Assembly: GCF_014696225.1 (NCBI RefSeq)
Contig: NZ_JACJPV010000006.1
Span: 62,001 to 126,000 of the forward strand
Length of the DNA: 64,000 bases
Source: Anabaena sp. FACHB-1237
GTDB lineage: Bacteria > Cyanobacteriota > Cyanobacteriia > Cyanobacteriales > Nostocaceae
Reading direction: 5' to 3'
Part shown: positions 1 through 64,000 of the stretch, piece by piece
How the letters are laid out: the number at the start of each line of letters is the position of its first letter
How positions within the stretch are numbered: position 1 is the stretch's first letter
Notes under the pieces: generated by a model
What the model saw: only the letters and a program-made list of their open reading frames with translations
Told to the model about the DNA's origin: nothing
Databases searched by the model: none
Made by a program: the position numbers and the translations under genes

Positions 1-506
1 CGAACTTAGAACAACGTATTCAAAGTTTTGATGTAGCTGATAAAATCATCCAAGTGGAAATTCCCCACACCCCCGCAGTGAAAATCCGCAAAGATGGTAC
101 TCGTCAACATACAGAAGAAAAAGTATTCCCTGGTTATGTGTTAGTTCGGATGATTATGAGTGATGACACCTGGCAAGTAGTCAGAAATACCACCCACGTC
201 ATTAACTTTGTCGGTGCAGAGCAAAAACGTGGTACAGCAAGAGGTCGTGGTCACGTCAAACCACTACCCCTAAGTCATTCAGAAGTAGAACGAATATTTA
301 AACAAACCCTGGAACAAGAACCAGTAGTCAAAATAGATATGGCTACAGGTGATAAGATATTAGTGCTTTCTGGTCCATTCAAAGATTTTGAAGGCGAGGT
401 GATCGAAGTGTCCCCAGAAAGGAGTAAACTAAAAGCTCTACTCTCAATCTTTGGACGAGATACACCAGTAGAATTGGAATTTAATCAGGTACAAAAACAG
501 AGCTAA
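1..506 (+). CDS. nusG: Transcription termination/antitermination protein NusG (5' end outside window)
   Basis: The reading frame is open from base 3, so the gene is cut by the left edge; about 167 residues are visible. NusG binds RNA polymerase and, through its KOW domain, couples it to Rho or to the ribosome. The NGN domain shows the family motif FPGYVLVRM, and the C-terminal KOW domain begins around GPFKDFEGEV and runs to the end. The in-frame GTG at base 54 is internal, because conserved NGN sequence continues upstream of it. It lies 6 bases before rplK, the usual nusG-rplK-rplA order of bacterial ribosomal clusters. Family assignment is secure; only the missing N-terminus is uncertain. 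Confidence 0.96.
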   Translation, partial: NLEQRIQSFDVADKIIQVEIPHTPAVKIRKDGTRQHTEEKVFPGYVLVRMIMSDDTWQVVRNTTHVINFVGAEQKRGTARGRGHVKPLPLSHSEVERIFKQTLEQEPVVKIDMATGDKILVLSGPFKDFEGEVIEVSPERSKLKALLSIFGRDTPVELEFNQVQKQS

Positions 507-512
507 ATCAAA

Positions 513-938
513 ATGGCGAAGAAAGTAGTAGCGGTCATTAAACTGGCGCTGAATGCTGGAAAAGCCAACCCAGCACCACCAGTTGGTCCAGCACTGGGTC
601 AACATGGTGTGAACATCATGATGTTCTGCAAAGAGTATAACGCCAAAACAGCCGACCAAGCTGGTATGGTCATTCCGGTGGAAATATCCGTATATGAAGA
701 CCGGAGTTTTACCTTTGTACTGAAAACACCTCCAGCATCAGTATTAATTCGCAAAGCAGCGAAAATAGAACGCGGTTCGGAACAACCCAATAAGAAAAAA
801 GTGGGTAGTATTACCAGAACCCAATTGCGAGAAATAGCCCAAACTAAACTTCCAGACCTCAACGCTAACGACGTTGACGCAGCAATGAAAATTGTGGAAG
901 GAACAGCAAAAAACATGGGTGTAACCATCACAGATTAG
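513..938 (+). CDS. rplK: 50S ribosomal protein L11
   Basis: A 141-residue protein of normal L11 length. L11 binds 23S rRNA at the GTPase-associated centre, where elongation factors and the L10-L12 stalk act. The proline-rich N-terminal signature [17 protein letters not shown] is at about residues 20-36, and the C-terminal RNA-binding domain ends with the typical [10 protein letters not shown] segment. It starts 6 bases after the nusG stop, so the two genes are almost certainly co-transcribed. Nothing is unusual in length or motifs. Confidence 0.98.
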
Positions 939-1056
939 TAACAGTTGACAGGTAACAGTAAAAAAGTTACAAGTAACAGATTAATCTCAGAAAATCTAAA
1001 ATTTAAAATTGTATCGGGGGAGAAGTACTACTTCGAGATCACCCCAGGAGTAACCA
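939..1056 (+). promoter_or_regulatory. rplK-rplA spacer with hairpin before rplA
   Basis: This 118-base spacer holds a two-part hairpin: an outer GGGG (1017-1020) with CCCC (1042-1045), and an inner GAAGT (1022-1026) with ACTTC (1030-1034). It ends 11 bases before the rplA start and flanks the ribosome binding site AGGAG. L1 is known to repress its own operon by binding mRNA in other bacteria. Whether this hairpin is such a site is inference from its position only. Confidence 0.35.
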
Positions 1057-1773
1057 ATGGCCAAAAAAGTGTCACGTCGTTTGCGGGCGTTACTAGAAAA
1101 AGTAGAAGATAGAGCTTACTCGCCTTTAGAGGCTTTAAACCTGCTCAAAGAAACAGCCACAGCTAAATTTCCTGAAGCAGCGGAAGCACATATTCGGTTA
1201 GGTATTGATCCCAAATATACAGACCAACAACTACGAACAACAGTGGTATTGCCCAAAGGAACCGGGCAGACTGTGCGCGTAGCAGTAATTGCTAGAGGTG
1301 AAAAAGTTACAGAAGCCTCTAACGCAGGTGCAGATATAGTAGGTTCAGAAGAACTCATTGACCAAATTCAAAAAGGCATGATGGACTTCGACAAGCTCAT
1401 TGCTACCCCTGATGTCATGCCCCAAGTAGCAAAATTGGGTAAATTGTTGGGTCCTAGAGGTTTAATGCCATCACCAAAAGGTGGTACAGTAACATTTGAT
1501 ATTGCCGCAGCGATCGCTGAATTTAAAGCTGGTAAACTAGAATATCGTGCTGATCGCACAGGCATAGTTCATGTTATGTTTGGTAAAGCAGCCTTCACTC
1601 CTGAAGATTTATTGATTAATCTCAAAGCGTTACAAGAGTCTATTGACCGTAACCGTCCTTCAGGTGCTAAAGGCCGTTATTGGCGAACAGTATATGTATC
1701 CGCCACAATGGGTCCTTCAATTGCTGTAGATGTTAGCGCGTTGCGTGATTTGAAAGTAAGTGAAGTTGCGTAG
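1057..1773 (+). CDS. rplA: 50S ribosomal protein L1
   Basis: A 238-residue protein, the normal L1 length. L1 forms the mobile stalk near the ribosomal E site and helps release deacylated tRNA; in many bacteria it also represses its own mRNA. The segment [19 protein letters not shown] around residue 130 is the L1 signature, followed by the conserved C-terminal half with [17 protein letters not shown]. The ATG at 1057 has AGGAG 7 bases upstream. It is separated from rplK by 118 bases containing a hairpin, and from rplJ by a structured leader. Confidence 0.98.
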
Positions 1774-1829
1774 GTCTGAGGTAATTATTCAGATCATCTA
1801 CCCATCACGAAAAATTAAATAAACAGCCA

Positions 1830-2010
1830 ATAAACAGCCGGAGACAGCAGGGACTATCTAGTTTAAACATCCTGCCGAGGTAGTAATTTTAATTGCTAAT
1901 TTATCTCAGTTATTTTTAACATTGTGATAATTACTCTGTAAAAAATTACTTATCTCCCACCCCGGTCCATAAGACTGGGGTTAATTGTTGATGGTCAATG
2001 GTAACGTGAG
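1830..2010 (+). promoter_or_regulatory. L10-leader-like RNA upstream of rplJ
   Basis: The 1774-2042 gap holds a sequence resembling the ribosomal protein L10 leader: GCCGGAGACAGCAGGGAC near 1837-1854 can pair with the downstream block ATCCTGCCGAGGTAGTA (from about 1869), bringing CAGCAGG against CCTGC. A second hairpin, CCCCGGTC/GACTGGGG at about 1961-1981 with a 5-base loop, follows and could act as an attenuator. In many bacteria L10 or the L10-(L12)4 complex binds such a leader to repress rplJ-rplL. The identification is by motif recall and position; a covariance-model search (Rfam L10_leader) would settle it. Confidence 0.7.
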
Positions 2011-2042
2011 AGGTGGTTTTTGCCCCTGGAGGTGAAAGGAAA

Positions 2043-2588
2043 ATGGGTAGAACGTTAGAAAACAAACAAGAAATAGTAGCTGAACTCAAGGAAACTTTGA
2101 GTCACTCTAGTTTAGCAGTAGTCATTGATTATCAGGGGCTAACTGTAGCGGAAATCACAGACCTACGTAGGCAATTACGTCCTAGTGGTGCTGTGTGTAA
2201 GGTGACAAAAAACACCTTAATGGGCATTGCCATCAAAGATGATGAAAAATGGCAACCAATGTCAGAATTGCTTAGTGGCTCTTCGGCATTTGTGTTAGTA
2301 CCAGAAGACTTTTCATCGGCAATTAAAGCCTACCAAGCATTCCAAAAAGCCTCCAAGAAAACAGAAATTCGTGGTGGCGTAATGGAAGGCCGTCTCCTCA
2401 AAGAAGCTGATATTAAGGCTTTAGGAGACTTACCATCCAAAGAACAACTCATGGCGCAAATTGCAGGAGCTATCAACGCTTTGGCCACCAAAGTCGCTGT
2501 TGGTATCAAAGAAGTTCCCAGTTCTTTGGCGCGTGGTATTCAAGCCGTCGCTGATGGTGAAACAGGTAAAACCGAATCTGCTGAATAG
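2043..2588 (+). CDS. rplJ: 50S ribosomal protein L10
   Basis: L10 anchors the L7/L12 dimers at the ribosomal stalk base and represses its own operon with L12. I place the start at the ATG at 2043 ([16 protein letters not shown]), which gives 181 residues and the usual cyanobacterial N-terminus; the in-frame GTG at 2013 would add ten residues with no family similarity. GGAGG and AAAGG lie just upstream. The middle segment [11 protein letters not shown] and the helical C-terminal L12-binding tail are as expected. It is followed after 82 bases by rplL. Confidence 0.97.
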
Positions 2589-2670
2589 GTTATATTTACC
2601 TCTTCTTCAATGATTCCTTATCAAAGAACAAGTTCGTAAAAACAAATCAACATTATTAGGAGTTATATCC

Positions 2671-3063
2671 ATGTCTGCTGCAACCGATAGCATTTTAGAA
2701 CAGTTAAAATCCTTGACCTTATTAGAAGCATCTGAACTAGTTAAGCAAATTGAAGAGGCTTTTGGTGTTAGCGCTGCTGCTCCTGCTGGTGGTATGATGA
2801 TGATGGCCGCTCCCGGCGCCGGTGCTGCACCTGAAGCTGTCGAAGAAAAGACCGAATTTGATGTTATTCTGGATTCTGTACCTGCTGATAAGAAAATTGC
2901 AGTTCTCAAAATTGTTCGTGAAATCACTGGTTTAGGCTTAAAAGAAGCTAAAGACCTCGTAGAAGCTGCTCCTAAACCTATCAAGGAAGGTATGGCTAAG
3001 GAAGCTGCTGAGGATGCTAAGAAACGTATTGAAGAAGCTGGTGGTAAGGTAGTTATCAAGTAA
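2671..3063 (+). CDS. rplL: 50S ribosomal protein L7/L12
   Basis: A 130-residue acidic protein with the three-part L7/L12 layout. An N-terminal dimerisation helix (residues about 5-30) is followed by a flexible alanine- and glycine-rich hinge containing a run of five methionines (about residues 41-46), then a C-terminal factor-binding domain from [16 protein letters not shown] to the end with the conserved [12 protein letters not shown]. It recruits translation GTPases to the ribosome. The ATG has TTAGGAG upstream. It is last in the operon and is followed by a strong terminator. Confidence 0.98.
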
Positions 3064-3115
3064 TTGATAGTTTTTGGTTATTATCTATCTATCAAATACT
3101 AATCATATTAATTTT

Positions 3116-3141
3116 AGGAGTCTATCAAGACTCCTTTTTTT
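3116..3141 (+). terminator. Rho-independent terminator after rplL
   Basis: A perfect 7-base-pair stem, AGGAGTC (3116-3122) with GACTCCT (3129-3135), has a 6-base loop and is followed by a run of seven T. It lies 53 bases past the rplL stop, where the ribosomal protein operon should end. Confidence 0.9.
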
Positions 3142-3157
3142 GATATAGCATTTACGG

Positions 3158-3256
3158 CATTGCTGATTAAGGGTATGATCAAAGTTTCACGCAGAGACAC
3201 TTCAGGTACACAAGAGTAAGATTTTCATTTTTGTAACTTTTCCATTTCATACTCTA
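3158..3256. repeat. Intergenic repeat, copy related to 9171-9252
   Basis: The segment starting GGCATTGCTGATTAAGG and running through CAGGTACACAAGAGTAAGAT to CATTTCATACTC closely matches 9171-9252 in the same orientation. Both copies start like the GTTGCTGAACTCAGGTATGA elements seen at 34.7, 49.9 and 52.1 kb. No coding potential is seen. The remaining gap up to the sat gene at 3459 shows nothing else recognisable. Confidence 0.6.
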
Positions 3257-3458
3257 ATTCGTCAAGACCGCATTTACTAAGCTAGTAACTTACAGACTTT
3301 TTTAGTTTTAAGGAACAGGGAACTTGTTTCTAAGTATTCAGCCTTCATCTATCAATACACCGCACTTCCCACATAAAATTTATAAAAATTTAACTATTTG
3401 TGCAAACAATTTGATAAATTAGTACATAGTTCGCAACAATTATTAGGGAAAAATTACG

Positions 3459-4637
3459 TTGAGTTACCAACCAGAGGCCATCGCCCCCCACGGCGGAGAG
3501 TTAATAAACCGTATCGCTTCCTCAGCCCAAAGAGAACTATTTATCTCCAAAGCTGACTTCTTACCACGAGTGACACTTGACGAACGTGCTGTTTCTGACT
3601 TGGAAATGATCGCTATTGGCGGTTTTAGTCCCCTCAAAGGCTTTATGAACCAAGCCGACTATCACCGAGTAGTTGCAGAAATGCGTTTAGCTAACGGTAT
3701 TGTTTGGTCAATTCCTATTACACTATCTGTGACAGAAGAAGTAGCTGCACCATTGGAAATAGGCAGCCTAGTACGTCTCGATAACCCTAACGGGGAATAT
3801 ATCGGTGTATTAGAACTTACTGAAAAATATCACTACAACAAACAACTAGAAGCAATTCAAGTTTACCGCACAGATGATAGCAAACATCCCGGCGTACAAG
3901 TGGTTTATAACCAAGGTTCTGTTAACCTCGCAGGCGATATCTGGTTGTTACAACGTGATCAACATCCGTATTTTCCCACATATCAAATAGATCCCTCAGC
4001 ATCTCGGCAAATGTTCCGAGAAAAAGGCTGGAAAACTATCGTTGGTTTCCAAACCCGTAACCCCATCCACCGCGCTCATGAATACATTCAAAAATGCGCT
4101 TTAGAAACTGTAGATGGGTTGTTTTTACATCCTTTAGTGGGCGCTACCAAAGAAGATGATATCGCCGCCGATGTACGGATGCGCTGCTATGAAATATTAC
4201 TAGAACACTATTATCCCGCAGATAGAGTAATTTTGGCTATTAACCCTGCCGCTATGCGTTATGCAGGACCAAGGGAAGCTATTTTTCATGCGTTAGTACG
4301 TAAAAATTACGGTTGTACACATTTTATAGTTGGTAGAGATCATGCTGGTGTAGGTGACTATTACGGCACTTATGACGCACAATATATATTTGATGAATTT
4401 GAACCCGAAGAACTAGGTATAGTACCCATGAAGTTTGAACACGCTTTCTATTGTAAGCGCACAAACCAAATGGCTACCACTAAAACCAGCCCCAGTAAAC
4501 CTGAAGAACGGGTACATCTATCTGGTACAAAGGTAAGAGAAATGTTGCGACGCGGAGAACTACCACCACCAGAATTTTCTCGTCCAGAAGTAGCAGCAGA
4601 ATTAATCCGCGCTATGCGTACTCCCGTGTTAGTATAA
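3459..4637 (+). CDS. sat: Sulfate adenylyltransferase (ATP sulfurylase)
   Basis: A 392-residue monofunctional ATP sulfurylase that converts sulfate and ATP to adenosine 5'-phosphosulfate, the first step of assimilatory sulfate reduction in the cytoplasm. The ATP-binding motif [12 protein letters not shown] with its HxxH (about residues 198-209) and the later [16 protein letters not shown] are clear. The start is a TTG at 3459 ([13 protein letters not shown]), because family similarity begins there and no closer ATG fits. The gene stands alone, with about 390 bases upstream that hold only a repeat and a likely promoter region. Confidence 0.96.
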
Positions 4638-4816
4638 TTAACAATTGACAATTACAATTTTTTTAGGGGCAGGTTCATGAAGTAATTGTAACTAATTTGT
4701 AACTCAATTATCAATAAATTGAATCAACAAATTATTTACAAAACCTCTCCCTATCCATTCACTAAATTTGCAACTACTTTACTACGGCTAAATAATTATG
4801 AAACCCTAACCTCCTA

Positions 4817-6955
4817 ATGAAACGACGTAAATTTTTACAACAAATTAGTTTTTTAGTCACAGCTTTAGGACTGTCTCAAGCTGAATTTTTTACGTTAGGA
4901 AATCTTTATTCCCAAGCATTAGCTCAGTCTACTTCACGTAAATTAGCATTATTAATAGGTATTAATCAATATCCCCAAAGTCCTATTTTAAATGGTTGTG
5001 TTAATGATGTAGAATTACAAAAAGAACTATTAATTAATCGTTTTGGTTTTTTATCATCCAATATTTTAACCTTAACAGATGAACAGGCTAGTAAAAAGTT
5101 TATTGCATCAGCTTTTTTTGATCATCTCACTAAACAAGTTAAACCAGAAGATATTGTAATTTTCCACTTTAGTGGCTATGGTACTAAAATTAATTTGGGT
5201 TTAGATACATTACAAAATGCTATCATCCCCTATGATGAGAAAAATCTCCAAGATCAAGAAACTCTTAATTACTTATTATTAGAACACATATTATTCCCAT
5301 TGCGATCGCTCACTAGTCAAAATGTCACAGCTATCTTAGATACAAGTTATGATTATCCCACAGAATTAAAACCATCAACTTTAAAAATTCGCACTCGTCC
5401 CCTTATCCCCAACGCTAAGTTATCATCAACAGAAATAGACTTCTTTAATAGTCCTAATAGTCCTAAAAATACTATATCACCTATTAATCATCCTCTCATT
5501 GTTCATCCTACATCCTCTATCACTCAACCAGCAGCAGAATTAGTATTTTCTAACTGGAGTGCAGGTTTATTTACCTACGCACTCACTCAATATCTATGGG
5601 AAATTACCCCACTACAAACTGTACAAACTTTTTTCTCCCATGTTACAACTTCCATGTACAAACTAGGAGCAAAACAACAACCTACTTTAGATATTGAACA
5701 TCAAAATATTGATAATAACTTAATTCATAATTATTTTCCTTTACAAAATTTACCCAGCGCAGGCATAGTCAAAAATATCGAAGATGATGGTAAAACTATC
5801 ACATTATGGTTGGGAGGTTTACCACCTCAAATCTTACCTTATTATAATGTCAATTCTCGATTAACTTTGGATACAGGAACAGAATTAATTATCCGCACTC
5901 GTAACGGTTTAATAGCTAAAACTCAACTGCCAAACAAGGAAACTTCTAAATTACCAGAAAAAGGACAAACAGTAACAGAAACTATCCGCATCTTACCCCG
6001 AAATATTCATTTAACCCTTGCCTTAGATACTAATTTGGAACGAATTGAAAAAGTAGATGCTACCAGCGCCTTGGCAAGTATTAACAAAACTGCTAATATT
6101 TTAACCACAGAAGAAATACCAGATTATCTATTTGCTAAATTACCACAAATACCTACTCGCTATGGTATATTTTCCTTGGCAGGAGAATTAATTACTAATA
6201 CTGCTGGAGACAGTGGAGAAGCAATAAAATTAGCTATCCAACGCTTAACTCCTACATTTTCTACTCTTCTAGCTGCAAAATTATGGCAACTTACCGAAAA
6301 TACTAGTAGTTCACAAATACCTATAAGAGTAACTTTATCCATCATTAATGATATCGTTCCTCGTGTTGTTTTTCAACAAGAAACTATTATCAACGCTATC
6401 CATAATTTTCTCAATAATTCTCAAACTCAGAAAAAAAATCATAGGAAATTCAGTTATTTGGGCATCAATATTCCTACAGTAAATGCAGGAAGTATACTAC
6501 AATATGGTATTGAAAATTTTAGCGATCGCCCCCTTTATCTGCTACTATTCGGCATACATAATAATCATCCCATCGCTTTTTATCCCTGGCAAATTCCTGA
6601 TCCTATTACCAACAAACCTCAACTTATGGAAGTTATCATTCCTCCCCAAGAAACTTTGAAAATACCTCATAATGACACTATCACAGGTTGGTCAGTTCCC
6701 ACAAGACCAACATTTTGTCAACATCAAATTATCCTCAGCACCACTCCTTTTACACAAACATTAAAAAAATTAGCTATCGCTAAATATTCTACCACAGATC
6801 AACAACCTCTTAGTCCTTTATCTAACCCTTTAGAAGTCGCTCAAGCATTACTTCAAGACTTACATCAAGATAATTTTAATATATCTGTTCCAGATTCCTA
6901 TATTCTTAATACTAATAATTGGGCCAGTTTTAATTTTACTTTTCAAGTGATTTAA
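4817..6955 (+). CDS. Tat-exported caspase-like (orthocaspase) protein lacking the catalytic dyad
   Basis: A 712-residue protein with a twin-arginine signal (RRKFLQQ at residues 3-9, then a hydrophobic stretch), so probably exported or membrane-anchored. A peptidase C14 caspase p20 domain begins at KLALLIGINQYP and continues NGCVNDVELQKELL. The strand that normally carries the catalytic His (FSGHG) reads FSGYG, and the segment that normally carries the catalytic Cys (D-C/S-C-H-S-G) reads AILDTSYDYP. The His-Cys pair is therefore absent. Such tyrosine/serine variants are known among cyanobacterial orthocaspases. The long C-terminal half, rich in Ile, Thr and Asn, probably serves binding. It is a single gene with no partner visible; proteolytic activity is unlikely. 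Confidence 0.85.
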   Translation: MKRRKFLQQISFLVTALGLSQAEFFTLGNLYSQALAQSTSRKLALLIGINQYPQSPILNGCVNDVELQKELLINRFGFLSSNILTLTDEQASKKFIASAFFDHLTKQVKPEDIVIFHFSGYGTKINLGLDTLQNAIIPYDEKNLQDQETLNYLLLEHILFPLRSLTSQNVTAILDTSYDYPTELKPSTLKIRTRPLIPNAKLSSTEIDFFNSPNSPKNTISPINHPLIVHPTSSITQPAAELVFSNWSAGLFTYALTQYLWEITPLQTVQTFFSHVTTSMYKLGAKQQPTLDIEHQNIDNNLIHNYFPLQNLPSAGIVKNIEDDGKTITLWLGGLPPQILPYYNVNSRLTLDTGTELIIRTRNGLIAKTQLPNKETSKLPEKGQTVTETIRILPRNIHLTLALDTNLERIEKVDATSALASINKTANILTTEEIPDYLFAKLPQIPTRYGIFSLAGELITNTAGDSGEAIKLAIQRLTPTFSTLLAAKLWQLTENTSSSQIPIRVTLSIINDIVPRVVFQQETIINAIHNFLNNSQTQKKNHRKFSYLGINIPTVNAGSILQYGIENFSDRPLYLLLFGIHNNHPIAFYPWQIPDPITNKPQLMEVIIPPQETLKIPHNDTITGWSVPTRPTFCQHQIILSTTPFTQTLKKLAIAKYSTTDQQPLSPLSNPLEVAQALLQDLHQDNFNISVPDSYILNTNNWASFNFTFQVI

Positions 6956-7328
6956 TTTAGCTTTCATCTATTAGCTTTCTTTCACAAATTCACTTAAAAG
7001 AGCTTAAAATGAGCGACGCGAAAAATTTAACTCCTTGACAAAAGAGGAAAAAGCTGATAAAGTGGATACTGATGAGGAAGAACTATCTTATTGCACACAA
7101 CGCTTCTTGATTAAGCACTATATCATACTAAACTAGTATAAGAATTGCTATCAATAAATAAGATCGCTATACGGTAACATCATTTGTCACTGACTCCAAA
7201 ACAACCAAGTTTGAATATTCCTGATAGCTGGTATAATTACCGGATCAAGGTTAAACTTCCTGATTAATAGTGATATGACTTCTAAGAGATGTCAGAAGTC
7301 TTACGTGGTGCAATAGGAGTAAATCACA
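6956..7328 (+). other. Gap upstream of alr
   Basis: No protein-coding gene is supported in these 373 bases. They hold a promoter-like TTGACA with TAAAGT 17 bases later, plus a block shared with 8797-8850 (listed separately), and the alr ribosome binding site AGGAG at about 7315. Confidence 0.5.
7035..7140 (+). ncRNA. Candidate small RNA, copy 1, with its promoter
   Basis: A consensus -35 TTGACA (7035-7040), 17-base spacer and TAAAGT (7058-7063) predict a transcript start near 7070. Exactly there begins a 20-base block, TGATGAGGAAGAACTATCTT (7070-7089), identical to 8831-8850, where the same promoter layout recurs. No ORF of note follows, and a small hairpin ATACT/AGTAT lies near 7124-7138. 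It could instead be the 5' leader of alr, whose start is about 260 bases downstream. RNA status is inference. Confidence 0.3.
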
Positions 7329-8528
7329 ATGTTTAATAGTAAGCAAACTCCAGTTTTTGCTGACACTCAACAAAGTAACACCTATGCTTGGTTTTCCCAA
7401 CGTGCTTGGGTAGAAATTGACTTAGGAGCATTATCTCATAATATAAAACAGTTAATTAAATTAATATCACCCCATAGTCAATTAATGGCGGTTGTTAAAG
7501 CAGATGCCTATGGTCATGGTGCAGTAATGGTATCTAAAACTGCTATTAATGCTGGTGCTAATGTGTTAGGTGTAGCTACTGTTCCAGAAGGGATTCAACT
7601 AAGAGAAGAAGGCATTAAAGCACCTATTTTGATCTTAGGAGCTACCCACACCCACGAACAAGTTCAGGCGATCGCTCACTGGCAATTACAACCTACCCTT
7701 TGCAGTCCTAAACAAGCCCTAGAATTTTCTAATACCTTGGAAAACATTCCATATCATGGTTGTTTACCTGTACATATCAAATTAGACACGGGAATGTCCA
7801 GATTAGGCACAGATTGGCGACAAGCTGCGGAATTTGTCCAGTTAGTACAAGGACTCCCTCATTTACAGATTAATAGCGTTTATTCTCATCTAGCTACCGC
7901 CGATAGTCCTGATCCTACCACTATGAATGAACAACAAAGACGATTTGATCAAGCAATTACTCAAATTAAAGCTAAAGGTATCCACATTCCCACATTACAT
8001 CTAGCTAACTCAGCCGCAACTCTTACCAATAGAAATTTACACTATGACATGGTTAGAGTAGGTTTAGCCATGTATGGACTTTATCCAGCAACCCATTTAG
8101 AAAAGAATTTATACAACCAAGTTAAATTACAACCAGTTTTACAACTCAAAGCCAGAATTACTCAAGTCAAAACCATCACTGCTGGCACCGGAGTCAGTTA
8201 TGGTCATCATTTTATCGCCCCCACAGATATGCGTATTGCTGTTGTAGGTATTGGTTATGCCGATGGTGTGCCTCGTAGTCTTTCTCACAAAATGCAAGTA
8301 TTAATTCGTGGTCAACTTGTATCCCAAATTGGCGCTATTACTATGGATCAACTAATGCTAGATGTGACTTATATTGAGGATCTTCAAGAAGGAGAAGTAG
8401 TAACATTACTAGGATATGAAGGTAATAAATATATCTCCGCAGATGATTGGGCTACCCAATTAAATACCATCTCTTGGGAAATTCTCTGTGGGTTTAAACA
8501 TCGTTTACCCCGTGTAGCTGTAATGTAA
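7329..8528 (+). CDS. alr: Alanine racemase
   Basis: A 399-residue fold-type III PLP enzyme that interconverts L- and D-alanine for peptidoglycan synthesis. The PLP lysine is in VVKADAYGHG (about residues 56-65), and the second catalytic residue, a tyrosine, is in GTGVSYGHHF (about residues 280-289). The C-terminal beta-barrel domain ends with WEILCGFKHRLPRV, typical of the family. The ATG at 7329 has AGGAG at good spacing. A variable N-terminal 20 residues precede the conserved RAWVEIDLGAL start, which is common in cyanobacterial homologues. Confidence 0.97.
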   Translation: MFNSKQTPVFADTQQSNTYAWFSQRAWVEIDLGALSHNIKQLIKLISPHSQLMAVVKADAYGHGAVMVSKTAINAGANVLGVATVPEGIQLREEGIKAPILILGATHTHEQVQAIAHWQLQPTLCSPKQALEFSNTLENIPYHGCLPVHIKLDTGMSRLGTDWRQAAEFVQLVQGLPHLQINSVYSHLATADSPDPTTMNEQQRRFDQAITQIKAKGIHIPTLHLANSAATLTNRNLHYDMVRVGLAMYGLYPATHLEKNLYNQVKLQPVLQLKARITQVKTITAGTGVSYGHHFIAPTDMRIAVVGIGYADGVPRSLSHKMQVLIRGQLVSQIGAITMDQLMLDVTYIEDLQEGEVVTLLGYEGNKYISADDWATQLNTISWEILCGFKHRLPRVAVM

Positions 8529-8734
8529 TTAGGGCTTGCCTAATAAACATGAAAATATTACAGGTAAAGGATTTTAGGCAATTTGAAATGGAAAAAGTGC
8601 AAGATTTTATGGCATGGGAACTGGAAAACCTTGCACTTTGTTGGTTTTTACCTCGTTTCAAAATGCAAAAAACTCCTTGATATCCTTGAACTTCTTAATC
8701 TTCACGAAAGGACTTTTTGGTGCAATCCCTAATT
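8527..8734. mobile_element. Fold-back element with 13-base terminal inverted repeats
   Basis: AATTAGGGCTTGC (8527-8539) and GCAATCCCTAATT (8722-8734) are inverted repeats with one mismatch. Inside, AAAGTGCAAG and CTTGCACTTT, and GCAATTTGAAATG with CGTTTCAAAATGC, also pair, so almost the whole 208 bases can fold back on itself. No transposase is encoded. This resembles a miniature inverted-repeat element. It touches the alr stop codon. Confidence 0.55.
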
Positions 8735-8796
8735 ATAAGCATTACATTCTGATTATTTGCATCAAAAAAAAGCCCAGGCTCAAACAATTTTCCCTC

Positions 8797-8971
8797 TTGA
8801 CATAGGCGGAAAAACCTGTTAGACTAATCTTGATGAGGAAGAACTATCTTTATAGTACAAGCGAGTCTTGTTAAAACTGCTGCATTATTAGACGAATAGG
8901 TAAAAGCACTAAATTGATCTCCTGTGTCCACAAAATTTAGTCTGATTACCTATTGTCATCTCCAATTTTTT
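8797..8971 (+). ncRNA. Candidate small RNA, copy 2, with promoter and terminator-like hairpin
   Basis: TTGACA (8797-8802), a 17-base spacer and TAGACT (8820-8825) predict a start near 8832, at the first bases of the 20-mer shared with 7070-7089. Downstream is a long hairpin: AATAGGTAA (8895-8903) with TTACCTATT (8946-8954) outside, and ACTAAATT (8908-8915) with AATTTAGT (8934-8941) inside. Six T follow at 8966-8971. The predicted transcript is about 140 bases and ends before tRNA-Leu. There is no convincing ORF. Inference only. Confidence 0.35.
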
Positions 8972-8992
8972 GTGCTATATTAATAAATGACT

Positions 8993-9074
8993 GCGGATGT
9001 GGCGGAATTGGCAGACGCGCTAGATTTAGGTTCTAGTTCCGAGAGGAGTGAAGGTTCAAGTCCTTTCATCCGCA
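8993..9074 (+). tRNA. trnL: tRNA-Leu, anticodon UAG
   Basis: The acceptor stem GCGGATG pairs with CATCCGC, with discriminator A at 9074. The anticodon stem CTAGA/TCTAG encloses loop TTTAGGT, giving anticodon TAG at 9027-9029. There is a long variable arm (CGAGAGGAGTG) as expected of a class II tRNA, and the T arm contains GGTTCAAGTCC. CCA is not encoded. Confidence 0.95.
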
Positions 9075-9141
9075 TTTAGTATAAATCTTGACAGAATAGC
9101 AGAACTGCTGGAAGTTAATCTTCAACAAAGCAGAAGATTCC

Positions 9142-9252
9142 CCATTGCTGAACTCAGGTATAAAATTGAGGGCATTGCTGATTAAAGGTATGATGAAAGT
9201 CTCGCCCAGAGGCACTCCAGGTACACAAGAGTAAGATTTTCATTTCATACTC
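9142..9252. repeat. Composite copy of the GTTGCTGAACTCAGGTATGA repeat family
   Basis: It begins ATTGCTGAACTCAGGTATAA, then restarts with GGCATTGCTGATTAAAGG and continues to CATTTCATACTC. From 9171 it matches 3158-3256. It is noncoding and lies between tRNA-Leu and the next small gene. Confidence 0.55.
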
Positions 9253-9336
9253 TTAGGTATTAATCGTCGGTAAAACACAAGAACCATGATATTGTAAAAT
9301 AGAAGTTGTATTTATATCACAAAAATTTACTTATAT

Positions 9337-9588
9337 ATGCCTCCTCGTTGGCCACGTGAACCAGATCGTCAAGATCCAGAATTTCGCAAACTAGATGATA
9401 GAATGAACTTTGCTGTTCATGTAGCGATCGCCGCCACCGTTACTTCTGGGTTATGGTTTTTCCACATTTTAAAATCCACATCCTGGCAATGGTTAACACC
9501 ATTTAGTTTAGGTTGGTTAGCTGTAATATTACTGCATTTAATTTATATTAGTGCGATCGCTAATTATTCTCCATCATCAAATTCATAA
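9337..9588 (+). CDS. Small two-transmembrane protein
   Basis: An 83-residue protein with a charged, proline- and arginine-rich N-terminus (PPRWPREPDRQDPEF) followed by two hydrophobic helices, about residues 28-45 and 53-75. This 2TM layout with an N-terminal DPEFRKLDDR-like segment is, to my recollection, conserved across filamentous cyanobacteria, but its function is unknown. The gene stands alone between a repeat and a long noncoding gap. It contains two HIP1 octamers, which suggests it is old in this genome rather than recently acquired. Confidence 0.75.
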   Translation: MPPRWPREPDRQDPEFRKLDDRMNFAVHVAIAATVTSGLWFFHILKSTSWQWLTPFSLGWLAVILLHLIYISAIANYSPSSNS

Positions 9589-9945
9589 GCTGTCAGATAA
9601 AATAGTAGGGTGTGTTATAACGCACCTTACAAAACTTTAAATGTTACTAAACACTACTTGTGAATTGTCTTTTACACAATTGTAAACAAAGAAAGAACAG
9701 ACAAAGAATGTAGACATTTTAGACAAAGCTATTTATCATCATTATCAATGTAAAATACAAATGAGAAAATTAATGTATGGAGGTAAAAGCAGTTTAGCGA
9801 TTAAAACAATTCCAAAAAATGGTGACAAACAGAAAAACAGAAAATCCCGATAAATCACCAAACTATCATGAAATCGTTGATAAACATCATATTGTTCATC
9901 TTAAAGCCGCCTAAGTTGCACCGTTGGTAGCATCGGCTGACATAC

Positions 9946-9990
9946 TTCATTATGAAGCAAATATCCGAGGTGGATGAGACTTATCTAAGA
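9946..9990 (+). pseudogene. Possible ISXO2/IS1595-type transposase scrap
   Basis: One frame reads EVDETYLRG at about 9966-9992, resembling the VDETYxGG block that carries a catalytic aspartate in IS1595-family transposases. It is cut by the element starting at 9988, and no other family segment is readable nearby. The match is short and may be chance. Confidence 0.2.
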
Positions 9991-10184
9991 GGATGTTTAA
10001 AAGTATAGAGCGAATATAATTCGCTACTGTACAGCCAAAGTCCACACTTCGACAGGCTCAGTGACTACCTGCGTGGACTAAGAAAAAACAAGGATTTTTA
10101 ACCTGCGTAGACAGGCTTTGCCCCTGTAGACGCGATTTCCAATCGCCGATTTTTGTGTTAATTTAGACTTGCCAAACATCCTCT
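9988..10184. mobile_element. Miniature inverted-repeat element
   Basis: AGAGGATGTTTAAAAGT at the left (from 9988) pairs with ACTTGCCAAACATCCTCT at the right (ending 10184), giving imperfect terminal inverted repeats about 17 bases long around a 197-base element. The interior holds CTGCGTAGACAGGC and GGGCAAAGCCTGTC-type sequence that I recall as frequent in Anabaena/Nostoc genomes. There is no coding region. Confidence 0.55.
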
Positions 10185-10476
10185 AAAACTTCTACTCATC
10201 TTCTTACCTTATTGTTAGAAATTCAAAAACAATTAAAAAACAATTAGTTTAGTTTCAAAAAAATTAGATATTTTCCAACAAAGAAAATACTTATTATAGC
10301 TAGTTAAAATCATCAATCACAGGAACTAAACTACCAATTACCAATTACCCATTATCAATTACCACCTAAATATTACTTTTGATAGTTGCCAATTTTCCGG
10401 TAATTAAGCCATAATGTAGAAAACTCGATCTACAATTATCAACTATCAATTACCAATTATCAATTAATCATCACCA

Positions 10477-10785
10477 ATGGCAAAAACTAATACCACAGAA
10501 ATACTAGAATCCCTAGCATCAGAAATAGGCGAAAATATCTATATGGATATTGCCAAATGGCATCTTTATTTATCTAATGCTAAATTAGATCATGTTCTAG
10601 CTGAAAAATTATATCCATTACTAACATCAAAGTCAGTCAATGAGCAAAAAGTTATCGAAATATTACAAACAACTTCCATTAAAATTGGAGGTGGAAGAAA
10701 AGAACTGCCATTATTAGATTTATTACCTTTACAGTGTCAAGTGACATTAATAGATATTCTGGAAAAATATCAACGAGAAATATAA
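10477..10785 (+). CDS. Conserved cyanobacterial protein, DUF3181-like
   Basis: A 102-residue soluble, mostly helical protein. The N-terminal segment EIGENIYMDIAKWHLYL and the following AEKLYPLL match my recollection of the DUF3181 family, which is found in cyanobacteria and plastids and has no known function. The start ATG directly follows a run of tandem ATCAATTA-type heptamers, so its 5' untranslated region is unusually repetitive. It lies 40 bases before another small conserved gene, and the pair may be one transcript. Confidence 0.7.
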   Translation: MAKTNTTEILESLASEIGENIYMDIAKWHLYLSNAKLDHVLAEKLYPLLTSKSVNEQKVIEILQTTSIKIGGGRKELPLLDLLPLQCQVTLIDILEKYQREI

Positions 10786-10825
10786 CAATTACCAATAACC
10801 AATTAAAACTAGGAGAATTGGAAAT

Positions 10826-11041
10826 ATGTTTTTACAAATCAAAAATACCCGTGATCTAGTGAGAATAGTTGATTTTCAAGAATTACTTGATCCTAACAGT
10901 AAAATTGTACATGGTCAAGAACAACAAGGAGAAGAAGAACAAGAAACAGATACCTATACTAAAGATGAATTAGTATTTCCATCAGGAGAAACCTTACCAC
11001 GCTGTTGGTTAGATGCTAGTTATCGTTTACAACCTGTTTAA
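10826..11041 (+). CDS. Small conserved cyanobacterial protein of unknown function
   Basis: A 71-residue acidic protein with a glutamate- and glutamine-rich middle (EQQGEEEQETD) and a conserved-looking C-terminus, KDELVFPSGETLPRCWLDASY. AGGAG lies upstream of the ATG. I recognise it only as a small cyanobacterial family often placed next to DUF3181-like genes; no domain or catalytic motif is visible. It may be co-transcribed with the preceding gene. Confidence 0.65.
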   Translation: MFLQIKNTRDLVRIVDFQELLDPNSKIVHGQEQQGEEEQETDTYTKDELVFPSGETLPRCWLDASYRLQPV

Positions 11042-11507
11042 TTCATACTTTAGTTTGATCCTAAAATTATACTATTGCAACAAGCAAGATCCTTGCATCC
11101 ATTATTTACATTAGACATTTGGTGAAAATTATCCTAGGGACAATTCATGAATTGTCCCTACAAGCGTTTGGTGGTTATAAGCTAATGTGCAGCACTCACT
11201 GTATAATTAAAAAACCTGAAGTTACAGTAGCACAAGCATCTTGCTTGTATTAATTATTCAAGTTAAAGGCACAACAGCTTATACATTTAACTCTCGGACA
11301 GTTTTCATGTATAAACGTTATATATAACATCTCTAGAAAGGTTGTAACTTTTACCCATGCACCCTAAAAATATATACTTATATAACAATAAATTATAATC
11401 AACTATCATCATCCAGGTAAGTTTTCCCAAAAATCACCAGATGAATAAGAAAACTGTTAAAATTCATAGATCAAGATATTGTTGATTCTGAAACCACCAT
11501 ATCCATC
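11042..11507. other. 466-base gap upstream of the PDH E2 gene
   Basis: No gene is seen. It contains a perfect palindrome at 11135-11160 (arms ending GGGACAATT and AATTGTCCC), found again at 50222-50249 with similar flanks (GGTGAAAATTATC before, GTTTGGTGGTTATA after). It also holds a segment at about 11190-11285 resembling 47220-47310 (CTGTATAA, then GCATCTTGCTTG, then GCACAACAGCTTA). Confidence 0.55.
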
Positions 11508-12809
11508 ATGAGTATTAACGAAGTATTTATGCCAGCGTTGAGTTCCACCATGACCGAAGGAAAAATTGTTTCTTGGGTCAAGTCACCAGGAGATAAAGTA
11601 GAAAAAGGCGAAACAGTGGTGGTTGTCGAGTCAGATAAGGCCGACATGGATGTAGAATCCTTTTATGAAGGATATTTAGCCGAAATTATCGTTCCTGCTG
11701 GTGGTGTTGCTCCCGTAGGCGCTGCGATCGCCTATATAGTAGAAACACAAGCAGAAGTACAAAATTTTGCCTCTTCTGACCCCAGTAAAACCGCAACTGC
11801 ACCCGCACCTATACCCGTACTTGCCACAGTTGGCAAAACCATAGCTGCACCTACATCTATCACGGCTAGTAAAAACGGTTCCAACCATCAAGAAGGACGA
11901 GTAGTAGTATCTCCCAGAGCGCGAAAACTCGCCAAAGAACTAAAAATAGACTTACATGGCCTCAAAGGTAGCGGTCCCTATGGTCGTATTGTAGCTGAAG
12001 ATATCGAAAAAGCCACAGGTAAAACCCCAGTAGTTACCACTACAACCCCCACCGTACCACAAACACCCTTAGTCACTACCCCATCAGCCAGCACACATAC
12101 CACAGCACCAGCACCAACCCCTGTATCCACTGTTCCTGGACAAGTCACACCATTTAGCACCTTACAGAATGCTGTAGTTAAGGGTATGGTAGCCAGCTTA
12201 ACTGTACCTGTATTTCGTGTTAGTTACACAATAACCACTGATGCTTTAGATAAACTTTATAAACAAATTAAATCTAAAGGTGTAACAATGACCGCACTAC
12301 TAGCTAAAGCTGTAGCCGTAACATTACAGAAGCATCCTTTGTTAAATGCCAGTTATTCAGATCAGGGAATAGTTAACCATTCACAAATTAACATCGCTGT
12401 AGCAGTAGCTATGGATGACGGCGGTTTAATTACACCAGTGTTACAAAATGCCGATAGTCTGGATATTTATTCAGTATCTCGCAATTGGAAATCTTTAGTA
12501 GAACGCGCTAGAAGCAAACAACTACAACCAGCAGAATATAACAGTGGTACATTTACCCTGTCTAATTTAGGAATGTTTGGTGTAGATACCTTTGATGCCA
12601 TTTTACCCCCCGGACAAGGTTCTATTTTAGCAATTGGTGCATCTCGTCCCCAGATGGTAGCCACCGCAGATGGTTTATTTACTGTTCATCAACAAATGCA
12701 AGTTACTATTACCTGTGATCATCGTATTATTTACGGCGCACACGCAGCAGCATTTTTACAAGACCTAGCTAAGTTGATTGAAACTAATGCTCAATCATTA
12801 ACAATGTAA
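11508..12809 (+). CDS. pdhC: Pyruvate dehydrogenase E2, dihydrolipoamide acetyltransferase
   Basis: A 433-residue E2 subunit that transfers the acetyl group from lipoyl-lysine to CoA. It has one lipoyl domain (residues about 1-80, lipoyl lysine in ESDKADMDVES), a peripheral-subunit-binding domain (VSPRARKLAKELKIDL to IVAEDIEKA), a Thr/Pro/Ala-rich linker and a catalytic domain from about residue 210. The catalytic histidine is in TCDHRIIYGAHAA; the Asp of the usual HxxxDG motif is Tyr here, as I recall for plastid-type E2 enzymes. The other PDH subunits are not in the window, as is common in cyanobacteria where they are scattered. Confidence 0.95.
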   Translation: MSINEVFMPALSSTMTEGKIVSWVKSPGDKVEKGETVVVVESDKADMDVESFYEGYLAEIIVPAGGVAPVGAAIAYIVETQAEVQNFASSDPSKTATAPAPIPVLATVGKTIAAPTSITASKNGSNHQEGRVVVSPRARKLAKELKIDLHGLKGSGPYGRIVAEDIEKATGKTPVVTTTTPTVPQTPLVTTPSASTHTTAPAPTPVSTVPGQVTPFSTLQNAVVKGMVASLTVPVFRVSYTITTDALDKLYKQIKSKGVTMTALLAKAVAVTLQKHPLLNASYSDQGIVNHSQINIAVAVAMDDGGLITPVLQNADSLDIYSVSRNWKSLVERARSKQLQPAEYNSGTFTLSNLGMFGVDTFDAILPPGQGSILAIGASRPQMVATADGLFTVHQQMQVTITCDHRIIYGAHAAAFLQDLAKLIETNAQSLTM

Positions 12810-12962
12810 TTATTGTTTATTGTATTGGGTTGCGCTTTGTTTAATATTTAACCGTGTAATTGTTAGTTGTTCTGTTAGGTGATACTAACTGAATATTTTA
12901 CAATTTACTTCTGAATTTTTGGGTTGGCTTGCTTTTCGCTTAATCCAACCTACTAAGCAACC

Positions 12963-12995
12963 ATATCCCCGACTTCTTTAAGAAGTCGGGGATAT
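12963..12995. repeat. Palindromic repeat CCCCGACTTC family
   Basis: A near-perfect palindrome with arms ATATCCCCGACTTCTT and AAGAAGTCGGGGATAT and a one-base centre. Related copies occur at 19885-19915, 42088-42116, 48574-48645 (arms separated) and 61737-61769. It could act as a terminator in either direction. Confidence 0.7.
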
Positions 12996-13072
12996 CACCT
13001 ATATTAATTCATAAATATTCACTTAACATAATATCTATATCATTAATAATATTTTAATTCATATATTAATTA

Positions 13073-13576
13073 ATGTTAAGAGATGCTCATATTCCTGTCA
13101 TAGATACATTTCTTAACGATCGCAATTTCTACACACTAGTTGATGGTGGTTTATTTGCTAACAATCCTACCAGTTTAGCAATGATGGAAGCATTAATTTC
13201 CTCTCAAGAACCTGGAAAAACCCCACTACAATTAAATGAAATTTTAATAGTTTCCTTGGGGACAGGTTCATTAATTCGGAAATATGCCTATGAAGATGCC
13301 AAAAAATGGGGATTATTAAAATGGGTACAACCACTAATTAATATAGTATTAGATAGTGGTAGTGAATCTGTAACTTGTCAATTAGAACAATTATTACCAG
13401 ATATTCCCGGTCCAAATAAACAATATTATCGTTTTCAAGGACTGTTAAAAGGTGCTAACGATGATATGGATGATGCGACACCTAAAAATATAGAAAATCT
13501 GCTCAAGTTAACAGATAAAATTATCCAAGAAAATGGCGCAGCTATAGATCAATTAGTTGAAGTGTTGTCTCAATAG
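13073..13576 (+). pseudogene. Patatin-like phospholipase, C-terminal fragment
   Basis: A 167-residue open frame begins just before VDGGLFANNPTSLAM, which is the catalytic-aspartate (DGG) block of patatin-like phospholipases and normally lies in the second half of the protein. The upstream oxyanion-hole GGG and nucleophile GxSxG segments are missing, and an in-frame TAA lies two codons before the ATG. The remainder (ILIVSLGTGS, then a helical tail) follows the family. The gene has probably lost its 5' half, so enzymatic activity is not expected. The 263 bases upstream are AT-rich with a palindromic repeat and show no N-terminal remnant. Confidence 0.75.
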
Positions 13577-13663
13577 CTATCCAATAACTATCAGTTAGTC
13601 AGTTAGTCAGTTATCAGCCAAAGATAAAAAGCTGACTACTGACGGCTGACTACTTTAACATTT

Positions 13664-14338
13664 TTAACATTCAGAAACTTCAAAATTACGACTATTACAA
13701 ACATTCATCGCTTTTTCTACTCCCTGTTTACAACTCATTTCTAAACAGTCAACCACAAAGTTTAAAACCTGTGACATAACTTGATTTTCTGTAGCTGTAA
13801 ACTTGCCTAAAACGTGAGATACTGTTTGTGAATTATCTCCCTCCTTTGCCGCTTCCTTTGCACCTTTAGGTTTACCTATACCAATGCGTAAACGGGGAAA
13901 ATTTTGGCTATTAAGATGGGAAATAATACTTTTCATCCCATTATGTCCACCAGCAGAACCAGATAACCTTAATCTCGTTTTACCCAAAGGTAAATCTAAA
14001 TCATCATAAATTACTAAAACCGATTCTGGAGGTAGTTTATACCAACTAGTGACAGCCTGTACAGCCTGTCCTGAACGGTTCATGTAAGTTAAGGGTTTCA
14101 GTAAACGTATCCTGTGACTACCTAAAGTCATCCCTTCACCAAATTGGGCTTGAAATTTGCGATTTTCAGTTAAAGAAATTTTCCAAGCGTGGGAAATAAC
14201 ATCAATAGCAGCAAAACCAATATTATGACGAGTTTGATCATATTTAGGTTCAGGATTTCCTAATCCTACTATTAATTGAGGAATGATTAAAACTGGTTCT
14301 TTTGGTTCTTGTAGTTCTTTATTTTTTTCCTGCTTCAT
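13664..14338 (-). CDS. pth: Peptidyl-tRNA hydrolase
   Basis: A 224-residue protein of the Pth family, which recycles tRNAs by cleaving peptidyl-tRNA released from stalled ribosomes. The family blocks are all present: IVGLGNPEPKYDQTRHNIGF with the catalytic His (about residues 23-42), KPLTYMNRSGQAV, VIYDDLDLPLG, GGHNGMKSII and RLRIGIGKP. The first 20 residues (Lys/Glu-rich) are an extension that may not be translated or may be lineage-specific. Its start overlaps the tatA stop by 4 bases (ATGA), so translational coupling is likely. Confidence 0.95.
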   Translation of the reverse strand: MKQEKNKELQEPKEPVLIIPQLIVGLGNPEPKYDQTRHNIGFAAIDVISHAWKISLTENRKFQAQFGEGMTLGSHRIRLLKPLTYMNRSGQAVQAVTSWYKLPPESVLVIYDDLDLPLGKTRLRLSGSAGGHNGMKSIISHLNSQNFPRLRIGIGKPKGAKEAAKEGDNSQTVSHVLGKFTATENQVMSQVLNFVVDCLEMSCKQGVEKAMNVCNSRNFEVSEC

Positions 14339-14613
14339 CCTTGTTTATGTTCCTGTTCAGTTTTCGTAGGTTCAATATGTTTGGTGTCTTGTTTATGATC
14401 TATTTCTGCACTAGTTTGGATAGTTTCTTTAATTTGTTCGGCTTCTTTTTTAAATTCATTTTGAAACTCATTAGAAGCCTCTTGAAAACTGCGAAGAGTT
14501 TTAGCTAAACTCCGGCCAATTTCTGGTAATTTTTTTGGACCAAATATTAATAATGCTACTACTAGAATTACCATCATTTCTGGTAAGCCAATACCAAATA
14601 TATTCATGTTCAT
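14335..14613 (-). CDS. tatA: Sec-independent translocase protein TatA/TatE
   Basis: A 92-residue protein with the TatA layout: a short N-terminal transmembrane helix (LPEMMVILVVALLIF), the hinge FGPKKLPEIGRSLAKTL, an amphipathic helix, and an acidic, lysine-rich, low-complexity tail. TatA forms the pore of the twin-arginine pathway for folded proteins in the plasma and thylakoid membranes. It is the first gene of a tatA-pth pair overlapping by 4 bases. A Tat-dependent substrate in this window is the caspase-like protein at 4817. Confidence 0.93.
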   Translation of the reverse strand: MNMNIFGIGLPEMMVILVVALLIFGPKKLPEIGRSLAKTLRSFQEASNEFQNEFKKEAEQIKETIQTSAEIDHKQDTKHIEPTKTEQEHKQG

Positions 14614-14685
14614 TTCTCCTATATTAATATGGGTGCAAAGCGCACTTCGTCAAATCAAAAGTCAGGCATCGGATATTCTGACTCT

Positions 14686-14718
14686 TAGTAGGGGTTTAGC
14701 ACTGCTAAACCCCTACTA
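14686..14718. terminator. 16-base inverted repeat between por and tatA
   Basis: Perfect arms TAGTAGGGGTTTAGCA and TGCTAAACCCCTACTA with a one-base centre lie 26 bases past the por stop. It probably serves as the por terminator. The same palindrome recurs at 35656-35684, so it is also a dispersed repeat. There is no long T run. Confidence 0.55.
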
Positions 14719-14743
14719 ATTAACGGCTGATAGCTAACTGCTA

Positions 14744-15748
<1,005 letters not shown>

Positions 15749-15789
15749 TTAAGTATTTCTATGATCTCATATCCTATTGCTAATTTCAT

Positions 15790-15895
15790 TAGGACTTACG
15801 CAAGTGTCACACTAAAAAATCTCTTGTAAGGTGCATCAGATATCAACAATTTGGTTATTTACATGATTTATACTGTCTGATGCACCCTACCAATC
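15790..15895. repeat. Palindromic element, copy related to 45408-45500
   Basis: The core TATTTACATGATTTAT lies between GGTGCATCAGA and TCTGATGCACC inverted repeats, with AGGACTTACGCAAGTG on the left. The copy at 45408-45500 has the same core and arms, with GTAAGTCCTGAC on its right. It looks like a miniature element spread between genes. Noncoding. Confidence 0.6.
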
Positions 15896-15990
15896 TAATT
15901 TATTAATCTAGTCAACTATAGCAGTATGCACTTGAATGAGATACAACAAATTGAGGAAAAAACCTAGACATTAATAGACTTTTAATTCTG

Positions 15991-16905
15991 TTATTCTCTG
16001 TTCTCTGTTCCCTTTTCCCTGCTATATTTAACTAATAAATGCTGATTAATAAAAGATTGTATCCATTTTAAATACTCTAAACCTACAGTGGTAGCAATAT
16101 TATTATGATCTGCTCCAGGAGCTAAAATCAAGCTTTTCGGCGTTGGAGCAACTGCATAAAGTTTTTCACTCATGAAGGATGGCACGGTACTATCGGCTGT
16201 ACCATGAATGAATAAAATAGGTATTTTTAATTTGGGTAATTTATCAATGGAAGCAAATTTTTGATTGAGTAATAATTTTACTGGAAATAATGAAAATCTT
16301 TTTTGAATTGTGACCATTTCTAGAATAGATGTAAAGGAACTTTCTACAATTACACCTGCTGCTTTTGGTTGTTTAATAGCTAGGTCTATAGCGATCGCTC
16401 CCCCCAATGAATGTCCATAAATAATTATATTTTCTGGTAGTATATTTTGGGTTTTAACTAAAAAATTCCATCCTGTCATAGCATCTTCATAAACAGATTT
16501 TTCCCTGGGAAAATTCCCATCACTCCAACCATAACCACGATAATCTATTAATAATACCGAAAAGCCTAATTCATAAAATCTTTTACTATGATTAATATTG
16601 GCACTAATATTTAAACCATTGCCATGTAAATATAGCAAAACTGGAGCATTTTGTTTTGATGATTTCATCCACCAACCATGAATTTTTTCTGTTTTTCCTA
16701 ATTTAGATGTTACTGGTAATCTCACATCTTGATAAGGAAGATTCAATTCCGCTGGTGTTTTTTCTATCACACGAGAAGGAAAGAAAATAAACCACCTTTG
16801 TCGCATTAGCAAAAATATACAAATACCACCGTAGCCAATTACTATAAATATCCCTATATTAAGTAATAAATCAGACAATTGTTGTAGTAGATGATTCATG
16901 CCCAT
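15991..16905 (-). CDS. Membrane-anchored alpha/beta hydrolase (BEM46/ABHD13-like)
   Basis: A 304-residue serine hydrolase. Residues about 10-32 are a hydrophobic anchor (LLNIGIFIVIGYGGICIFLL). The hydrolase core shows LYLHGNGLN, LLIDYRGYGWSDG, the nucleophile elbow YGHSLGGA, the acid block FIHGTADSTVP and the final His in APGADHNNI, so a complete Ser-Asp-His triad. The layout matches the BEM46/ABHD13-type group, whose substrates are not established. It stands alone and faces away from comEC. Confidence 0.85.
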   Translation of the reverse strand: MGMNHLLQQLSDLLLNIGIFIVIGYGGICIFLLMRQRWFIFFPSRVIEKTPAELNLPYQDVRLPVTSKLGKTEKIHGWWMKSSKQNAPVLLYLHGNGLNISANINHSKRFYELGFSVLLIDYRGYGWSDGNFPREKSVYEDAMTGWNFLVKTQNILPENIIIYGHSLGGAIAIDLAIKQPKAAGVIVESSFTSILEMVTIQKRFSLFPVKLLLNQKFASIDKLPKLKIPILFIHGTADSTVPSFMSEKLYAVAPTPKSLILAPGADHNNIATTVGLEYLKWIQSFINQHLLVKYSREKGTENRE

Positions 16906-17536
16906 ATTAAAAATTTCCTATTTATTAATCAAATTGTTGCAAATCTTCCAGTTATCTTGGCAATTAATACCTTAATTTTGGCATTATGTAAAAGTCAACA
17001 TTTACAAATCAAGGGATCTTATTTTCATTGCTAAAAAAGTCAAATATTCACTGAATCTCTATGATATTGATTCCACTAGTTAATCTTCTTATTGTACTAT
17101 AAGATGGCAGGTTTAACTTTTTTCTTCAGCTTTACTAAAATCAGCAATTTACTTATAACTGACATTTCCTATTCATAAGCCTAAAATAATAATAGCTAGG
17201 ACTACCCATAAGCTATTTTGCATGAAAAATTCACAACAGCAAGTCAAAACTGAAGACACTTTCAGGCAAGTTTTTTGTGAATTTCAGAATATACAATATA
17301 TCTGCACATCAACTTAACTCCTGTCTTGTCTCTTGAGATTGCCGAAAATGCTTGACTTCTTTGAGTTTAGCGATTAAACTATTTAACATAATTTAAAATT
17401 TGAAAAGTTAGTGATCTCTTTTTGATTCTATCAAGAAAAGATCACTTTTATTTTCCTCACCCCGATATGAAAACGCCATTATTAAAAGTGAGAATCGCTG
17501 TAATAGGTGATTGTGGATTAAAATAGGATTGAAATA
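16906..17536. other. 631-base gap upstream of comEC
   Basis: No convincing gene or known RNA is seen. The sequence is AT-rich with only very short open frames (one of 31 codons from 17221). It should hold promoters for the divergent hydrolase gene and comEC. Confidence 0.5.
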
Positions 17537-19873
17537 ATGCAAACGAATTTCGTAATTATTTGTCTGAGTTATATACTAGGGCTATTATCTACGGCTTTTC
17601 CCTGGAGTGGTTTATGGATTTTACTATTAGGGATTTTTATCGCAGTAATATCTCCTCTAATTTATGCCAGATGGCGAAAATTAGCTCAAAAAGGTAACTC
17701 CAATTTTAACTTAAATATTCTATCTTGCGCTCCCCATCCTCGTATATGGATTATAGCTGGAATTATTGGCTTACTAGCAACATTATATTTTAATTGGCGT
17801 GTCCCAGTACCAGGAGAAAAAGATATTAGTAAATTTGTAATTGCTGATAGTGGTAACTTAGAACAAGTGGTAATTGTACGTGGTTTTGTAGATAGTAAAC
17901 CCCGCTTAACCCGCAGTCAAAAAGGACAATTCTGGTTAAATGTAACCCAACTAGATGAAGTTACAAACGATAAAGGTGCTGTAAGTTCGCCTAAAGGTGC
18001 AACAGGTAAATTATATGTCACAGTACCAATGCTGCAAGTAACAGGTTTATACCCAGGTGAAGAGGTAGCAGTAACAGGGCTATTATACAAGCCTACAAAG
18101 CCTATAAATCCCGGTGGATTTGATTTTCAAAGGTATTTACAACAAGAGGGCTGTTTTGCCGGTTTAGTGGGTAAACAGATGAACATTTTAGATGAAGGTA
18201 AAAACTGGGGATGGTGGCAAATACGAGATAAAATTGTGCGATCGCAAGTACGCTTTTTAGGTGTACCAGAAGGTATTCTTGTCAGTGCGATGGTATTAGG
18301 TAATAAAGCGGTTGATCTACCGTATGATATTCGTGACATATTTGTTAATACTGGTTTAGCTCATGCTTTAGCTGCTTCGGGTTTTCAAACTTCCTTAATT
18401 TTGGGAGTAATTCTCACTTTAACTAAACGCAGTAGTAAGAAAATACAAATCATTTGTGGAACATTAGGTTTAATTATTTTCCTGTGTTTATCTGGCTTTG
18501 AACCCGCAATTTTAAGAGCGGTAATTATGGGTTTTGCAGCTTTACTAGGTTTGGCTTTAGGCAGAAATATTAAACAGCTAGGATCTTTGCTATTAGCAGC
18601 AACTCTGCTATTATTATTTAACCCTTTATGGATTTGGAATTTAGGTTTTCAACTGAGTTTTTTGGCCACATTAGGGTTAGTAGTCACAGCATCAGCCATT
18701 GATAAACGTTTAGATTGGATGCCTCCAGCGATCGCTTCTTTAATCTCTGTACCCTTAGCTGCTACAATGTGGACTACACCCAGATTATTAGAATTTTGTA
18801 ACTCCCTAATTATTTATAGTTTACCTTTAAATATTATCGCTACCCCGTTCATTTCTGTAATTAGTTTGGGAGGAATGCTTTCTAGTTTATTCAGTGTTAT
18901 TTCTCCAGATATAGGAAGCATTTTAGCCAGTTTTTTGTATTATCCAACTCACTGGTTAATTGCCATAGTAGAACTATTTGAGAACTTACCAGGAAATATA
19001 ATTACAGTTGGTAGTATTTCTAATTTACAAATGTTGGCTATTTATGCTTTAATTATTATTACTTGGTTAATTAAAGGTTTCCAAAAACGCTGGTGGTTAA
19101 GTTTAATCATTGCTGTTGCGTTAATATTAGTTCCTCTGTGGTATTCCACTAATAATTTATTTCAAGTCACATTATTAGCAACTAGAAATGAACCAGTATT
19201 AGTAATTCAAGAACAAGGTAATGTTACATTGATAAATAGTGGTGACGAAGGTACAGGAAGATTCACAATTTTACCATTTTTAAGACAACAAGGCATAAAT
19301 CAAATAAATAACGCCATTGCTAGTAAATTTCCTGGTTATAGCAAAGATGCGTGGTTAGAAATAATGGACAAATTACCCATCAAAAACTTCTATGAATATA
19401 CTCCTAATACAGATGATCAATTAGAAACCCAAATAATTCAACAACAACTACAACAACAAAAAGGCATATATCGGCCATTACTAATTGGTCAAATGATCAC
19501 CAATAAATCTACAATAATACAACTAATTGATGATCAAATACCAATTATAAAACTACAAATTTTAGATCAAAATTGGTTATTAGTAGGCAATACTCCCGCA
19601 GCACCAATTTTAGAATTAATTAAAAGTGGACAATTATCTCCTGTAGATGTTCTGTGGTGTACCTCAGAAGCATTACCAGAACTGGTTTTAGCCTTAAAAC
19701 CACAAATAGCGATCGCTCCCAACAGTAACCTAGAAAATACCACATTATCCACCTTAAAAAAATCATCAACAAAGATATATTTTACAGGTAAAGATGGGGC
19801 TATTCAATGGACACCAAACCAGCAATTTTCCACCTTTATACGAAATACAGAAAATAAATCTTCAGTGTTGTGA
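17537..19873 (+). CDS. comEC: ComEC/Rec2-type DNA internalisation protein
   Basis: A 778-residue polytopic membrane protein that in competent bacteria forms the channel for single-stranded DNA uptake. N-terminal hydrophobic helices are followed by a soluble domain (about residues 100-230, with GLLYKPTKPINPGGFDFQRY) and the Competence domain, GLAHALAASGFQTSLILG onwards, with many helices to about residue 540. The C-terminal part aligns in layout with the metallo-beta-lactamase-like domain (VTLINSGDEGTGRFTILPF). However, the expected SHPDADH-type metal motif reads ASKFPGYSKDAW, so the nuclease centre is missing. It ends just before a palindromic repeat. Confidence 0.88.
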   Translation: MQTNFVIICLSYILGLLSTAFPWSGLWILLLGIFIAVISPLIYARWRKLAQKGNSNFNLNILSCAPHPRIWIIAGIIGLLATLYFNWRVPVPGEKDISKFVIADSGNLEQVVIVRGFVDSKPRLTRSQKGQFWLNVTQLDEVTNDKGAVSSPKGATGKLYVTVPMLQVTGLYPGEEVAVTGLLYKPTKPINPGGFDFQRYLQQEGCFAGLVGKQMNILDEGKNWGWWQIRDKIVRSQVRFLGVPEGILVSAMVLGNKAVDLPYDIRDIFVNTGLAHALAASGFQTSLILGVILTLTKRSSKKIQIICGTLGLIIFLCLSGFEPAILRAVIMGFAALLGLALGRNIKQLGSLLLAATLLLLFNPLWIWNLGFQLSFLATLGLVVTASAIDKRLDWMPPAIASLISVPLAATMWTTPRLLEFCNSLIIYSLPLNIIATPFISVISLGGMLSSLFSVISPDIGSILASFLYYPTHWLIAIVELFENLPGNIITVGSISNLQMLAIYALIIITWLIKGFQKRWWLSLIIAVALILVPLWYSTNNLFQVTLLATRNEPVLVIQEQGNVTLINSGDEGTGRFTILPFLRQQGINQINNAIASKFPGYSKDAWLEIMDKLPIKNFYEYTPNTDDQLETQIIQQQLQQQKGIYRPLLIGQMITNKSTIIQLIDDQIPIIKLQILDQNWLLVGNTPAAPILELIKSGQLSPVDVLWCTSEALPELVLALKPQIAIAPNSNLENTTLSTLKKSSTKIYFTGKDGAIQWTPNQQFSTFIRNTENKSSVL

Positions 19874-19884
19874 TAGCACATTTC

Positions 19885-19915
19885 GATCCCCAACTTCTTA
19901 AAGAAATCGGGGATC
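19885..19915. repeat. Palindromic repeat CCCCGACTTC family, copy 2
   Basis: Arms GATCCCCAACTTCTT and AAGAAATCGGGGATC, imperfect, lie 11 bases past the comEC stop and before tRNA-Ser. It probably works as a terminator here. Confidence 0.65.
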
Positions 19916-19960
19916 TGGGGCTTGTTTTTAATCCACAATGTGTTATAATGTCGTTAAACT

Positions 19961-20045
19961 GGAGAGGTGTCCGAGTGGTTGATGGTGACGCACTCGAAAT
20001 GCGTTTTGGGGCAACTCAACGGGGGTTCGAATCCCCCCCTCTCCG
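19961..20045 (+). tRNA. trnS: tRNA-Ser, anticodon CGA
   Basis: The acceptor stem GGAGAGG pairs with CCTCTCC, with discriminator G at 20045. The anticodon stem ACGCA/TGCGT has loop CTCGAAA, giving anticodon CGA at 19995-19997. A long variable arm (GGGGCAACTCAAC) marks a class II tRNA, and the T arm has GGTTCGAATCC. Confidence 0.95.
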
Positions 20046-20117
20046 TTATCAACATAGTAATTCAAGTAAGATACCTGCAAAACTTTGATTTAACTAAACT
20101 AATTAAATTAATTTTCA

Positions 20118-20264
20118 TCATACCTTATCTGGGTTAATACCCAACTCTCGCAACTTTTCTGCTAAACGTGCTGCTTTTTGCTGTTCATGTTCTAATTGCC
20201 ATGTTAATTGCTGGGTTTTTCCCACTATAACCAAGGGGTAAAATTGGATAATGACATATTTCAT
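20118..20264 (-). pseudogene. Uma2-family C-terminal relic
   Basis: A 48-codon frame on the minus strand ends in WQLEHEQQKAARLAEKLREL followed by GINPDKV and a stop. That is the charged coiled tail and final GI(N/D)PD motif typical of Uma2 (DUF820) proteins in cyanobacteria; compare the tail of the intact gene at 41366. The nuclease-like core is absent. It is a remnant of a lost Uma2 gene rather than a functional small protein. The rest of the 20046-20465 gap shows nothing more. Confidence 0.6.
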
Positions 20265-20465
20265 TAGGTACTAAGAGATGATAATTACCATTCTAGTTCA
20301 ACAGATTGAGCCATAGTCACAGAACGTAGGTAATTAGTAAGAGATTGCATGATCTATCTATGCAATAATTAACAGTCAGGATAACAATAAATTACCATAA
20401 TTACCATGTAAATGATGCACCATAAAACAGAAATGAATACAGATAAAATTAGACAGGTAATATAT

Positions 20466-21392
20466 TTATGCTAAAGTTCTAAAACGATGGAGAAGATTAA
20501 AGAACTTATCAAAATCGAAACTTAACGGATCTACTTTTCTTCCAGACCTATCCACAGCCTTATGAGTTGTAATTCTATCATCTGGTACTTGACTTTGAGC
20601 AATTAACCAAGCCAAAGAATTATATTGTGCATCCGTGTAACCACTATGTCCTGTAATATTCTCCTTACCCCAAGCATCTGGGGGAGTTTCCAGAGAAACA
20701 TGATAGGCGAAATTATTTACCGAAGGTGGTAAATTAGGATTAGTTTGCACAGTTTCCACACCATTACCACCGTCAAAAACCGAATTACCAGCGCCAAAAG
20801 CGCGTTTATCAGGAGGTACTAAATAAATTACTCTACCATCCAAAGCAATTAACGCATGATAACTGGCCTGGACATTTTCATCATTATTAGTGTTTTTAAA
20901 GAAATTAATTGCACTAGAAGCAGAATTACTGGTTTCATGAAGAACAATAATAGCTTGATTATTGACAGGATTACCATTAACATCAGTAGAATAGCGATCG
21001 CCATAATTAGTAGGATTAACCGCAACCACTTGATAACGAGGTTTATAAATAGCAAAAGCCGCAGTAGTCACATATCCACCATAAACAGGTTTAATTTTAG
21101 CAGGAGTTGGTGACACAGATTTTTCTTTCACAGCAGTTTGTTGTAAAATTTTTTGTTCTAAAGATTTTTTCTGTGTAGTAACCTGTTGAGGAGAACTTGC
21201 AAAAGATGGAACACTCATCATCGGGTATTCCCCAACCACAGGACCCGTGACAGTAGATACTAAATTACCACTTTGCTCTTTATGCCTCATCCCAAACACA
21301 AACAAACTCACAAACAAACTCACAACAATCAAAAGAATAAATATAAACCTTTTGAGCCAATCACTAAATATCATCATCTTAATCTCATACAT
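20466..21392 (-). CDS. N-acetylmuramoyl-L-alanine amidase (Amidase_2 family)
   Basis: A 308-residue cell-wall hydrolase that cleaves the bond between N-acetylmuramic acid and the stem peptide. An N-terminal membrane anchor (residues about 14-36, [19 protein letters not shown]) is followed by a linker rich in Gln, Lys and Ser. The Amidase_2 domain begins at IIVLHETSN, where the His should bind zinc. It continues with [23 protein letters not shown] and [14 protein letters not shown], which supplies the later His and Asp. It is divergently oriented to metH, 92 bases apart. Confidence 0.88.
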
Positions 21393-21484
21393 CTAAAAAA
21401 CTAAAAAAAACCCATAATATTGATTATCATTATGGAACAAAAATAGAAAATATCCTTAACCAACAGCAAAACTACCATCAAAAT

Positions 21485-24400
21485 ATGACATATTCATTCC
21501 TAGAAAGACTACATAGCCCCGAACATCCTATAATCGTCTTTGATGGCGGAATGGGAACAAACCTCCAAACCCAAAACCTCACAGCAGCAGACTTTGGAGG
21601 ACCAGAATACGAAGGTTGTAACGAATATTTAGTACATACAAAACCGGAAGCAGTGGCTAAAGTCCATCGTGACTTCTTAGCAGCAGGAGCAGATGTCATT
21701 GAAACCGATACCTTTGGTGGTACATCTATTGTATTAGCAGAATATAACCTTCAAGATCAAACCTATTATCTCAATAAAACCGCAGCGGAACTAGCTAAAC
21801 AAGTAGCATCAGAATTTAGCACCCCCGAAAAACCTCGCTATGTTGCTGGTTCTATCGGACCTACCACAAAACTTCCCACCTTAGGACACATCGCCTTTGA
21901 CACCATGAAAATAGCTTTTGCTGAACAAGTGGAAGCATTAATAGATGGTGGAGTAGATTTATTAATAGTTGAAACCTGCCAAGACGTATTACAAATCAAA
22001 GCTGCATTGAACGGAATTGAAGAAGCATTTACTAAAAAAAGTACAAGAAAACCGATCATGGTTTCCGTGACAATGGAAAGCATGGGAACAATGTTAGTCG
22101 GCACAGAAATAGCAGCCGTTGTCACCATATTAGAACCTTACAAAATTGATATACTTGGTTTAAACTGTGCCACAGGACCAGACTTGATGAAACCCCACAT
22201 CAAGTATTTATCAGAACATTCCCCCTTCGTAGTTTCCTGTATTCCCAATGCTGGCCTACCCGAAAATATTGGAGGTCAAGCACATTACAAACTTACACCC
22301 GTAGAACTACGCATGGCATTAATGCACTTTATCGAAGACTTAGGAGTGCAAGTAATTGGTGGATGTTGTGGTACAAAACCGGCACATATTCAACAATTAG
22401 CAGAAATTGCCCAAGAATTAAAACCCGCTATTAGAAAACCGATTTTAGAACCATCAGCCGCATCAATTTATACAACACAACCCTACATTCAAGATAATTC
22501 CTTCCTCATAGTGGGGGAAAGGTTAAACGCCAGTGGTTCTAAAAAATGCCGAGACTTACTGAATGCCGAAGACTGGAATGGTTTAGTCTCCATGGCACGG
22601 GAACAAGTAAAAGAAGGCGCACATATATTAGATGTCAACGTAGATTATGTTGGTCGTGACGGTGTGCGGGATATGCACGAAGTTGTTTCTCGCATAGTTA
22701 ATAATGTTACCTTACCTCTGATGCTAGACTCCACAGAATGGGAGAAAATGGAAGCAGGGTTAAAAGTAGCGGGTGGTAAATGTTTACTCAATTCCACCAA
22801 CTATGAAGATGGAGAACCGCGATTTTTAAAGGTCTTGGAGATTGCGAAAAAATACGGCGCGGGGGTAGTTATTGGTACAATTGATGAAGATGGCATGGCC
22901 AGAACCGCAGATAAAAAATTCGCCATTGCCCATCGTGCTTACCATCAAGCTGTAGAATATGGTATACCCGCAACTGAAATATTCTTTGACACATTAGCTT
23001 TACCTATTTCCACAGGAATAGAAGAAGATCGGGAAAATGGCAAAGCCACCATAGAGTCAATTAGACGCATTCGCCAAGAATTACCAGGATGTCATGTAAT
23101 TTTAGGTGTATCAAATATATCCTTCGGTTTAAATCCAGCAGCGCGAATAGTGTTAAATTCCATGTTTTTACATGAAGCCATGAATGCTGGGATGGATGCA
23201 GCGATCGTTAGTGCCAGTAAGATATTACCTTTAGCCAAAATAGATCCGCAACATCAGGAAATTTGCTGCCAATTAATTTATGATCAACGGAGATTTGATG
23301 GTGATGTTTGCATTTATGATCCATTAGGAGAATTAACAAAAGTTTTTGCAGGAGTCAAAGCTAAACGTAATACAGGAATTGATGAAAATTTACCCATTGA
23401 AGAAAGATTAAAACGCCATATTATTGACGGAGAAAGAATAGGTTTAGAAGCACAATTAACCAAAGCATTAGAACAATATCCTCCCTTAGAAATTATCAAC
23501 ACATTTCTCTTAGATGGCATGAAAGTAGTAGGAGAATTATTCGGTTCTGGACAAATGCAGTTACCTTTTGTGTTGCAGTCAGCCGAAACCATGAAAGCAG
23601 CAGTGGCCTATTTAGAACCTTTCATGGAAAAATCAGAATCAGGAAATAATGCCAAAGGTAAATTTGTCATTGCTACTGTTAAAGGAGATGTTCATGATAT
23701 AGGTAAAAACCTAGTAGATATCATCTTATCTAATAATGGCTATAAAGTAATCAATTTAGGCATTAAACAACCAGTAGAAAATATCATTCAAGCATACCAT
23801 GAACATCAACCAGATTGTATTGCCATGAGTGGTTTACTAGTAAAATCTACTGCGTTTATGAAAGAGAACTTACAGGTTTTCAATGAACAAGGTATTACTG
23901 TCCCCGTAATTTTGGGAGGTGCAGCATTAACCCCGAAATTTGTGAATCAAGATTGTCAAAATACCTATAATGGTCAAGTAATATATGGTAAAGACGCTTT
24001 TTCTGACTTGCATTTTATGGATAAATTAATGCCAGCAAAAGCCACAGGAAATTGGGATGATATTAAAGGCTTTATGGATGAATTTGTGGAAAATACACCT
24101 CTTCCTGAAAAGGATATTTCCTCTAGTGAAAAAACTCCTGTAAAAACAGAAGTTAAGGAAATAGATACTCGTCCCTCTGAAGCTGTAGATATCAATATAG
24201 AACGTCCTCAACCTCCATTTTGGGGAACAACATTATTACAGCCAGAAGATATTTCTTTAGAAGAATTATTTTGGTATTTAGACTTACAAGCATTATTTGT
24301 TGGACAATGGCAATTTCGCAAAGCAAAAGATAAGTCAAAAGAAGAACATCAAGAATTTTTAGAACACACAGTTTACCCAATTTTAGAAATTTGGAAAAAA

Positions 24401-25006
24401 CGCATTATTGACGAGAAATTATTACATCCCCAAGTCATTTATGGATATTTCCCCTGTCAGTCTGAAGGAAATACTTTACATATTTATGATGTGGAAACGC
24501 AAACTCAAAAAATTGCTAGTTTTGAGTTTCCGCGTCAAAAGTCTGGGAAAAGATTATGTATTGCTGATTTCTTCTTAGCTAAAGATTCTGGAATGATGGA
24601 TGTATTTCCCATGCAAGCTGTTACCGTAGGGGAAGTAGCCACAGAATTTGCCCAAAAGCTATTTGCTAACAATCAATATACCGATTATTTGTATTTTCAT
24701 GGTATGGCTGTACAAATAGCTGAAGCATTAGCAGAATGGACTCATGCCAGAATTAGAAAAGAGTTAGGTTTTGGGGATATTGAACCTGATAATATTCGGG
24801 ATATTTTAGCACAGCGTTATCAAGGTTCACGTTACAGTTTTGGTTATCCCGCTTGTCCTAATATTCAAGATCAATTTACACAATTGCAGTTATTAAGAAC
24901 TCAGAGAATTAAAATGTATATGGATGATAGTGAACAATTGTATCCAGAACAATCAACTACAGCCATTATTGCCTATCATCCTATAGCTAAGTATTTTACA
25001 GCTTAG
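21485..25006 (+). CDS. metH: Cobalamin-dependent methionine synthase
   Basis: A full-length 1173-residue MetH that transfers a methyl group from methyltetrahydrofolate to homocysteine. The homocysteine domain (about residues 1-310) has [10 protein letters not shown] and the zinc cysteines in [11 protein letters not shown] and GGCCGT. The folate domain has [12 protein letters not shown] and [12 protein letters not shown]. The B12 domain has [19 protein letters not shown], whose His ligates cobalt. The C-terminal reactivation domain has [11 protein letters not shown], which binds S-adenosylmethionine. A short acidic linker lies at about residues 865-905. No cobalamin riboswitch fits in the 92-base upstream gap. 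Confidence 0.97.
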
Positions 25007-25013
25007 TTAAAAT

Positions 25014-25045
25014 CCTCGGTGAATTATATCAATAATTCACCGAGG
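25014..25045. terminator. 13-base-pair inverted repeat after metH
   Basis: Perfect arms CCTCGGTGAATTA (25014-25026) and TAATTCACCGAGG (25033-25045) with a 6-base loop lie 8 bases past the metH stop. There is no proper T run, so it is a hairpin terminator or mRNA end-stabiliser by position. Confidence 0.6.
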
Positions 25046-25136
25046 ACTTGATTAATTTTCCTACTCTTTTTTCTGTAATTTAGATCATGAATGCAAGCAA
25101 GATGCTTGCGCTACTATTTACTTGGGTTGAGGCTAT

Positions 25137-25234
25137 GTTTCCATCCCCTTGCGGGAAAAGGTGATCAAAAACCCGTAACACAGGCATCTTGCCTGTACAT
25201 CTTATAAAGTTTCCATCCCTGTTAAAATCTGATC
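25137..25234 (+). CRISPR. Possible degenerate CRISPR unit
   Basis: A 36-base segment beginning GTTTCCATCCCCTTGCGGG and ending GATCAAAAAC (25137-25172) has the size and feel of cyanobacterial CRISPR repeats. After 36 bases a partial copy starts, GTTTCCATCCCTGTTAAAA (25209). The supposed spacer contains ACAGGCATCTTGCCTGT, a motif found elsewhere in this genome's gaps, which argues against a true spacer. No cas genes are adjacent. The rest of the 25007-25473 gap shows no gene. Confidence 0.3.
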
Positions 25235-25473
25235 ATTTGCCAGATTATCAACTTTACAAAAGTAAACAATTACAGATTTTCTCCAATTCTCCATCAAGCC
25301 CAAAAAACAGTAATGGGGTAAAGTTTTGACATACTCACCGACCTGAAGGTATATTAAAAATCAACAAAAGCCGTCAAGCACGGGGCTTGTATCCCAGATT
25401 TTTGGTCATTGTTAAATAAGCTGTTTTACAAAACACGTATAAATTAACCATATCAAAGATATTAGGTGTAGTC

Positions 25474-26391
25474 TTGACAAATATTATAGAACTCTACATA
25501 AAATTAATTGGCTTAGTCTCACTAGGATTTATCTTAGGACGTAAACTACCCAGTAACACTGCTACTTATATCGGTCGCTTTCTATTTTGGATCGGAGTAC
25601 CCATAACTATCATTGCGTTTTTACGCAAAACTGACTTATCAGGTCAAATTTGGATAGCACCAGCGATCGCCTATTTTGCCATGTTTATAGGAATATTATT
25701 AGCATGGTTAGCAATGAAAACCTACAGTTATTGCCGTAAAACCACCTCCCCAGTTAAAACTCAAGGTAGTGTAATTTTAGCAGCTATGGTAGGAAATACA
25801 GGCTATTTAGGTTTTCCTGTCACCTTAGCAATGGTTGGTAAAGATTATTTTGCTTGGGCGTTATTTTATGATTTACTGGGTAGTCTATTTATTGCTTATG
25901 GTGTGGGAACAGTATTAGCTGCTAAATTTGGTAACAATATTCACAACTATTTACAAATACTACAGGTCATTTTTATCAATCCCGCACTGTGGAGTTTTGG
26001 TTTTGGTGTATTATTTCGTCAAGTGACGCTTTCCCAACCCTTAGAATTTGCCTTAGATAAAATCGCTTGGGCTATTTTGGCCTTATCATTGATATTAATT
26101 GGCGTAAGAATGTCGCGCTTAACTTCTTGGGGGAATATACCCCAAGCATCCATTAGTGTTGTGATTAAAATGTTATTAGTTCCTGTGATTGTAGGGATAC
26201 TATTATCATGTTTGGGTGTTACAGGTAAACCAGCACTAGTAATAATCTTACAAACAGGTATGCCTCCAGCTTTTGCTACATTGGTATTAGCAGAAACCTT
26301 CAATTTAGATCATGATTTAGCAGTGACAACTTTAGCGATGGGAGTGATAGTATTATTATTTACTTTACCTTTGTGGTTGTGGCTGTGGTAA
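25474..26391 (+). CDS. AEC-family transporter (auxin efflux carrier superfamily)
   Basis: A 305-residue integral membrane protein with about ten hydrophobic helices in two halves, the AEC (membrane transport protein) layout. Recognisable blocks are LGFILGRKLP near the N-terminus, MVGNTGYLGFPVTLAM in the middle (the NxGxLGxP-type crossing segment) and QTGMPPAFATLVLAETF near the C-terminus. Substrates of bacterial members are usually small carboxylates, but none can be inferred here. The start is a TTG at 25474. It stands alone and converges with the next gene. Confidence 0.88.
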   Translation: MTNIIELYIKLIGLVSLGFILGRKLPSNTATYIGRFLFWIGVPITIIAFLRKTDLSGQIWIAPAIAYFAMFIGILLAWLAMKTYSYCRKTTSPVKTQGSVILAAMVGNTGYLGFPVTLAMVGKDYFAWALFYDLLGSLFIAYGVGTVLAAKFGNNIHNYLQILQVIFINPALWSFGFGVLFRQVTLSQPLEFALDKIAWAILALSLILIGVRMSRLTSWGNIPQASISVVIKMLLVPVIVGILLSCLGVTGKPALVIILQTGMPPAFATLVLAETFNLDHDLAVTTLAMGVIVLLFTLPLWLWLW

Positions 26392-26452
26392 TTGACAATT
26401 AACAATTGATAATTAACAGTTGATAGTTATTTTACCAATCACCAATTACCAA
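26392..26452. repeat. Tandem heptamers of the TCAATTA/CAATTAC type
   Basis: A short run of imperfect 7-base units (ATTGACA, ATTAACA, ATTGATA and CAATCAC, CAATTAC) fills the gap between two convergent genes. Similar runs occur at 10332-10468, 34665-34710, 39628-39662 and, with other units, 51430-51480. Confidence 0.6.
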
Positions 26453-26954
26453 TTTTTGATTTTAACTCCTGGGGAGTAATATGTTCATAAAATTCAAAAG
26501 GTTGATGAATCCAGGGATTTTCCGGTAGATAAGTAGTATAGTAATCAGGAATAATCACGGAACAGGATTTATACCAAATTACTGCCGTTTTAATTTCCGT
26601 AATTGCACATTGACTATATTGTTCTAACCAAGGTATTGTTTTTTGTAGGGTAATACCAGAATCTACTAGGTCATCTACTAATAAAATGCGATCGCCCAAT
26701 TTTTCCGTAGTCATAGTCAACTGTGGGGATATAATCAGACTATTCCTATCGTTTTTACTTCCATCAGCATAAGATGACGTGGCTAAAATTGCCAAAGGTA
26801 GATTATAAATACGAGAAAGAACATCTCCTACTCGTAAACCTCCCCTAGCTAAACAAACAACTTGGTTAAATTCCCAACCAGAATCATAGATATTTATTGC
26901 TAACCGTTCAATCAGATGATGATATTCTGACCAAGAAATGTAAATTTCTGACAT
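26439..26954 (-). CDS. Phosphoribosyltransferase
   Basis: A 171-residue type I phosphoribosyltransferase. The PRPP-binding loop ILLVDDLVDSGITLQ is clear at about residues 91-105, and the N-terminal VVCLARGGLRVGDVL block supplies the other conserved strand. Substrate cannot be read from sequence; xanthine/guanine-type or hypoxanthine-type salvage is likely from the overall layout. It is convergent with the AEC transporter and divergent from the GPH transporter pair. Confidence 0.88.
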   Translation of the reverse strand: MSEIYISWSEYHHLIERLAINIYDSGWEFNQVVCLARGGLRVGDVLSRIYNLPLAILATSSYADGSKNDRNSLIISPQLTMTTEKLGDRILLVDDLVDSGITLQKTIPWLEQYSQCAITEIKTAVIWYKSCSVIIPDYYTTYLPENPWIHQPFEFYEHITPQELKSKIGNW

Positions 26955-27049
26955 AAATTTGTAATTTCTAGTAATTTGTCATTGATAATAAATTGATCAC
27001 AAACATTAAGTAAATCGCAAATTATTTTATAATATAAACCTGGTTAATT

Positions 27050-28528
27050 ATGAAAAATTCAGCAAAAAATTTTTATGGTGATGACAATATCGAAAACAAT
27101 GCTATTTCTGAAAAACTAGATTTTAGCACTAAATTAGCTTATGGTGCTGGAGATTTAGGACCGGCTATTACCGGAAATGTTTCCATCTTTTTTCTATTAA
27201 TATTTTTCACCAACGTGGCAGGTATTCCCGCAGGTTTAGCTGGTAGTATTTTAATGGTGGGTAAAATATGGGATGGTATTAATGATCCCATAGTTGGGTT
27301 ATTAACGGATAACACAAAATCTACTCGTTGGGGTCGTCGTTTACCTTGGCTTTTTTATGGTGCTATTCCCTTCGGTATTTTCTTCTTTCTCCAATGGATT
27401 GTACCTCCATTTAGCAACAATCCTAATAATAATATTTGGGCGTTATTTTGGTATTATGTGCTCATTGGTATTATTGGACAAGCATTATATACAGTCGTGA
27501 GTTTACCTTATACAGCAATGACTCCTGAACTTACCCATGATTATGATGAACGTACAAGTTTAAATAGTTTTCGCTTTACTTTTTCTATTAGTGGTAGTAT
27601 TTTATGTTTAATATTAGCCAAAATAGTTTTTGATGTAGTTCCTGATCCTCAATATCAATATATAGTTTTAGCTAGTGTTTGTACCATTATTTCTATCCTA
27701 TCTTTATATTGGTGTGTTTTTGGCACAAAACAACGAGTGTTATTGATGGAAAATAACCGTTTACAAACTCAAGAAGAAACAGAAAATATCCCTTTCTTAA
27801 CACAAATAAAAATTGCTTTTAGCAATAAACCATTTCTCTTTGTTATTGGTATCTATCTTTGTTCTTGGTTAGGGGTACAAGTCACTGCTAGTATTATTCC
27901 CTATTTTGTAGTTTACTGTATGAACATGAAAAATGCGGATGTTCCTACAGTGATGATAGCAGTACAAGCTACCGCTTTAATCATGCTATTTTTCTGGAGT
28001 AACTTAAGTAAAAAAGTTGGGAAAAAAACAGTTTATTTCTTAGGAATGAGTTTATGGATAATTGCTGCTGGAGGACTATTTTTCCTACAACCTCACCAAA
28101 TTACCTTAATGTATATCATGGCAATTATGGCAGGCTTTGGTGTGTCCACAGCTTATTTAATTCCTTGGTCTATGATACCTGATGTTATAGAATTAGATGA
28201 ATTACAAACAGGACAAAGACGAGAGGGTATATTTTATGGTTTTATGGTTTTATTACAAAAATTCGGTTTAGCGTTAGGACTTTTTTTAGTTGGTAATGCT
28301 TTACAAACATCGGGTTTTAAAGAGTCAATTGGAGGAGTGAATATTATACAACCAGATTCAGCACTTTTCGCTATTCGTGTCGCCGTTGGACCGATCCCAA
28401 CAATTTGTTTAATATTAGGTCTAATTTTAACTTATTTCTATCCTATTACTCGGGAAATGCACGCAGAAATAATGTTACAATTAGCGGAAAAACACCAAAA
28501 AAATAAGCACAAACCAACTACAAAGTAG
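27050..28528 (+). CDS. GPH-family sugar:cation symporter, copy 1
   Basis: A 492-residue, 12-helix transporter of the glycoside-pentoside-hexuronide (MelB-like) family of the major facilitator superfamily. Family blocks include GAGDLGPAITGNVSIFFLL, VGKIWDGINDPIVGLLTDNT with the conserved acidic residues near helix 2, STRWGRRLPWL, and PYTAMTPELTHDYDERTSLN. The second half has IPWSMIPDVIELDE and RREGIFYGF. It should import a sugar or similar compound with H+ or Na+. The next gene, 19 bases downstream, is a clear paralogue, so the pair arose by tandem duplication. Confidence 0.9.
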   Translation: MKNSAKNFYGDDNIENNAISEKLDFSTKLAYGAGDLGPAITGNVSIFFLLIFFTNVAGIPAGLAGSILMVGKIWDGINDPIVGLLTDNTKSTRWGRRLPWLFYGAIPFGIFFFLQWIVPPFSNNPNNNIWALFWYYVLIGIIGQALYTVVSLPYTAMTPELTHDYDERTSLNSFRFTFSISGSILCLILAKIVFDVVPDPQYQYIVLASVCTIISILSLYWCVFGTKQRVLLMENNRLQTQEETENIPFLTQIKIAFSNKPFLFVIGIYLCSWLGVQVTASIIPYFVVYCMNMKNADVPTVMIAVQATALIMLFFWSNLSKKVGKKTVYFLGMSLWIIAAGGLFFLQPHQITLMYIMAIMAGFGVSTAYLIPWSMIPDVIELDELQTGQRREGIFYGFMVLLQKFGLALGLFLVGNALQTSGFKESIGGVNIIQPDSALFAIRVAVGPIPTICLILGLILTYFYPITREMHAEIMLQLAEKHQKNKHKPTTK

Positions 28529-28547
28529 TGAGAATAAGGGACGATCA

Positions 28548-30005
28548 ATGAATAATAATATTAATAATTATCACAATGGGGAAAACTCGAATGGTAAATT
28601 GGATTTTACTACCAAATTATCCTATGGTATTGGTACTTTAGGACAATCTATGGCAGGCAATATGACTGCTATATTTATGTTAACTTTCTTTACTAATGTA
28701 GCAGGTATTTCCCCAGGTTTAGCCGGTGCTATTTTATTAATTGGTAAAGTTTGGGATGCAGTTAATGACCCTTTAATTGGATGGTTAAGTGATCAAACAA
28801 AATCTCTTCGTTGGGGTCGTCGTTTATCTTGGATTGTCTATGGTACTATACCATTTGCTTTATTTCGTTTTTTACAGTGGCTTGTACCTTCATTCAATCA
28901 GAATCAAAATAGTAATGTTGGTTTATTATTTTGGTATTATGTTGTGATAGGAATTATTGCCGAAGCATTATTTACAGCAGTAAGTTTACCTTATGGTGCA
29001 ATGACTCCTGAATTAACTCAAGATTATGATGAACGTACTAGTTTAAATAGCTTTCGCTTTACATTTTCTATTATTGGTGAAATCTCATCATTAATTTTAG
29101 TACAAATTATTTTTTCTCATCCTATTTTTACAAATCTACAGATAAAAAATCAATATTTGTTATTGGCAGGAATTTTTAGTGTAGTGACAATTATATGTTT
29201 ATATTGGTGTGTTTGGCAAACACGCGATCGCTTACTTTTATTTGAAAAACAACATATTCATAACCAGGAATTAGAACATATTCCTTTCACAGAACAATTA
29301 AAAAATCTTTGGGATAATAAACCTTTTCTATTCGTAATTATTATTTTCCTCTGTTCTTGGTTAGGGGCAAATATTACAGCCACAATTTTTCCCTATTTTG
29401 TGATTTATTTGATGAAGTTACCACCATCTCATATTCCACAATTAATGATTGTTGTCCAAGTAACAGCTTTAATAATGTTATATTGTTGGAGTTATTTAAG
29501 TAAAGAATATGGTAGGAAAAGTGTTTATTTCTTAGGTATTGGTATTTGGATAATTGCTTCCTTTGGGATATTTTTCTTGCAACCTCAACAAATGTATGTT
29601 ACGTATTTACTGTGTGTGATGGTAGGTTGTGGATTATCTACAGCTTATTTAATACCTTGGTCAATGATTACTGATGTGATAGATTTAGATGAGTTGAATC
29701 ATGGCCAAAGACGAGAAGGAATATTTTATGGTTTTGTGGTTTTTCTGCAAAAATTAGTATTAGCTTTAGGAATATTTTTGGTTAGTTATGGTTTAGAAAT
29801 CTCTGGTTTTCAAGCGGGAACTGGAGAAACACTTATTGTACAACCTGAATCTGCATTATTAGGTATTCGTTTAGTAATAAGTCCACTAACCATGATATTT
29901 TTAATTTTGGGTTTACTAGTAAATTACTTTTATCCCTTAACTCGTGAAATTCATGCAGAAATCATGTTACAACTTAAAGAACGCCATCATCAAGATAATG
30001 TTTAG
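28548..30005 (+). CDS. GPH-family sugar:cation symporter, copy 2
   Basis: A 485-residue paralogue of the preceding transporter. The same blocks are present: GIGTLGQSMAGNMTAIFML, GKVWDAVNDPLIGWLSDQT, LRWGRRLSWI, PYGAMTPELTQDYDERTSLN, IPWSMITDVIDLDE and RREGIFYGF. AGGGACG lies before the ATG, and the two genes are almost certainly one operon. Divergence is spread along the whole length, which suggests an old duplication kept by selection, possibly for different substrates or as a heteromeric pair. Confidence 0.9.
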   Translation: MNNNINNYHNGENSNGKLDFTTKLSYGIGTLGQSMAGNMTAIFMLTFFTNVAGISPGLAGAILLIGKVWDAVNDPLIGWLSDQTKSLRWGRRLSWIVYGTIPFALFRFLQWLVPSFNQNQNSNVGLLFWYYVVIGIIAEALFTAVSLPYGAMTPELTQDYDERTSLNSFRFTFSIIGEISSLILVQIIFSHPIFTNLQIKNQYLLLAGIFSVVTIICLYWCVWQTRDRLLLFEKQHIHNQELEHIPFTEQLKNLWDNKPFLFVIIIFLCSWLGANITATIFPYFVIYLMKLPPSHIPQLMIVVQVTALIMLYCWSYLSKEYGRKSVYFLGIGIWIIASFGIFFLQPQQMYVTYLLCVMVGCGLSTAYLIPWSMITDVIDLDELNHGQRREGIFYGFVVFLQKLVLALGIFLVSYGLEISGFQAGTGETLIVQPESALLGIRLVISPLTMIFLILGLLVNYFYPLTREIHAEIMLQLKERHHQDNV

Positions 30006-30113
30006 TTGTAAAAACCTAATCCTTTCTTAATTTATATCCACTAAATAGTAGCTACTGTCTTGAATGTCAAGCGATCGCTACAAACTACACACTGATTTAG
30101 ATCAGTCCCTAAT

Positions 30114-30443
30114 TTAATTGATAGCTGTTTTAGCCTTGATTCCATAATCTAAAGCTATTTCTTCTGTGGTATCCAGTTCATCAGCAATATCTTTTATGAC
30201 CTTAGATAGTAATGAATCTTGATCAGCATACGGTCTAACCAGTGATTGTATCGCAAGAGACGGATCGTAATATATTGTTCTCCTACTCACTTGAAAAAAT
30301 TCTATTAATTCAGGAATTGTCACTCCTTTATAGCTCAATAAAATACAATGCGCTCTTTGTCTAACTTGATAATGTCTACTTTGCTTGTATATTCTATTTA
30401 ATAATTTGGCAGTATCAAAAGTTAAATCTCTAATAAATCGCAT
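30114..30443 (-). pseudogene. IS630-type transposase N-terminal fragment fused to unrelated tail
   Basis: A 109-residue frame whose first 70 residues match the helix-turn-helix N-terminus of IS630-family transposases: RQRAHCILLSYKGVTIPEL and QVSRRTIYYD. The rest (DPSLAIQSLVRPYADQD to KAKTAIN) does not continue the family, and the DDE catalytic domain is absent. It is either a deletion remnant or a domesticated small DNA-binding protein; the former is more likely. No terminal inverted repeats were identified around it. Confidence 0.65.
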
Positions 30444-30626
30444 GATTGTTCCTACTTATTACTGTTCATAAGATACTTTATCACTTTATGTTTCTAATGT
30501 GCAATTTATTTTGCACGACTACTTACTAAAAAAACAAGTCACAACCAAAAAATAAAAGGTGGGTTAAACTTTCGCCAACCCACCTCAAAAAACTCTCCGT
30601 GCCTCTGCGCCTCTGCGTGAGAAAAC

Positions 30627-33194
30627 CTAACCCAAAACGAAATTAACCAACTTACCAGGAACGACAATTACCTTCTTAATTTCCTTCCCTTCAATATAGC
30701 GCTGTGCAACTTCAGATTCTCGCGCATATTTTTCCAAACCAGCCTTATCTAACTGGGAAGGAACTTGAATAGAACCGCGAGTTTTACCCATAATTTGAAT
30801 TACCAAAGTAATTTCATCAGCTATTAACGCCGCAGGATCAAAACTTGGCCAATTTTCCTGATGCACAGAATTTGTATTCCCCAATAATTGCCATAATTCA
30901 TCAGCAATATGAGGCGCGAAAGGTGCTAATAAAATCACTAACGTTTTAATCCCTTCCGCGTAAATTGGTGAATTTTTTAAATTAGCATCATTTAACCCAT
31001 TACTTAATTTCATCAATTCGGAAATTGCGGTATTAAATTGATATTCGTCTTCCACATCTTCCGTAATTGCTTGAATTGCTAAATGAATGATTCTTCTTAA
31101 ATCTTTTTCCCCTTTATCTAACTTATCAACTTCTACTTTTTGTTTACAAACTCCTGCATTTACATAATCTGTAACCAATCTCCAAACCCGATGTAAAAAC
31201 CTAAATTGTCCCTCCACATCTGCTTCATCCCATTCTAAATCTTTCTCTGGAGGTGCTTTAAATAAAATGAACATCCGCGCTGTATCTACACCATATTTAG
31301 CAATCACATCCTCCGGTGCTACACCATTTCCTTTAGATTTAGACATAGTAGCATATAACTTTTGTAAAGGTTCTCCTGTTTTCGGATCTACAGGATTATT
31401 CGCATCTACTAAATAGGAAGGTATCCATTTATCTTTACCTCCCTTATTAGGATTCATGTAAGTTAAACCCTGAACCATTCCTTGAGTTAATAACTTTTTA
31501 AAAGGTTCATCAAAGTTATATAAACCCCGATCTCTTAATACTTTGGTAAAGAAACGAGAATACAATAAATGTAAAATTGCGTGTTCAATTCCGCCCACAT
31601 ATTGATCTACAGGCATCCAATCATTTACCATGTCAGAATTGAAGATTTGCTGCTCATTTTTGGCATCTACATAACGCAGAAAATACCAAGAAGAATCAAC
31701 AAAAGTATCCATAGTATCTGTTTCTCTTTTTGCAGGAGTACCACAACTTGGACAAGGTACATTTACCCAATCTTCCATTTGTGCTAAAGGTGAACCTCCG
31801 CGTCCTGTAAATTCTACTTCTTCTGGTAAAATTACAGGTAAATCTTGCTCTGGTACGGGGACAATTCCACATTCAGGACAGTGAATTACAGGAATAGGTG
31901 CGCCCCAATATCTTTGACGGGAAATTAACCAATCTCTGAGGCGATATTGTACTCTTAATTTACCGAAGTTTTGCTTTTCGGCATATTCTGTAATTGCTGT
32001 TTTTGCTACTACTGAATTAATACCATTAAATTCACCTGAGTTAACTAAAATTCCTGGTTCTGTGTAGGCTGCGGTTAATATTTCTTCTGTGCTATTTTCA
32101 GGAACAATTACTACTTTAATGGGCAAATTTTGCTCTTTAGCAAATTTAAAATCCCGAACATCATGCGCTGGTACTCCCATAACCGCACCTGTACCATATT
32201 CATAGAGTACATAGTCAGCGATTAAAATAGGAATGGATTCGCCATTAAAGGGATTAATTGCTTTAGCACCTGTAAAAATACCCCGTTTGGGTTTATCTTC
32301 CGCAGTGCGTTCTAATTCGCTTTGATTACTAACTTCTTTAATAAAGGCTTCAACGGCGGCTTTTTGGTCTGATGTGGTGACAATTTGAGTTAAAGGGTGT
32401 TCTGGGGCTAATACGACGTAGCTAACACCATAAACGGTATCAGGACGAGTGGTATAAACACCTATTTTTTCATCACTACCCACAATGGGAAATTCTAAAT
32501 ATGCACCTGTGGATTTTCCTATCCAGTTGGCTTGCATTAATTTAACTCGTTCTGGCCAACCTGTTAATTTATCTAAGTCGTTGAGTAGTTCTTCAGCATA
32601 GTCCGTAATTTTAAAAAACCACTGTCTTAGTAATTTACGTTCTACTATTGCGCCAGAACGGAAACCTCTACCTTCACTGTCAACTTGTTCGTTAGCTAAT
32701 ACTGTTTGATCTACTGGGTCCCAATTTACGGCCGCTTCTTTTTGATAAGCTAAACCTGCTGCTAAAAGTTGTAAAAATATCCATTGTGTCCACTTATAAT
32801 AATCTGGTGAACAGGTAGCAATTTCACATTCCCAATCTAAGGATAAACCCAGACGTTGTAACTGTTGCTTCATTTGGACAATGTTTTGATATGTCCATTT
32901 TGCAGGAGGTACACCGCGATCTATGGCGGCATTTTCCGCAGGTAAACCAAAGGCATCCCATCCCATTGGATGTAATACTCTATACCCTTGCATTTTTTTC
33001 AGGCGACCTATTACGTCTGTAATTGTGTAGTTACGAACGTGACCCATGTGCAAGCTACCGGAGGGGTAAGGGAACATGGAAAGGGCATAAAATTTAGGTT
33101 TGCTTTTATCTTTATCTGTTTTATCTAAGCCGATTTCTAACCATTTTTTCTGCCATTTATCTTCTATATTTTCTGGGTTGTATCGAGACTCCAC
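30627..33194 (-). CDS. leuS: Leucyl-tRNA synthetase
   Basis: An 855-residue class I aminoacyl-tRNA synthetase that charges tRNA-Leu. The HIGH motif is in [15 protein letters not shown] (about residues 42-56) and the KMSKS loop in [12 protein letters not shown] (about residues 610-621). The editing domain (CP1) contains [19 protein letters not shown] and [13 protein letters not shown], and zinc-type cysteines occur in [12 protein letters not shown] and [11 protein letters not shown]. Length and domain order are those of bacterial LeuRS. The 3' end lies beside an IS630 relic and the 5' side beside a CRISPR relic. Confidence 0.98.
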
Positions 33195-33393
33195 AATGAA
33201 AACTCCTGATGTGATTACTTGGTTTCGCTATTTTGGCATAATATAGACTACAGATACAGCCATTTAGCCTGATGAAGTTTTTGTTGTTGAAAGATACAAA
33301 ATTTAGATAAAATTATGTTTGACGGTAACAAGTAGTTATTGTATGATAGACACATAGATTTTTGCAGGGACTGGAGCGAGGTCAAAAACCCTG

Positions 33394-33486
33394 GTTTCTA
33401 CTTACCTAATCCCCGCAAGGGGACTGAAACTTACCTTTAGCGATAAAGTCATCCCATTCTCTACCGTTTCTAAACCATTAATCCCC
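33394..33486 (+). CRISPR. Relic CRISPR: one repeat, one spacer, one broken repeat
   Basis: A 37-base segment at 33394-33430 begins GTTTCTACTTACC, has the palindrome CCCCGCAAGGGG and ends ACTGAAAC, the form of many cyanobacterial CRISPR repeats. It is followed by a 35-base spacer-sized stretch (33431-33465), then a second repeat start GTTTCTAAACCATTAATCCCC (33466-33486, matching the first at GTTTCTA and TAATCCCC). The second repeat stops exactly where the element at 33487 begins. Upstream, GGTCAAAAACCCTG resembles leader-end sequence. No cas genes are nearby; the nearest is cas6 at 48652. Confidence 0.5.
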
Positions 33487-33669
33487 AGTCAGAATCACAG
33501 ATTAGACGGATTAAAGGATTTCACAGATTTTACATACAGCATATTAGAAGTTTATGAAAGACAGTCACAGATTAAACTTCAATTTTTCAAACTACCTTCT
33601 AAATCTGAAACTATATCAGATAATCTAATCCGTGCAATCCTTTAATCCCTATAATCCGCGATTCTGACT
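33487..33669. mobile_element. Miniature element with 34-base terminal inverted repeats
   Basis: The left end (33487-33520) starts AGTCAGAATCACAGATTAG and ends GGATTAAAGGATT; the right end (33636-33669) is its imperfect inverse, finishing CCGCGATTCTGACT. The element is 183 bases with no coding region. Its left edge falls within the second repeat of a CRISPR relic, so it probably inserted there, with loss of the rest of the array. Confidence 0.65.
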
Positions 33670-33707
33670 TTTTACTTTACACATTGTAAATTTTTTTAGT
33701 GCAAACC

Positions 33708-34610
33708 CTAAATATTTTTATCTGATAAATGTACGCTGGGAGTTAAACTCATTAAATCATTAATGTTTCGTTCTATGGTATTACAAATAGTATCCAATGG
33801 TAAATCATTAGCATCATAACCAAAAGGATTTTCTATTTCTAATCCTATAGCTTCAATTCCTAATAATGTAAAACTAACTAAGGCTGTAATTATTCCAGTC
33901 CACCATCCTAAATTTTGTACTATTTGAAATGGTAATAAGAAACAATATAATAATAACAGTTGTTTGAGATGAATGGCGTAAGCTAAAGGCATTGGTGTTC
34001 TTAAAATTCGTTCACAAGCCCCTAAATTATCCACTAATATATTCAGTAGTTCCTGCATGGATGTTAATTGATAACTATTCAAGCAATTACGACTATATTC
34101 TATTTGTAAATAATCTCCAATCCAAAAAGCAACTTCTAAGGGAGGGTTAGTTGTCAATCTTAATTTACTATATTTAGATTCTGACATGAAAGGTTCTAAA
34201 TGATCTTTGATTTCTTCTCCTCGCAAATGCAATTTTGTAGATATGGCAAAAGCAATTAATAACTTTAATGCAGCGATTTTATTATCTTTATCTTCTATTC
34301 CCCTTTCGTCGATAGCTACCCAAATTTGTCTAGCTAAATTGCGGGTTGTGTTAACTATTGAACCCCATATTTTTCTACCTTCCCAAAATCTTTCATAAGC
34401 TGTATTAGTTCTAAAGACTAGTAACAAACCTAAAACTATGCTAGGAATTACACTGCCTAAAATCGGTTGAGAAACGGGTAATTTATAATAGTAAAGTATG
34501 GAGACTAATATACCAAATATGCCACATAAAATCACTCTTTGATAAATAGCACCTATCACTGAACCCTTGACTTTTAATGCAGTCTGAAACCATGTACGTT
34601 CTTTAGTCAT
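33708..34610 (-). CDS. Bestrophin-family anion channel protein
   Basis: A 300-residue membrane protein of the bestrophin/UPF0187 family. The family signature PSIVLGLLLVFRTNTAYERFWEGRKIWG spans the second helix (the run is at residues about 56-83), followed by NTTRNLARQIW. Two further hydrophobic helices lie near residues 205-245 (LLLLYCFLLPFQIV and TGIITALVSFTLLGIEAIG), and the C-terminus has the conserved IGLEIENPFGYDANDLPLD. Bestrophins form pentameric chloride or bicarbonate channels; in plants a relative acts in thylakoids. It is not obviously linked to its neighbours. Confidence 0.92.
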   Translation of the reverse strand: MTKERTWFQTALKVKGSVIGAIYQRVILCGIFGILVSILYYYKLPVSQPILGSVIPSIVLGLLLVFRTNTAYERFWEGRKIWGSIVNTTRNLARQIWVAIDERGIEDKDNKIAALKLLIAFAISTKLHLRGEEIKDHLEPFMSESKYSKLRLTTNPPLEVAFWIGDYLQIEYSRNCLNSYQLTSMQELLNILVDNLGACERILRTPMPLAYAIHLKQLLLLYCFLLPFQIVQNLGWWTGIITALVSFTLLGIEAIGLEIENPFGYDANDLPLDTICNTIERNINDLMSLTPSVHLSDKNI

Positions 34611-34710
34611 GTTTTTGATTACATTGATAAATAAAAATTACAAAAATTATAAATTGATATATTAATAATTGTCAATTATTAATTGTCAATTATCAATTAT
34701 CAATTATCAG

Positions 34711-34835
34711 TATTGCTGAACTCAGGTATGAAATTGAGAAGTTCAAAATTTGAAACTTTGCATCTAACGCACTGACAGTGCTTCACTTCGCTGATACGCG
34801 AAACAAAATTCATACTGCCATTATGCAATGCCCAA
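34711..34835. mobile_element. Copy of the GTTGCTGAACTCAGGTATGA palindromic element
   Basis: It starts ATTGCTGAACTCAGGTATGA and contains GTTCAAAATTTGAAAC, then CTTCACTTCGCTGATACGCG, and finishes ATTCATACTGCCATTATGCA. Copies are at 49877-50009 and 52104-52212, with partial relatives at 3158 and 9142. Just before it (34665-34710) is a run of TCAATTA-type heptamers. Confidence 0.55.
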
Positions 34836-34849
34836 TTTTCATGCTATGA

Positions 34850-35557
34850 TTAAGAAACTAATGCTAATTGTTGTTCACGTTTAGTTGCTATTTGACTACG
34901 CAATTTTGCTAAAATTAGTTTGGTTCTTGCTGATTTTGGTTCTATATATCCTAACCGCAAAAGTTCTCTAATATCTTTTCTTCTGGCTGGTATTTTAGTA
35001 CCTAAAATATAATCCGCTAAAGGAAAGACAATATTGTAATTTTTATTAGTAAATTGATGGTGCATATAATGATGAACTGCTAACCATTTATAAATTCCCC
35101 AATTACTAAAAAATGCTGGTGTAGGTAAGTGCATTTGTGTATGGATAGTATTCCAGACATTGCCATGTATTAATAACATTACTATAAATGTTATACCACA
35201 TATTGGTGATACTGCAAAAAATAAGGCGTTGATCGGTAATAAGCAAGTCATGATGATGATCACATCAAGTGTCCTAAATCTAATATTATCATTACGCCCT
35301 GCTTCATTGGGTTCAAAGTCAAAGTCTCGATACCAAATACCATGATGTCTGATAGCATGACCTTCAAAAATATCTTCAAATATAGGATATTTCTTATAAA
35401 ACCATTTTGGTAATGTTTTTTTATGCATTACCCTTGAGTGCATTTGATGTTCTGTAAAGGAAAATACAATCTCCGATACTACAATAGATCCGATAATAGA
35501 TACAAGTAGAGATAACAGCATGAAATTTTTCAGTGTGGGATGAAGTTTAACCAGCAC
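34850..35557 (-). CDS. Fatty acid hydroxylase/sterol desaturase-family membrane protein, long
   Basis: A 235-residue integral membrane protein with the histidine boxes of the di-iron hydroxylase superfamily: HQMHSRVMHKK (about residues 37-47), HAIRHHGIW (about 66-74) and HHYMHHQFTNKNYN (about 161-174). Hydrophobic segments surround residues 14-32 and 100-135. Such proteins hydroxylate or desaturate lipid chains, sterols or carotenoids. The substrate is unknown. The next gene upstream on the same strand encodes another member, so the two may act in one lipid-modifying step. Confidence 0.85.
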   Translation of the reverse strand: MLVKLHPTLKNFMLLSLLVSIIGSIVVSEIVFSFTEHQMHSRVMHKKTLPKWFYKKYPIFEDIFEGHAIRHHGIWYRDFDFEPNEAGRNDNIRFRTLDVIIIMTCLLPINALFFAVSPICGITFIVMLLIHGNVWNTIHTQMHLPTPAFFSNWGIYKWLAVHHYMHHQFTNKNYNIVFPLADYILGTKIPARRKDIRELLRLGYIEPKSARTKLILAKLRSQIATKREQQLALVS

Positions 35558-35655
35558 TGATGAATAGTACCAGATGCAATGCTGAAAATCAATTAATACT
35601 TTATTAAATTCATAATATTCTATTACTAATCCAAATTGCTAAGAGTCAGTATTAT

Positions 35656-35684
35656 GTAGGGGTTTAGCATTGCTAAACCCCTAC
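35656..35684. repeat. Palindrome shared with 14686-14718
   Basis: Perfect 14-base arms GTAGGGGTTTAGCA and TGCTAAACCCCTAC with a one-base centre lie 21 bases beyond the stop of the following minus-strand gene. It probably acts as a terminator. Confidence 0.6.
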
Positions 35685-35704
35685 AAGGTTCTATGAGAAT
35701 GTTA

Positions 35705-36229
35705 TTATAAATTATTTATATGTGCCTTATTAGACATTAAAGAACGCCCATAAAATTTTAGCATACGTAACCACCTCATCCAAATTCTTGCGGGTTTGTC
35801 AAAAAAGGTAAAAATATCACCAAAGCCTAAGTTAGTTTTTCGATGATGTAGCCAATGTTGTTCTGGTGTGGTAATACGTAATAACTGACATACAACTATA
35901 ATAGGATGTGGTGTGTTCCAACCTAAGGATGTGGTGTGTCTCCACCATACATGAATCTGACCTAATACTAAACCACTAATAACACCCCAATGCGATAAAT
36001 TCCACAATAATACTGCTACCAATAAATAAGGTAATGCTCCTAAAATTCCATCTAACAGTACAGGGAAGTTTAATGTTAAAATGGCATAGTGACGGAAATT
36101 CTTTTTGCAGGAGTGGTGCGTTGTCAAGTGCAGGCTACCAAAAATGTGTTCTGGGACATGATAAACAAAGGTAGAAAGAAAATCACCAAGGAATAATAAT
36201 AGCCAAGCAATAACAACAGTCTCAAGCAT
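35705..36229 (-). CDS. Fatty acid hydroxylase/sterol desaturase-family membrane protein, short
   Basis: A 174-residue membrane protein with three histidine clusters: FVYHVPEH, HLTTHHSCKK and TPEQHWLHHRKTN. These fit the di-iron hydroxylase superfamily. Its hydrophobic segments lie at about residues 3-20, 48-75 and 80-95. It is shorter than usual members but the boxes are complete, so it may be functional. It is separated from the longer member at 34850 by about 150 bases with a palindrome, so co-transcription is doubtful. Confidence 0.78.
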   Translation of the reverse strand: MLETVVIAWLLLFLGDFLSTFVYHVPEHIFGSLHLTTHHSCKKNFRHYAILTLNFPVLLDGILGALPYLLVAVLLWNLSHWGVISGLVLGQIHVWWRHTTSLGWNTPHPIIVVCQLLRITTPEQHWLHHRKTNLGFGDIFTFFDKPARIWMRWLRMLKFYGRSLMSNKAHINNL

Positions 36230-36383
36230 TTCAACTCCTGAAATATTCTGCGGTTGACAATTTAATGATTATTTTCTAACTTAGCGATCGCTCCTAAGCA
36301 AAGATTAAGTTAAGATCAATAAAAATTTAGGTTAACTTACCTAAATTGTTCCTGTTCCTCATCAAAATAAGGTAATTAGAACA

Positions 36384-36773
36384 ATGCCCAAATGGAAATT
36401 AATTACAGAATTTAGTTTTGATAGTGCTCACTATATTAAGGATTATAATGGTCCTTGTGGTAGAATGCACGGACACAATTATAAGGTAAAAATTGAAGTA
36501 CAATCATCTAGTTTACATTCTTCAGAATATTGTCCCCATCCTGTGATGGTAGCTGATTTTAAAAGTTTACGTTGGGCAAAAAAAGATGTGACTCAAGGAG
36601 GTTTAGATCATTGTATATTAAATGAAGTCTTACCTCCTGAATATGAAACTACAGCAGAAATGATTGCTAAATATATTTATGATGAAACCAAAAAAAGATT
36701 ATCTCCAGATATTAAGCTAAAAGTTGCTGTATCAGAAACTCCTAATTCTTGGGCTGAATATGAGGACGATTAG
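36384..36773 (+). CDS. queD: 6-carboxy-5,6,7,8-tetrahydropterin synthase
   Basis: A 129-residue QueD/6-pyruvoyltetrahydropterin synthase homologue. QueD converts dihydroneopterin triphosphate to carboxytetrahydropterin, a queuosine precursor. Zinc-binding histidines are in FSFDSAHYI and GRMHGHNYKV, with the catalytic Cys just before them in GPCGRMHGH; LDHCILNE and the C-terminal SETPNSWAEYE block complete the active site. Other queuosine genes are not in the window. The start ATG at 36384 is supported by the conserved PKWKLITEF beginning. Confidence 0.93.
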   Translation: MPKWKLITEFSFDSAHYIKDYNGPCGRMHGHNYKVKIEVQSSSLHSSEYCPHPVMVADFKSLRWAKKDVTQGGLDHCILNEVLPPEYETTAEMIAKYIYDETKKRLSPDIKLKVAVSETPNSWAEYEDD

Positions 36774-36904
36774 TCATACAATAAATTAGATTAATAACTT
36801 ATAACAAGGATTTGTTCAACCAATTACTGATACAAATCCATATTAGTTAATTAGGTTAATTTTCGTGAGGTAAAATGAATAGCTGATTGTTGAACGATAT
36901 AAAG

Positions 36905-37195
36905 TTAAAAAGTTAAAAATTGCTGTAAATAGCAAGAAACACTAAAAATAATTATCCCTAAAAATAAGGGAATGATTTGTTGAAATTGTACTTGGCGTTT
37001 TTGGAAAATTTCGCCACAAACAGTGACAATACCCAGAGGCCATAATACAGTAGTAATGATCAACATGATCAAAGATAAAAACTTTTCTTCTGGGGTAGAT
37101 GTGGGGTTTTTCCCCAGAAAAATTAACCAATTTATCAAAAAATACACTGTCATTAATATGTAGGTAATTATTAATGGTAACTGAATTTCATTCAT
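36905..37195 (-). CDS. Small membrane protein of unknown function
   Basis: I place the start at 37195, 4 bases after the stop of the preceding NYN-domain gene, giving 96 residues. An upstream in-frame start at 37279 would overlap that gene by 80 bases. The protein has three hydrophobic segments (LPLIITYILMTVYFLINWLI, FLSLIMLIITTVLWPLGIVT and IIPLFLGIIIFSVSCYL). I do not recognise the family; it resembles small cyanobacterial membrane proteins of unknown role. Its position suggests translation coupled to the NYN gene. Confidence 0.6.
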   Translation of the reverse strand: MNEIQLPLIITYILMTVYFLINWLIFLGKNPTSTPEEKFLSLIMLIITTVLWPLGIVTVCGEIFQKRQVQFQQIIPLFLGIIIFSVSCYLQQFLTF

Positions 37196-37199
37196 ATTG

Positions 37200-37871
37200 C
37201 TACAGATGGGAATTAGAAGAAGAGCGATAACTATAACCGACGTAAGAATCTTTTTGAATGTACTGTTTAATACTATCAAAATCTATAAATTCGTCAGCTA
37301 CATCTATTAAATGATCACTGGTGGTACTTTGTAAACCAATAACTTCTATTCTTGCTCCTGCATTACTGACTGTATTTACAGCATAGGATAAATCACCATC
37401 TCCACTAACTAAAATTGCTGTGTCGTAATAGGGAGCTAAAGTAATCATATCAACAGCAATTTCTACATTAAGATTTGGTTTTTTATAACTATCTATAATC
37501 ACGCTCATATCTTTAGTCACTACCCGATAACCATTACGGCGCATCCATAGCAGAAAACCCTGTTGTTTTTCGTTGCCATTATCTATGCCGGTATAAAAGA
37601 AAGCTCTTAATAAACGAGAGGTTTTTGTCAACCGACAAAGTAATTTTACATAGTCAATTTCAATGCCTAATTGTAAGGCCGCATGAAATAAGTTTAAACC
37701 ATCAATAAATATGGCCACTCTGCCACGATTTTCTTCTTCTGTAGCCATATTTTTCGGTGTTGTATTTGTTTCCTTGGGTTTCACTGTAGCTTTTATATTT
37801 GGTCCTTGCCACTGAGGTTTTTCTTTGAGTTCTTTATACTCGTTCGCTCTTTTGCTATGATCGAATTGCAT
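37200..37871 (-). CDS. NYN-domain protein, LabA/DUF88 family
   Basis: Translated from the ATG at 37871 (MQFDHSKRANEYKELKEK), which has GAGAGG just upstream, the protein has 223 residues; the start at 37883 lacks this. The NYN (PIN-like nuclease) domain begins at RVAIFIDGLNLFHAAL and continues with VEIAVDMITLAPYYDTAILVS and GDGDLSYAVNTV, carrying the aspartates expected for metal binding. LabA in Synechococcus feeds back on circadian gene expression, and other relatives act in RNA turnover. Which role applies here is unknown. A small membrane protein gene follows directly. Confidence 0.88.
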   Translation of the reverse strand: MQFDHSKRANEYKELKEKPQWQGPNIKATVKPKETNTTPKNMATEEENRGRVAIFIDGLNLFHAALQLGIEIDYVKLLCRLTKTSRLLRAFFYTGIDNGNEKQQGFLLWMRRNGYRVVTKDMSVIIDSYKKPNLNVEIAVDMITLAPYYDTAILVSGDGDLSYAVNTVSNAGARIEVIGLQSTTSDHLIDVADEFIDFDSIKQYIQKDSYVGYSYRSSSNSHL

Positions 37872-37883
37872 GATACCTCTCAA

Positions 37884-38793
37884 TGTTAAATCGTGAATGT
37901 TGTGGATAAATTAGCAAGTGTAAACAATTGTAGTTTGTCTGCAATTAATTATAATTAACTAATTGTGGCACTGGGAACTGTTTAAGGACACTATAAAATA
38001 AGTTTTATTCACTTGCTATTCACTTGCTAGTCATTCCCTGTTGTATGAAATGTCTCAAATCTTTAGTCTTCAAGTCTTGAGCTATAAATCAGCATAAATT
38101 GCCAGGGTGATTTTGGCAAATTTTTGTGGTCAGGTCAGCTAAAAAGCAAATTTTCCTCCATCTATATCTACTTTACCCAAAATACACTTAATTGGGATCA
38201 AATTGCAGTGCAATTGGAATTTATTGCCAAAATTTGACTTTTCGGGGCAAATAGCTGTTTAGTTGCTATCGGAAATATTGTAAATATCATGGTTCAACTA
38301 TGTTAAAGATGATGTTAAAAATCATGGTCAATAAATTTTATTTGATTTAATATATGGGATCTGTGAGATTACTAGTAAAATTCGGGTTAAAGAGAAAATC
38401 ACTAGCCATATATCCAAATAATAACCTAGAAATTAGCATTTAGTAAGCATCTCATCAAATCCTGTTTTGTGGATATTGCTCCAGAAAAATTAAGATAAAT
38501 TTAAGTATTGTCTGAGTAATTTTCATATTTTTACTGATATGTCAGATCCAAATTTTGGCTTTTGTCCGGTAATCATACAACTTGAGTAAAATTTTCGTCA
38601 ATTTTAGGATATCATATTAAACTTTACTAAACTTTGATCAAAGGCTATGTTAATTAAGATACTGTAAATTAAGAGTTTAGAAATTCAATACTTGGATATT
38701 AATAGTTTTTTAGATTAATCAACAGCTTTATCTAGTATTATCAAAAACAACAGAATTTATTGTGGTGTTTCAATTCCATGAGGAGTGAGTAGT
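37884..38793. other. 910-base gap with no recognisable gene
   Basis: The stretch between the divergent NYN gene and the squalene/phytoene-synthase-like gene holds only short, broken frames on both strands. Near 38286-38330 a sequence of the type ATCATGGTTCAA recurs as ATCATGGTCAA. No tRNA, CRISPR or long inverted repeat is visible. An AGGAG ribosome binding site at 38781 belongs to the next gene. An unannotated small RNA or long regulatory region is possible but unsupported. Confidence 0.5.
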
Positions 38794-39621
38794 ATGGATT
38801 TACGTAAAGAAGCGTTAAAAATTCTACAAGAAACTAGTAGAACTTTTTATATACCTATTAGTATGTTACCATCTGAATTACAACGGGCTGTAACATCGGC
38901 ATATTTATGTATGCGTGCCATTGATGAAATTGAGGATGATAGTCAATTAGATAATCGCACTAAAAGCAAGTTACTTAGAAACATTAGCCGCACTTTGCAA
39001 ACGGGAGGAGATGGTTTTGCGTTAAATGCGTTTTCTTCTGGGTTTATAGGTTATGAAAATTCTTTACCAGAAGTGAGTTTACGAGTACGGGAATGGTCTA
39101 TTCTTGCTCCTGAAAGTATAGCACCAAGAATTTGGGATGCAACGGCAGCAATGGCTGATCGAATGGCTGATTGGGCAGAAACAAACTGGAATATACAAAC
39201 AGAAGCGGATTTAGATAGATATACTTTCAGTGTAGCTGGTGCGGTAGGTTTATTACTTTCTGATTTGTGGGCGTGGTATGATGGTACACAAACCAATAGA
39301 TCACAAGCCATAGGTTTTGGTAGAGGTTTACAAGCGGTGAACATTTTACGTAATCATACAGAAGATTTGCATAGGGGCGTAGATTTTTTCCCCACTGGTT
39401 GGACTCCTCAAATGTTACATGAGTATGCAAACCGTAATTTGTCGCTAGGAGATGCTTATACAAATTCCTTGCCTTATGGGCCAGCTTTAATGTTTTGTCA
39501 AATTCCATTAGCTTTAGCAAAAGGTACATTAGATGCTTTAGCTAGTGGCAAAGATAAGTTAAGTCGTAGTGATGTGTATGCACTACTGCAAAAAATTGAG
39601 GGAGTTGGGAGTAGGGAGTAG
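38794..39621 (+). CDS. Squalene/phytoene synthase-family protein
   Basis: The ATG at 38794 (MDLRKEALKILQETSRTFY) has GAGGAG 8 bases upstream and gives 275 residues. Trans-isoprenyl diphosphate synthases of this family join two prenyl diphosphates head to head. The first aspartate-rich motif is present as AIDEIEDD (about residue 48). The second, usually (N/D)xxRDxxED, reads NILRNHTED with Asn replacing the first Asp. That may alter metal binding or specificity. It is followed by hpnJ and hpnK homologues, so a role in hopanoid (squalene) supply is the best guess. Confidence 0.82.
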   Translation: MDLRKEALKILQETSRTFYIPISMLPSELQRAVTSAYLCMRAIDEIEDDSQLDNRTKSKLLRNISRTLQTGGDGFALNAFSSGFIGYENSLPEVSLRVREWSILAPESIAPRIWDATAAMADRMADWAETNWNIQTEADLDRYTFSVAGAVGLLLSDLWAWYDGTQTNRSQAIGFGRGLQAVNILRNHTEDLHRGVDFFPTGWTPQMLHEYANRNLSLGDAYTNSLPYGPALMFCQIPLALAKGTLDALASGKDKLSRSDVYALLQKIEGVGSRE

Positions 39622-39627
39622 GATATA

Positions 39628-39662
39628 TTTATCAATTGTCAATTGTCAATTATCAATTAAAT
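39628..39662. repeat. Tandem TCAATTG/TCAATTA heptamers
   Basis: About five imperfect 7-base units lie between the synthase gene and hpnJ, in the leader of hpnJ. Confidence 0.6.
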
Positions 39663-39680
39663 TGTGTGGGAGAATATTTT

Positions 39681-41129
39681 ATGAAAACAACTTTATTTCT
39701 CAGTCCTCCATCATTTGATGGTTTTGATGGTGGTGCGGGAGCGCGTTATCAAGCCAAGAGAGAAATTACATCCTTTTGGTATCCAACTTGGTTAGCACAA
39801 CCAGCAGCATTAGTTCCTGGAAGTCGTTTGGTGGATGCACCTCCCCATGATCAAAATGTGGATGATGTGTTAAAAATTGCCAAGGATTATGAGTTAATTA
39901 TTATGCACACTAGCACACCTTCCTTAAAGAATGATGTGAAATGTGCAGAAGCAATAAAAGCCCAAAATTCATCGGTAAAAATTGGTTTTGTGGGGGCGCA
40001 CGTTGCAGTTTTACCAGAGGAAACTTTGCGGGAAAATCAGGTAATTGATTTTGTATGTCGTAATGAATTTGATTACACTTGTAAAGAGTTAGCGGAAGGA
40101 AAAAATTGGGAGGAAATTACAGGTTTAAGTTATCGAGATCATTTGGGACATATTCGCCATAATGAAGAACGTGCTTTAATTCATGATTGGGATGCTATGC
40201 CTAGTGTATTTCCAGTGTATGCTAGGGATTTGGATATTAGTAAATATTTTATTGGCTATTTACAACATCCTTATATTTCATTTTATACCGGGCGAGGTTG
40301 TCCAGCAAAATGTACATTTTGTTTGTGGCCGCAGACTATTGGTGGTCATTTATATCGCCATAAAAGTCCTGATGCTGTGGGTAGAGAAATGGCTGAAGCT
40401 AAGGAATTATTTGGGGATAAAGTACGGGAATATATGTTTGATGATGATACTTTTACCATAGATAAACATCGAGCGATCGCCATTAGTAAACATTTGAAGA
40501 AGCTAAATATTACCTGGAGTTGTAACGCCAGAGCAAATTTAGATTATGACACTTTAAAAGTTTTAAGAGATAACGGGTTAAGGTTATTATTAGTAGGTTT
40601 TGAATCAGGAAATCAGGCAATTCTCAATAATATCAAAAAAGGTATTAAACTAGAAACTGCCAGAGAATTTATGAAAAATTGCCATAAATTAGGAATTACT
40701 GTGCATGGTACATTTATTATTGGTTTACCAATAGAAACTAAGGAAACTGTAGAAGAAACAATTCGCTTTGCTTGCGAATTAAGTCCCCATACAATTCAAG
40801 TTTCTATAGCTGCACCTTATCCTGGCACAGAATTATATGAACAAGCGCAAGCAAATGGTTGGTTTAGTAGTAATTCCTTAGTAGCAACCTCAGGGATTCA
40901 AACATCAACATTACAATATTCTAATCTTTCCAGTGCGGAAATTGAAGATGCAGTGGAAAAGATGTATCGTAAGTTTTATTTCCGTCCAAAAGCCATTATT
41001 CCCATTGTGAGGGAAATGATTACTGATAGACAAATGTTAGTACGTCGTTTGCGAGAAGGTGGAGAGTTTTTCTCCTATTTAAAAGAGCGTCGTACCCAAG
41101 CGAAAAGTAAACAGACTGCGGTAGTTTAA
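39681..41129 (+). CDS. hpnJ: Radical SAM protein HpnJ (hopanoid-associated)
   Basis: From the ATG at 39681 (MKTTLFLSPPSFDGFDGGAG, preceded by GGGAG) the protein has 482 residues; an upstream GTG would add 15 residues encoded in a tandem repeat. It has an N-terminal B12-binding-like domain (YELIIMHTSTPS, VKIGFVGAHVAVLP) and a radical SAM core with the cluster motif GRGCPAKCTFCLWPQTIGGH. The opening SPPSFDGFDGGAGARYQAKRE and WYPTWLAQPAALVPGSR are HpnJ signatures as I recall them. In other bacteria HpnJ is needed to form the cyclitol ether head group of bacteriohopanetetrol. hpnK lies 1.6 kb downstream. Confidence 0.88.
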   Translation: MKTTLFLSPPSFDGFDGGAGARYQAKREITSFWYPTWLAQPAALVPGSRLVDAPPHDQNVDDVLKIAKDYELIIMHTSTPSLKNDVKCAEAIKAQNSSVKIGFVGAHVAVLPEETLRENQVIDFVCRNEFDYTCKELAEGKNWEEITGLSYRDHLGHIRHNEERALIHDWDAMPSVFPVYARDLDISKYFIGYLQHPYISFYTGRGCPAKCTFCLWPQTIGGHLYRHKSPDAVGREMAEAKELFGDKVREYMFDDDTFTIDKHRAIAISKHLKKLNITWSCNARANLDYDTLKVLRDNGLRLLLVGFESGNQAILNNIKKGIKLETAREFMKNCHKLGITVHGTFIIGLPIETKETVEETIRFACELSPHTIQVSIAAPYPGTELYEQAQANGWFSSNSLVATSGIQTSTLQYSNLSSAEIEDAVEKMYRKFYFRPKAIIPIVREMITDRQMLVRRLREGGEFFSYLKERRTQAKSKQTAVV

Positions 41130-41365
41130 AGATTTTAGACTTTAGATTTTAGATGATACAAAGTCTAAAGTCCAATACTATCAATAACGCCTAAATTTTC
41201 ATACAAAGTATCATAAAAAGTATCATAAAAATTCATTATCTAACCATGATCTAACATTTACATGATTCCATATTTATAGAATTATTAATAAAAAAATCAA
41301 TAAATATTATATAATGATAAATAGCTTAATATTAAGTACCACTGTCAAAAATTGGAGATATAGAT
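41130..41365. repeat. AT-rich gap with short tandem repeats
   Basis: It contains AAAGTATCATA units in tandem near 41206-41228 and TTTAGA-rich repeats near 41132-41160. No gene. It separates hpnJ from an accessory Uma2 gene. Confidence 0.4.
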
Positions 41366-42082
41366 ATGGTACAGCAACTTATACCAAAAGTAAAAGCAGA
41401 AATCATCTACCCTGATAGCGATGGAAAACCAATGGCAGAAAATACAGAACATTATGAATGGATAGTCAAAATCAAAGAAAATTTAGAAATATTATTTGTT
41501 CCTGAAAACAATGTTTTCATCGCAGGTGATTTACTTTGGTATCCTGTTGAGGGAAGTGTAAAAACCTGTCAAGCACCTGATGTAATGGTGATTTTTGGTA
41601 GGCCAAAAGGTAGAAGAGGTTCTTATAAACAATGGGAAGAAAATAATATTGCTCCCCAGGTAGTATTTGAAATTCAATCTCCAGTAAATCGTAGTCAAGA
41701 AATGGCCAAAAAACTGCTTTTTTATCAACGTCATGGAGTAGAAGAGTACTATATTTATAATCCAGAGAAAATCGAATTAACAGGATTTATTCTTCAAGAA
41801 GAATGGTTAGAAGAAATTGAAGAAATTAATGGTTGGGTAAGTCCCCGTTTAGGAATACGTTTTGAATTAACATCAGATAATTTGGAAATTTATTATCCTG
41901 ACGGTAAAAAGTTTCTCACATCTTTGGAATTAAATGAACGAGCAGAACAGGAATATCAACGAGCAGAACAGGAATATCAACGAGCAGAACAGGAACGTCA
42001 ACGAGCAGAACAGGAACGTCAAAATTATCAAGACTTATTAGCAAAATTGCAAGCTAAAGGAATTGATATCAATACACTTTAA
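41366..42082 (+). CDS. Uma2-family (DUF820) endonuclease-like protein
   Basis: A 238-residue member of the PD-(D/E)xK-like Uma2 family that is greatly expanded in cyanobacteria. The core shows VEGSVKTCQAPDVMVIFG (with the conserved PDV), QVVFEIQSP (E-x-x-SP) and LLFYQRHGVEEYYIYNPE. The C-terminal tail has five near-identical units of the type RAEQEYQ/RAEQERQ (about residues 191-220), a predicted coiled coil, then the family's typical end KLQAKGIDINTL. Function is unproven; many copies are thought to be mobile. It splits the hpnJ-hpnK group. Confidence 0.88.
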   Translation: MVQQLIPKVKAEIIYPDSDGKPMAENTEHYEWIVKIKENLEILFVPENNVFIAGDLLWYPVEGSVKTCQAPDVMVIFGRPKGRRGSYKQWEENNIAPQVVFEIQSPVNRSQEMAKKLLFYQRHGVEEYYIYNPEKIELTGFILQEEWLEEIEEINGWVSPRLGIRFELTSDNLEIYYPDGKKFLTSLELNERAEQEYQRAEQEYQRAEQERQRAEQERQNYQDLLAKLQAKGIDINTL

Positions 42083-42084
42083 AA

Positions 42085-42510
42085 ATGAGATCCCCGATTT
42101 CTGGAATTGGGGATCTAGTCAAGGATCTACCACAGAGATATGAAAGATGTCTGATTAGAAATTCTGATGGTTTTTATTTTCAGTGTATTTACTGCTATAA
42201 TATAAGTCATTGGCAAATTCAATGTAAAAATACAGCAAAGGTTGATATTGATGTTTTAGCATTTGTCACAGGAGCAGATGTAGTTATGGTTGTTACAACT
42301 GGAGAATTTACAAAAGATTCTTATCAATATGCGTATAGAATGATGGATGTATCTCGCTACTATACGATTTTGTTACAAAAAAATGATATTGAATCTATCA
42401 AGAAAGATAAAACAAATATTGCACAAATTCTTGATAGAAAAGCTAGAAGAGTATTTGCTAAAAAAGAACTTGATACAGCAGTTTCCGTTATTATGAGGTA
42501 CAGATGTTAA
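42085..42510 (+). pseudogene. Mrr-like restriction endonuclease, truncated
   Basis: A 141-residue frame. From about residue 20 it resembles the C-terminal part of Mrr-type restriction enzymes: HWQIQCKNTAKVDIDVLA, then GADVVMVVTTGEFTKDSYQYA and RYYTILLQKNDIE. The lysine block QCKN of the PD-(D/E)xK core is present, but the upstream acidic block is not. The apparent ATG sits inside a palindromic repeat (42088-42116), so the start is probably not original. I read this as a 5'-truncated remnant. Confidence 0.6.
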
Positions 42511-42720
42511 TGATAAAACCCTTGTAACACAGGCATACTTCGACAAGCTCAGTACAAGTCTTGCTGTGTTCATAGTGTATCTCATGTAGATAGAATGTAC
42601 TGTATCTCAGATGAGGAGTTAAATGATATTGAACAGGAAGAAAATCTAATAGATGAAGCTATAGAAGATGAGTAAAATTTTTTCCGATTTCCATAGTTAA
42701 ATAACATTGAATTTACTCCT
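42511..42720. other. Gap before hpnK
   Basis: It contains the repeat-like phrase CTTCGACAAGCTCAGT (also at about 10047 as CTTCGACAGGCTCAGT). A 26-codon acidic frame at 42595-42675 (MYCISDEELNDIEQEEN onwards) may be the end of a lost gene. Nothing firm. Confidence 0.35.
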
Positions 42721-43569
42721 ATGAATAAACCCTATTTTTTAATTATTAACGCTGATGATTTTGGTTTTTCTGATAGTGTCAACACTGCTATTGTTCAAGC
42801 ACATACTCAGGGAATTTTAACCAGCACTAGTTTAATGGTAACTGGAAATGCGGCTGATAATGCCATTTCTCTAGCTAAAAATTACCCCAATTTAGGAGTA
42901 GGTTTACATCTGGTTTTAGTCTGTGGTAAATCAGTTTTACCTCCTACTAAAATTCCCCATCTAGTAGACTTTCAAGGTAATTTCTCTGATGATCCTACTC
43001 AAGCAGGTTTACACTATCAATTTAATCAAAATGCCCAACAAGAATTACGTTTAGAAATTCGCGCACAATTAGAAAGATTCCGCGATTCTGGCTTACAATT
43101 ATCCCATGTGGATGGACATTTACACCTTCATGTACATCCAGTAATTTTAAACATTTTAACTGAGTTAGCACCAGAATTTAATATTAAATATATTCGTTTA
43201 CCATCGGAAGAATTATCTAAAAATCTGAAAATTGACAAAAGTAATTTGGTTAATAAAATGCTCTGGTTTTTGGTTTTTGGACAATTACGACGTTATGGAG
43301 AAAAGTTATTAACGAACCATAATATTAACTTTGCAAATCGCGTTTATGGATTATTACAAACTGGAAATATTAATGAAAATTATTTACTAGGTTTAATTCC
43401 TCAAATAAATGCAGAATTAGTAGAAATTTATGCTCATCCTGATACGGAAAATACTAATATTAATCCCGGTGGTACAACCGAATTAGCAGCTTTATTAAGT
43501 GAAAAAGTTAAGGAAAAGTTAACAGCAAGTGATTTTCAACTAATTAATTATCATCAAATACCTCACTAG
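42721..43569 (+). CDS. hpnK: HpnK, YdjC-like carbohydrate deacetylase (hopanoid-associated)
   Basis: A 282-residue YdjC/ChbG-like deacetylase. The opening IINADDFGFSDSVNTAI carries the two metal-binding aspartates, and the histidine block SHVDGHLHLHVHPVI (about residues 133-147) supplies further ligands. HpnK is found beside HpnJ in hopanoid clusters, where it is thought to act with HpnI/HpnJ on the sugar-derived head group. Here it is separated from hpnJ by a Uma2 gene and an Mrr relic, which look inserted. Alternative: a general YdjC-like deacetylase. Confidence 0.82.
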   Translation: MNKPYFLIINADDFGFSDSVNTAIVQAHTQGILTSTSLMVTGNAADNAISLAKNYPNLGVGLHLVLVCGKSVLPPTKIPHLVDFQGNFSDDPTQAGLHYQFNQNAQQELRLEIRAQLERFRDSGLQLSHVDGHLHLHVHPVILNILTELAPEFNIKYIRLPSEELSKNLKIDKSNLVNKMLWFLVFGQLRRYGEKLLTNHNINFANRVYGLLQTGNINENYLLGLIPQINAELVEIYAHPDTENTNINPGGTTELAALLSEKVKEKLTASDFQLINYHQIPH

Positions 43570-43703
43570 TATCATAAATCACAGACCTGTTAAAATTATT
43601 TAATAAATTTATACATTTTGATACACACAATTGAGGATAATTGTGATATTGTTGACTGTAAACATATAAACATATTTGGATAAATAAACACAAGGATCTA
43701 TTT

Positions 43704-44150
43704 ATGACCACACAAATTTCATTTCCTGCTAAATTTGATAATTTATCTGACGATGATCAAAAGTTAGCTAAGGAATTGATGAAGTCAATTTTACAAGCCG
43801 AGGAAGCAACTGATATTTTATTAGATTTATTAGGTAGTAAAGAACTAGATTCAGATTTACCAAAATTTAGAGAAAATTGTAAAAAACATCTTGATAATAA
43901 ATTTAATTTAGGAACTGCTAATTTAGCAACTATCTCAGCATTACCAATGAATAGTACAGGTGCAAGTGATGATCATGTTCCACCTCCACCTCCACCTGCT
44001 CCTATAGCTGCTATACCAATGGTACAATTTATTGTAGAACGAGCTAAAGCTATTCAAGATAGGACCAAAAATAGGTGTAAGCAAATTTGTCAACATGATT
44101 CAACTTCCAAAGAATGTATAGATTGTCAACGTATTTTAGGTCAACAATAG
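43704..44150 (+). CDS. Unknown protein with polyproline stretch
   Basis: A 148-residue protein I do not recognise. An N-terminal helical part (residues about 15-70) is followed by a linker with six consecutive prolines (VPPPPPPAPIAAIP, about residues 92-106) and a basic C-terminal part with four cysteines in KNRCKQICQHD and KECIDCQR, which could bind a metal or form disulfides. It lies 42 bases before the pentapeptide-repeat gene and may form a two-gene unit with it. AAGG lies near the ATG. Confidence 0.6.
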   Translation: MTTQISFPAKFDNLSDDDQKLAKELMKSILQAEEATDILLDLLGSKELDSDLPKFRENCKKHLDNKFNLGTANLATISALPMNSTGASDDHVPPPPPPAPIAAIPMVQFIVERAKAIQDRTKNRCKQICQHDSTSKECIDCQRILGQQ

Positions 44151-44192
44151 GTCAACAAGAGAAACTACAATACTAGTTAAATCATAAAGTCC

Positions 44193-45263
44193 ATGAATCC
44201 ATATCAAAACCAGCAACAACCTAATACAAATAAATCATCTGGTATTCAAAATAATTCTGTTTCTGAAGAATTACCAGATGTCCAGAAAATACGTGAACAG
44301 TTTTCAGAAATAGCTAATACTTCTGATCCTCTAACTCGTGAATATAAGTTTTCATTGTTAGAAAATGAAGCTCAAAAATTAGGAATATCATCAGAAAATT
44401 ACCGTCGTTTGTTTGAAACCTATTTACAAAACAAAATACATATTCCCCAATATCCACAAAAGTGGTGGTTATTAACAGCATGGATAAGTTGGTTGATTAA
44501 ATTTCCCAAGAAGAGAAAAGTAGGAACAACTATCTTGTTAACATTACTAGAAAAAGGGGTATTAATTAGTTTAATAGTATCTTTAGTAAGTTATTATCAA
44601 GAAGCACCAAAAAGAAAACAACAAGCTCATTATCAAGCGTGGGAAATAATTAACGGTGCTAAGGATCAAAGTGGTAGTGGTGGCAGAATTGAAGCATTAC
44701 AAGAACTCAATAAGGATGGAGTTAGTTTGCGCTATGTAATTCTTAATAATGCTGATTTAAGTGGTATAAGTTTGAATAATGCTTTTTTAATTGATGCTAA
44801 TTTTCAAAACTCCAAATTAACCTGTATAACACGAGATAATGGTAAAGAAGAATGTACAAAAATTCTTAATACGAATTTGTCTTATAGCAATTTACAAGGA
44901 GCAGAGTTATATAATGCTGATTTCCAAAAATCTAACTTTTTTAAAGCAAAAATGCAAGGTGCTAAATTAAGAGATACAAAACTTAAAGGAGCAGATTTTG
45001 AAAAAGCTGAATTACAAGGTGCAAATTTTCCAGGTGCAGATTTAGAAGGTGCTAATTTTAAAGGTGCTATAATATGTGGTGACGTTTTTGATAAATCTAC
45101 AGAATCTAAAAAAATAACTTGCGCTAATTTTATGGGAGCGAAAAGTTTAACTGCTACCCAAATTAAATCTGCTAAAAATTGGCAAAATGCCTGTTATGAT
45201 TTACGATTAAGAAAAGAACTCAATCTACCAGGTGATAACCCTCCAGAGTGTTACAAAAAATAG
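44193..45263 (+). CDS. Membrane protein with C-terminal pentapeptide repeats
   Basis: A 356-residue protein. A soluble helical N-terminus with Asn/Gln-rich start is followed by one or two hydrophobic segments (WWLLTAWISWLI at about 89-100 and TTILLTLLEKGVLISLIVSL at about 112-131). From about residue 185 it has A(D/N)LxX pentapeptide repeats: NADLSGISLNNAFL, YSNLQGAELYNADF, GAKLRDTKLKGADF and GADLEGANFKGA. These would form a beta-helix. The function of such cyanobacterial proteins is unknown. It follows the polyproline protein by 42 bases. Confidence 0.82.
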   Translation: MNPYQNQQQPNTNKSSGIQNNSVSEELPDVQKIREQFSEIANTSDPLTREYKFSLLENEAQKLGISSENYRRLFETYLQNKIHIPQYPQKWWLLTAWISWLIKFPKKRKVGTTILLTLLEKGVLISLIVSLVSYYQEAPKRKQQAHYQAWEIINGAKDQSGSGGRIEALQELNKDGVSLRYVILNNADLSGISLNNAFLIDANFQNSKLTCITRDNGKEECTKILNTNLSYSNLQGAELYNADFQKSNFFKAKMQGAKLRDTKLKGADFEKAELQGANFPGADLEGANFKGAIICGDVFDKSTESKKITCANFMGAKSLTATQIKSAKNWQNACYDLRLRKELNLPGDNPPECYKK

Positions 45264-45710
45264 TTTATTAACTATTAGTGATGATAATAAAACATTTACT
45301 AATATTCTCGTCACTAAAAAGGGACTATTCCTACTTTTTATCCAGACGCAATTCCTGAGTTTCACAAAACGCCCTGATGTCAAAGTTAGGATCTAAATAA
45401 ATAGAGAGTAGGGTGCGTCAGACATTAAAAGTCTGTTTATTTACATGATTTATGCAGTCTGACGCACCCTACCAATGTGCCAGTTGTGTAAGTCCTGACT
45501 AGTAGAACTTCAGTAAATCTAAAACTTGACGAATAATTTAGTTATACTCAACAGATGATATTTAGCAATTACGGAATTTTTATCCCAAAAATCTGTTATA
45601 TTGTGCATCAAACCGTATAGAATCTAAAGATAAAGGGATTATTGATATCTGATCTACCCTATTAAGATAAAAATACATAAATACCATAATTGTAACTATA
45701 TATCATTATT
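45264..45710. other. 447-base gap with palindromic element
   Basis: No gene. It includes the palindromic element at 45408-45500 (core TATTTACATGATTTAT between GTGCGTCAGAC and GTCTGACGCAC, right end GTAAGTCCTGAC), related to 15790-15895. The rest is AT-rich. Confidence 0.55.
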
Positions 45711-47129
45711 ATGACTAAATTTAAAAAGTATCAACACAAAAAAACTTGGCTAGAAAAATTAATTGCTATCCTTGCTACTATTAATTTAGGTTTAATTGCA
45801 TTTGATTTAAGTTATGTATCAGGAAGGGATTTTTATTTTCGCAATTTAACTTATATCACTATAATATATGATCCGATTAAAGGAATTGAATCTCATAGAG
45901 ATACACAGAAATATTTGCAATCAGTAACAGCATTAGAAAAACAAGTAAGTGAAACAGGTTTAAATTCTCCACAAGTACAAACTGAATTAGAAAAAATGCG
46001 GAATTTAAGTGTGGAAATGATTAATAGTAACCCTTTTGCGGGAGTAGGAAAAACGGGAACTTTGGAAAAAATTAAAAACCGAATGCGGGAACATATTAAA
46101 GTAGAATCTTCAAAACAGGCTTTTAAAGATTTTTGGAGTTTTGAGTATTTATCTCAGCAAGGTTGGAATAAGGAAATTGATTTTTTTAATGCAAGTATTC
46201 GTCCTTTACTTGCTAGTAATTATTATCGCCAATTAGGAGAAAATGGGGATTTTGTAGATAATTTTTGGTTAATTGATTTACCCTTTTTAATATTATTTGC
46301 TATAGAATTATTATCGAGAATATCTTTAATTAAATTACAAAATCGTCAATTGACATGGTTGGAGGCAATTTTATGGCGATGGTATGATTTATTTTTGCTA
46401 TTACCTGTAATTAGATGGATGAGAATTTTACCAGTAATCATTAGATTAGATCAGGCACAATTATTAGATTTACATTTGGTTTATAAACAAATTCATCAAG
46501 GAATTGTGGCTAATTTCGCGGAGGAAATTACGGAGATTGTAGTAGTCAGAGTAATTAATCAAATTCAAGGTTCTATCAGGCGTGGAGAGATGACAAAATG
46601 GTTATTACAGTCAGAAAATGTTAAGGAGTATGTTGATATTAATAATGTTAATGAAATTGAAGCGATCGCTGGTTTATTAGTTCAAACTATAGTTAATCAA
46701 GTATTACCAAAAATCCAACCAGAACTTAAAAACATTTTAAGTCATAACCTAGATGTTGCTTGTCAACAAATACCGGGATATAATAACCTATTAAAATTAC
46801 CAGGAATAGGCAACGCCCAAACGCAAATTAATCAACAATTAGCAAATCAAATTACCACTAACATTTACGCAGTCTTAAAAAGTGCTATTCAAGATCCTGT
46901 AGGTGCTAAATTAGTGACTCAACTATTGGAAAAATTCACAACTACTCTAACCTCAGAAATACAAGAAAAACAAGTATTAACAGAAGTTCAGAATTTACTA
47001 AACGACTTTTTAGAAGAAATGAAAATTAACTATGTACAAAAATTATCCCAAGAAGAGATAGAACAAATTATCCAACAAACTAGAGACATGAAAATAGAAC
47101 CATCCAGTAGTTTAGTTGTCAGAAAATAA
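45711..47129 (+). CDS. Large membrane protein of unknown function
   Basis: A 472-residue protein that I recognise only as conserved in cyanobacteria. It has a hydrophobic segment near the N-terminus (LIAILATINLGLIAF, residues 17-31), a long soluble region, and two further helices at about 186-205 (FWLIDLPFLILFAIELLSRI) and 215-245. The latter includes LLLPVIRWMRILPVIIRL, an arginine-bearing helix reminiscent of ion-channel voltage sensors. The C-terminal 200 residues are helical and rich in Gln, Asn and Ile, with PQIxPGYNNLLKLPGIG-like motifs. Function unknown; no neighbours help. Confidence 0.65.
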   Translation: MTKFKKYQHKKTWLEKLIAILATINLGLIAFDLSYVSGRDFYFRNLTYITIIYDPIKGIESHRDTQKYLQSVTALEKQVSETGLNSPQVQTELEKMRNLSVEMINSNPFAGVGKTGTLEKIKNRMREHIKVESSKQAFKDFWSFEYLSQQGWNKEIDFFNASIRPLLASNYYRQLGENGDFVDNFWLIDLPFLILFAIELLSRISLIKLQNRQLTWLEAILWRWYDLFLLLPVIRWMRILPVIIRLDQAQLLDLHLVYKQIHQGIVANFAEEITEIVVVRVINQIQGSIRRGEMTKWLLQSENVKEYVDINNVNEIEAIAGLLVQTIVNQVLPKIQPELKNILSHNLDVACQQIPGYNNLLKLPGIGNAQTQINQQLANQITTNIYAVLKSAIQDPVGAKLVTQLLEKFTTTLTSEIQEKQVLTEVQNLLNDFLEEMKINYVQKLSQEEIEQIIQQTRDMKIEPSSSLVVRK

Positions 47130-47323
47130 ACATAGAAATCCTAAGCATTCAGCAGTTAGCTATGTCATACTAGCAATATTTTCTCATATAAAATCAGTGC
47201 AAAAATAAGATAAGCTGATGTGCAACTAAACTGTATAACCACAAAACCTAAAATTACAGTGTAGGCATCTTGCTTGCATCCATATTAAAGAAGCACAACA
47301 GCTTACTAAATTGAGGATAACAA
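47130..47323. other. Gap upstream of the OFA-type carrier
   Basis: The segment 47220-47310 (CTGTATAACCACAAAACCT, then GGCATCTTGCTTGCAT, then GCACAACAGCTTA) is related to 11190-11285. No gene. TGAGGA precedes the next start. Confidence 0.45.
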
Positions 47324-48571
47324 ATGGAAAACATAAAACTTTTTGGAATGCCAGCAGAAAAAGGGAGATGGTTGCTTATTCCCTTGAGTGCAATTGTGTT
47401 ACTTTGTCTGGGTACTGTGTACTCATGGAGTATTTTTAGAAAACCCTTAGAAAAATTATTGAGTATTAATGCCACAGAAAGCCTCTTACCTTTTACAGTC
47501 TTGTTAGTGCTATTTGCCATCTTAATGCCTATTACTGGATTTTGTATTAATCGTTTTGGTACTCGAATTGTTACTGCCCTTGGTGGAGTAATTATGGGTT
47601 TAGGTTACATTTCATCTAGTATAGATGGAAATTTACAAACATTGACTTTTACCTATGGTGTCATAGCAGGTATAGGTGTAGGTATAACCTATGGTGTACC
47701 CATAGCAGTAATAGCTAAATGGTTTCCTGATAAAAAAGGTGTTGCGGTGGGTTTAACCGTCATTGGTTTTGGACTTTCTCCTTTAATTACAGCACCTTTA
47801 GCAAAGTCTTTAATTGATAGCTATGGAGTACGGCAGACTTTTATTATTTTAGGTGTGGTTTTTACCGCTATTATTGTACTCATCTCCACTGTGTTGAAAG
47901 CACCACCAGCACAATGGCAACCCGCAGGTTGGACTCCAGCATCTTTAGCTAATAATACATCTACTAACACTCAAGAATCAATCTTTCAAAATCCGGCATT
48001 TTATGGACTATGGTTATGTTACACCATCGGCACTTTCGCAGGACTAGCTGCCATTGGTATTTCTAGCCCTTTAGCCCAGGAAATTGTCAAATTAGATGCG
48101 GCTACCGCAGCAAGTAGTGTCTCCTTATTTGCGATATTTAATGCTTTAGGTCGTTTATTTTTTGGTTGGTTTACGGATCGTTTTAGTCCTAAATTAGCGG
48201 CAATTGTATCTTTTACAATGGTACTTGTGGCTTCTTTAATTATGCTAAAAACTGGTGAAGGTGCGGTAATGAGTTATTTATTGGCATTTTCACTATTTTA
48301 CTTCTCTTTTGGTGGATGGTTAGCGATCGCTCCCACAACTACCTTAATTTTGTTTTCATCCGCAGACTACGCCAAAAATTATGGTATCGTTTTTACCGCC
48401 TATGGTGCAGGTGCTTTAGGTGGAACTTTATTAGCGGGTAGAATTAGAGACATATTCGGTAGTTATACTGTTTTCTTCTATCCTACCGCTGCCTTAGCGA
48501 TATTAGGCATCATCCTAGCTGTATTTATGCTAAAACGGAGTTTTTCCGATTCTATTCTTAGTCAAGTTTAG
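47324..48571 (+). CDS. MFS transporter, OFA (oxalate/formate antiporter)-like
   Basis: A 415-residue, 12-helix major facilitator protein. The N-terminal region GRWLLIPLSAIVLLCLGTVY followed by SWSIFRKPLEK, and PITGFCINRFGTR (a variant of the MFS loop 2-3 motif), fit the OFA family that includes OxlT. The repeat half shows FGWFTDRFSPKLAA. Members carry small carboxylates, but the residues that define oxalate specificity cannot be judged here. A split copy of the CCCCGACTTC palindrome follows at 48574-48645. Confidence 0.85.
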   Translation: MENIKLFGMPAEKGRWLLIPLSAIVLLCLGTVYSWSIFRKPLEKLLSINATESLLPFTVLLVLFAILMPITGFCINRFGTRIVTALGGVIMGLGYISSSIDGNLQTLTFTYGVIAGIGVGITYGVPIAVIAKWFPDKKGVAVGLTVIGFGLSPLITAPLAKSLIDSYGVRQTFIILGVVFTAIIVLISTVLKAPPAQWQPAGWTPASLANNTSTNTQESIFQNPAFYGLWLCYTIGTFAGLAAIGISSPLAQEIVKLDAATAASSVSLFAIFNALGRLFFGWFTDRFSPKLAAIVSFTMVLVASLIMLKTGEGAVMSYLLAFSLFYFSFGGWLAIAPTTTLILFSSADYAKNYGIVFTAYGAGALGGTLLAGRIRDIFGSYTVFFYPTAALAILGIILAVFMLKRSFSDSILSQV

Positions 48572-48573
48572 AT

Positions 48574-48645
48574 AGATCCCCGACTTCCAAATATAGTATC
48601 ATGATTTATTTATGAGATTAAATAAGAAGTTGGGGATTTTTGGAT
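48574..48645. terminator. Split palindromic repeat between carrier gene and cas6
   Basis: GATCCCCGACTTC at about 48574 and GAAGTTGGGGATTTTTGGATC at about 48626 are the two arms of the family palindrome separated by about 38 bases. It lies between convergent genes and ends in T-rich sequence. Confidence 0.5.
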
Positions 48646-48651
48646 CTTTAA

Positions 48652-49749
48652 TTATTCTTTCAAAGCATTTCTAGCTAGTTTAGCATAGGTTTTTACAGTT
48701 TCATAAGGTATTTCTAAATCCGTAGCTATATCTATTAAGGATTCACCCATTTCGCGTCTAGCTAAAATAGTTGCCCATGTAGAAGCAGTTTTTTCTGCCC
48801 TTTCTCCTCCTTGACGTTTCTTTTGTACTTTAAATAATTCTGTTAACTCAGAAATACGCTCCCCTAACAAATTAGTTATTACCTCGGATGTTTTTGGTAC
48901 AGATTCAACCCAGTTTAATCGAGTTTGTCCCAATCCAAAAGTAGTTTTATGACCTGTACCACAATAGGGAGCAAGTTTAACTAAAGCATAAAATAACTTA
49001 GTAAAATCAGGATTTTCTAAAGCCTTTTGATTTAAACTTAAAGACATTGCACCCATAAACCCAGTTACAGAACCGCGTTTACCTGCGGCCACCTTAGCTG
49101 AATCTAAATGAAACTGGTTAATAATAATACCTTTGTCTATCCATTCTAAAAACGCATCTTGTTCTACAGACATCCCAGAAAAATCATTCCAGCGTCGTAA
49201 ATAACTATGAAAAAGGTTGACAGGAACGGGTAAAGGGAAATGATGACCTTGACGACGAAAACTGGTAGGAGAGATAAAACTGAGTTTTACATCTCTGTTT
49301 TTACCGCTATATTGTTGTAATAGGTGCGAGTAAGTAGTGGGAGCATGGGCAATATTAACATTTTTAATTTGCAAAGGTGCATTTCTAACTTCTACAGTGG
49401 CAGGTAAATTATTCAACCAATGTTGAAAAAACTCTGCCACAGGTTGGGTTAAGGCGTTGATGTGCCATTGATAGATTTGATGGGCTTGTAGTTGTAATTG
49501 TGTACCTGTGGGAACAAGTTGACCTGCCAACCCAGAGATATTAAAAGGTTTTTCCGATTCGCCATCATGCAAATATGCTGACAGGTCGGGATTATATTGA
49601 CGTACTTGATTGAGAAACCAAGCATGAAGAGCGATGGTATATTGGGCATATAAGGAAGTGGTGCTAGTAGATTCCAATTCCAAGACTAACCCGACTAATT
49701 GGGTATCATTAGACCAGGTGAGGTTTTGGGGTTTGGTGGTTTTGGCCAT
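48652..49749 (-). CDS. cas6: Orphan CRISPR pre-crRNA endoribonuclease Cas6 with C-terminal extension
   Basis: A 365-residue Cas6 RAMP protein, the enzyme that cuts CRISPR repeat transcripts. The N-terminal ferredoxin-like half has GESEKPFNISGLAGQL. The middle block SPTSFRRQGHHFPLPVPVNL is typical and its histidines are candidates for catalysis. The second half has VTGFMGAMSLSL and the glycine-rich loop GTGHKTTFGLGQTRLNW (about residues 267-283). A 70-residue tail looks like a helix-turn-helix (GESLIDIATDLEIPYETVK). No other cas gene lies in the window. A repeat-like sequence lies at 49843. Confidence 0.88.
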   Translation of the reverse strand: MAKTTKPQNLTWSNDTQLVGLVLELESTSTTSLYAQYTIALHAWFLNQVRQYNPDLSAYLHDGESEKPFNISGLAGQLVPTGTQLQLQAHQIYQWHINALTQPVAEFFQHWLNNLPATVEVRNAPLQIKNVNIAHAPTTYSHLLQQYSGKNRDVKLSFISPTSFRRQGHHFPLPVPVNLFHSYLRRWNDFSGMSVEQDAFLEWIDKGIIINQFHLDSAKVAAGKRGSVTGFMGAMSLSLNQKALENPDFTKLFYALVKLAPYCGTGHKTTFGLGQTRLNWVESVPKTSEVITNLLGERISELTELFKVQKKRQGGERAEKTASTWATILARREMGESLIDIATDLEIPYETVKTYAKLARNALKE

Positions 49750-49842
49750 AAGATTGCAGAGATAGATGGATAATGCAAGTATGAATTGCTCTCACGCAGA
49801 GATGGAGCATGAGCGATCGCATCTATAATTGTAATCTATTTC

Positions 49843-49876
49843 CGTCCCCTTGGGGGGATTTCTTGGGGAATAATTG
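49843..49876. CRISPR. Possible single degenerate CRISPR repeat beside cas6
   Basis: TTTCCGTCCCCTTGGGGGGA followed by TTTCTTGGGGAATAATTG has a GC-rich palindromic core like some cyanobacterial CRISPR repeats. It lies about 95 bases upstream of the cas6 start. There is no second unit. It abuts a palindromic mobile element at 49877, which may have removed an array. The call is weak. Confidence 0.25.
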
Positions 49877-50009
49877 GGCGTTGCTGAACTCAGGTATGAA
49901 ATTGACAAATTCAAAATTGGAAACCTTGCACCTTTGCGCCTCACGTAAGTGCTTATCTTCTCTGATATGCAAAATAAATATCATAATCACACCCCAATTC
50001 AGCAACGCC
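49877..50009. mobile_element. Palindromic element GTTGCTGAACTCAGGTATGA family
   Basis: It is bounded by GGCGTTGCTGAA (49877-49888) and its exact inverse TTCAGCAACGCC (49998-50009). The interior contains CTCAGGTATGAAATTGACAA and GCGCCTCACGTAAGTGC. It has no coding capacity. This is the best-preserved copy, along with 52104-52212. Confidence 0.6.
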
Positions 50010-50349
50010 TGAAAAAGAATCTGAAACCCTTAACTTGTCTAGCTGAAAACCTAATTTCCTAAGATGTCTAATAAAAAAGGTTTGGTGATTAACCAAACCT
50101 TAACTTAAATCCAGTGCATAACAACATCCCAAATTAATTTAACCTGTAGATGATATGATCACATCTACCTATGGTATATGTACAAAGCTGGGAGTTTCTG
50201 CATCCATTAGGTGAAAATTATCGTAGGGACAATTCATGAATTGTCCCTACAAAGGTTTGGTGGTTATATCTGGTGGTAACTAATGTAGAGACATTCTATA
50301 GAACATCTCTACAATTTAAACAGCGCACATTTAATTTTCACTCCCATAC
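50010..50349. other. Gap holding a repeat shared with 11.1 kb
   Basis: The palindrome GGGACAATT/AATTGTCCC at 50222-50249, with flanks GGTGAAAATTATC and GTTTGGTGGTTATA, repeats 11124-11180. Near 50078-50105 TTTGGT/ACCAAA can form a small hairpin. No gene. Confidence 0.5.
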
Positions 50350-51387
50350 CTAATATGTAGATAAATGAAGAAAATTAGCTAATTTATAGGTTATTCTTGC
50401 TCCTACATTAGCATCCCATTCATCATCACCAACTTCACAAACATCAAAACCAATAATTTCCCGGCCACTTTTAACCACTTCTCTAAATAAACAATATACC
50501 TGTTCTAATTCTAATCCTCCTGGAACTGGTGTACCAGTGTGGGGACAAAGTTTAGGATCTAAACCATCTACATCAAAACTGATATATACTTTTTCTGGTA
50601 AGTTGCTAACTATTTCTTGACATTGTTCCAACCAAGATTTTCCAGCGTATAATTGTTGTTTAATTTGTGCATCATAATAGGCAATTATTCTATTATTAGA
50701 CTCATTAATCATCTGTACTTCTTCATGGCAAATATCCCGCAAACCCACCTGTACTAATTTAGTAATTTGGGGAATTTTCATGGCATTAAACATAATTGAA
50801 GCATGGGAAAATTCAAATCCTTCATAGGCATTACGTAAATCTGCATGGGCATCAATATGTAAAATGCCAAAGTCATTATATTTGCTAGATAAGGCTTGGA
50901 AACAACCTAGAGGTACACTATGATCTCCACCAATTACTGCGATTTTCTTACCTAAATTTAGGGCAGTTTCACAGTGTTTAAAGACATATTCATTTAATAA
51001 TTTAGAACCATGATTAACGATAAAAATCGAATCTCGTAAATCTTGAGAATTTTCAACTTTTATACCTATGGCTAGATTTTCAATAACTTTTGTGGCTTGT
51101 TCACGATAGTATTCATTGCTTTCTAACATTTCTTGGGCATATCCTTTAAGAAATATTCCTTGTTGCCAACCATCGGGATAATCAAAATCAAATAAGTCTA
51201 TTTGTAGGGAAGCGTCTAATATTTGTTGTGGTGCTTGTGCTGTTCCTTGATGATAGGAAACTGTGGCTTCCCAGGGTACGCTAATAATAATTAATTTGGC
51301 TGTTTCGTAGGTAAATGGTAAGCCCATAAAGTTACCATTGTCTACTGCAATATCATTAGGGTTATAGTTTTCTAAGGGATTATTCAT
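50350..51387 (-). CDS. Arginase/agmatinase-family ureohydrolase
   Basis: A 345-residue binuclear metal hydrolase. The metal-binding motifs are complete: IAVIGGDHSVPLG, GILHIDAHADLRNAY and VYISFDVDGLDPKLCP with TGTPVPGG after it. The C-terminus has GFDVCEVGDDEWDANVGAR, including a conserved acidic block. Family members release urea from agmatine, arginine, guanidinobutyrate or other guanidino compounds; the nickel-dependent guanidine hydrolases of cyanobacteria also belong here. Substrate cannot be fixed from sequence alone. No guanidine riboswitch is recognised upstream; the upstream region has tandem TTAGTTATTTG repeats. Confidence 0.88.
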   Translation of the reverse strand: MNNPLENYNPNDIAVDNGNFMGLPFTYETAKLIIISVPWEATVSYHQGTAQAPQQILDASLQIDLFDFDYPDGWQQGIFLKGYAQEMLESNEYYREQATKVIENLAIGIKVENSQDLRDSIFIVNHGSKLLNEYVFKHCETALNLGKKIAVIGGDHSVPLGCFQALSSKYNDFGILHIDAHADLRNAYEGFEFSHASIMFNAMKIPQITKLVQVGLRDICHEEVQMINESNNRIIAYYDAQIKQQLYAGKSWLEQCQEIVSNLPEKVYISFDVDGLDPKLCPHTGTPVPGGLELEQVYCLFREVVKSGREIIGFDVCEVGDDEWDANVGARITYKLANFLHLSTY

Positions 51388-51429
51388 ATTATTAGTTGTG
51401 GATAATTAGGGTTTGGTGATTGATTTGAT

Positions 51430-51480
51430 GAGCTATTTGTTAGTTATTTGTTAGTTATTTGTTAGTTGTTTGTTTTGATG
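51430..51480. repeat. Tandem TTAGTTATTTG/TTAGTTGTTTG repeats
   Basis: About four units of the type GTTAGTTATTT or GTTAGTTGTTT lie just upstream of the ureohydrolase start, possibly within its promoter region. Confidence 0.6.
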
Positions 51481-51589
51481 TTAATTCCCATTGATTTTAA
51501 TACAGCATATTTAGTTTATTTAAGGTAAATGGCAGAATACCTACTCTACTATTTACTATATAATTCAATGGGAAAATTTGATATGTGAT

Positions 51590-51997
51590 TTAGTTAAGGG
51601 GGTTGCCATTTAAGGTATTAGGATCTATGGGTTCTCCAGTAAATCGGGAATATTTTACCATATTGGATGGGGGAAAATCGGATATGGCTACCATTCCTTT
51701 AAGACTATTTTCAAAGTACATAACTCCACCAATGCTGTTTTTAACCATAAAAGTTCCATGAATAAAGTTGTATTCAGGTATGAGAATTAAACGTAGGTTA
51801 TGGGAATCTTCGTTCAGCATTTGTCTACTCAGTACTGGTACTACTTGTTCTATTAATGAATGGGTGGTACGTTCTCCTAACTTGGTAAACTCTTCATAAT
51901 CTGTGAAGTTATCCATGTAGAAACCCCATACTTTAGATAGGTCTTTCTCGTTGTACAGTCTGGATTTTAGTTCTCTAAATCTGCTAGTTTTAAACAT
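51590..51997 (-). CDS. Protein of unknown function
   Basis: A 135-residue soluble protein with no family I recognise. It has a basic, helical N-terminus (FKTSRFRELKSRLYNEKDLSKVW), a beta-rich middle (LRLILIPEYNFIHGTFMV), and ends in PIDPNTLNGNPLN. Length and composition look like a real gene, and it lies between the ureohydrolase and the kinase island on the same strand, but 200-240 bases away from each, so an operon is unlikely. Confidence 0.55.
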   Translation of the reverse strand: MFKTSRFRELKSRLYNEKDLSKVWGFYMDNFTDYEEFTKLGERTTHSLIEQVVPVLSRQMLNEDSHNLRLILIPEYNFIHGTFMVKNSIGGVMYFENSLKGMVAISDFPPSNMVKYSRFTGEPIDPNTLNGNPLN

Positions 51998-52103
51998 TGG
52001 TTATTACTCTTGAGACGATTGTTTGGTATTATAGCAAACAAATAAATCTGCGTTTATCTGCGTTTTTTTATTAATACTTGTACCTCACTTGAATAGGAAT
52101 TGC

Positions 52104-52212
52104 GGCGTTGCTGAAGTATGATATTTATTTCGCGCATTAGCGAAGCACTTGCGTTAGACGCAAAGTTTCAAATTTTGAATTTCTCAATTTCATACCTGAG
52201 TTCAGCAACCCC
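52104..52212. mobile_element. Palindromic element GTTGCTGAACTCAGGTATGA family with flanking 8-base repeats
   Basis: The element runs from GCGTTGCTGAAG to the inverse CTTTCATACCTGAGTTCAGCAAC-like end (its last bases are GAGTTCAGCAACCC). GGAATTGC occurs at 52096-52103 and again at 52213-52220, directly flanking it, as a target-site duplication would. Confidence 0.6.
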
Positions 52213-52234
52213 GGAATTGCTATAGCTTTAGATG

Positions 52235-54064
52235 TTACAGTTTACCAGTTTTAAAAAAAAGAAAATTGACACGACCTATAGACCTACTTCCTCCACCTAC
52301 ACCCTTTCCATCCCAATCATCCCAAAATCTAGCAGGCAGGTGTCCTTGAGGTGATGATATATTAAACGTGACATCTTTATACCACAACCTCCGTCCTCCT
52401 ATCCTCCATCCTACTCTATCGCCAAAGGCAGTCCAGATTTGATCATTATATTCGTTAGTGCCACCCAAACTTTGATAAATCTGTTTCTGCACAGAAAAAC
52501 CAAAGTGCCCATTACTGTACTTGATCCACAAATCATCAATGACATGAAGATCATCATCAGGAAATAACATGATCCTGAAAGTTTCCTTATCCGCTTCTTT
52601 CCATTGACCACATTTTAAAAATTGCTCTAGTTTTTGACAGCAGCTTGGTATAGTAGTATTAACAACTTCTGAATTAGATTTAATTCTGGATACTAGAAAA
52701 GAAAACCCTCGTCGTACATCACTTCGATATTTTCCATTTTTTTTCAGTGGATAAATTGCAGGTAAGTGTCCTTGTGGTGCAGAAGTATTAAAAGTTAACT
52801 CTTCATAATATAACCACTTATTTCCTATCCTCCATCCTACTCTATCGCCAAAGGCAGCCCAGATTTGATCATTATATTCTTTAGTGCCACCCAAACTTTG
52901 ATAAATCTGTTTCTGCACAGAAAAACCAAAGTGCCCATTACTGTACTCGATCCACAAATCATCAATGACATGAAGATCATCATCAGGAAAATGATCAATA
53001 CTTGTTTCATTTAACCAACCTTCTTTTTTTCGATTTGTTAGCGCTAACATGATCCTGAAAGTTTCCTCATCCGCTTCTTTCCATTGACCACATTTTAAAA
53101 ATTGCTCTAGTTTTTGATATCCACTGACTACAGGTAATTCTGTAACAGCTAGAGAAGCAACTAGGTTAATATGTTGATTTACAGGATTAATCTCATTAAT
53201 AACTTCTGGAACAGATTGATAACGATACTTGGGAATAGGATGTGCTAATTTGTCCAAAATCTTACCCAATTTATCACTAACCACATTTCCATTCAAGTAA
53301 TCTCGCCATACCCATTCCCCTTCTAAGGAACTATATAAATCAAAGGGACTAATTCCTGTTAATAAATGGAAACAACTCACACCCAAACTATACAAATCGC
53401 TGCTAAATAATGGTTTACCCATAGACTGTTCAGGAGCGCAATATTCAGCCGATCCTATAATTGTTCCTATAGCTGTACGCTGCTGTGGCTTTACTACCTT
53501 AACTGCGCCAAAGTCTACTAAAAATAGTTTGTTATCACTATGACGACGTATGATATTATCTGGTTTGATATCCCGGTGTATAATACCCTGGCTATGAATT
53601 GCTTCTACAACTGGTAATAAGTCCTGTAATAAATCCCAAATTTTAGACTCGTTAAATATTCCCTGGTTTTTTAATTCTGTTGATAAATTATCACCATCAA
53701 TAAACTGTTGTACCAAATACAAATGGTTGTTGTCACTGAAGTATGCTAATAAAGCGGGAATCTGTGAATATTCACCAAGTTTTTGTAATTGTTGCGCTTC
53801 TTGTAAAAACAATTCTGTAGCTTTTTGTAAACCTACTGTTTCTTGGTTTGGGGGTACAAATTGCTTAATAACGCATTTTTCGTTTAATTTGTCAATATCT
53901 ACCGCCAAATAGGTTTTAGCAAATCCACCACTACCCAATGTTTTAATTGGTTGATAGCGGTTTCTCAATGTTATTAAGGTAACTCCACAGCTAGGACAAA
54001 ATTGGGTGTGTTCAGGAACTGGGGGGTTATGACACCCTGGGTTGAGACAACATATTTGATTCAT
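52235..54064 (-). CDS. Serine/threonine protein kinase with two GUN4 domains
   Basis: A 609-residue protein. It begins with a cysteine cluster (CCLNPGCHNPP, FCPSCG) that may bind zinc. A Hanks-type kinase follows with LGSGGFAKTYLA, the ATP-site lysine in CVIKQF, the catalytic loop HRDIKPDN and DFGAVK. Two GUN4-like domains follow (from about residues 318 and 478), each with LEQFLKCGQWKEAD and FGDRVGWRIG. GUN4 binds porphyrins and stimulates Mg-chelatase. The second copy is nearly identical to the first at DNA level but lacks 18 residues (after RIML). All catalytic kinase residues appear intact. Confidence 0.9.
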   Translation of the reverse strand: MNQICCLNPGCHNPPVPEHTQFCPSCGVTLITLRNRYQPIKTLGSGGFAKTYLAVDIDKLNEKCVIKQFVPPNQETVGLQKATELFLQEAQQLQKLGEYSQIPALLAYFSDNNHLYLVQQFIDGDNLSTELKNQGIFNESKIWDLLQDLLPVVEAIHSQGIIHRDIKPDNIIRRHSDNKLFLVDFGAVKVVKPQQRTAIGTIIGSAEYCAPEQSMGKPLFSSDLYSLGVSCFHLLTGISPFDLYSSLEGEWVWRDYLNGNVVSDKLGKILDKLAHPIPKYRYQSVPEVINEINPVNQHINLVASLAVTELPVVSGYQKLEQFLKCGQWKEADEETFRIMLALTNRKKEGWLNETSIDHFPDDDLHVIDDLWIEYSNGHFGFSVQKQIYQSLGGTKEYNDQIWAAFGDRVGWRIGNKWLYYEELTFNTSAPQGHLPAIYPLKKNGKYRSDVRRGFSFLVSRIKSNSEVVNTTIPSCCQKLEQFLKCGQWKEADKETFRIMLFPDDDLHVIDDLWIKYSNGHFGFSVQKQIYQSLGGTNEYNDQIWTAFGDRVGWRIGGRRLWYKDVTFNISSPQGHLPARFWDDWDGKGVGGGSRSIGRVNFLFFKTGKL

Positions 54065-54171
54065 GGTTGTGCAGTGGTAGATACATTTATAATTAATATA
54101 ATTAAGTATTTACAATGTAGCACAAATTGGTAATATTGTTTGGGGAAATTTGAATAATACGATTTAACCTG

Positions 54172-54320
54172 TTATTGCCATTTTTCTATAAGATTCGCTT
54201 CTGTGTATTTTGGGAGATAATCATTTTCTAAACCCCTCATAGTCTGTTGAAGTAAAAATTGATTCCATTCTTCATTTTCTGTATTATTCCTATATGATAA
54301 CAAGGGGTTATAAAGTGTTG
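54172..54320 (-). pseudogene. C-terminal relic of a small accessory protein
   Basis: One minus-strand frame reads PTLYNPLLSYRNNTENEEWN, then FLLQQTMRGLENDYLPKYTE and ends NLIEKWQ and a stop at 54172. The ending resembles small antitoxin-like cyanobacterial proteins, but the family is not certain. There is no start codon of its own. It is joined to a Uma2 relic at 54325 in a different frame. Confidence 0.4.
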
Positions 54321-54324
54321 GTTT

Positions 54325-54420
54325 GCGATCGCTAATGTAATTTTATTATGATTATCAGTTCCCCCGGTCATCGCTATAATTTCCCCATCCCGATATCCAG
54401 TGGACTAATAATGCTTTATT
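54325..54420 (-). pseudogene. Uma2-family fragment
   Basis: The minus strand reads GYRDGEIIAMTGGTDNHNKI then TLA. This matches the N-terminal block EYRNGEIIPMTGGSGNHNKI of the intact Uma2 at 59233-59823. Upstream, AATAAAGCATTATT corresponds to its KALY segment but with a frameshift and a TAG. The fragment ends at a HIP1 octamer, after which unrelated sequence begins. Confidence 0.7.
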
Positions 54421-54468
54421 TGAAACAGAAACATGATGTATAGCAATCCTAAATAACCTTTTTCTAAG

Positions 54469-55623
54469 TTAAAATTTAAGACTGAATAATGCTTTTAATG
54501 GCATTGATAAAGTGAAAAAACTTAGAGAGCGTGTATTTTCCAGATTTAAATAAGGTGCTATCATTCGTGAACCGTTTATTTTTTGGTATTCAGGTACAAG
54601 TGATTTTAGTTCTTTTGATGGACTTTCAAGATTATCAGGATTTCTGAATGCATATTCTCGAAATTCCTCTGCAAGTTCATATAAAAGTTTAGGGTAAAGT
54701 TGATTTTCTGGTTCTTCTACACATAACAAAGGATGAGGGTTAGGATCATATAAAAGCACCAAATAAGCAAACATTTTGATAGTTCCATCAGAAACATATC
54801 TTGCTAAAAAAGGATCATGAAAATCACCATCTTTAAACCTTAATAATACTCTTCCTTCCTCAGTAATTTTTGCATCAACTTGACTAATACCTGGAACTCT
54901 TTGTTTTAACTTTTCCAGAATTTTTTGGAAAATAACAGGATGTCTTTTATAGAGAAATTCCGTCACCATTGCTAAGTTTTCGCCCTCTTTGGAAAGATGT
55001 TCTGCATAACTAGATTCCCGTTCTAGTCGCGCTTGTTGGATATGAAAATCAGAAATATGCCAATTTTCAAGTAAATTACCAATTGCTTTACTTGCAGGGA
55101 ATTTTTCAAATTGTGCTAAACCTTTTAAAGGCAGAATATCTGGAGATTTTAACTCGTGGTCTTCTCTTTTTAATTCTTTTTCATCTATAATCTGATCAGG
55201 CTCATTAATAACAGCTTGTCCTTTACCTTTAGAAAAATCAATAAACCTCCAAGGTTGACCTTTACTACCTCTGCGGTATTGAAGAATCTCTCTTTCTATG
55301 AGAGGAAGACCATCTTCTTCGGCGATTTGCAAAGAATAAGTAATTAAGGGTGATTTATCAGCTAGACGAAATTTTAATTCAATTTCTATTAGTCCGGTTG
55401 AATTGCGGCTTCTTACTTCCTGAAATCCTCGACCTCCTCCTAATTTCGTGAGGGCAACATGAACATTATCGGTTAAAGCATCTTTGAGAAAACTGAACAC
55501 ATTAAAAAGTGTGGTTTTACCAGTACCATTTGCACCGACAAAAACGCACATCTTGGGAATTTTTTTAATTTCCACATTTTTGAAAGCTTTAAAGTTTTTT
55601 AGATGGATACTTTCGATTTTCAT
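54469..55623 (-). pseudogene. AAA ATPase collapsed onto a DUF4276 C-terminus
   Basis: A 384-residue frame. Residues 1 to about 325 are an AAA_21/OLD-type ATPase related to the gene at 60534: Walker A VGANGTGKTT (30-38), RYVSDGTIKMFAYLVLL and the Walker B LLCVEEPENQL. The STHSP block that should follow is missing. Instead, after EEFREYA, the protein runs FRNPDNLESPSKELKSLVPE to NTRSLSF, which lines up with the end of the DUF4276 partner (FRNPDTIKGGTWEELDKILK to NNQSRSF). An internal deletion therefore joined two genes. It is probably inactive, or a novel fusion. Confidence 0.75.
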
Positions 55624-55719
55624 GACTCACCATTAAAAGATTTTTTGAATAGCAATTTGTGTCAATAGTATAATTTATTCGCAAAAGAATTTTTTTCATT
55701 AATTAAGTTCGCGATTTAT

Positions 55720-56142
55720 TTAATTAAAAATAAAATTTAATGCCTGTTTGATAATTAATTCTTGATCTACCATATTTCTCAAGGTTAATTCATCATAAAT
55801 TCCGCCAAAAGCTTCTAAAGAAGCATTATCTAAAGCTCGATTATAAGCTCCTGGTAAAATTTCTTCTATTTCTTGTTTGTTCATGTAATATCCTCCAGCT
55901 TTTCTGCGTTTGTTGATCCGATCAATTGCGTCAATAGCATTCCGAATGGAAACATCCCAAGAATGAGTTGTCCTTTTTTCTGCCTGTTGTTTAATTAAAT
56001 GGACTAAAAGCACTACACAATAGCTATAAATTTTATTGATTTTATCTTCTTTGCTCATTTCTTCTAATTCATCAATTAAAGATAGAGCCGCTTTTAGGTT
56101 GCCAGAAACCACTAATTCTCTGAGTTCTAGTAATTCTTCCAT
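55720..56142 (-). CDS. DUF29-family protein
   Basis: A 140-residue helical protein resembling cyanobacterial DUF29: ELRELVVSGNLKAALSLIDE, MSKEDKINKIYSYCVVLLVH and KRRKAGGYYMNKQEIEEIL are the segments I recognise. Function is unknown; DUF29 genes are highly multiplied in cyanobacteria, often beside toxin-antitoxin genes. It lies upstream of the collapsed ATPase on the same strand, with about 100 bases between, and just downstream (in its own direction) of a pgk fragment. Confidence 0.7.
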   Translation of the reverse strand: MEELLELRELVVSGNLKAALSLIDELEEMSKEDKINKIYSYCVVLLVHLIKQQAEKRTTHSWDVSIRNAIDAIDRINKRRKAGGYYMNKQEIEEILPGAYNRALDNASLEAFGGIYDELTLRNMVDQELIIKQALNFIFN

Positions 56143-56184
56143 GATTTGCTCTTTCCTTGAAGTTTGCTATTTCTAGCATAGCGC

Positions 56185-56275
56185 TGATAACGCTATCAAC
56201 TACAGATACACCACTAATGATAACGGTTGTTGTGCAAGTTTTGCCAATTTCTGCTAGAGTATGAGCGATCTCGCA
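56185..56275 (-). pseudogene. Fragment of phosphoglycerate kinase gene
   Basis: Aligned without gaps to 61885-61975 inside pgk, 44 of the 50 bases 56221-56270 are identical to 61921-61970, and similarity continues left to about 56191. On the minus strand it reads [20 protein letters not shown], against [20 protein letters not shown] in pgk. The catalytic glycine loop (GGGDS) is disrupted, and only about 30 codons remain. This is a decayed duplicate. Confidence 0.8.
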
Positions 56276-56408
56276 AGCTCTGACTTATCAGTTCGCTTCC
56301 GTATCCGCAGTAAGCACAATCACAACACATAAAATTCAGAAATTAAGCTCCCACGAAGAAGCCTTTGTCAAGTAAGATAGAATCAAAGGACTGTATAAAG
56401 GTAAAAAT

Positions 56409-56741
56409 ATGCAAATAGAGGATTATTTTGAATTTTTAGATCCAGACGATATCCGCATTAAGGGTCATAGAATCGGTATTGATGATGTGATTGATTATTA
56501 CTTACAAGGATACATACCTGAACAAATTCTGGAAGATTTGCCATCGCTAGATTTAGAAAAGATTCACGCTACTATTACCTACTATCTCCATAATCGTGGG
56601 GAAATAGATGCTTATATGTTGCGGTTGGCTAGGTGGAGAGAACAGCGTTATCAAGAAGCTGCGGCTAATCCTTCCCCGATGATACAGCATTTGAGAGCAA
56701 TAAAGGCACAACGAGAACAGGAGCGGCTTAATCTTGTATGA
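56409..56741 (+). CDS. DUF433-family antitoxin-like protein
   Basis: A 110-residue protein with the DUF433 winged-helix-like core: the segment IRIKGHRIGIDDVIDYYLQG is followed by PEQILEDLPSLDLEKIHATI and TYYLHNRGEIDAYM. DUF433 proteins are often the antitoxin of a PIN-like (DUF5615) toxin. Here the next frame starts inside its stop codon (ATGA overlap) and encodes only the beginning of such a toxin, so the antitoxin may be an orphan. Confidence 0.8.
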   Translation: MQIEDYFEFLDPDDIRIKGHRIGIDDVIDYYLQGYIPEQILEDLPSLDLEKIHATITYYLHNRGEIDAYMLRLARWREQRYQEAAANPSPMIQHLRAIKAQREQERLNLV

Positions 56742-56827
56742 AGATCCGTTTCTTGCTTGATGAAAATTTGCTTGATGAAAATTTGTCACCAAAGATAAAG
56801 TTTGTGTGGGGTTATGTGCTAATATAG
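56738..56827 (+). pseudogene. Truncated DUF5615-like PIN toxin
   Basis: Overlapping the antitoxin stop by 4 bases, a 29-codon frame begins MKIRFLLDENLLDENLSPKI. The MKIRFLLDENLSP start is typical of DUF5615 PIN-like toxins, but a 15-base unit (CTTGATGAAAATTTG) is tandemly duplicated at 56756-56785. After LSPKI the sequence no longer follows the family and stops at 56827. The toxin is lost. Confidence 0.65.
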
Positions 56828-56859
56828 TAAGTATCTAAATTATTACCTAATATTAAATT

Positions 56860-58857
56860 ATGATGTCGTTAAACCCTCCTCTCAATAAAGAAGATTTTAT
56901 TAAGTCTGGCTGGCAAGAAGTAATTGATAACAGCGAGAGAAAAGATTGTCAGAGCTATGACATGGCATTCTGGAATAAAGCGAAGAAAGCAGAAAAAGCG
57001 GGAAATACTAGAGAACAGGCAGTTTTTGGAATTTTAGCTGCTATAACTGGTGCTGCTATCGAACCAAAATCAAACGATGAATTTTTAAATCAAATTTTTA
57101 GTAACTTCACAGAAGAACATTTAAACTTTCTAAGTGAGATTGTACTTGAAATATCAGATCCAGAACTTCAAGCAAGAGTCGCTGATATTCTCTGGGTGAA
57201 AAAGGGTGACTATCGAATGGGAAAGTTAGCTGTTGATGCTTATTTAAAATCAGCTAAGGAATTAGAACATCGTGAAGAATGCTCTAATTGTACAGATGAG
57301 ATTGAAAGGCTGTTGAAAGAGGCATGGACTGATTGTACATACAGAATTGAAAGGGCTTTGAGGTTAGCACTTAAAATTAATTATAAGCCAGAAATTGTTG
57401 TTGAATATATAGATGAAGTTTTAAACCGTAACCAAGGAAAAGATCCGTTATGGTTATCTGTCAAATTAATGGAACTTTTGTTAGATTGTAAACTTGGCAA
57501 TGCTAATAAATATTCTATTCTTGCTGAAAAAGGAGCAATTTTTGCAGAATCTAATGGAGAGTGGGATAAAGCTAGGAGATGGTGGGAAATTAAAGTAGAA
57601 TGGCATCGTATTGAAAAGAATTATGAAAAATTATATAAATCAAAAATTCTTGCTGCTGAAACTTACATCAAGGAATCTGAAGATTCGTTAACTAAATATC
57701 CAACCCCTTACTCCAAAGCATCTCATGACTTACAAAAAGCCTTTGAAGCATTTGAAAGATTAAAAAGCCAAGGTACAGAAGAGGAAAGAACTGCTATAAA
57801 CACTAAATTAGAAGAAATTCACAAACCTCTTCTTGAGTATCAGCAGCAATCATCTAATGAGTTAATAAAAGTTTATTCTGAGTTTGATATTAGCAATGAA
57901 ATAGAACTAGCTCAATCACAGGTTAAAGGAAAAAAATTCTCAGAAGCAATATTAGCTTTAGCTTTGTTAGGAAGTCCTCAAAAAGTTTTAGACCTTCGCC
58001 AGATGGTAGAAAGAAATTCCTTGTTATCTCAATTCATGCCAATAAAGATAAAAAATGATATGGGAAAGACTGTTGCACGTCAACCTATAGAGCCAAATAA
58101 AGCAGAAGAGGCAATCCTTTTTGAAATGTACAGGATAGCAATTGTGACTCATAGATGTCATACTCAAGCATTTATTGAACCAGCTAGATATCAAATATTT
58201 TCAGAACACATATTACAAAAAGCTGAAGATAATAGAATTAAAGAGACTGATTTAATACCATTAGTTTCAAATAACCCCTTTGTACCACCAGGAAGAGAAA
58301 AGTTATTTGCAAAAGGTCTTTACGCTGGTTTGATAGGAGATTTCATAACCTCTACTCATATTTTAATTCCTCAAATTGAAAACTCTGTTCGCTACTTACT
58401 TTTGAAAAGAGGAGTAATCACTTCAGGAATTGATAATAAAAATAATGGTATTCAACAAGAAGATAACTTAAATTCAACGCTTTATCCCAGTAAATATCCA
58501 AAAATTACTTCTATTTTTGATGAAGATACTCTTCTCGATATTCGAGGTTTACTAATTGAACATTCTGGCTCAAATTTAAGAAATAAAATGGCTCATGGTT
58601 TAATTAGTGATGATGATTTTTCTAGTTCTATTTTCTCTTACTTATGGTGGTTAACATTACGGTTATGTTTTTGTATAGGAATATTAGTTCCTCAAGAAAT
58701 TGTAGAGGAATCTAATCCTTGGATTAAATTTGCTGTTATGTTTAAAGATGATCCATTATTTGATGAATTTGTCGAAGAAATGGCTAAAAATCGCCGGGAA
58801 TTAGATGAGGAAATAGCTAGTTACGAAGCATCTTTAGAGGAGAATGATGTGGCGTGA
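56860..58857 (+). CDS. DUF4209-domain protein (HEPN-like), 665 residues
   Basis: A large helical protein with an N-terminal 350 residues of helix-rich, possibly repeat-forming sequence and a C-terminal DUF4209-type region. That region shows LIPQIENSVRYLLLKRGV and the motif NLRNKMAHGL near residues 573-581; R574 and H579 fit the HEPN R-x4-H pattern of RNases. The gene ends in GTGA, overlapping the next start by 4 bases, so it is coupled to a PIN-domain nuclease. DUF4209 proteins are uncharacterised; a toxin or abortive-infection role is inference from the HEPN motif and neighbourhood. Confidence 0.75.
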   Translation: MMSLNPPLNKEDFIKSGWQEVIDNSERKDCQSYDMAFWNKAKKAEKAGNTREQAVFGILAAITGAAIEPKSNDEFLNQIFSNFTEEHLNFLSEIVLEISDPELQARVADILWVKKGDYRMGKLAVDAYLKSAKELEHREECSNCTDEIERLLKEAWTDCTYRIERALRLALKINYKPEIVVEYIDEVLNRNQGKDPLWLSVKLMELLLDCKLGNANKYSILAEKGAIFAESNGEWDKARRWWEIKVEWHRIEKNYEKLYKSKILAAETYIKESEDSLTKYPTPYSKASHDLQKAFEAFERLKSQGTEEERTAINTKLEEIHKPLLEYQQQSSNELIKVYSEFDISNEIELAQSQVKGKKFSEAILALALLGSPQKVLDLRQMVERNSLLSQFMPIKIKNDMGKTVARQPIEPNKAEEAILFEMYRIAIVTHRCHTQAFIEPARYQIFSEHILQKAEDNRIKETDLIPLVSNNPFVPPGREKLFAKGLYAGLIGDFITSTHILIPQIENSVRYLLLKRGVITSGIDNKNNGIQQEDNLNSTLYPSKYPKITSIFDEDTLLDIRGLLIEHSGSNLRNKMAHGLISDDDFSSSIFSYLWWLTLRLCFCIGILVPQEIVEESNPWIKFAVMFKDDPLFDEFVEEMAKNRRELDEEIASYEASLEENDVA

Positions 58858-59288
58858 GTATATATATTCTCGATACTAATATTGTGACTCTTTTTCAACA
58901 CAAAAATACTCTAATTACTCAGCGTATTTGGTCTATTCAGCCTAGTAGTATATTTATTACAGTTGTGACTTTTCAAGAACAGTTAGAAGGTAGGTTAAAA
59001 CAGGTAAATAGTAACAGTCAAAAAACTGAAAAACTAATATCTGCTTATCGAGATTTGCGAAACCTTCGTGATTTTTATAGTAGTGTAAATTTATTGGATT
59101 TTAATGAAGGAGCTTGCGAATATTTTAAAAAACTGCGTCAGCAGAAAATTAATACAGGTACACAAGATTTAAGAATTGCTGCTATAGCTTTAGTTAATAA
59201 TGCAATTTTAGTCACTCAAAATTCCCAAGATTTTAACAAAGTTCCTGATTTAAAAATGGAAGATTGGAGTAAATATAAAATAAACTAA
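58854..59288 (+). CDS. PIN-domain ribonuclease-like protein (VapC-type)
   Basis: A 144-residue PIN protein. Expected acidic residues are visible: D7 in YILDTNIVTL, E42/E45 in FQEQLEGRL, D105 in GTQDLRIAAIAL and D126 in TQNSQDF. Start is the GTG at 58854, overlapping the DUF4209 stop by 4 bases; no better ATG exists. VapC-like PIN proteins cleave tRNA or mRNA and normally pair with a small antitoxin; here the upstream partner is a 665-residue HEPN-like protein instead. Its 3' end overlaps the convergent Uma2 gene by 56 bases. Confidence 0.85.
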   Translation: MSIYILDTNIVTLFQHKNTLITQRIWSIQPSSIFITVVTFQEQLEGRLKQVNSNSQKTEKLISAYRDLRNLRDFYSSVNLLDFNEGACEYFKKLRQQKINTGTQDLRIAAIALVNNAILVTQNSQDFNKVPDLKMEDWSKYKIN

Positions 59289-59823
59289 TTTCAAAATCAA
59301 GATATTGCAATTTAACAATATCATTTTCAGATTTATATTCTCTAAAAATCCATTCTCCCTCATTAGTTTTGCTATAGTGCATGACTTGATATTGATTTTG
59401 TTCTACTAAAACATATTCTTTAAATTGGGGAATAGAACGATAAAAAGTAAATTTCTCACCTTGATCATAATTTTTTGTAGACTTAGATAAAACCTCAACA
59501 ATTAATAAAGGATTAGTCACAGTAGTATTATTTTTACTTGTATAACTAGCTTGACCATCAGTTACAATTACATCAGGATAAGTATATTGTCTTAGTTGTG
59601 GAATCCATAAACGCATATCTGCCATAAAAACTTCATATTTTTTGCGTCTCAGGGCATATAATAAAATAGCAGCAATAGCTAGTGTAATTTTATTATGATT
59701 ACCACTTCCTCCAGTCATAGGTATAATTTCTCCATTGCGATATTCGCTTTTATAAAGTGCTTTTTCCTCTAATTCTAAATATTCTTCAGGGGTGTAAGTA
59801 TGTATGCGAGTTTGTACTTCCAT
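59233..59823 (-). CDS. Uma2-family (DUF820) endonuclease-like protein
   Basis: From the ATG at 59823 (MEVQTRIHTYTPEEYLELEE, with AAGGAGA just upstream) the protein has 196 residues; the upstream start at 59862 lacks a ribosome binding site. Family blocks are SEYRNGEIIPMTGGSGNHN, YTYPDVIVTDG, NPLLIVEVLSKST and KFTFYRSIPQFKEYVLVEQ, giving the PD-(D/E)xK-like core (D in PDV, E-V in VEVLS). Function is unknown. It lies beyond DUF4276 in the direction of transcription, matching the relic order at 54.3 kb. Confidence 0.9.
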   Translation of the reverse strand: MEVQTRIHTYTPEEYLELEEKALYKSEYRNGEIIPMTGGSGNHNKITLAIAAILLYALRRKKYEVFMADMRLWIPQLRQYTYPDVIVTDGQASYTSKNNTTVTNPLLIVEVLSKSTKNYDQGEKFTFYRSIPQFKEYVLVEQNQYQVMHYSKTNEGEWIFREYKSENDIVKLQYLDFEISLFYIYSNLPFLNQELC

Positions 59824-59937
59824 ATTATTCTCCTTGACAATATTTTTATTTGCAGATTTCATTTAATTATAATCAAACTACTACACCAAAATCTTAATTA
59901 ATAAAATTTGATTGATTGTATCATAATCAGATAAATT

Positions 59938-60522
59938 TTAACTAATCATTCTTCTTAATCCATCACGAAAAACCTGAAAACTTCTTGATTGGTTGTTTTC
60001 CACATCCATGTGGGGGGATACTTTTTGAGCAAAGTCCATTTTTTGTAACCCTGTCTCATAGCCATATCTTTTCAAAATTTTATCTAATTCTTCCCATGTC
60101 CCACCTTTGATAGTATCTGGATTACGAAATTTAGCTTGTTGGGATAAAGAAGCAGGAATTTTTTCATATTCAGCCCTGATTGCTGCTACATCACCGATAA
60201 ACCAAGACTCCAGTTCTTCTACAACAATTCGATGAAGAACAATATTTCCTTTTTTTTGGGTTACAATGCTACTAGCATCACAGAGTTTCTTCTTTAATTT
60301 TTGACAATCTGATCTATCTTCGTCTACTAAAATGACAATTCGCCAGTCATCAGTTACAAAATTAGCATAGGCTTTCATGCGCTCAGGCAATCTTTTTAAA
60401 AGTCTATCTTTACTTTGAAAGTTATGAATTTTAAAAGTATGAACATTACCTATAATTTTAGGAACAATTTGTTTTAAAGCAATTTCTGTGGAGGCTTCTT
60501 CTACTAAAAATTCTATGTGCAT
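59938..60522 (-). CDS. DUF4276-family protein, Toprim-like partner of the ATPase
   Basis: A 194-residue protein. The N-terminal strand EFLVEEASTEIALKQIVPKI carries a glutamate like the first Toprim motif, and IVILVDEDRSDC supplies the D-x-D pair; VEELESWFIGD and FRNPDTIKGGTWEEL are segments I associate with DUF4276. Toprim-like proteins paired with AAA ATPases act in anti-phage systems such as OLD, PARIS and Rlo-type pairs. It starts 11 bases after the ATPase stop, so the two are surely co-transcribed and probably form one machine. Confidence 0.75.
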   Translation of the reverse strand: MHIEFLVEEASTEIALKQIVPKIIGNVHTFKIHNFQSKDRLLKRLPERMKAYANFVTDDWRIVILVDEDRSDCQKLKKKLCDASSIVTQKKGNIVLHRIVVEELESWFIGDVAAIRAEYEKIPASLSQQAKFRNPDTIKGGTWEELDKILKRYGYETGLQKMDFAQKVSPHMDVENNQSRSFQVFRDGLRRMIS

Positions 60523-60533
60523 AATTGATATTA

Positions 60534-61709
60534 CTAATAAGGTAATCCTCTCAGATATCCTTCAGACCAGAGATCACCTAAACCAGCTTCGGTTTCTATA
60601 AAATGTTTAGCATTCTCAATTTTATCAGCCCTGGTAACAGTTGCATAACCATTATCATCTCGTTGAAAAATCCAGAGTTGTCTAGCATCTTTGATAGTAT
60701 TAACAAAAAATGGTGAGTGGGTAGAAACAAAAACTTGTGCGCGTTGGGAATATGCTTTTAACTCTTCACTCAAAGGATCAAGAAGCCGATGGTGAAGCCC
60801 ATTTTCTGGTTCTTCAATACAAAGTAGTTGGGGGGGATTAGGATCATTTAATAATATCAAATATGCCAATAATTTAAGTGTTCCATCTGAAGAAAAACGT
60901 GCTAGAAATGGCTTACTAAAAGGTGCATCTTTAAATAAAAGAGCGAGTCTACCATCAATTGTTGGTTCAGATTCTACTTTTTCTAATTTAGGAATACGTT
61001 TGGCTAATAACTTCAAAATTTTGGATAAAGTTTCTTGATGTTCATCAGCAAGGTATTGAACTACATTGGCAATATTGTCTCCTTCACGAGTAAGATGTTC
61101 CGTTGCACCAGCCGTTGCTAATTGACGAGCTTGATCTGGGATAAAATAGGAAAGAAACCATCCTTCAATAAAACGGCGTAAACTGGCAATACGTGGGTTA
61201 TCTGACAATTGACCAATAGTTTTAATTGCTAAAGAACTTGGATCATCCATTTTATAGGAGATTCTATTGTCAGTTATTTCTGGATTTTCACCACTAATTA
61301 CTACACCTTCACCATTTTCAAACTTCAAAAAATCAAATGGTTTGCCATGAATACCTCGTTTCCATTTGAGAGTTTCTCTGGAAACAATTGGCGCTCCATT
61401 TTGTAAAGCAATAGCAACTGTATAAGTAATTTTAGGAGATTTCTTATTTTCACGATATATAATTACAATTTCAATTTCCTGACCTCCACAATCACGGGAA
61501 ATAACTTCTTGAAATCTTCCCCGCTTTTCTAAGGCTTTTTTCACATTAGTAGTGAGACAATCTGAAAGAAATCCTATGACATCAAAAAAGGTAGTTTTGC
61601 CACTACCATTAGGACCAAGGAAAACAGAAAAAGGTTTAATATCTTTTAGGGTAATATTTTGCAAAACCCTATAGTTTTTGACAGAAATTTCTTCAATTGT
61701 TGCCATCAC
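60534..61709 (-). CDS. AAA_21/OLD-like ATPase of a two-gene module
   Basis: A 391-residue ABC/SMC-type ATPase. Walker A is GPNGSGKTT (residues 32-40), a signature-like RFSSDGTLKLLAYLILL follows near residue 280, Walker B is LLCIEEPENGLH and the switch histidine is in VFVSTHSPFFV. The N-terminal EEISVKNYRVLQNITL is the usual start of RecF/OLD-type ATPases. There is no nuclease domain of its own; the next gene (DUF4276) should supply it. Two adjacent ATGs make the first residue uncertain. It is transcribed away from pgk, with a palindrome between. Confidence 0.9.
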   Translation of the reverse strand: MMATIEEISVKNYRVLQNITLKDIKPFSVFLGPNGSGKTTFFDVIGFLSDCLTTNVKKALEKRGRFQEVISRDCGGQEIEIVIIYRENKKSPKITYTVAIALQNGAPIVSRETLKWKRGIHGKPFDFLKFENGEGVVISGENPEITDNRISYKMDDPSSLAIKTIGQLSDNPRIASLRRFIEGWFLSYFIPDQARQLATAGATEHLTREGDNIANVVQYLADEHQETLSKILKLLAKRIPKLEKVESEPTIDGRLALLFKDAPFSKPFLARFSSDGTLKLLAYLILLNDPNPPQLLCIEEPENGLHHRLLDPLSEELKAYSQRAQVFVSTHSPFFVNTIKDARQLWIFQRDDNGYATVTRADKIENAKHFIETEAGLGDLWSEGYLRGLPY

Positions 61710-61736
61710 ATTATCACTTGTATAACTTGAATATCC

Positions 61737-61769
61737 AGATCCCCGACTTCTTTAAGAAGTCGGGGATCT
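61737..61769. repeat. Palindromic repeat CCCCGACTTC family between pgk and ATPase
   Basis: Perfect arms AGATCCCCGACTTCTT and AAGAAGTCGGGGATCT with a one-base centre lie 9 bases past the pgk stop. It should terminate pgk transcription before the ATPase gene. Confidence 0.75.
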
Positions 61770-61777
61770 GATGTTAA

Positions 61778-62980
61778 TTACGCTTCATCCAAAGCTGCAA
61801 TACCAGGTAAAACTTTACCTTCTAACAACTCTAAACTAGCGCCACCACCGGTGGAAATGTGGCTCATTTGATCAGCTAAACCGACCTTTTCTACAGCCGC
61901 TACAGAGTCACCACCACCGATAATGGTAGTTGTGCCGGTTTTGCCGATTTCTGCTAAAGTATGAGCGATCGCTTCTGTACCCTTAGCAAATTTATCAAAC
62001 TCAAACACACCCATAGGACCATTCCATATTACAGTCTTACAATCAGCTAAAGCCTCTTGGAAAAACTTCACAGAATCAGGACCAATATCTAAACCCATAC
62101 CATCAGCAGGGATATTCTCAATAGCTACAGTAGTAGCATTAGCATCAGGCGCAAACTTATCTGCGGAAACAATATCTGTAGGTAACAATAAAGCTACACC
62201 ACGTTCTTTAGCTTTAGCTTCTAATGACTTAGCTAACTCTAACTTATCTTCTTCTACCAAAGACTTACCCACACTTAAACCACGTGCTTTGTAGAAGGTG
62301 AAAATCATTCCACCACCAATAATCAACTTATCGCACTTTTCTAATAGAGTTTCAATAACTCCAATCTTACTAGAAACCTTAGAACCACCAATGATAGCAG
62401 CTAAAGGACGTTGAGGCTTTTCAATAGCACTTTGTAAGTATTGTAATTCCTTCTCAACCAAATAACCAGCTACGGAAGGACTTAAATATTTAGTTACACC
62501 TTCAGTAGAAGCATGAGCGCGGTGTGCAGTACCGAAAGCATCATTCACATAAAAATCAGCGTTAGATGCTAACTTTTGGGCAAACTCAGGATCGTTCTTT
62601 TCTTCTTCTTTGTAAAAACGTACATTCTCTAATAAGAGAACTTCACCATTTTCTAACGCGCTCACTTTAGCAGCTACATCATCACCAATACAGTCATCAG
62701 TTTTGACAACTTCCTGGCCTAATAACTCAGAAAGACGTTTAGCAACAGGAGTTAAACGCAACTTGTCATCTACACCCTTGGGACGGCCAAAATGACTTGC
62801 TAAAATCACCTTAGCACCTTTTTTGGTCAAATCTTGGATAGTTGGCAGCGCAGCGCGAATACGAGTATCATCAGTAATATTACCTTGATCATCTACAGGT
62901 ACATTAAAATCAACACGAACTAAAGCACGTTTACCAGAGATATCAGCAGCAGACAAACTAGCTAAATTTTTTTTAGACAC
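61778..62980 (-). CDS. pgk: Phosphoglycerate kinase
   Basis: A 400-residue enzyme of glycolysis and the Calvin cycle that interconverts 3-phosphoglycerate and 1,3-bisphosphoglycerate with ATP. The signature [20 protein letters not shown] is near the N-terminus (about residues 19-38), with [20 protein letters not shown], the hinge [13 protein letters not shown] and the nucleotide loop [17 protein letters not shown] near residue 353. The full enzyme is intact. A decayed fragment of its C-terminal part lies 5.7 kb away at 56185-56275. Confidence 0.98.
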
Positions 62981-63235
62981 AGCTAAACTCTCCTAATTGA
63001 TTTTTTGTTATTGTTTTGAAAGTATCACCATTTTGATTCTACTGGACTATGGCTACTTCGCTGAACAGTAGCAAAAAGATCAATTTTTAAAATTTTTAAG
63101 TATTTAGTATTTTTTATAACTTATTTATTATTTTGCTACTGATTAGTTGTTGAATATTTGTAGATTTATGTTAAATCTTATGTTAAGTTTTGTAATATTA
63201 TATAAAGATAGTTTTGATAATATCTGTGTAAATTT
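62981..63235. other. Gap between pgk and psbN
   Basis: This divergent promoter region is AT-rich. GCTACTTCGCTGAACAGTAGC near 63050-63070 can form a hairpin (GCTACT/AGTAGC). There is no psbH homologue, which is often next to psbN in other cyanobacteria. Confidence 0.5.
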
Positions 63236-63373
63236 ATGGACTTAGAACCCGGCGCTATCATGGGAATCTCTTTCTGCGCGGCACTAGTAGCTATTACTGG
63301 TATGGCAATTTATACTTCTTTTGGTCCACCAAGTAAGGAATTAGATGATCCCTTTGATGATCATGATGATTAA
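63236..63373 (+). CDS. psbN: Photosystem II protein PsbN
   Basis: A 45-residue single-helix membrane protein. The hydrophobic helix (IMGISFCAALVAITGMAIY) is followed by the conserved TSFGPPSKELDDPF and an acidic end, DDHDD. This matches PsbN, which helps assemble or repair the photosystem II reaction centre rather than being a stable subunit. It lies alone between pgk and a repeat-rich gap. No Shine-Dalgarno is obvious, but the family match over the full length is good. Confidence 0.92.
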   Translation: MDLEPGAIMGISFCAALVAITGMAIYTSFGPPSKELDDPFDDHDD

Positions 63374-63390
63374 TAGTGCTTTTTAGTAAG

Positions 63391-63452
63391 TGCAGGGTGC
63401 AGGGTGCAGGGTGAAAATTCTGTATTCTGACTCCCAACTCCCAACTCCTAAC
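63391..63452. repeat. Tandem TGCAGGG and CTCCCAA heptamers
   Basis: Three to four units of TGCAGGG (63391-63413) are followed by units of ACTCCCA (63430-63447). Such 7-base tandem repeats are a known feature of filamentous cyanobacterial genomes. Confidence 0.7.
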
Positions 63453-64000
63453 CCTTAGTAATTTCCAAAAACCAGGCTTTTAAGTCTCTAATATCTTCGG
63501 CAGTAGCAGTACTTAAATTAAAAGCAGATTCTATTAATTCTAATTTACGATCAAATTGATGAGAAATGCCGGGAAATGAACTCATATTAGTTTTACAAGG
63601 TATGTAAATATCTGTTAACGAGAGAATTTCATTAACTATCCTCTCATGTAATAAATTTCCTGTAATATGCCATAGAATACATTGACTTAAACAGCTTAAA
63701 GCATCCAGGGCAACTTGTGGTTCAGTAATACGATGTTGAATTTGATCTAATACAAAAGATGCCACTTTTTCCACATTTGTTAGTGTAGCTTGCCACTCTG
63801 TAGGTTGTCCAGGGCTGATAATTCTTGCTAAAGACCAAAATGCTTTTTGTCGTAAATGTAGATGTTGATTAGATTGAATGATAGACTGTAATCTGGTGAT
63901 GTTTCTTAAAGAAGGTTCGGCACAAATACCAAAAGAGTTAAGCAAATAAACGGAAGTTTTCTGATGAGAATTAATCGCAAAATCCTGATAAATTAGTTCA
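63448..64000 (-). CDS. Unknown helical protein, cut by right edge
   Basis: The frame ends at 63448 and stays open on the minus strand up to base 64000, so the gene starts outside the window; at least 183 residues are visible. A TTG at 63945 is probably internal. The sequence is all-helical with regular leucines (LRNITRLQSIIQ, LRQKAFWSLARII, EPQVALDALSCLSQCILW), possibly a HEAT/ARM-type or helical scaffold. It ends in AEDIRDLKAWFLEITKG. I do not recognise the family. It is convergent to psbN, separated by heptamer repeats. Confidence 0.6.
   Translation of the reverse strand, partial: ELIYQDFAINSHQKTSVYLLNSFGICAEPSLRNITRLQSIIQSNQHLHLRQKAFWSLARIISPGQPTEWQATLTNVEKVASFVLDQIQHRITEPQVALDALSCLSQCILWHITGNLLHERIVNEILSLTDIYIPCKTNMSSFPGISHQFDRKLELIESAFNLSTATAEDIRDLKAWFLEITKG

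Follow-up and report, generated by a model that had tools for sequence, protein, structure and literature searches.

Within a 64,000-nucleotide stretch of the genome of Anabaena sp. FACHB-1237 (hereafter, the window), a gene for an ATPase is followed by a gene for a DUF4276 protein, and the question raised by this locus is whether the two form an anti-phage system and, if so, of what kind. An earlier note on this DNA had described the pair, with 11 bases between the genes and without assigning a strand, and had proposed that it is related to the ATPase–Toprim defenses, with DUF4276 acting as the effector in place of DUF4435 or RloB. Both genes and the spacer between them are present as described; they lie on the minus strand, in the order pgk, ATPase, DUF4276 (Table 1). 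The ATPase gene starts with GTG, followed by ATG, and the same 11-base spacer occurs in 4 relatives (L037–L040). The core of the palindrome that separates pgk from the ATPase gene is one copy of a repeat dispersed throughout the genome; in a simple scan, the palindrome also resembles a terminator.

Table 1. Features of the HEC-01 locus and its surroundings, in window coordinates.
Feature	Position	Strand	Basis
HEC-01 ATPase gene (OLD/RecF-like ABC ATPase; proposed sensor/inhibitor)	60534..61709	minus	ORF, 391 aa; Pfam; PADLOC; motifs
HEC-01 DUF4276 gene (proposed nuclease effector)	59938..60522	minus	ORF, 194 aa; Pfam; PADLOC; AlphaFold2; conserved residues
11-base spacer, ATPase to DUF4276 gene (co-directional)	60523..60533	minus	sequence
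Palindrome between pgk and ATPase gene	61736..61770	.	repeat core; simple terminator scan
pgk (phosphoglycerate kinase), outside the system	61778..62980	minus	PF00162, 1.7e-168
Uma2 protein, downstream neighbor	59233..59862	minus	PADLOC candidate PDC-S03, 1.2e-27
Second HEC-01 copy, decayed	54469..55623	minus	ORF: ATPase part joined to DUF4276 part
DUF7380 gene	56860..58857		PADLOC candidate PDC-S39
Kinase	52235..54064		PADLOC: PD-T4-6 1.3e-186, mad6 5.6e-38

Comparison with PADLOC-DB 2.0.0 matched the ATPase to HEC-01A (PDLC04182; 6.4e-155, residues 2–387 of 391) and the DUF4276 protein to HEC-01B (PDLC04202; 5.6e-85, residues 1–193), with AriA, mad3, AbiLi, and further models being far weaker matches to the ATPase. 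Because both genes match the HEC-01 models nearly end to end, the pair is, as judged from gene-by-gene model matches and the 11-base adjacency, an intact HEC-01; it is not a new candidate system but one already listed in PADLOC-DB. It has the same two-gene architecture as the HEC-01 type, from which nothing found sets the window copy apart, its location downstream of pgk and the presence of a decayed second copy being local features. HEC denotes an Hma-embedded candidate in a passage of PMC12111858, activity is reported for several HECs in part of PMC12988326 and for HEC-04 in PMC12111858, and HEC-01 appears as a defense system in a list within PMC12724379. The literature searched yielded no mechanism for HEC-01, nor did it contain the term DUF4276 or, among the best matches, PF14103. 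No Hma label was among the matches listed when the 9 window ORFs spanning 52235–61709 were compared with Pfam or PADLOC. We take Hma embedding to be the context in which HEC-01 was discovered, not a requirement of its models. The contribution of the present analysis thus consists of a predicted fold, a link to DUF4435, and a restriction-operon context.

The ATPase contains a Walker A motif, GPNGSGKT (residues 32–39), a signature, SDGT (274–277), a Walker B motif, LLCIEEPE (295–302, with IEEPE at 298–302), and a switch histidine, H331. The previously recognized completeness of Walker A, Walker B, and switch histidine in this OLD/RecF-type protein extends to its relatives: in an alignment of 80 sequences (the window protein and 79 relatives), K38, S274, D275, G276, E299, and E300 are each invariant (80/80) and H331 is retained in 78. 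Pfam identified AAA_21 (6.7e-30), AAA_15 (1.1e-17), and weaker matches, all to ATPase-type families, and returned no nuclease domain, so that, as far as Pfam shows, the ATPase indeed lacks one. In the predicted structure, the ATPase part adopts an ABC/SMC-head fold, with matches including SMC/Rad50 heads, PtuA, and AriA.

The DUF4276 protein is a member of Pfam family PF14103 (E = 6.1e-25, residues 7–189). The Toprim-like glutamate and D-x-D pattern that had drawn attention to it proved to be nearly universal among 56 aligned sequences (the window protein and 55 of 61 suitable relatives), with E8 present in 56, D67 in 54, and D69 in 53; E103, E105, and K161, which the earlier note did not mention, are each conserved in 55 of the 56. 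The order of these 6 residues is in keeping with that of the OLD/Toprim active site. The proposal had been made contingent on DUF4276 folding as a Toprim domain, and AlphaFold2, supplied with the 56 aligned sequences, produced a confident model (pLDDT 93.7, pTM 0.89). The 6 leading VIA-align matches of this model (Z 9.7–11.8, followed by a drop to 7.5) were the OLD Toprim 6nk8 (Z 11.8 over 165 residues at 3.7 Å), 2 further OLD Toprims, 6njv (Z 10.5) and 6njx (Z 10.3), the uncharacterized protein PH0156 (2p62, Z 10.1), chain 8ux9_A of the PARIS complex, and TsOLD (6p74), both with Z 9.7. Since the name AriA belongs to 8ux9_B, we regard 8ux9_A as AriB. Foldseek returned no match at E ≤ 0.001 against the PDB and viral models, and the evidence for the Toprim fold therefore comes from the second aligner and from sequence profiles. 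The leading Foldseek matches in the PDB, prenyl synthases with a TM score of about 0.25, were set aside as sharing a common sheet arrangement; an RloB-like protein ranked third among the viral models (E = 0.02). Sequence searches of the PDB with the single protein or with the 56-row profile detected no convincing relative.

Profile–profile comparison with hhalign linked the family to that of a known effector. With the 56 close sequences as the profile, similarities were weak (P = 0.029 for OLD, 0.1 for DUF4435, and 0.18 for RloB). Addition of 30 diverse members (86 DUF4276 proteins) clearly raised the match only for DUF4435, represented by 7 proteins: E = 4.7e-4 and a score of 33.4, compared with 17.8 for the best of 40 controls (39 block shuffles and one reversal), all of which it exceeded. 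The alignment is in catalytic register, E8 and D67-x-D69 being paired with the glutamate and D-x-D of DUF4435. The matches to RloB (E = 0.031, 1 of 40 controls as good) and OLD (E = 0.026, 0 of 40) remained weak. A Toprim fold of the DUF4276 protein is predicted with high confidence, and the protein very probably represents a Toprim metal nuclease. We further infer that E8 is the same glutamate as AriB E26, which, according to a section of PMC12409363, is needed for the tRNase activity of AriB.

The second point on which the proposal had been made to depend, conservation of the gene pair across genomes, was examined from both sides. Among the best 80 of 438 confirmed ATPase relatives on genome contigs (L037–L116), DUF4276 adjoins the ATPase in 76, and 71 of the 80 satisfy a simple downstream-gap rule. 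In 4 loci (L076, L089, L108, and L110), an over-long DUF4276 ORF overlaps the ATPase gene, and these were counted as pairs; L094 encodes the 2 proteins as a single 615-aa ORF, the one fusion among the loci examined. The contig of L106 ends inside the ATPase gene, and no DUF4276 was counted there; L098 and L113 carry apparent short remnants of a DUF4276 start, and none was found beside the ATPase of L116. The DUF4276 frame is split or shortened in at least 8 of the 76 pairs (L047, L051, L052, L067, L068, L074, L078, and L115), and the ATPase frame of L043 is short. Judging from contig titles, the ATPase relatives belong to cyanobacteria, Chloroflexi, Planctomycetota, Flammeovirgaceae, Methanothrix, and others, with many of the contigs being metagenome bins. 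Conversely, for 30 cyanobacterial DUF4276 loci, selected as the best-scoring matches and not drawn at random, the ATPase gene is directly upstream in 28; it lies farther upstream, behind 2 opposite-strand ORFs, in one (L025, also L178) and is represented by a fragment in another (L027). DUF4276 matches were found in 65 of 291 sampled genomes of the phylum. Judged by this co-occurrence, ATPase and DUF4276 form a unit, and the pair, its motifs, and their conservation are not due to chance.

The pair shares several features with PARIS. Both systems consist of separate genes for an OLD-family ABC ATPase and a Toprim protein, which are sometimes fused (L094 here; for PARIS, a passage of PMC9122126), and both effectors carry the glutamate and D-x-D of Toprim domains, in the HEC-01 case according to the predicted model; in addition, 8ux9_A is among the leading structural matches of DUF4276, and the profiles are homologous to those of DUF4435. 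The effectors nevertheless belong to different families, PF14103 in the window and PF14491 (DUF4435) in PARIS, with no DUF4435 match in the window DUF4276 protein by Pfam, and the window ATPase matches AriA at 2.8e-28, against 6.4e-155 for HEC-01A. In PARIS, AriB stays bound to a hexamer of AriA and is let go when an anti-restriction protein appears (PMC11455837); the sequestration and the anti-restriction trigger are likewise described in portions of PMC12409363, where AriB is reported to be a tRNase. RloA/RloB and AbiL, of the RloB family, resemble HEC-01 in that the ATPase–Toprim pair occurs inside type I restriction–modification (R-M) operons (RloB, in a passage of PMC10440598; HEC-01, in 10 of 82 loci), whereas Pfam does not assign the window effector to RloB (PF13707), its profile match to RloB is weak (equaled by 1 of 40 controls), and no hsd family was found in the 9 window ORFs or pgk. 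MAD3 of MADS belongs to the same ATPase superfamily (NF047739); membership in MADS was rejected, the score of 135.1 bits comparing with a curated NCBIfam cut-off of 420. The kinase encoded near the pair matches PD-T4-6 far better than mad6.

Taken together, the fold, the DUF4435 profile match, and the conservation of the pair support the proposal that it is a related system with DUF4276 as the effector, the link to DUF4435 being firmer than the weak one to RloB. We consider the pair to be a HEC-01 guard of the PARIS/RloAB kind, with a Toprim nuclease that the ATPase keeps in check and sets free upon infection, and assign this reading a probability of roughly two in three. That the pair serves phage defense in some manner is probable. 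The OLD-family ABC ATPase, which has no nuclease of its own, would act as sensor and restraint, keeping inactive a metal-dependent Toprim nuclease with the putative active-site residues E8, D67-x-D69, E103/E105, and K161. Infection would cause the ATPase to free or activate the Toprim protein. This protein would then cleave nucleic acid, the likeliest target being cellular RNA, for instance tRNA, the substrate of AriB; growth would stop before phage is made. Cleavage of host RNA with growth arrest is the more tentative part of this scheme, to which we give slightly less than even odds, and the physical complex, nuclease activity, substrate, trigger, and abortive outcome are all putative. The odds given to the guard reading and to its rivals overlap and do not add up to 1.

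The strongest rival, which we judge possible but considerably less likely, is a two-piece DNA cutter akin to OLD and GajA of Gabija, in which the ATPase would serve as a clamp or sense nucleotides and DUF4276 would cut phage or plasmid DNA directly, sparing the host. HEC-01 shares the same 2 domain types with these nucleases, the nearest structures of the DUF4276 model are OLD Toprims, described as DNA nucleases in part of PMC10568477, the ATPase part resembles SMC/Rad50/PtuA heads, and an association with R-M operons would fit DNA targeting. Yet the best profile match is to DUF4435, the family of the tRNase AriB, and not to OLD; no OLD-like_TOPRIM (PF20469) match was found by Pfam in the window DUF4276 protein; and the layout is that of AriAB and RloAB, with 2 genes (fused in L094), whereas OLD nucleases of classes 1–3 and Gabija combine the domains in one polypeptide. 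Co-prediction of the 2 proteins, suggested in the earlier note, bears on the same issue: a fusion model built from a paired alignment was of moderate quality (pLDDT 78.3, pTM 0.78), and an OLD-like arrangement of the 2 domains, as the DNA-cutter reading would have it, was not seen; the same result counts against the guard reading as well.

The genomic setting of the relatives bears on the possible trigger. Using 11 query proteins, we surveyed 82 loci (L037–L118), many on short contigs, for hsd genes. In 10 of them (L044, L047, L058, L064, L078, L087, L102, L114, L115, and the IMG/VR contig L118), the pair is located between hsdM/hsdS and hsdR on the same strand, within operons whose genes often overlap or nearly touch. 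An hsd gene is found on at least one side in 14 of the 82 loci, in some by weak matches, and no hsd gene in an operon arrangement was found in 68 (11 queries, often short contigs). Among 114 of the 128 nearest-neighbor ORFs (13 from L037–L043 and one from L094 were left out), a set without control regions, HsdS models matched 7. Ten plasmid records match the pair, 4 of them from Synechocystis, and 5 plasmid loci were viewed. In the Meiothermus plasmid pMtWR-220, the gene order is methyltransferase, DUF262, S subunit, DarT, DarG, ATPase, DUF4276, and R subunit. The pair on plasmid pSYSM of Synechocystis, WP_011153560 and WP_011153561, matches HEC-01 in PADLOC (1.7e-196 and 2.2e-66). It is flanked on one side by the gene for a cysteine desulfurase that matches DndA/SspA and on the other by a DUF433 gene; next to the DUF433 gene is one whose annotation reads phosphorothioation-associated methyltransferase, and there is a partial SspC match nearby. 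The Rahnella plasmid PRA1 carries the pair in a prophage-like stretch, the conjugative Pseudomonas plasmid pGLE121P3 carries it between conjugation genes, and no annotated defense gene adjoins it in the Pseudanabaena plasmid pPSE7367.01, one of the 5 loci viewed. Only 1 of 50,697 phage records matched, at 25% identity. Given that R-M and phosphorothioation operons harbor the pair repeatedly, a role as restriction guard is plausible, and the trigger may be a phage product that disables type I R-M or phosphorothioation systems. TOPRIM-linked OLD ATPases have been proposed as backup effectors beside BREX in a passage of PMC12839542.

As to a defense-island setting, type I R-M operons, the phosphorothioation cluster, and mobile elements speak for it; enrichment around the cyanobacterial pairs is weak and does not count as support. 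At 20 cyanobacterial loci, we compared 137 of 181 neighbor ORFs, after exclusion of the pair itself and of ORFs outside the 130–900 aa range, with 137 of 166 ORFs retained by size in 16 of 20 regions located 100 kb away; counts cover the best 25 of 153 families in the test set and the best 25 of 118 in the control set. Among the matches listed, the test set contained mad3 (5), AriA (4), HEC-01A (2, one being the ATPase of the L178 locus itself), and Uma2 (6), with single matches to Septu PtuA, PtuB, a type II MTase, HsdS, and SspA/DndA; the control set, among those listed, contained AbiLi, AriA, mad3, and PD-T4-6 kinases (2 each). The neighbors at the 20 loci were mostly ordinary genes, among those listed.

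In the second HEC-01 copy in the window, the first 325 or so residues of the ATPase run into a C-terminal part of DUF4276. Compared with an uninterrupted paralogue on contig C36, about 0.6 kb has been deleted at window position 54648/54649, and with it the switch histidine and the acidic Toprim residues. The genome contains 3 DUF4276 matches without stops and, separately, one RloB (G000:C1); no match to DUF4435 was found in it. These copies bear on the view, which we hold to be rather unlikely, that the pair is a toxin–antitoxin module selected for its own maintenance, with the ATPase neutralizing a toxic Toprim protein and phage defense being incidental. AAA/TOPRIM_OLD pairs have been validated as toxin–neutralizer pairs, according to a section of PMC10440598, and the presence of HEC-01 on 10 plasmid records would agree with such a role. 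That the pair recurs within type I R-M operons and in the phosphorothioation cluster argues against it, as does the decay of a whole module in this genome, which implies that loss is tolerated, although the other DUF4276 copies may act as a buffer. Less probable still is an auxiliary restriction subunit that modulates restriction, or stands in for it, within type I operons: the tight placement between hsdM/S and hsdR in 10 of 82 loci, and on the Meiothermus plasmid as well, would suit it, but an hsd arrangement was found neither in 68 of the 82 loci (11 queries, often short contigs) nor among the 9 window ORFs, and the pair therefore probably works alone.

Within the family, a relative was found in 31 of 145 genomes, and the window type (≥87% identity) in 6 of 145, including that of the window itself. 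Among the closest named cyanobacterial loci, which overlap the genomes of the family survey, pgk is directly upstream of the pair in 6 of 6; in the exceptional genome G064 (L287, 87%), pgk is about 3.4 kb away. In 4 genomes (G310, G385, G374, and G151), a HEC-01 of another subtype, with about 40% identity to that of the window, lies within about 4 kb after pgk, and one of these genomes, G374, has both types there. Genes for Uma2, PIN, DUF7380, DUF433, and DUF29 recur after pgk in varying order, and no HEC-01 was found after pgk in most of the 20 pgk regions examined. Between the window and L037, dS is 0.10 and 0.11 for the pair genes and 0.61 for pgk; the corresponding values for L038 are 0.64 and 0.59 versus 1.43, and pgk dS is saturated for L041. 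Since dS is much lower for the pair than for pgk next to it, the pair appears to spread by transfer into a site shared among genomes. By its dN/dS of 0.08–0.27, the pair is under purifying selection. This selection and the position beside pgk in 6 of 6 close relatives, at similar protein identity, could be taken to indicate a household role in DNA or RNA metabolism, but we consider this improbable given the patchy occurrence (6 of 145 genomes at ≥87%), the likely transfer (dS of 0.10 versus 0.61 and 0.64 versus 1.43), and the occurrence of another HEC-01 subtype close to this site in further genomes.

Returning to the guard reading, HEC-01, a widespread catalogue entry, would gain a testable chemistry, in which an ABC ATPase holds back a Toprim nuclease, and the pattern of ATPase–Toprim pairs sited in restriction operons would be widened. 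More speculatively, DUF4276 could represent a further branch of ATPase–Toprim guards beside DUF4435/AriB and RloB/AbiLii, one that watches over restriction inside type I R-M and phosphorothioation operons and, once a phage has disabled these, unleashes a Toprim that cuts host RNA, with subtypes being swapped at a post-pgk defense hotspot in Nostocaceae; as a whole, we regard this extended scenario as doubtful. A tractable copy of HEC-01 is available on plasmid pSYSM of Synechocystis PCC 6803. As for the immediate surroundings of the window pair, a Uma2 gene also follows the same pair in L037 and L281, and the Uma2 protein is probably a separate module.

The genes that follow pgk differ among several Nostocaceae, as seen when window positions 52235-61709 were compared with five other post-pgk regions (L281, L282, L288, L265, and L273), and include HEC-01 subtypes, Uma2, PIN, DUF7380/DUF4209, DUF433, and DUF29. 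Because the gene sets vary in this way, the stretch after pgk is possibly a hotspot in these cyanobacteria. In the window, the DUF7380/DUF4209 gene overlaps a PIN-domain gene by 4 bases, and an internal deletion of approximately 0.6 kb in the second HEC-01 copy has produced an ATPase-DUF4276 fusion; an uninterrupted relative is present on another contig (C36) of the same genome.

Features in the window and at the Meiothermus plasmid locus (L295)
Feature	Location	Remarks
Dispersed-repeat copies	window 61741-61765 and 12967-12991	perfect palindrome
Second HEC-01 copy, decayed	window 54469-55623	ATPase front fused to DUF4276 tail
DUF7380/DUF4209 protein	window 56860-58857	PADLOC candidate PDC-S39, 1.7e-244
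DarT and DarG genes with HEC-01 pair	L295:6019-9627	side by side in type I operon

The palindromic repeat has 54 forward and 59 reverse exact matches in the genome, a palindromic copy being scored on both strands, and 0 in the backwards control.

Among relatives of the pair, the ATPase frames of L112, L114, and L107 span 556, 556, and 595 aa, respectively, which suggests, barring over-long starts, that some relatives carry an N-terminal extension. The pair in L042, on a contig binned as Thiomargarita, is 79%/66% identical to the cyanobacterial pair, reflecting either transfer or a binning error. A single 615-aa ORF containing both ATPase and DUF4276 was found in a metagenome-bin contig titled Akkermansia muciniphila (L094:6971-8818). 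On the Meiothermus plasmid, where the DarT and DarG matches reach 3.2e-70 and 6.7e-137, respectively, a single R-M operon holds two accessory modules, DarT/DarG and the HEC-01 pair.

The A and B labels of two PADLOC models look interchanged, because PDLC04143, named "HEC-01A," fits the DUF4276 proteins and PDLC04144, named "HEC-01B," fits the ATPases.
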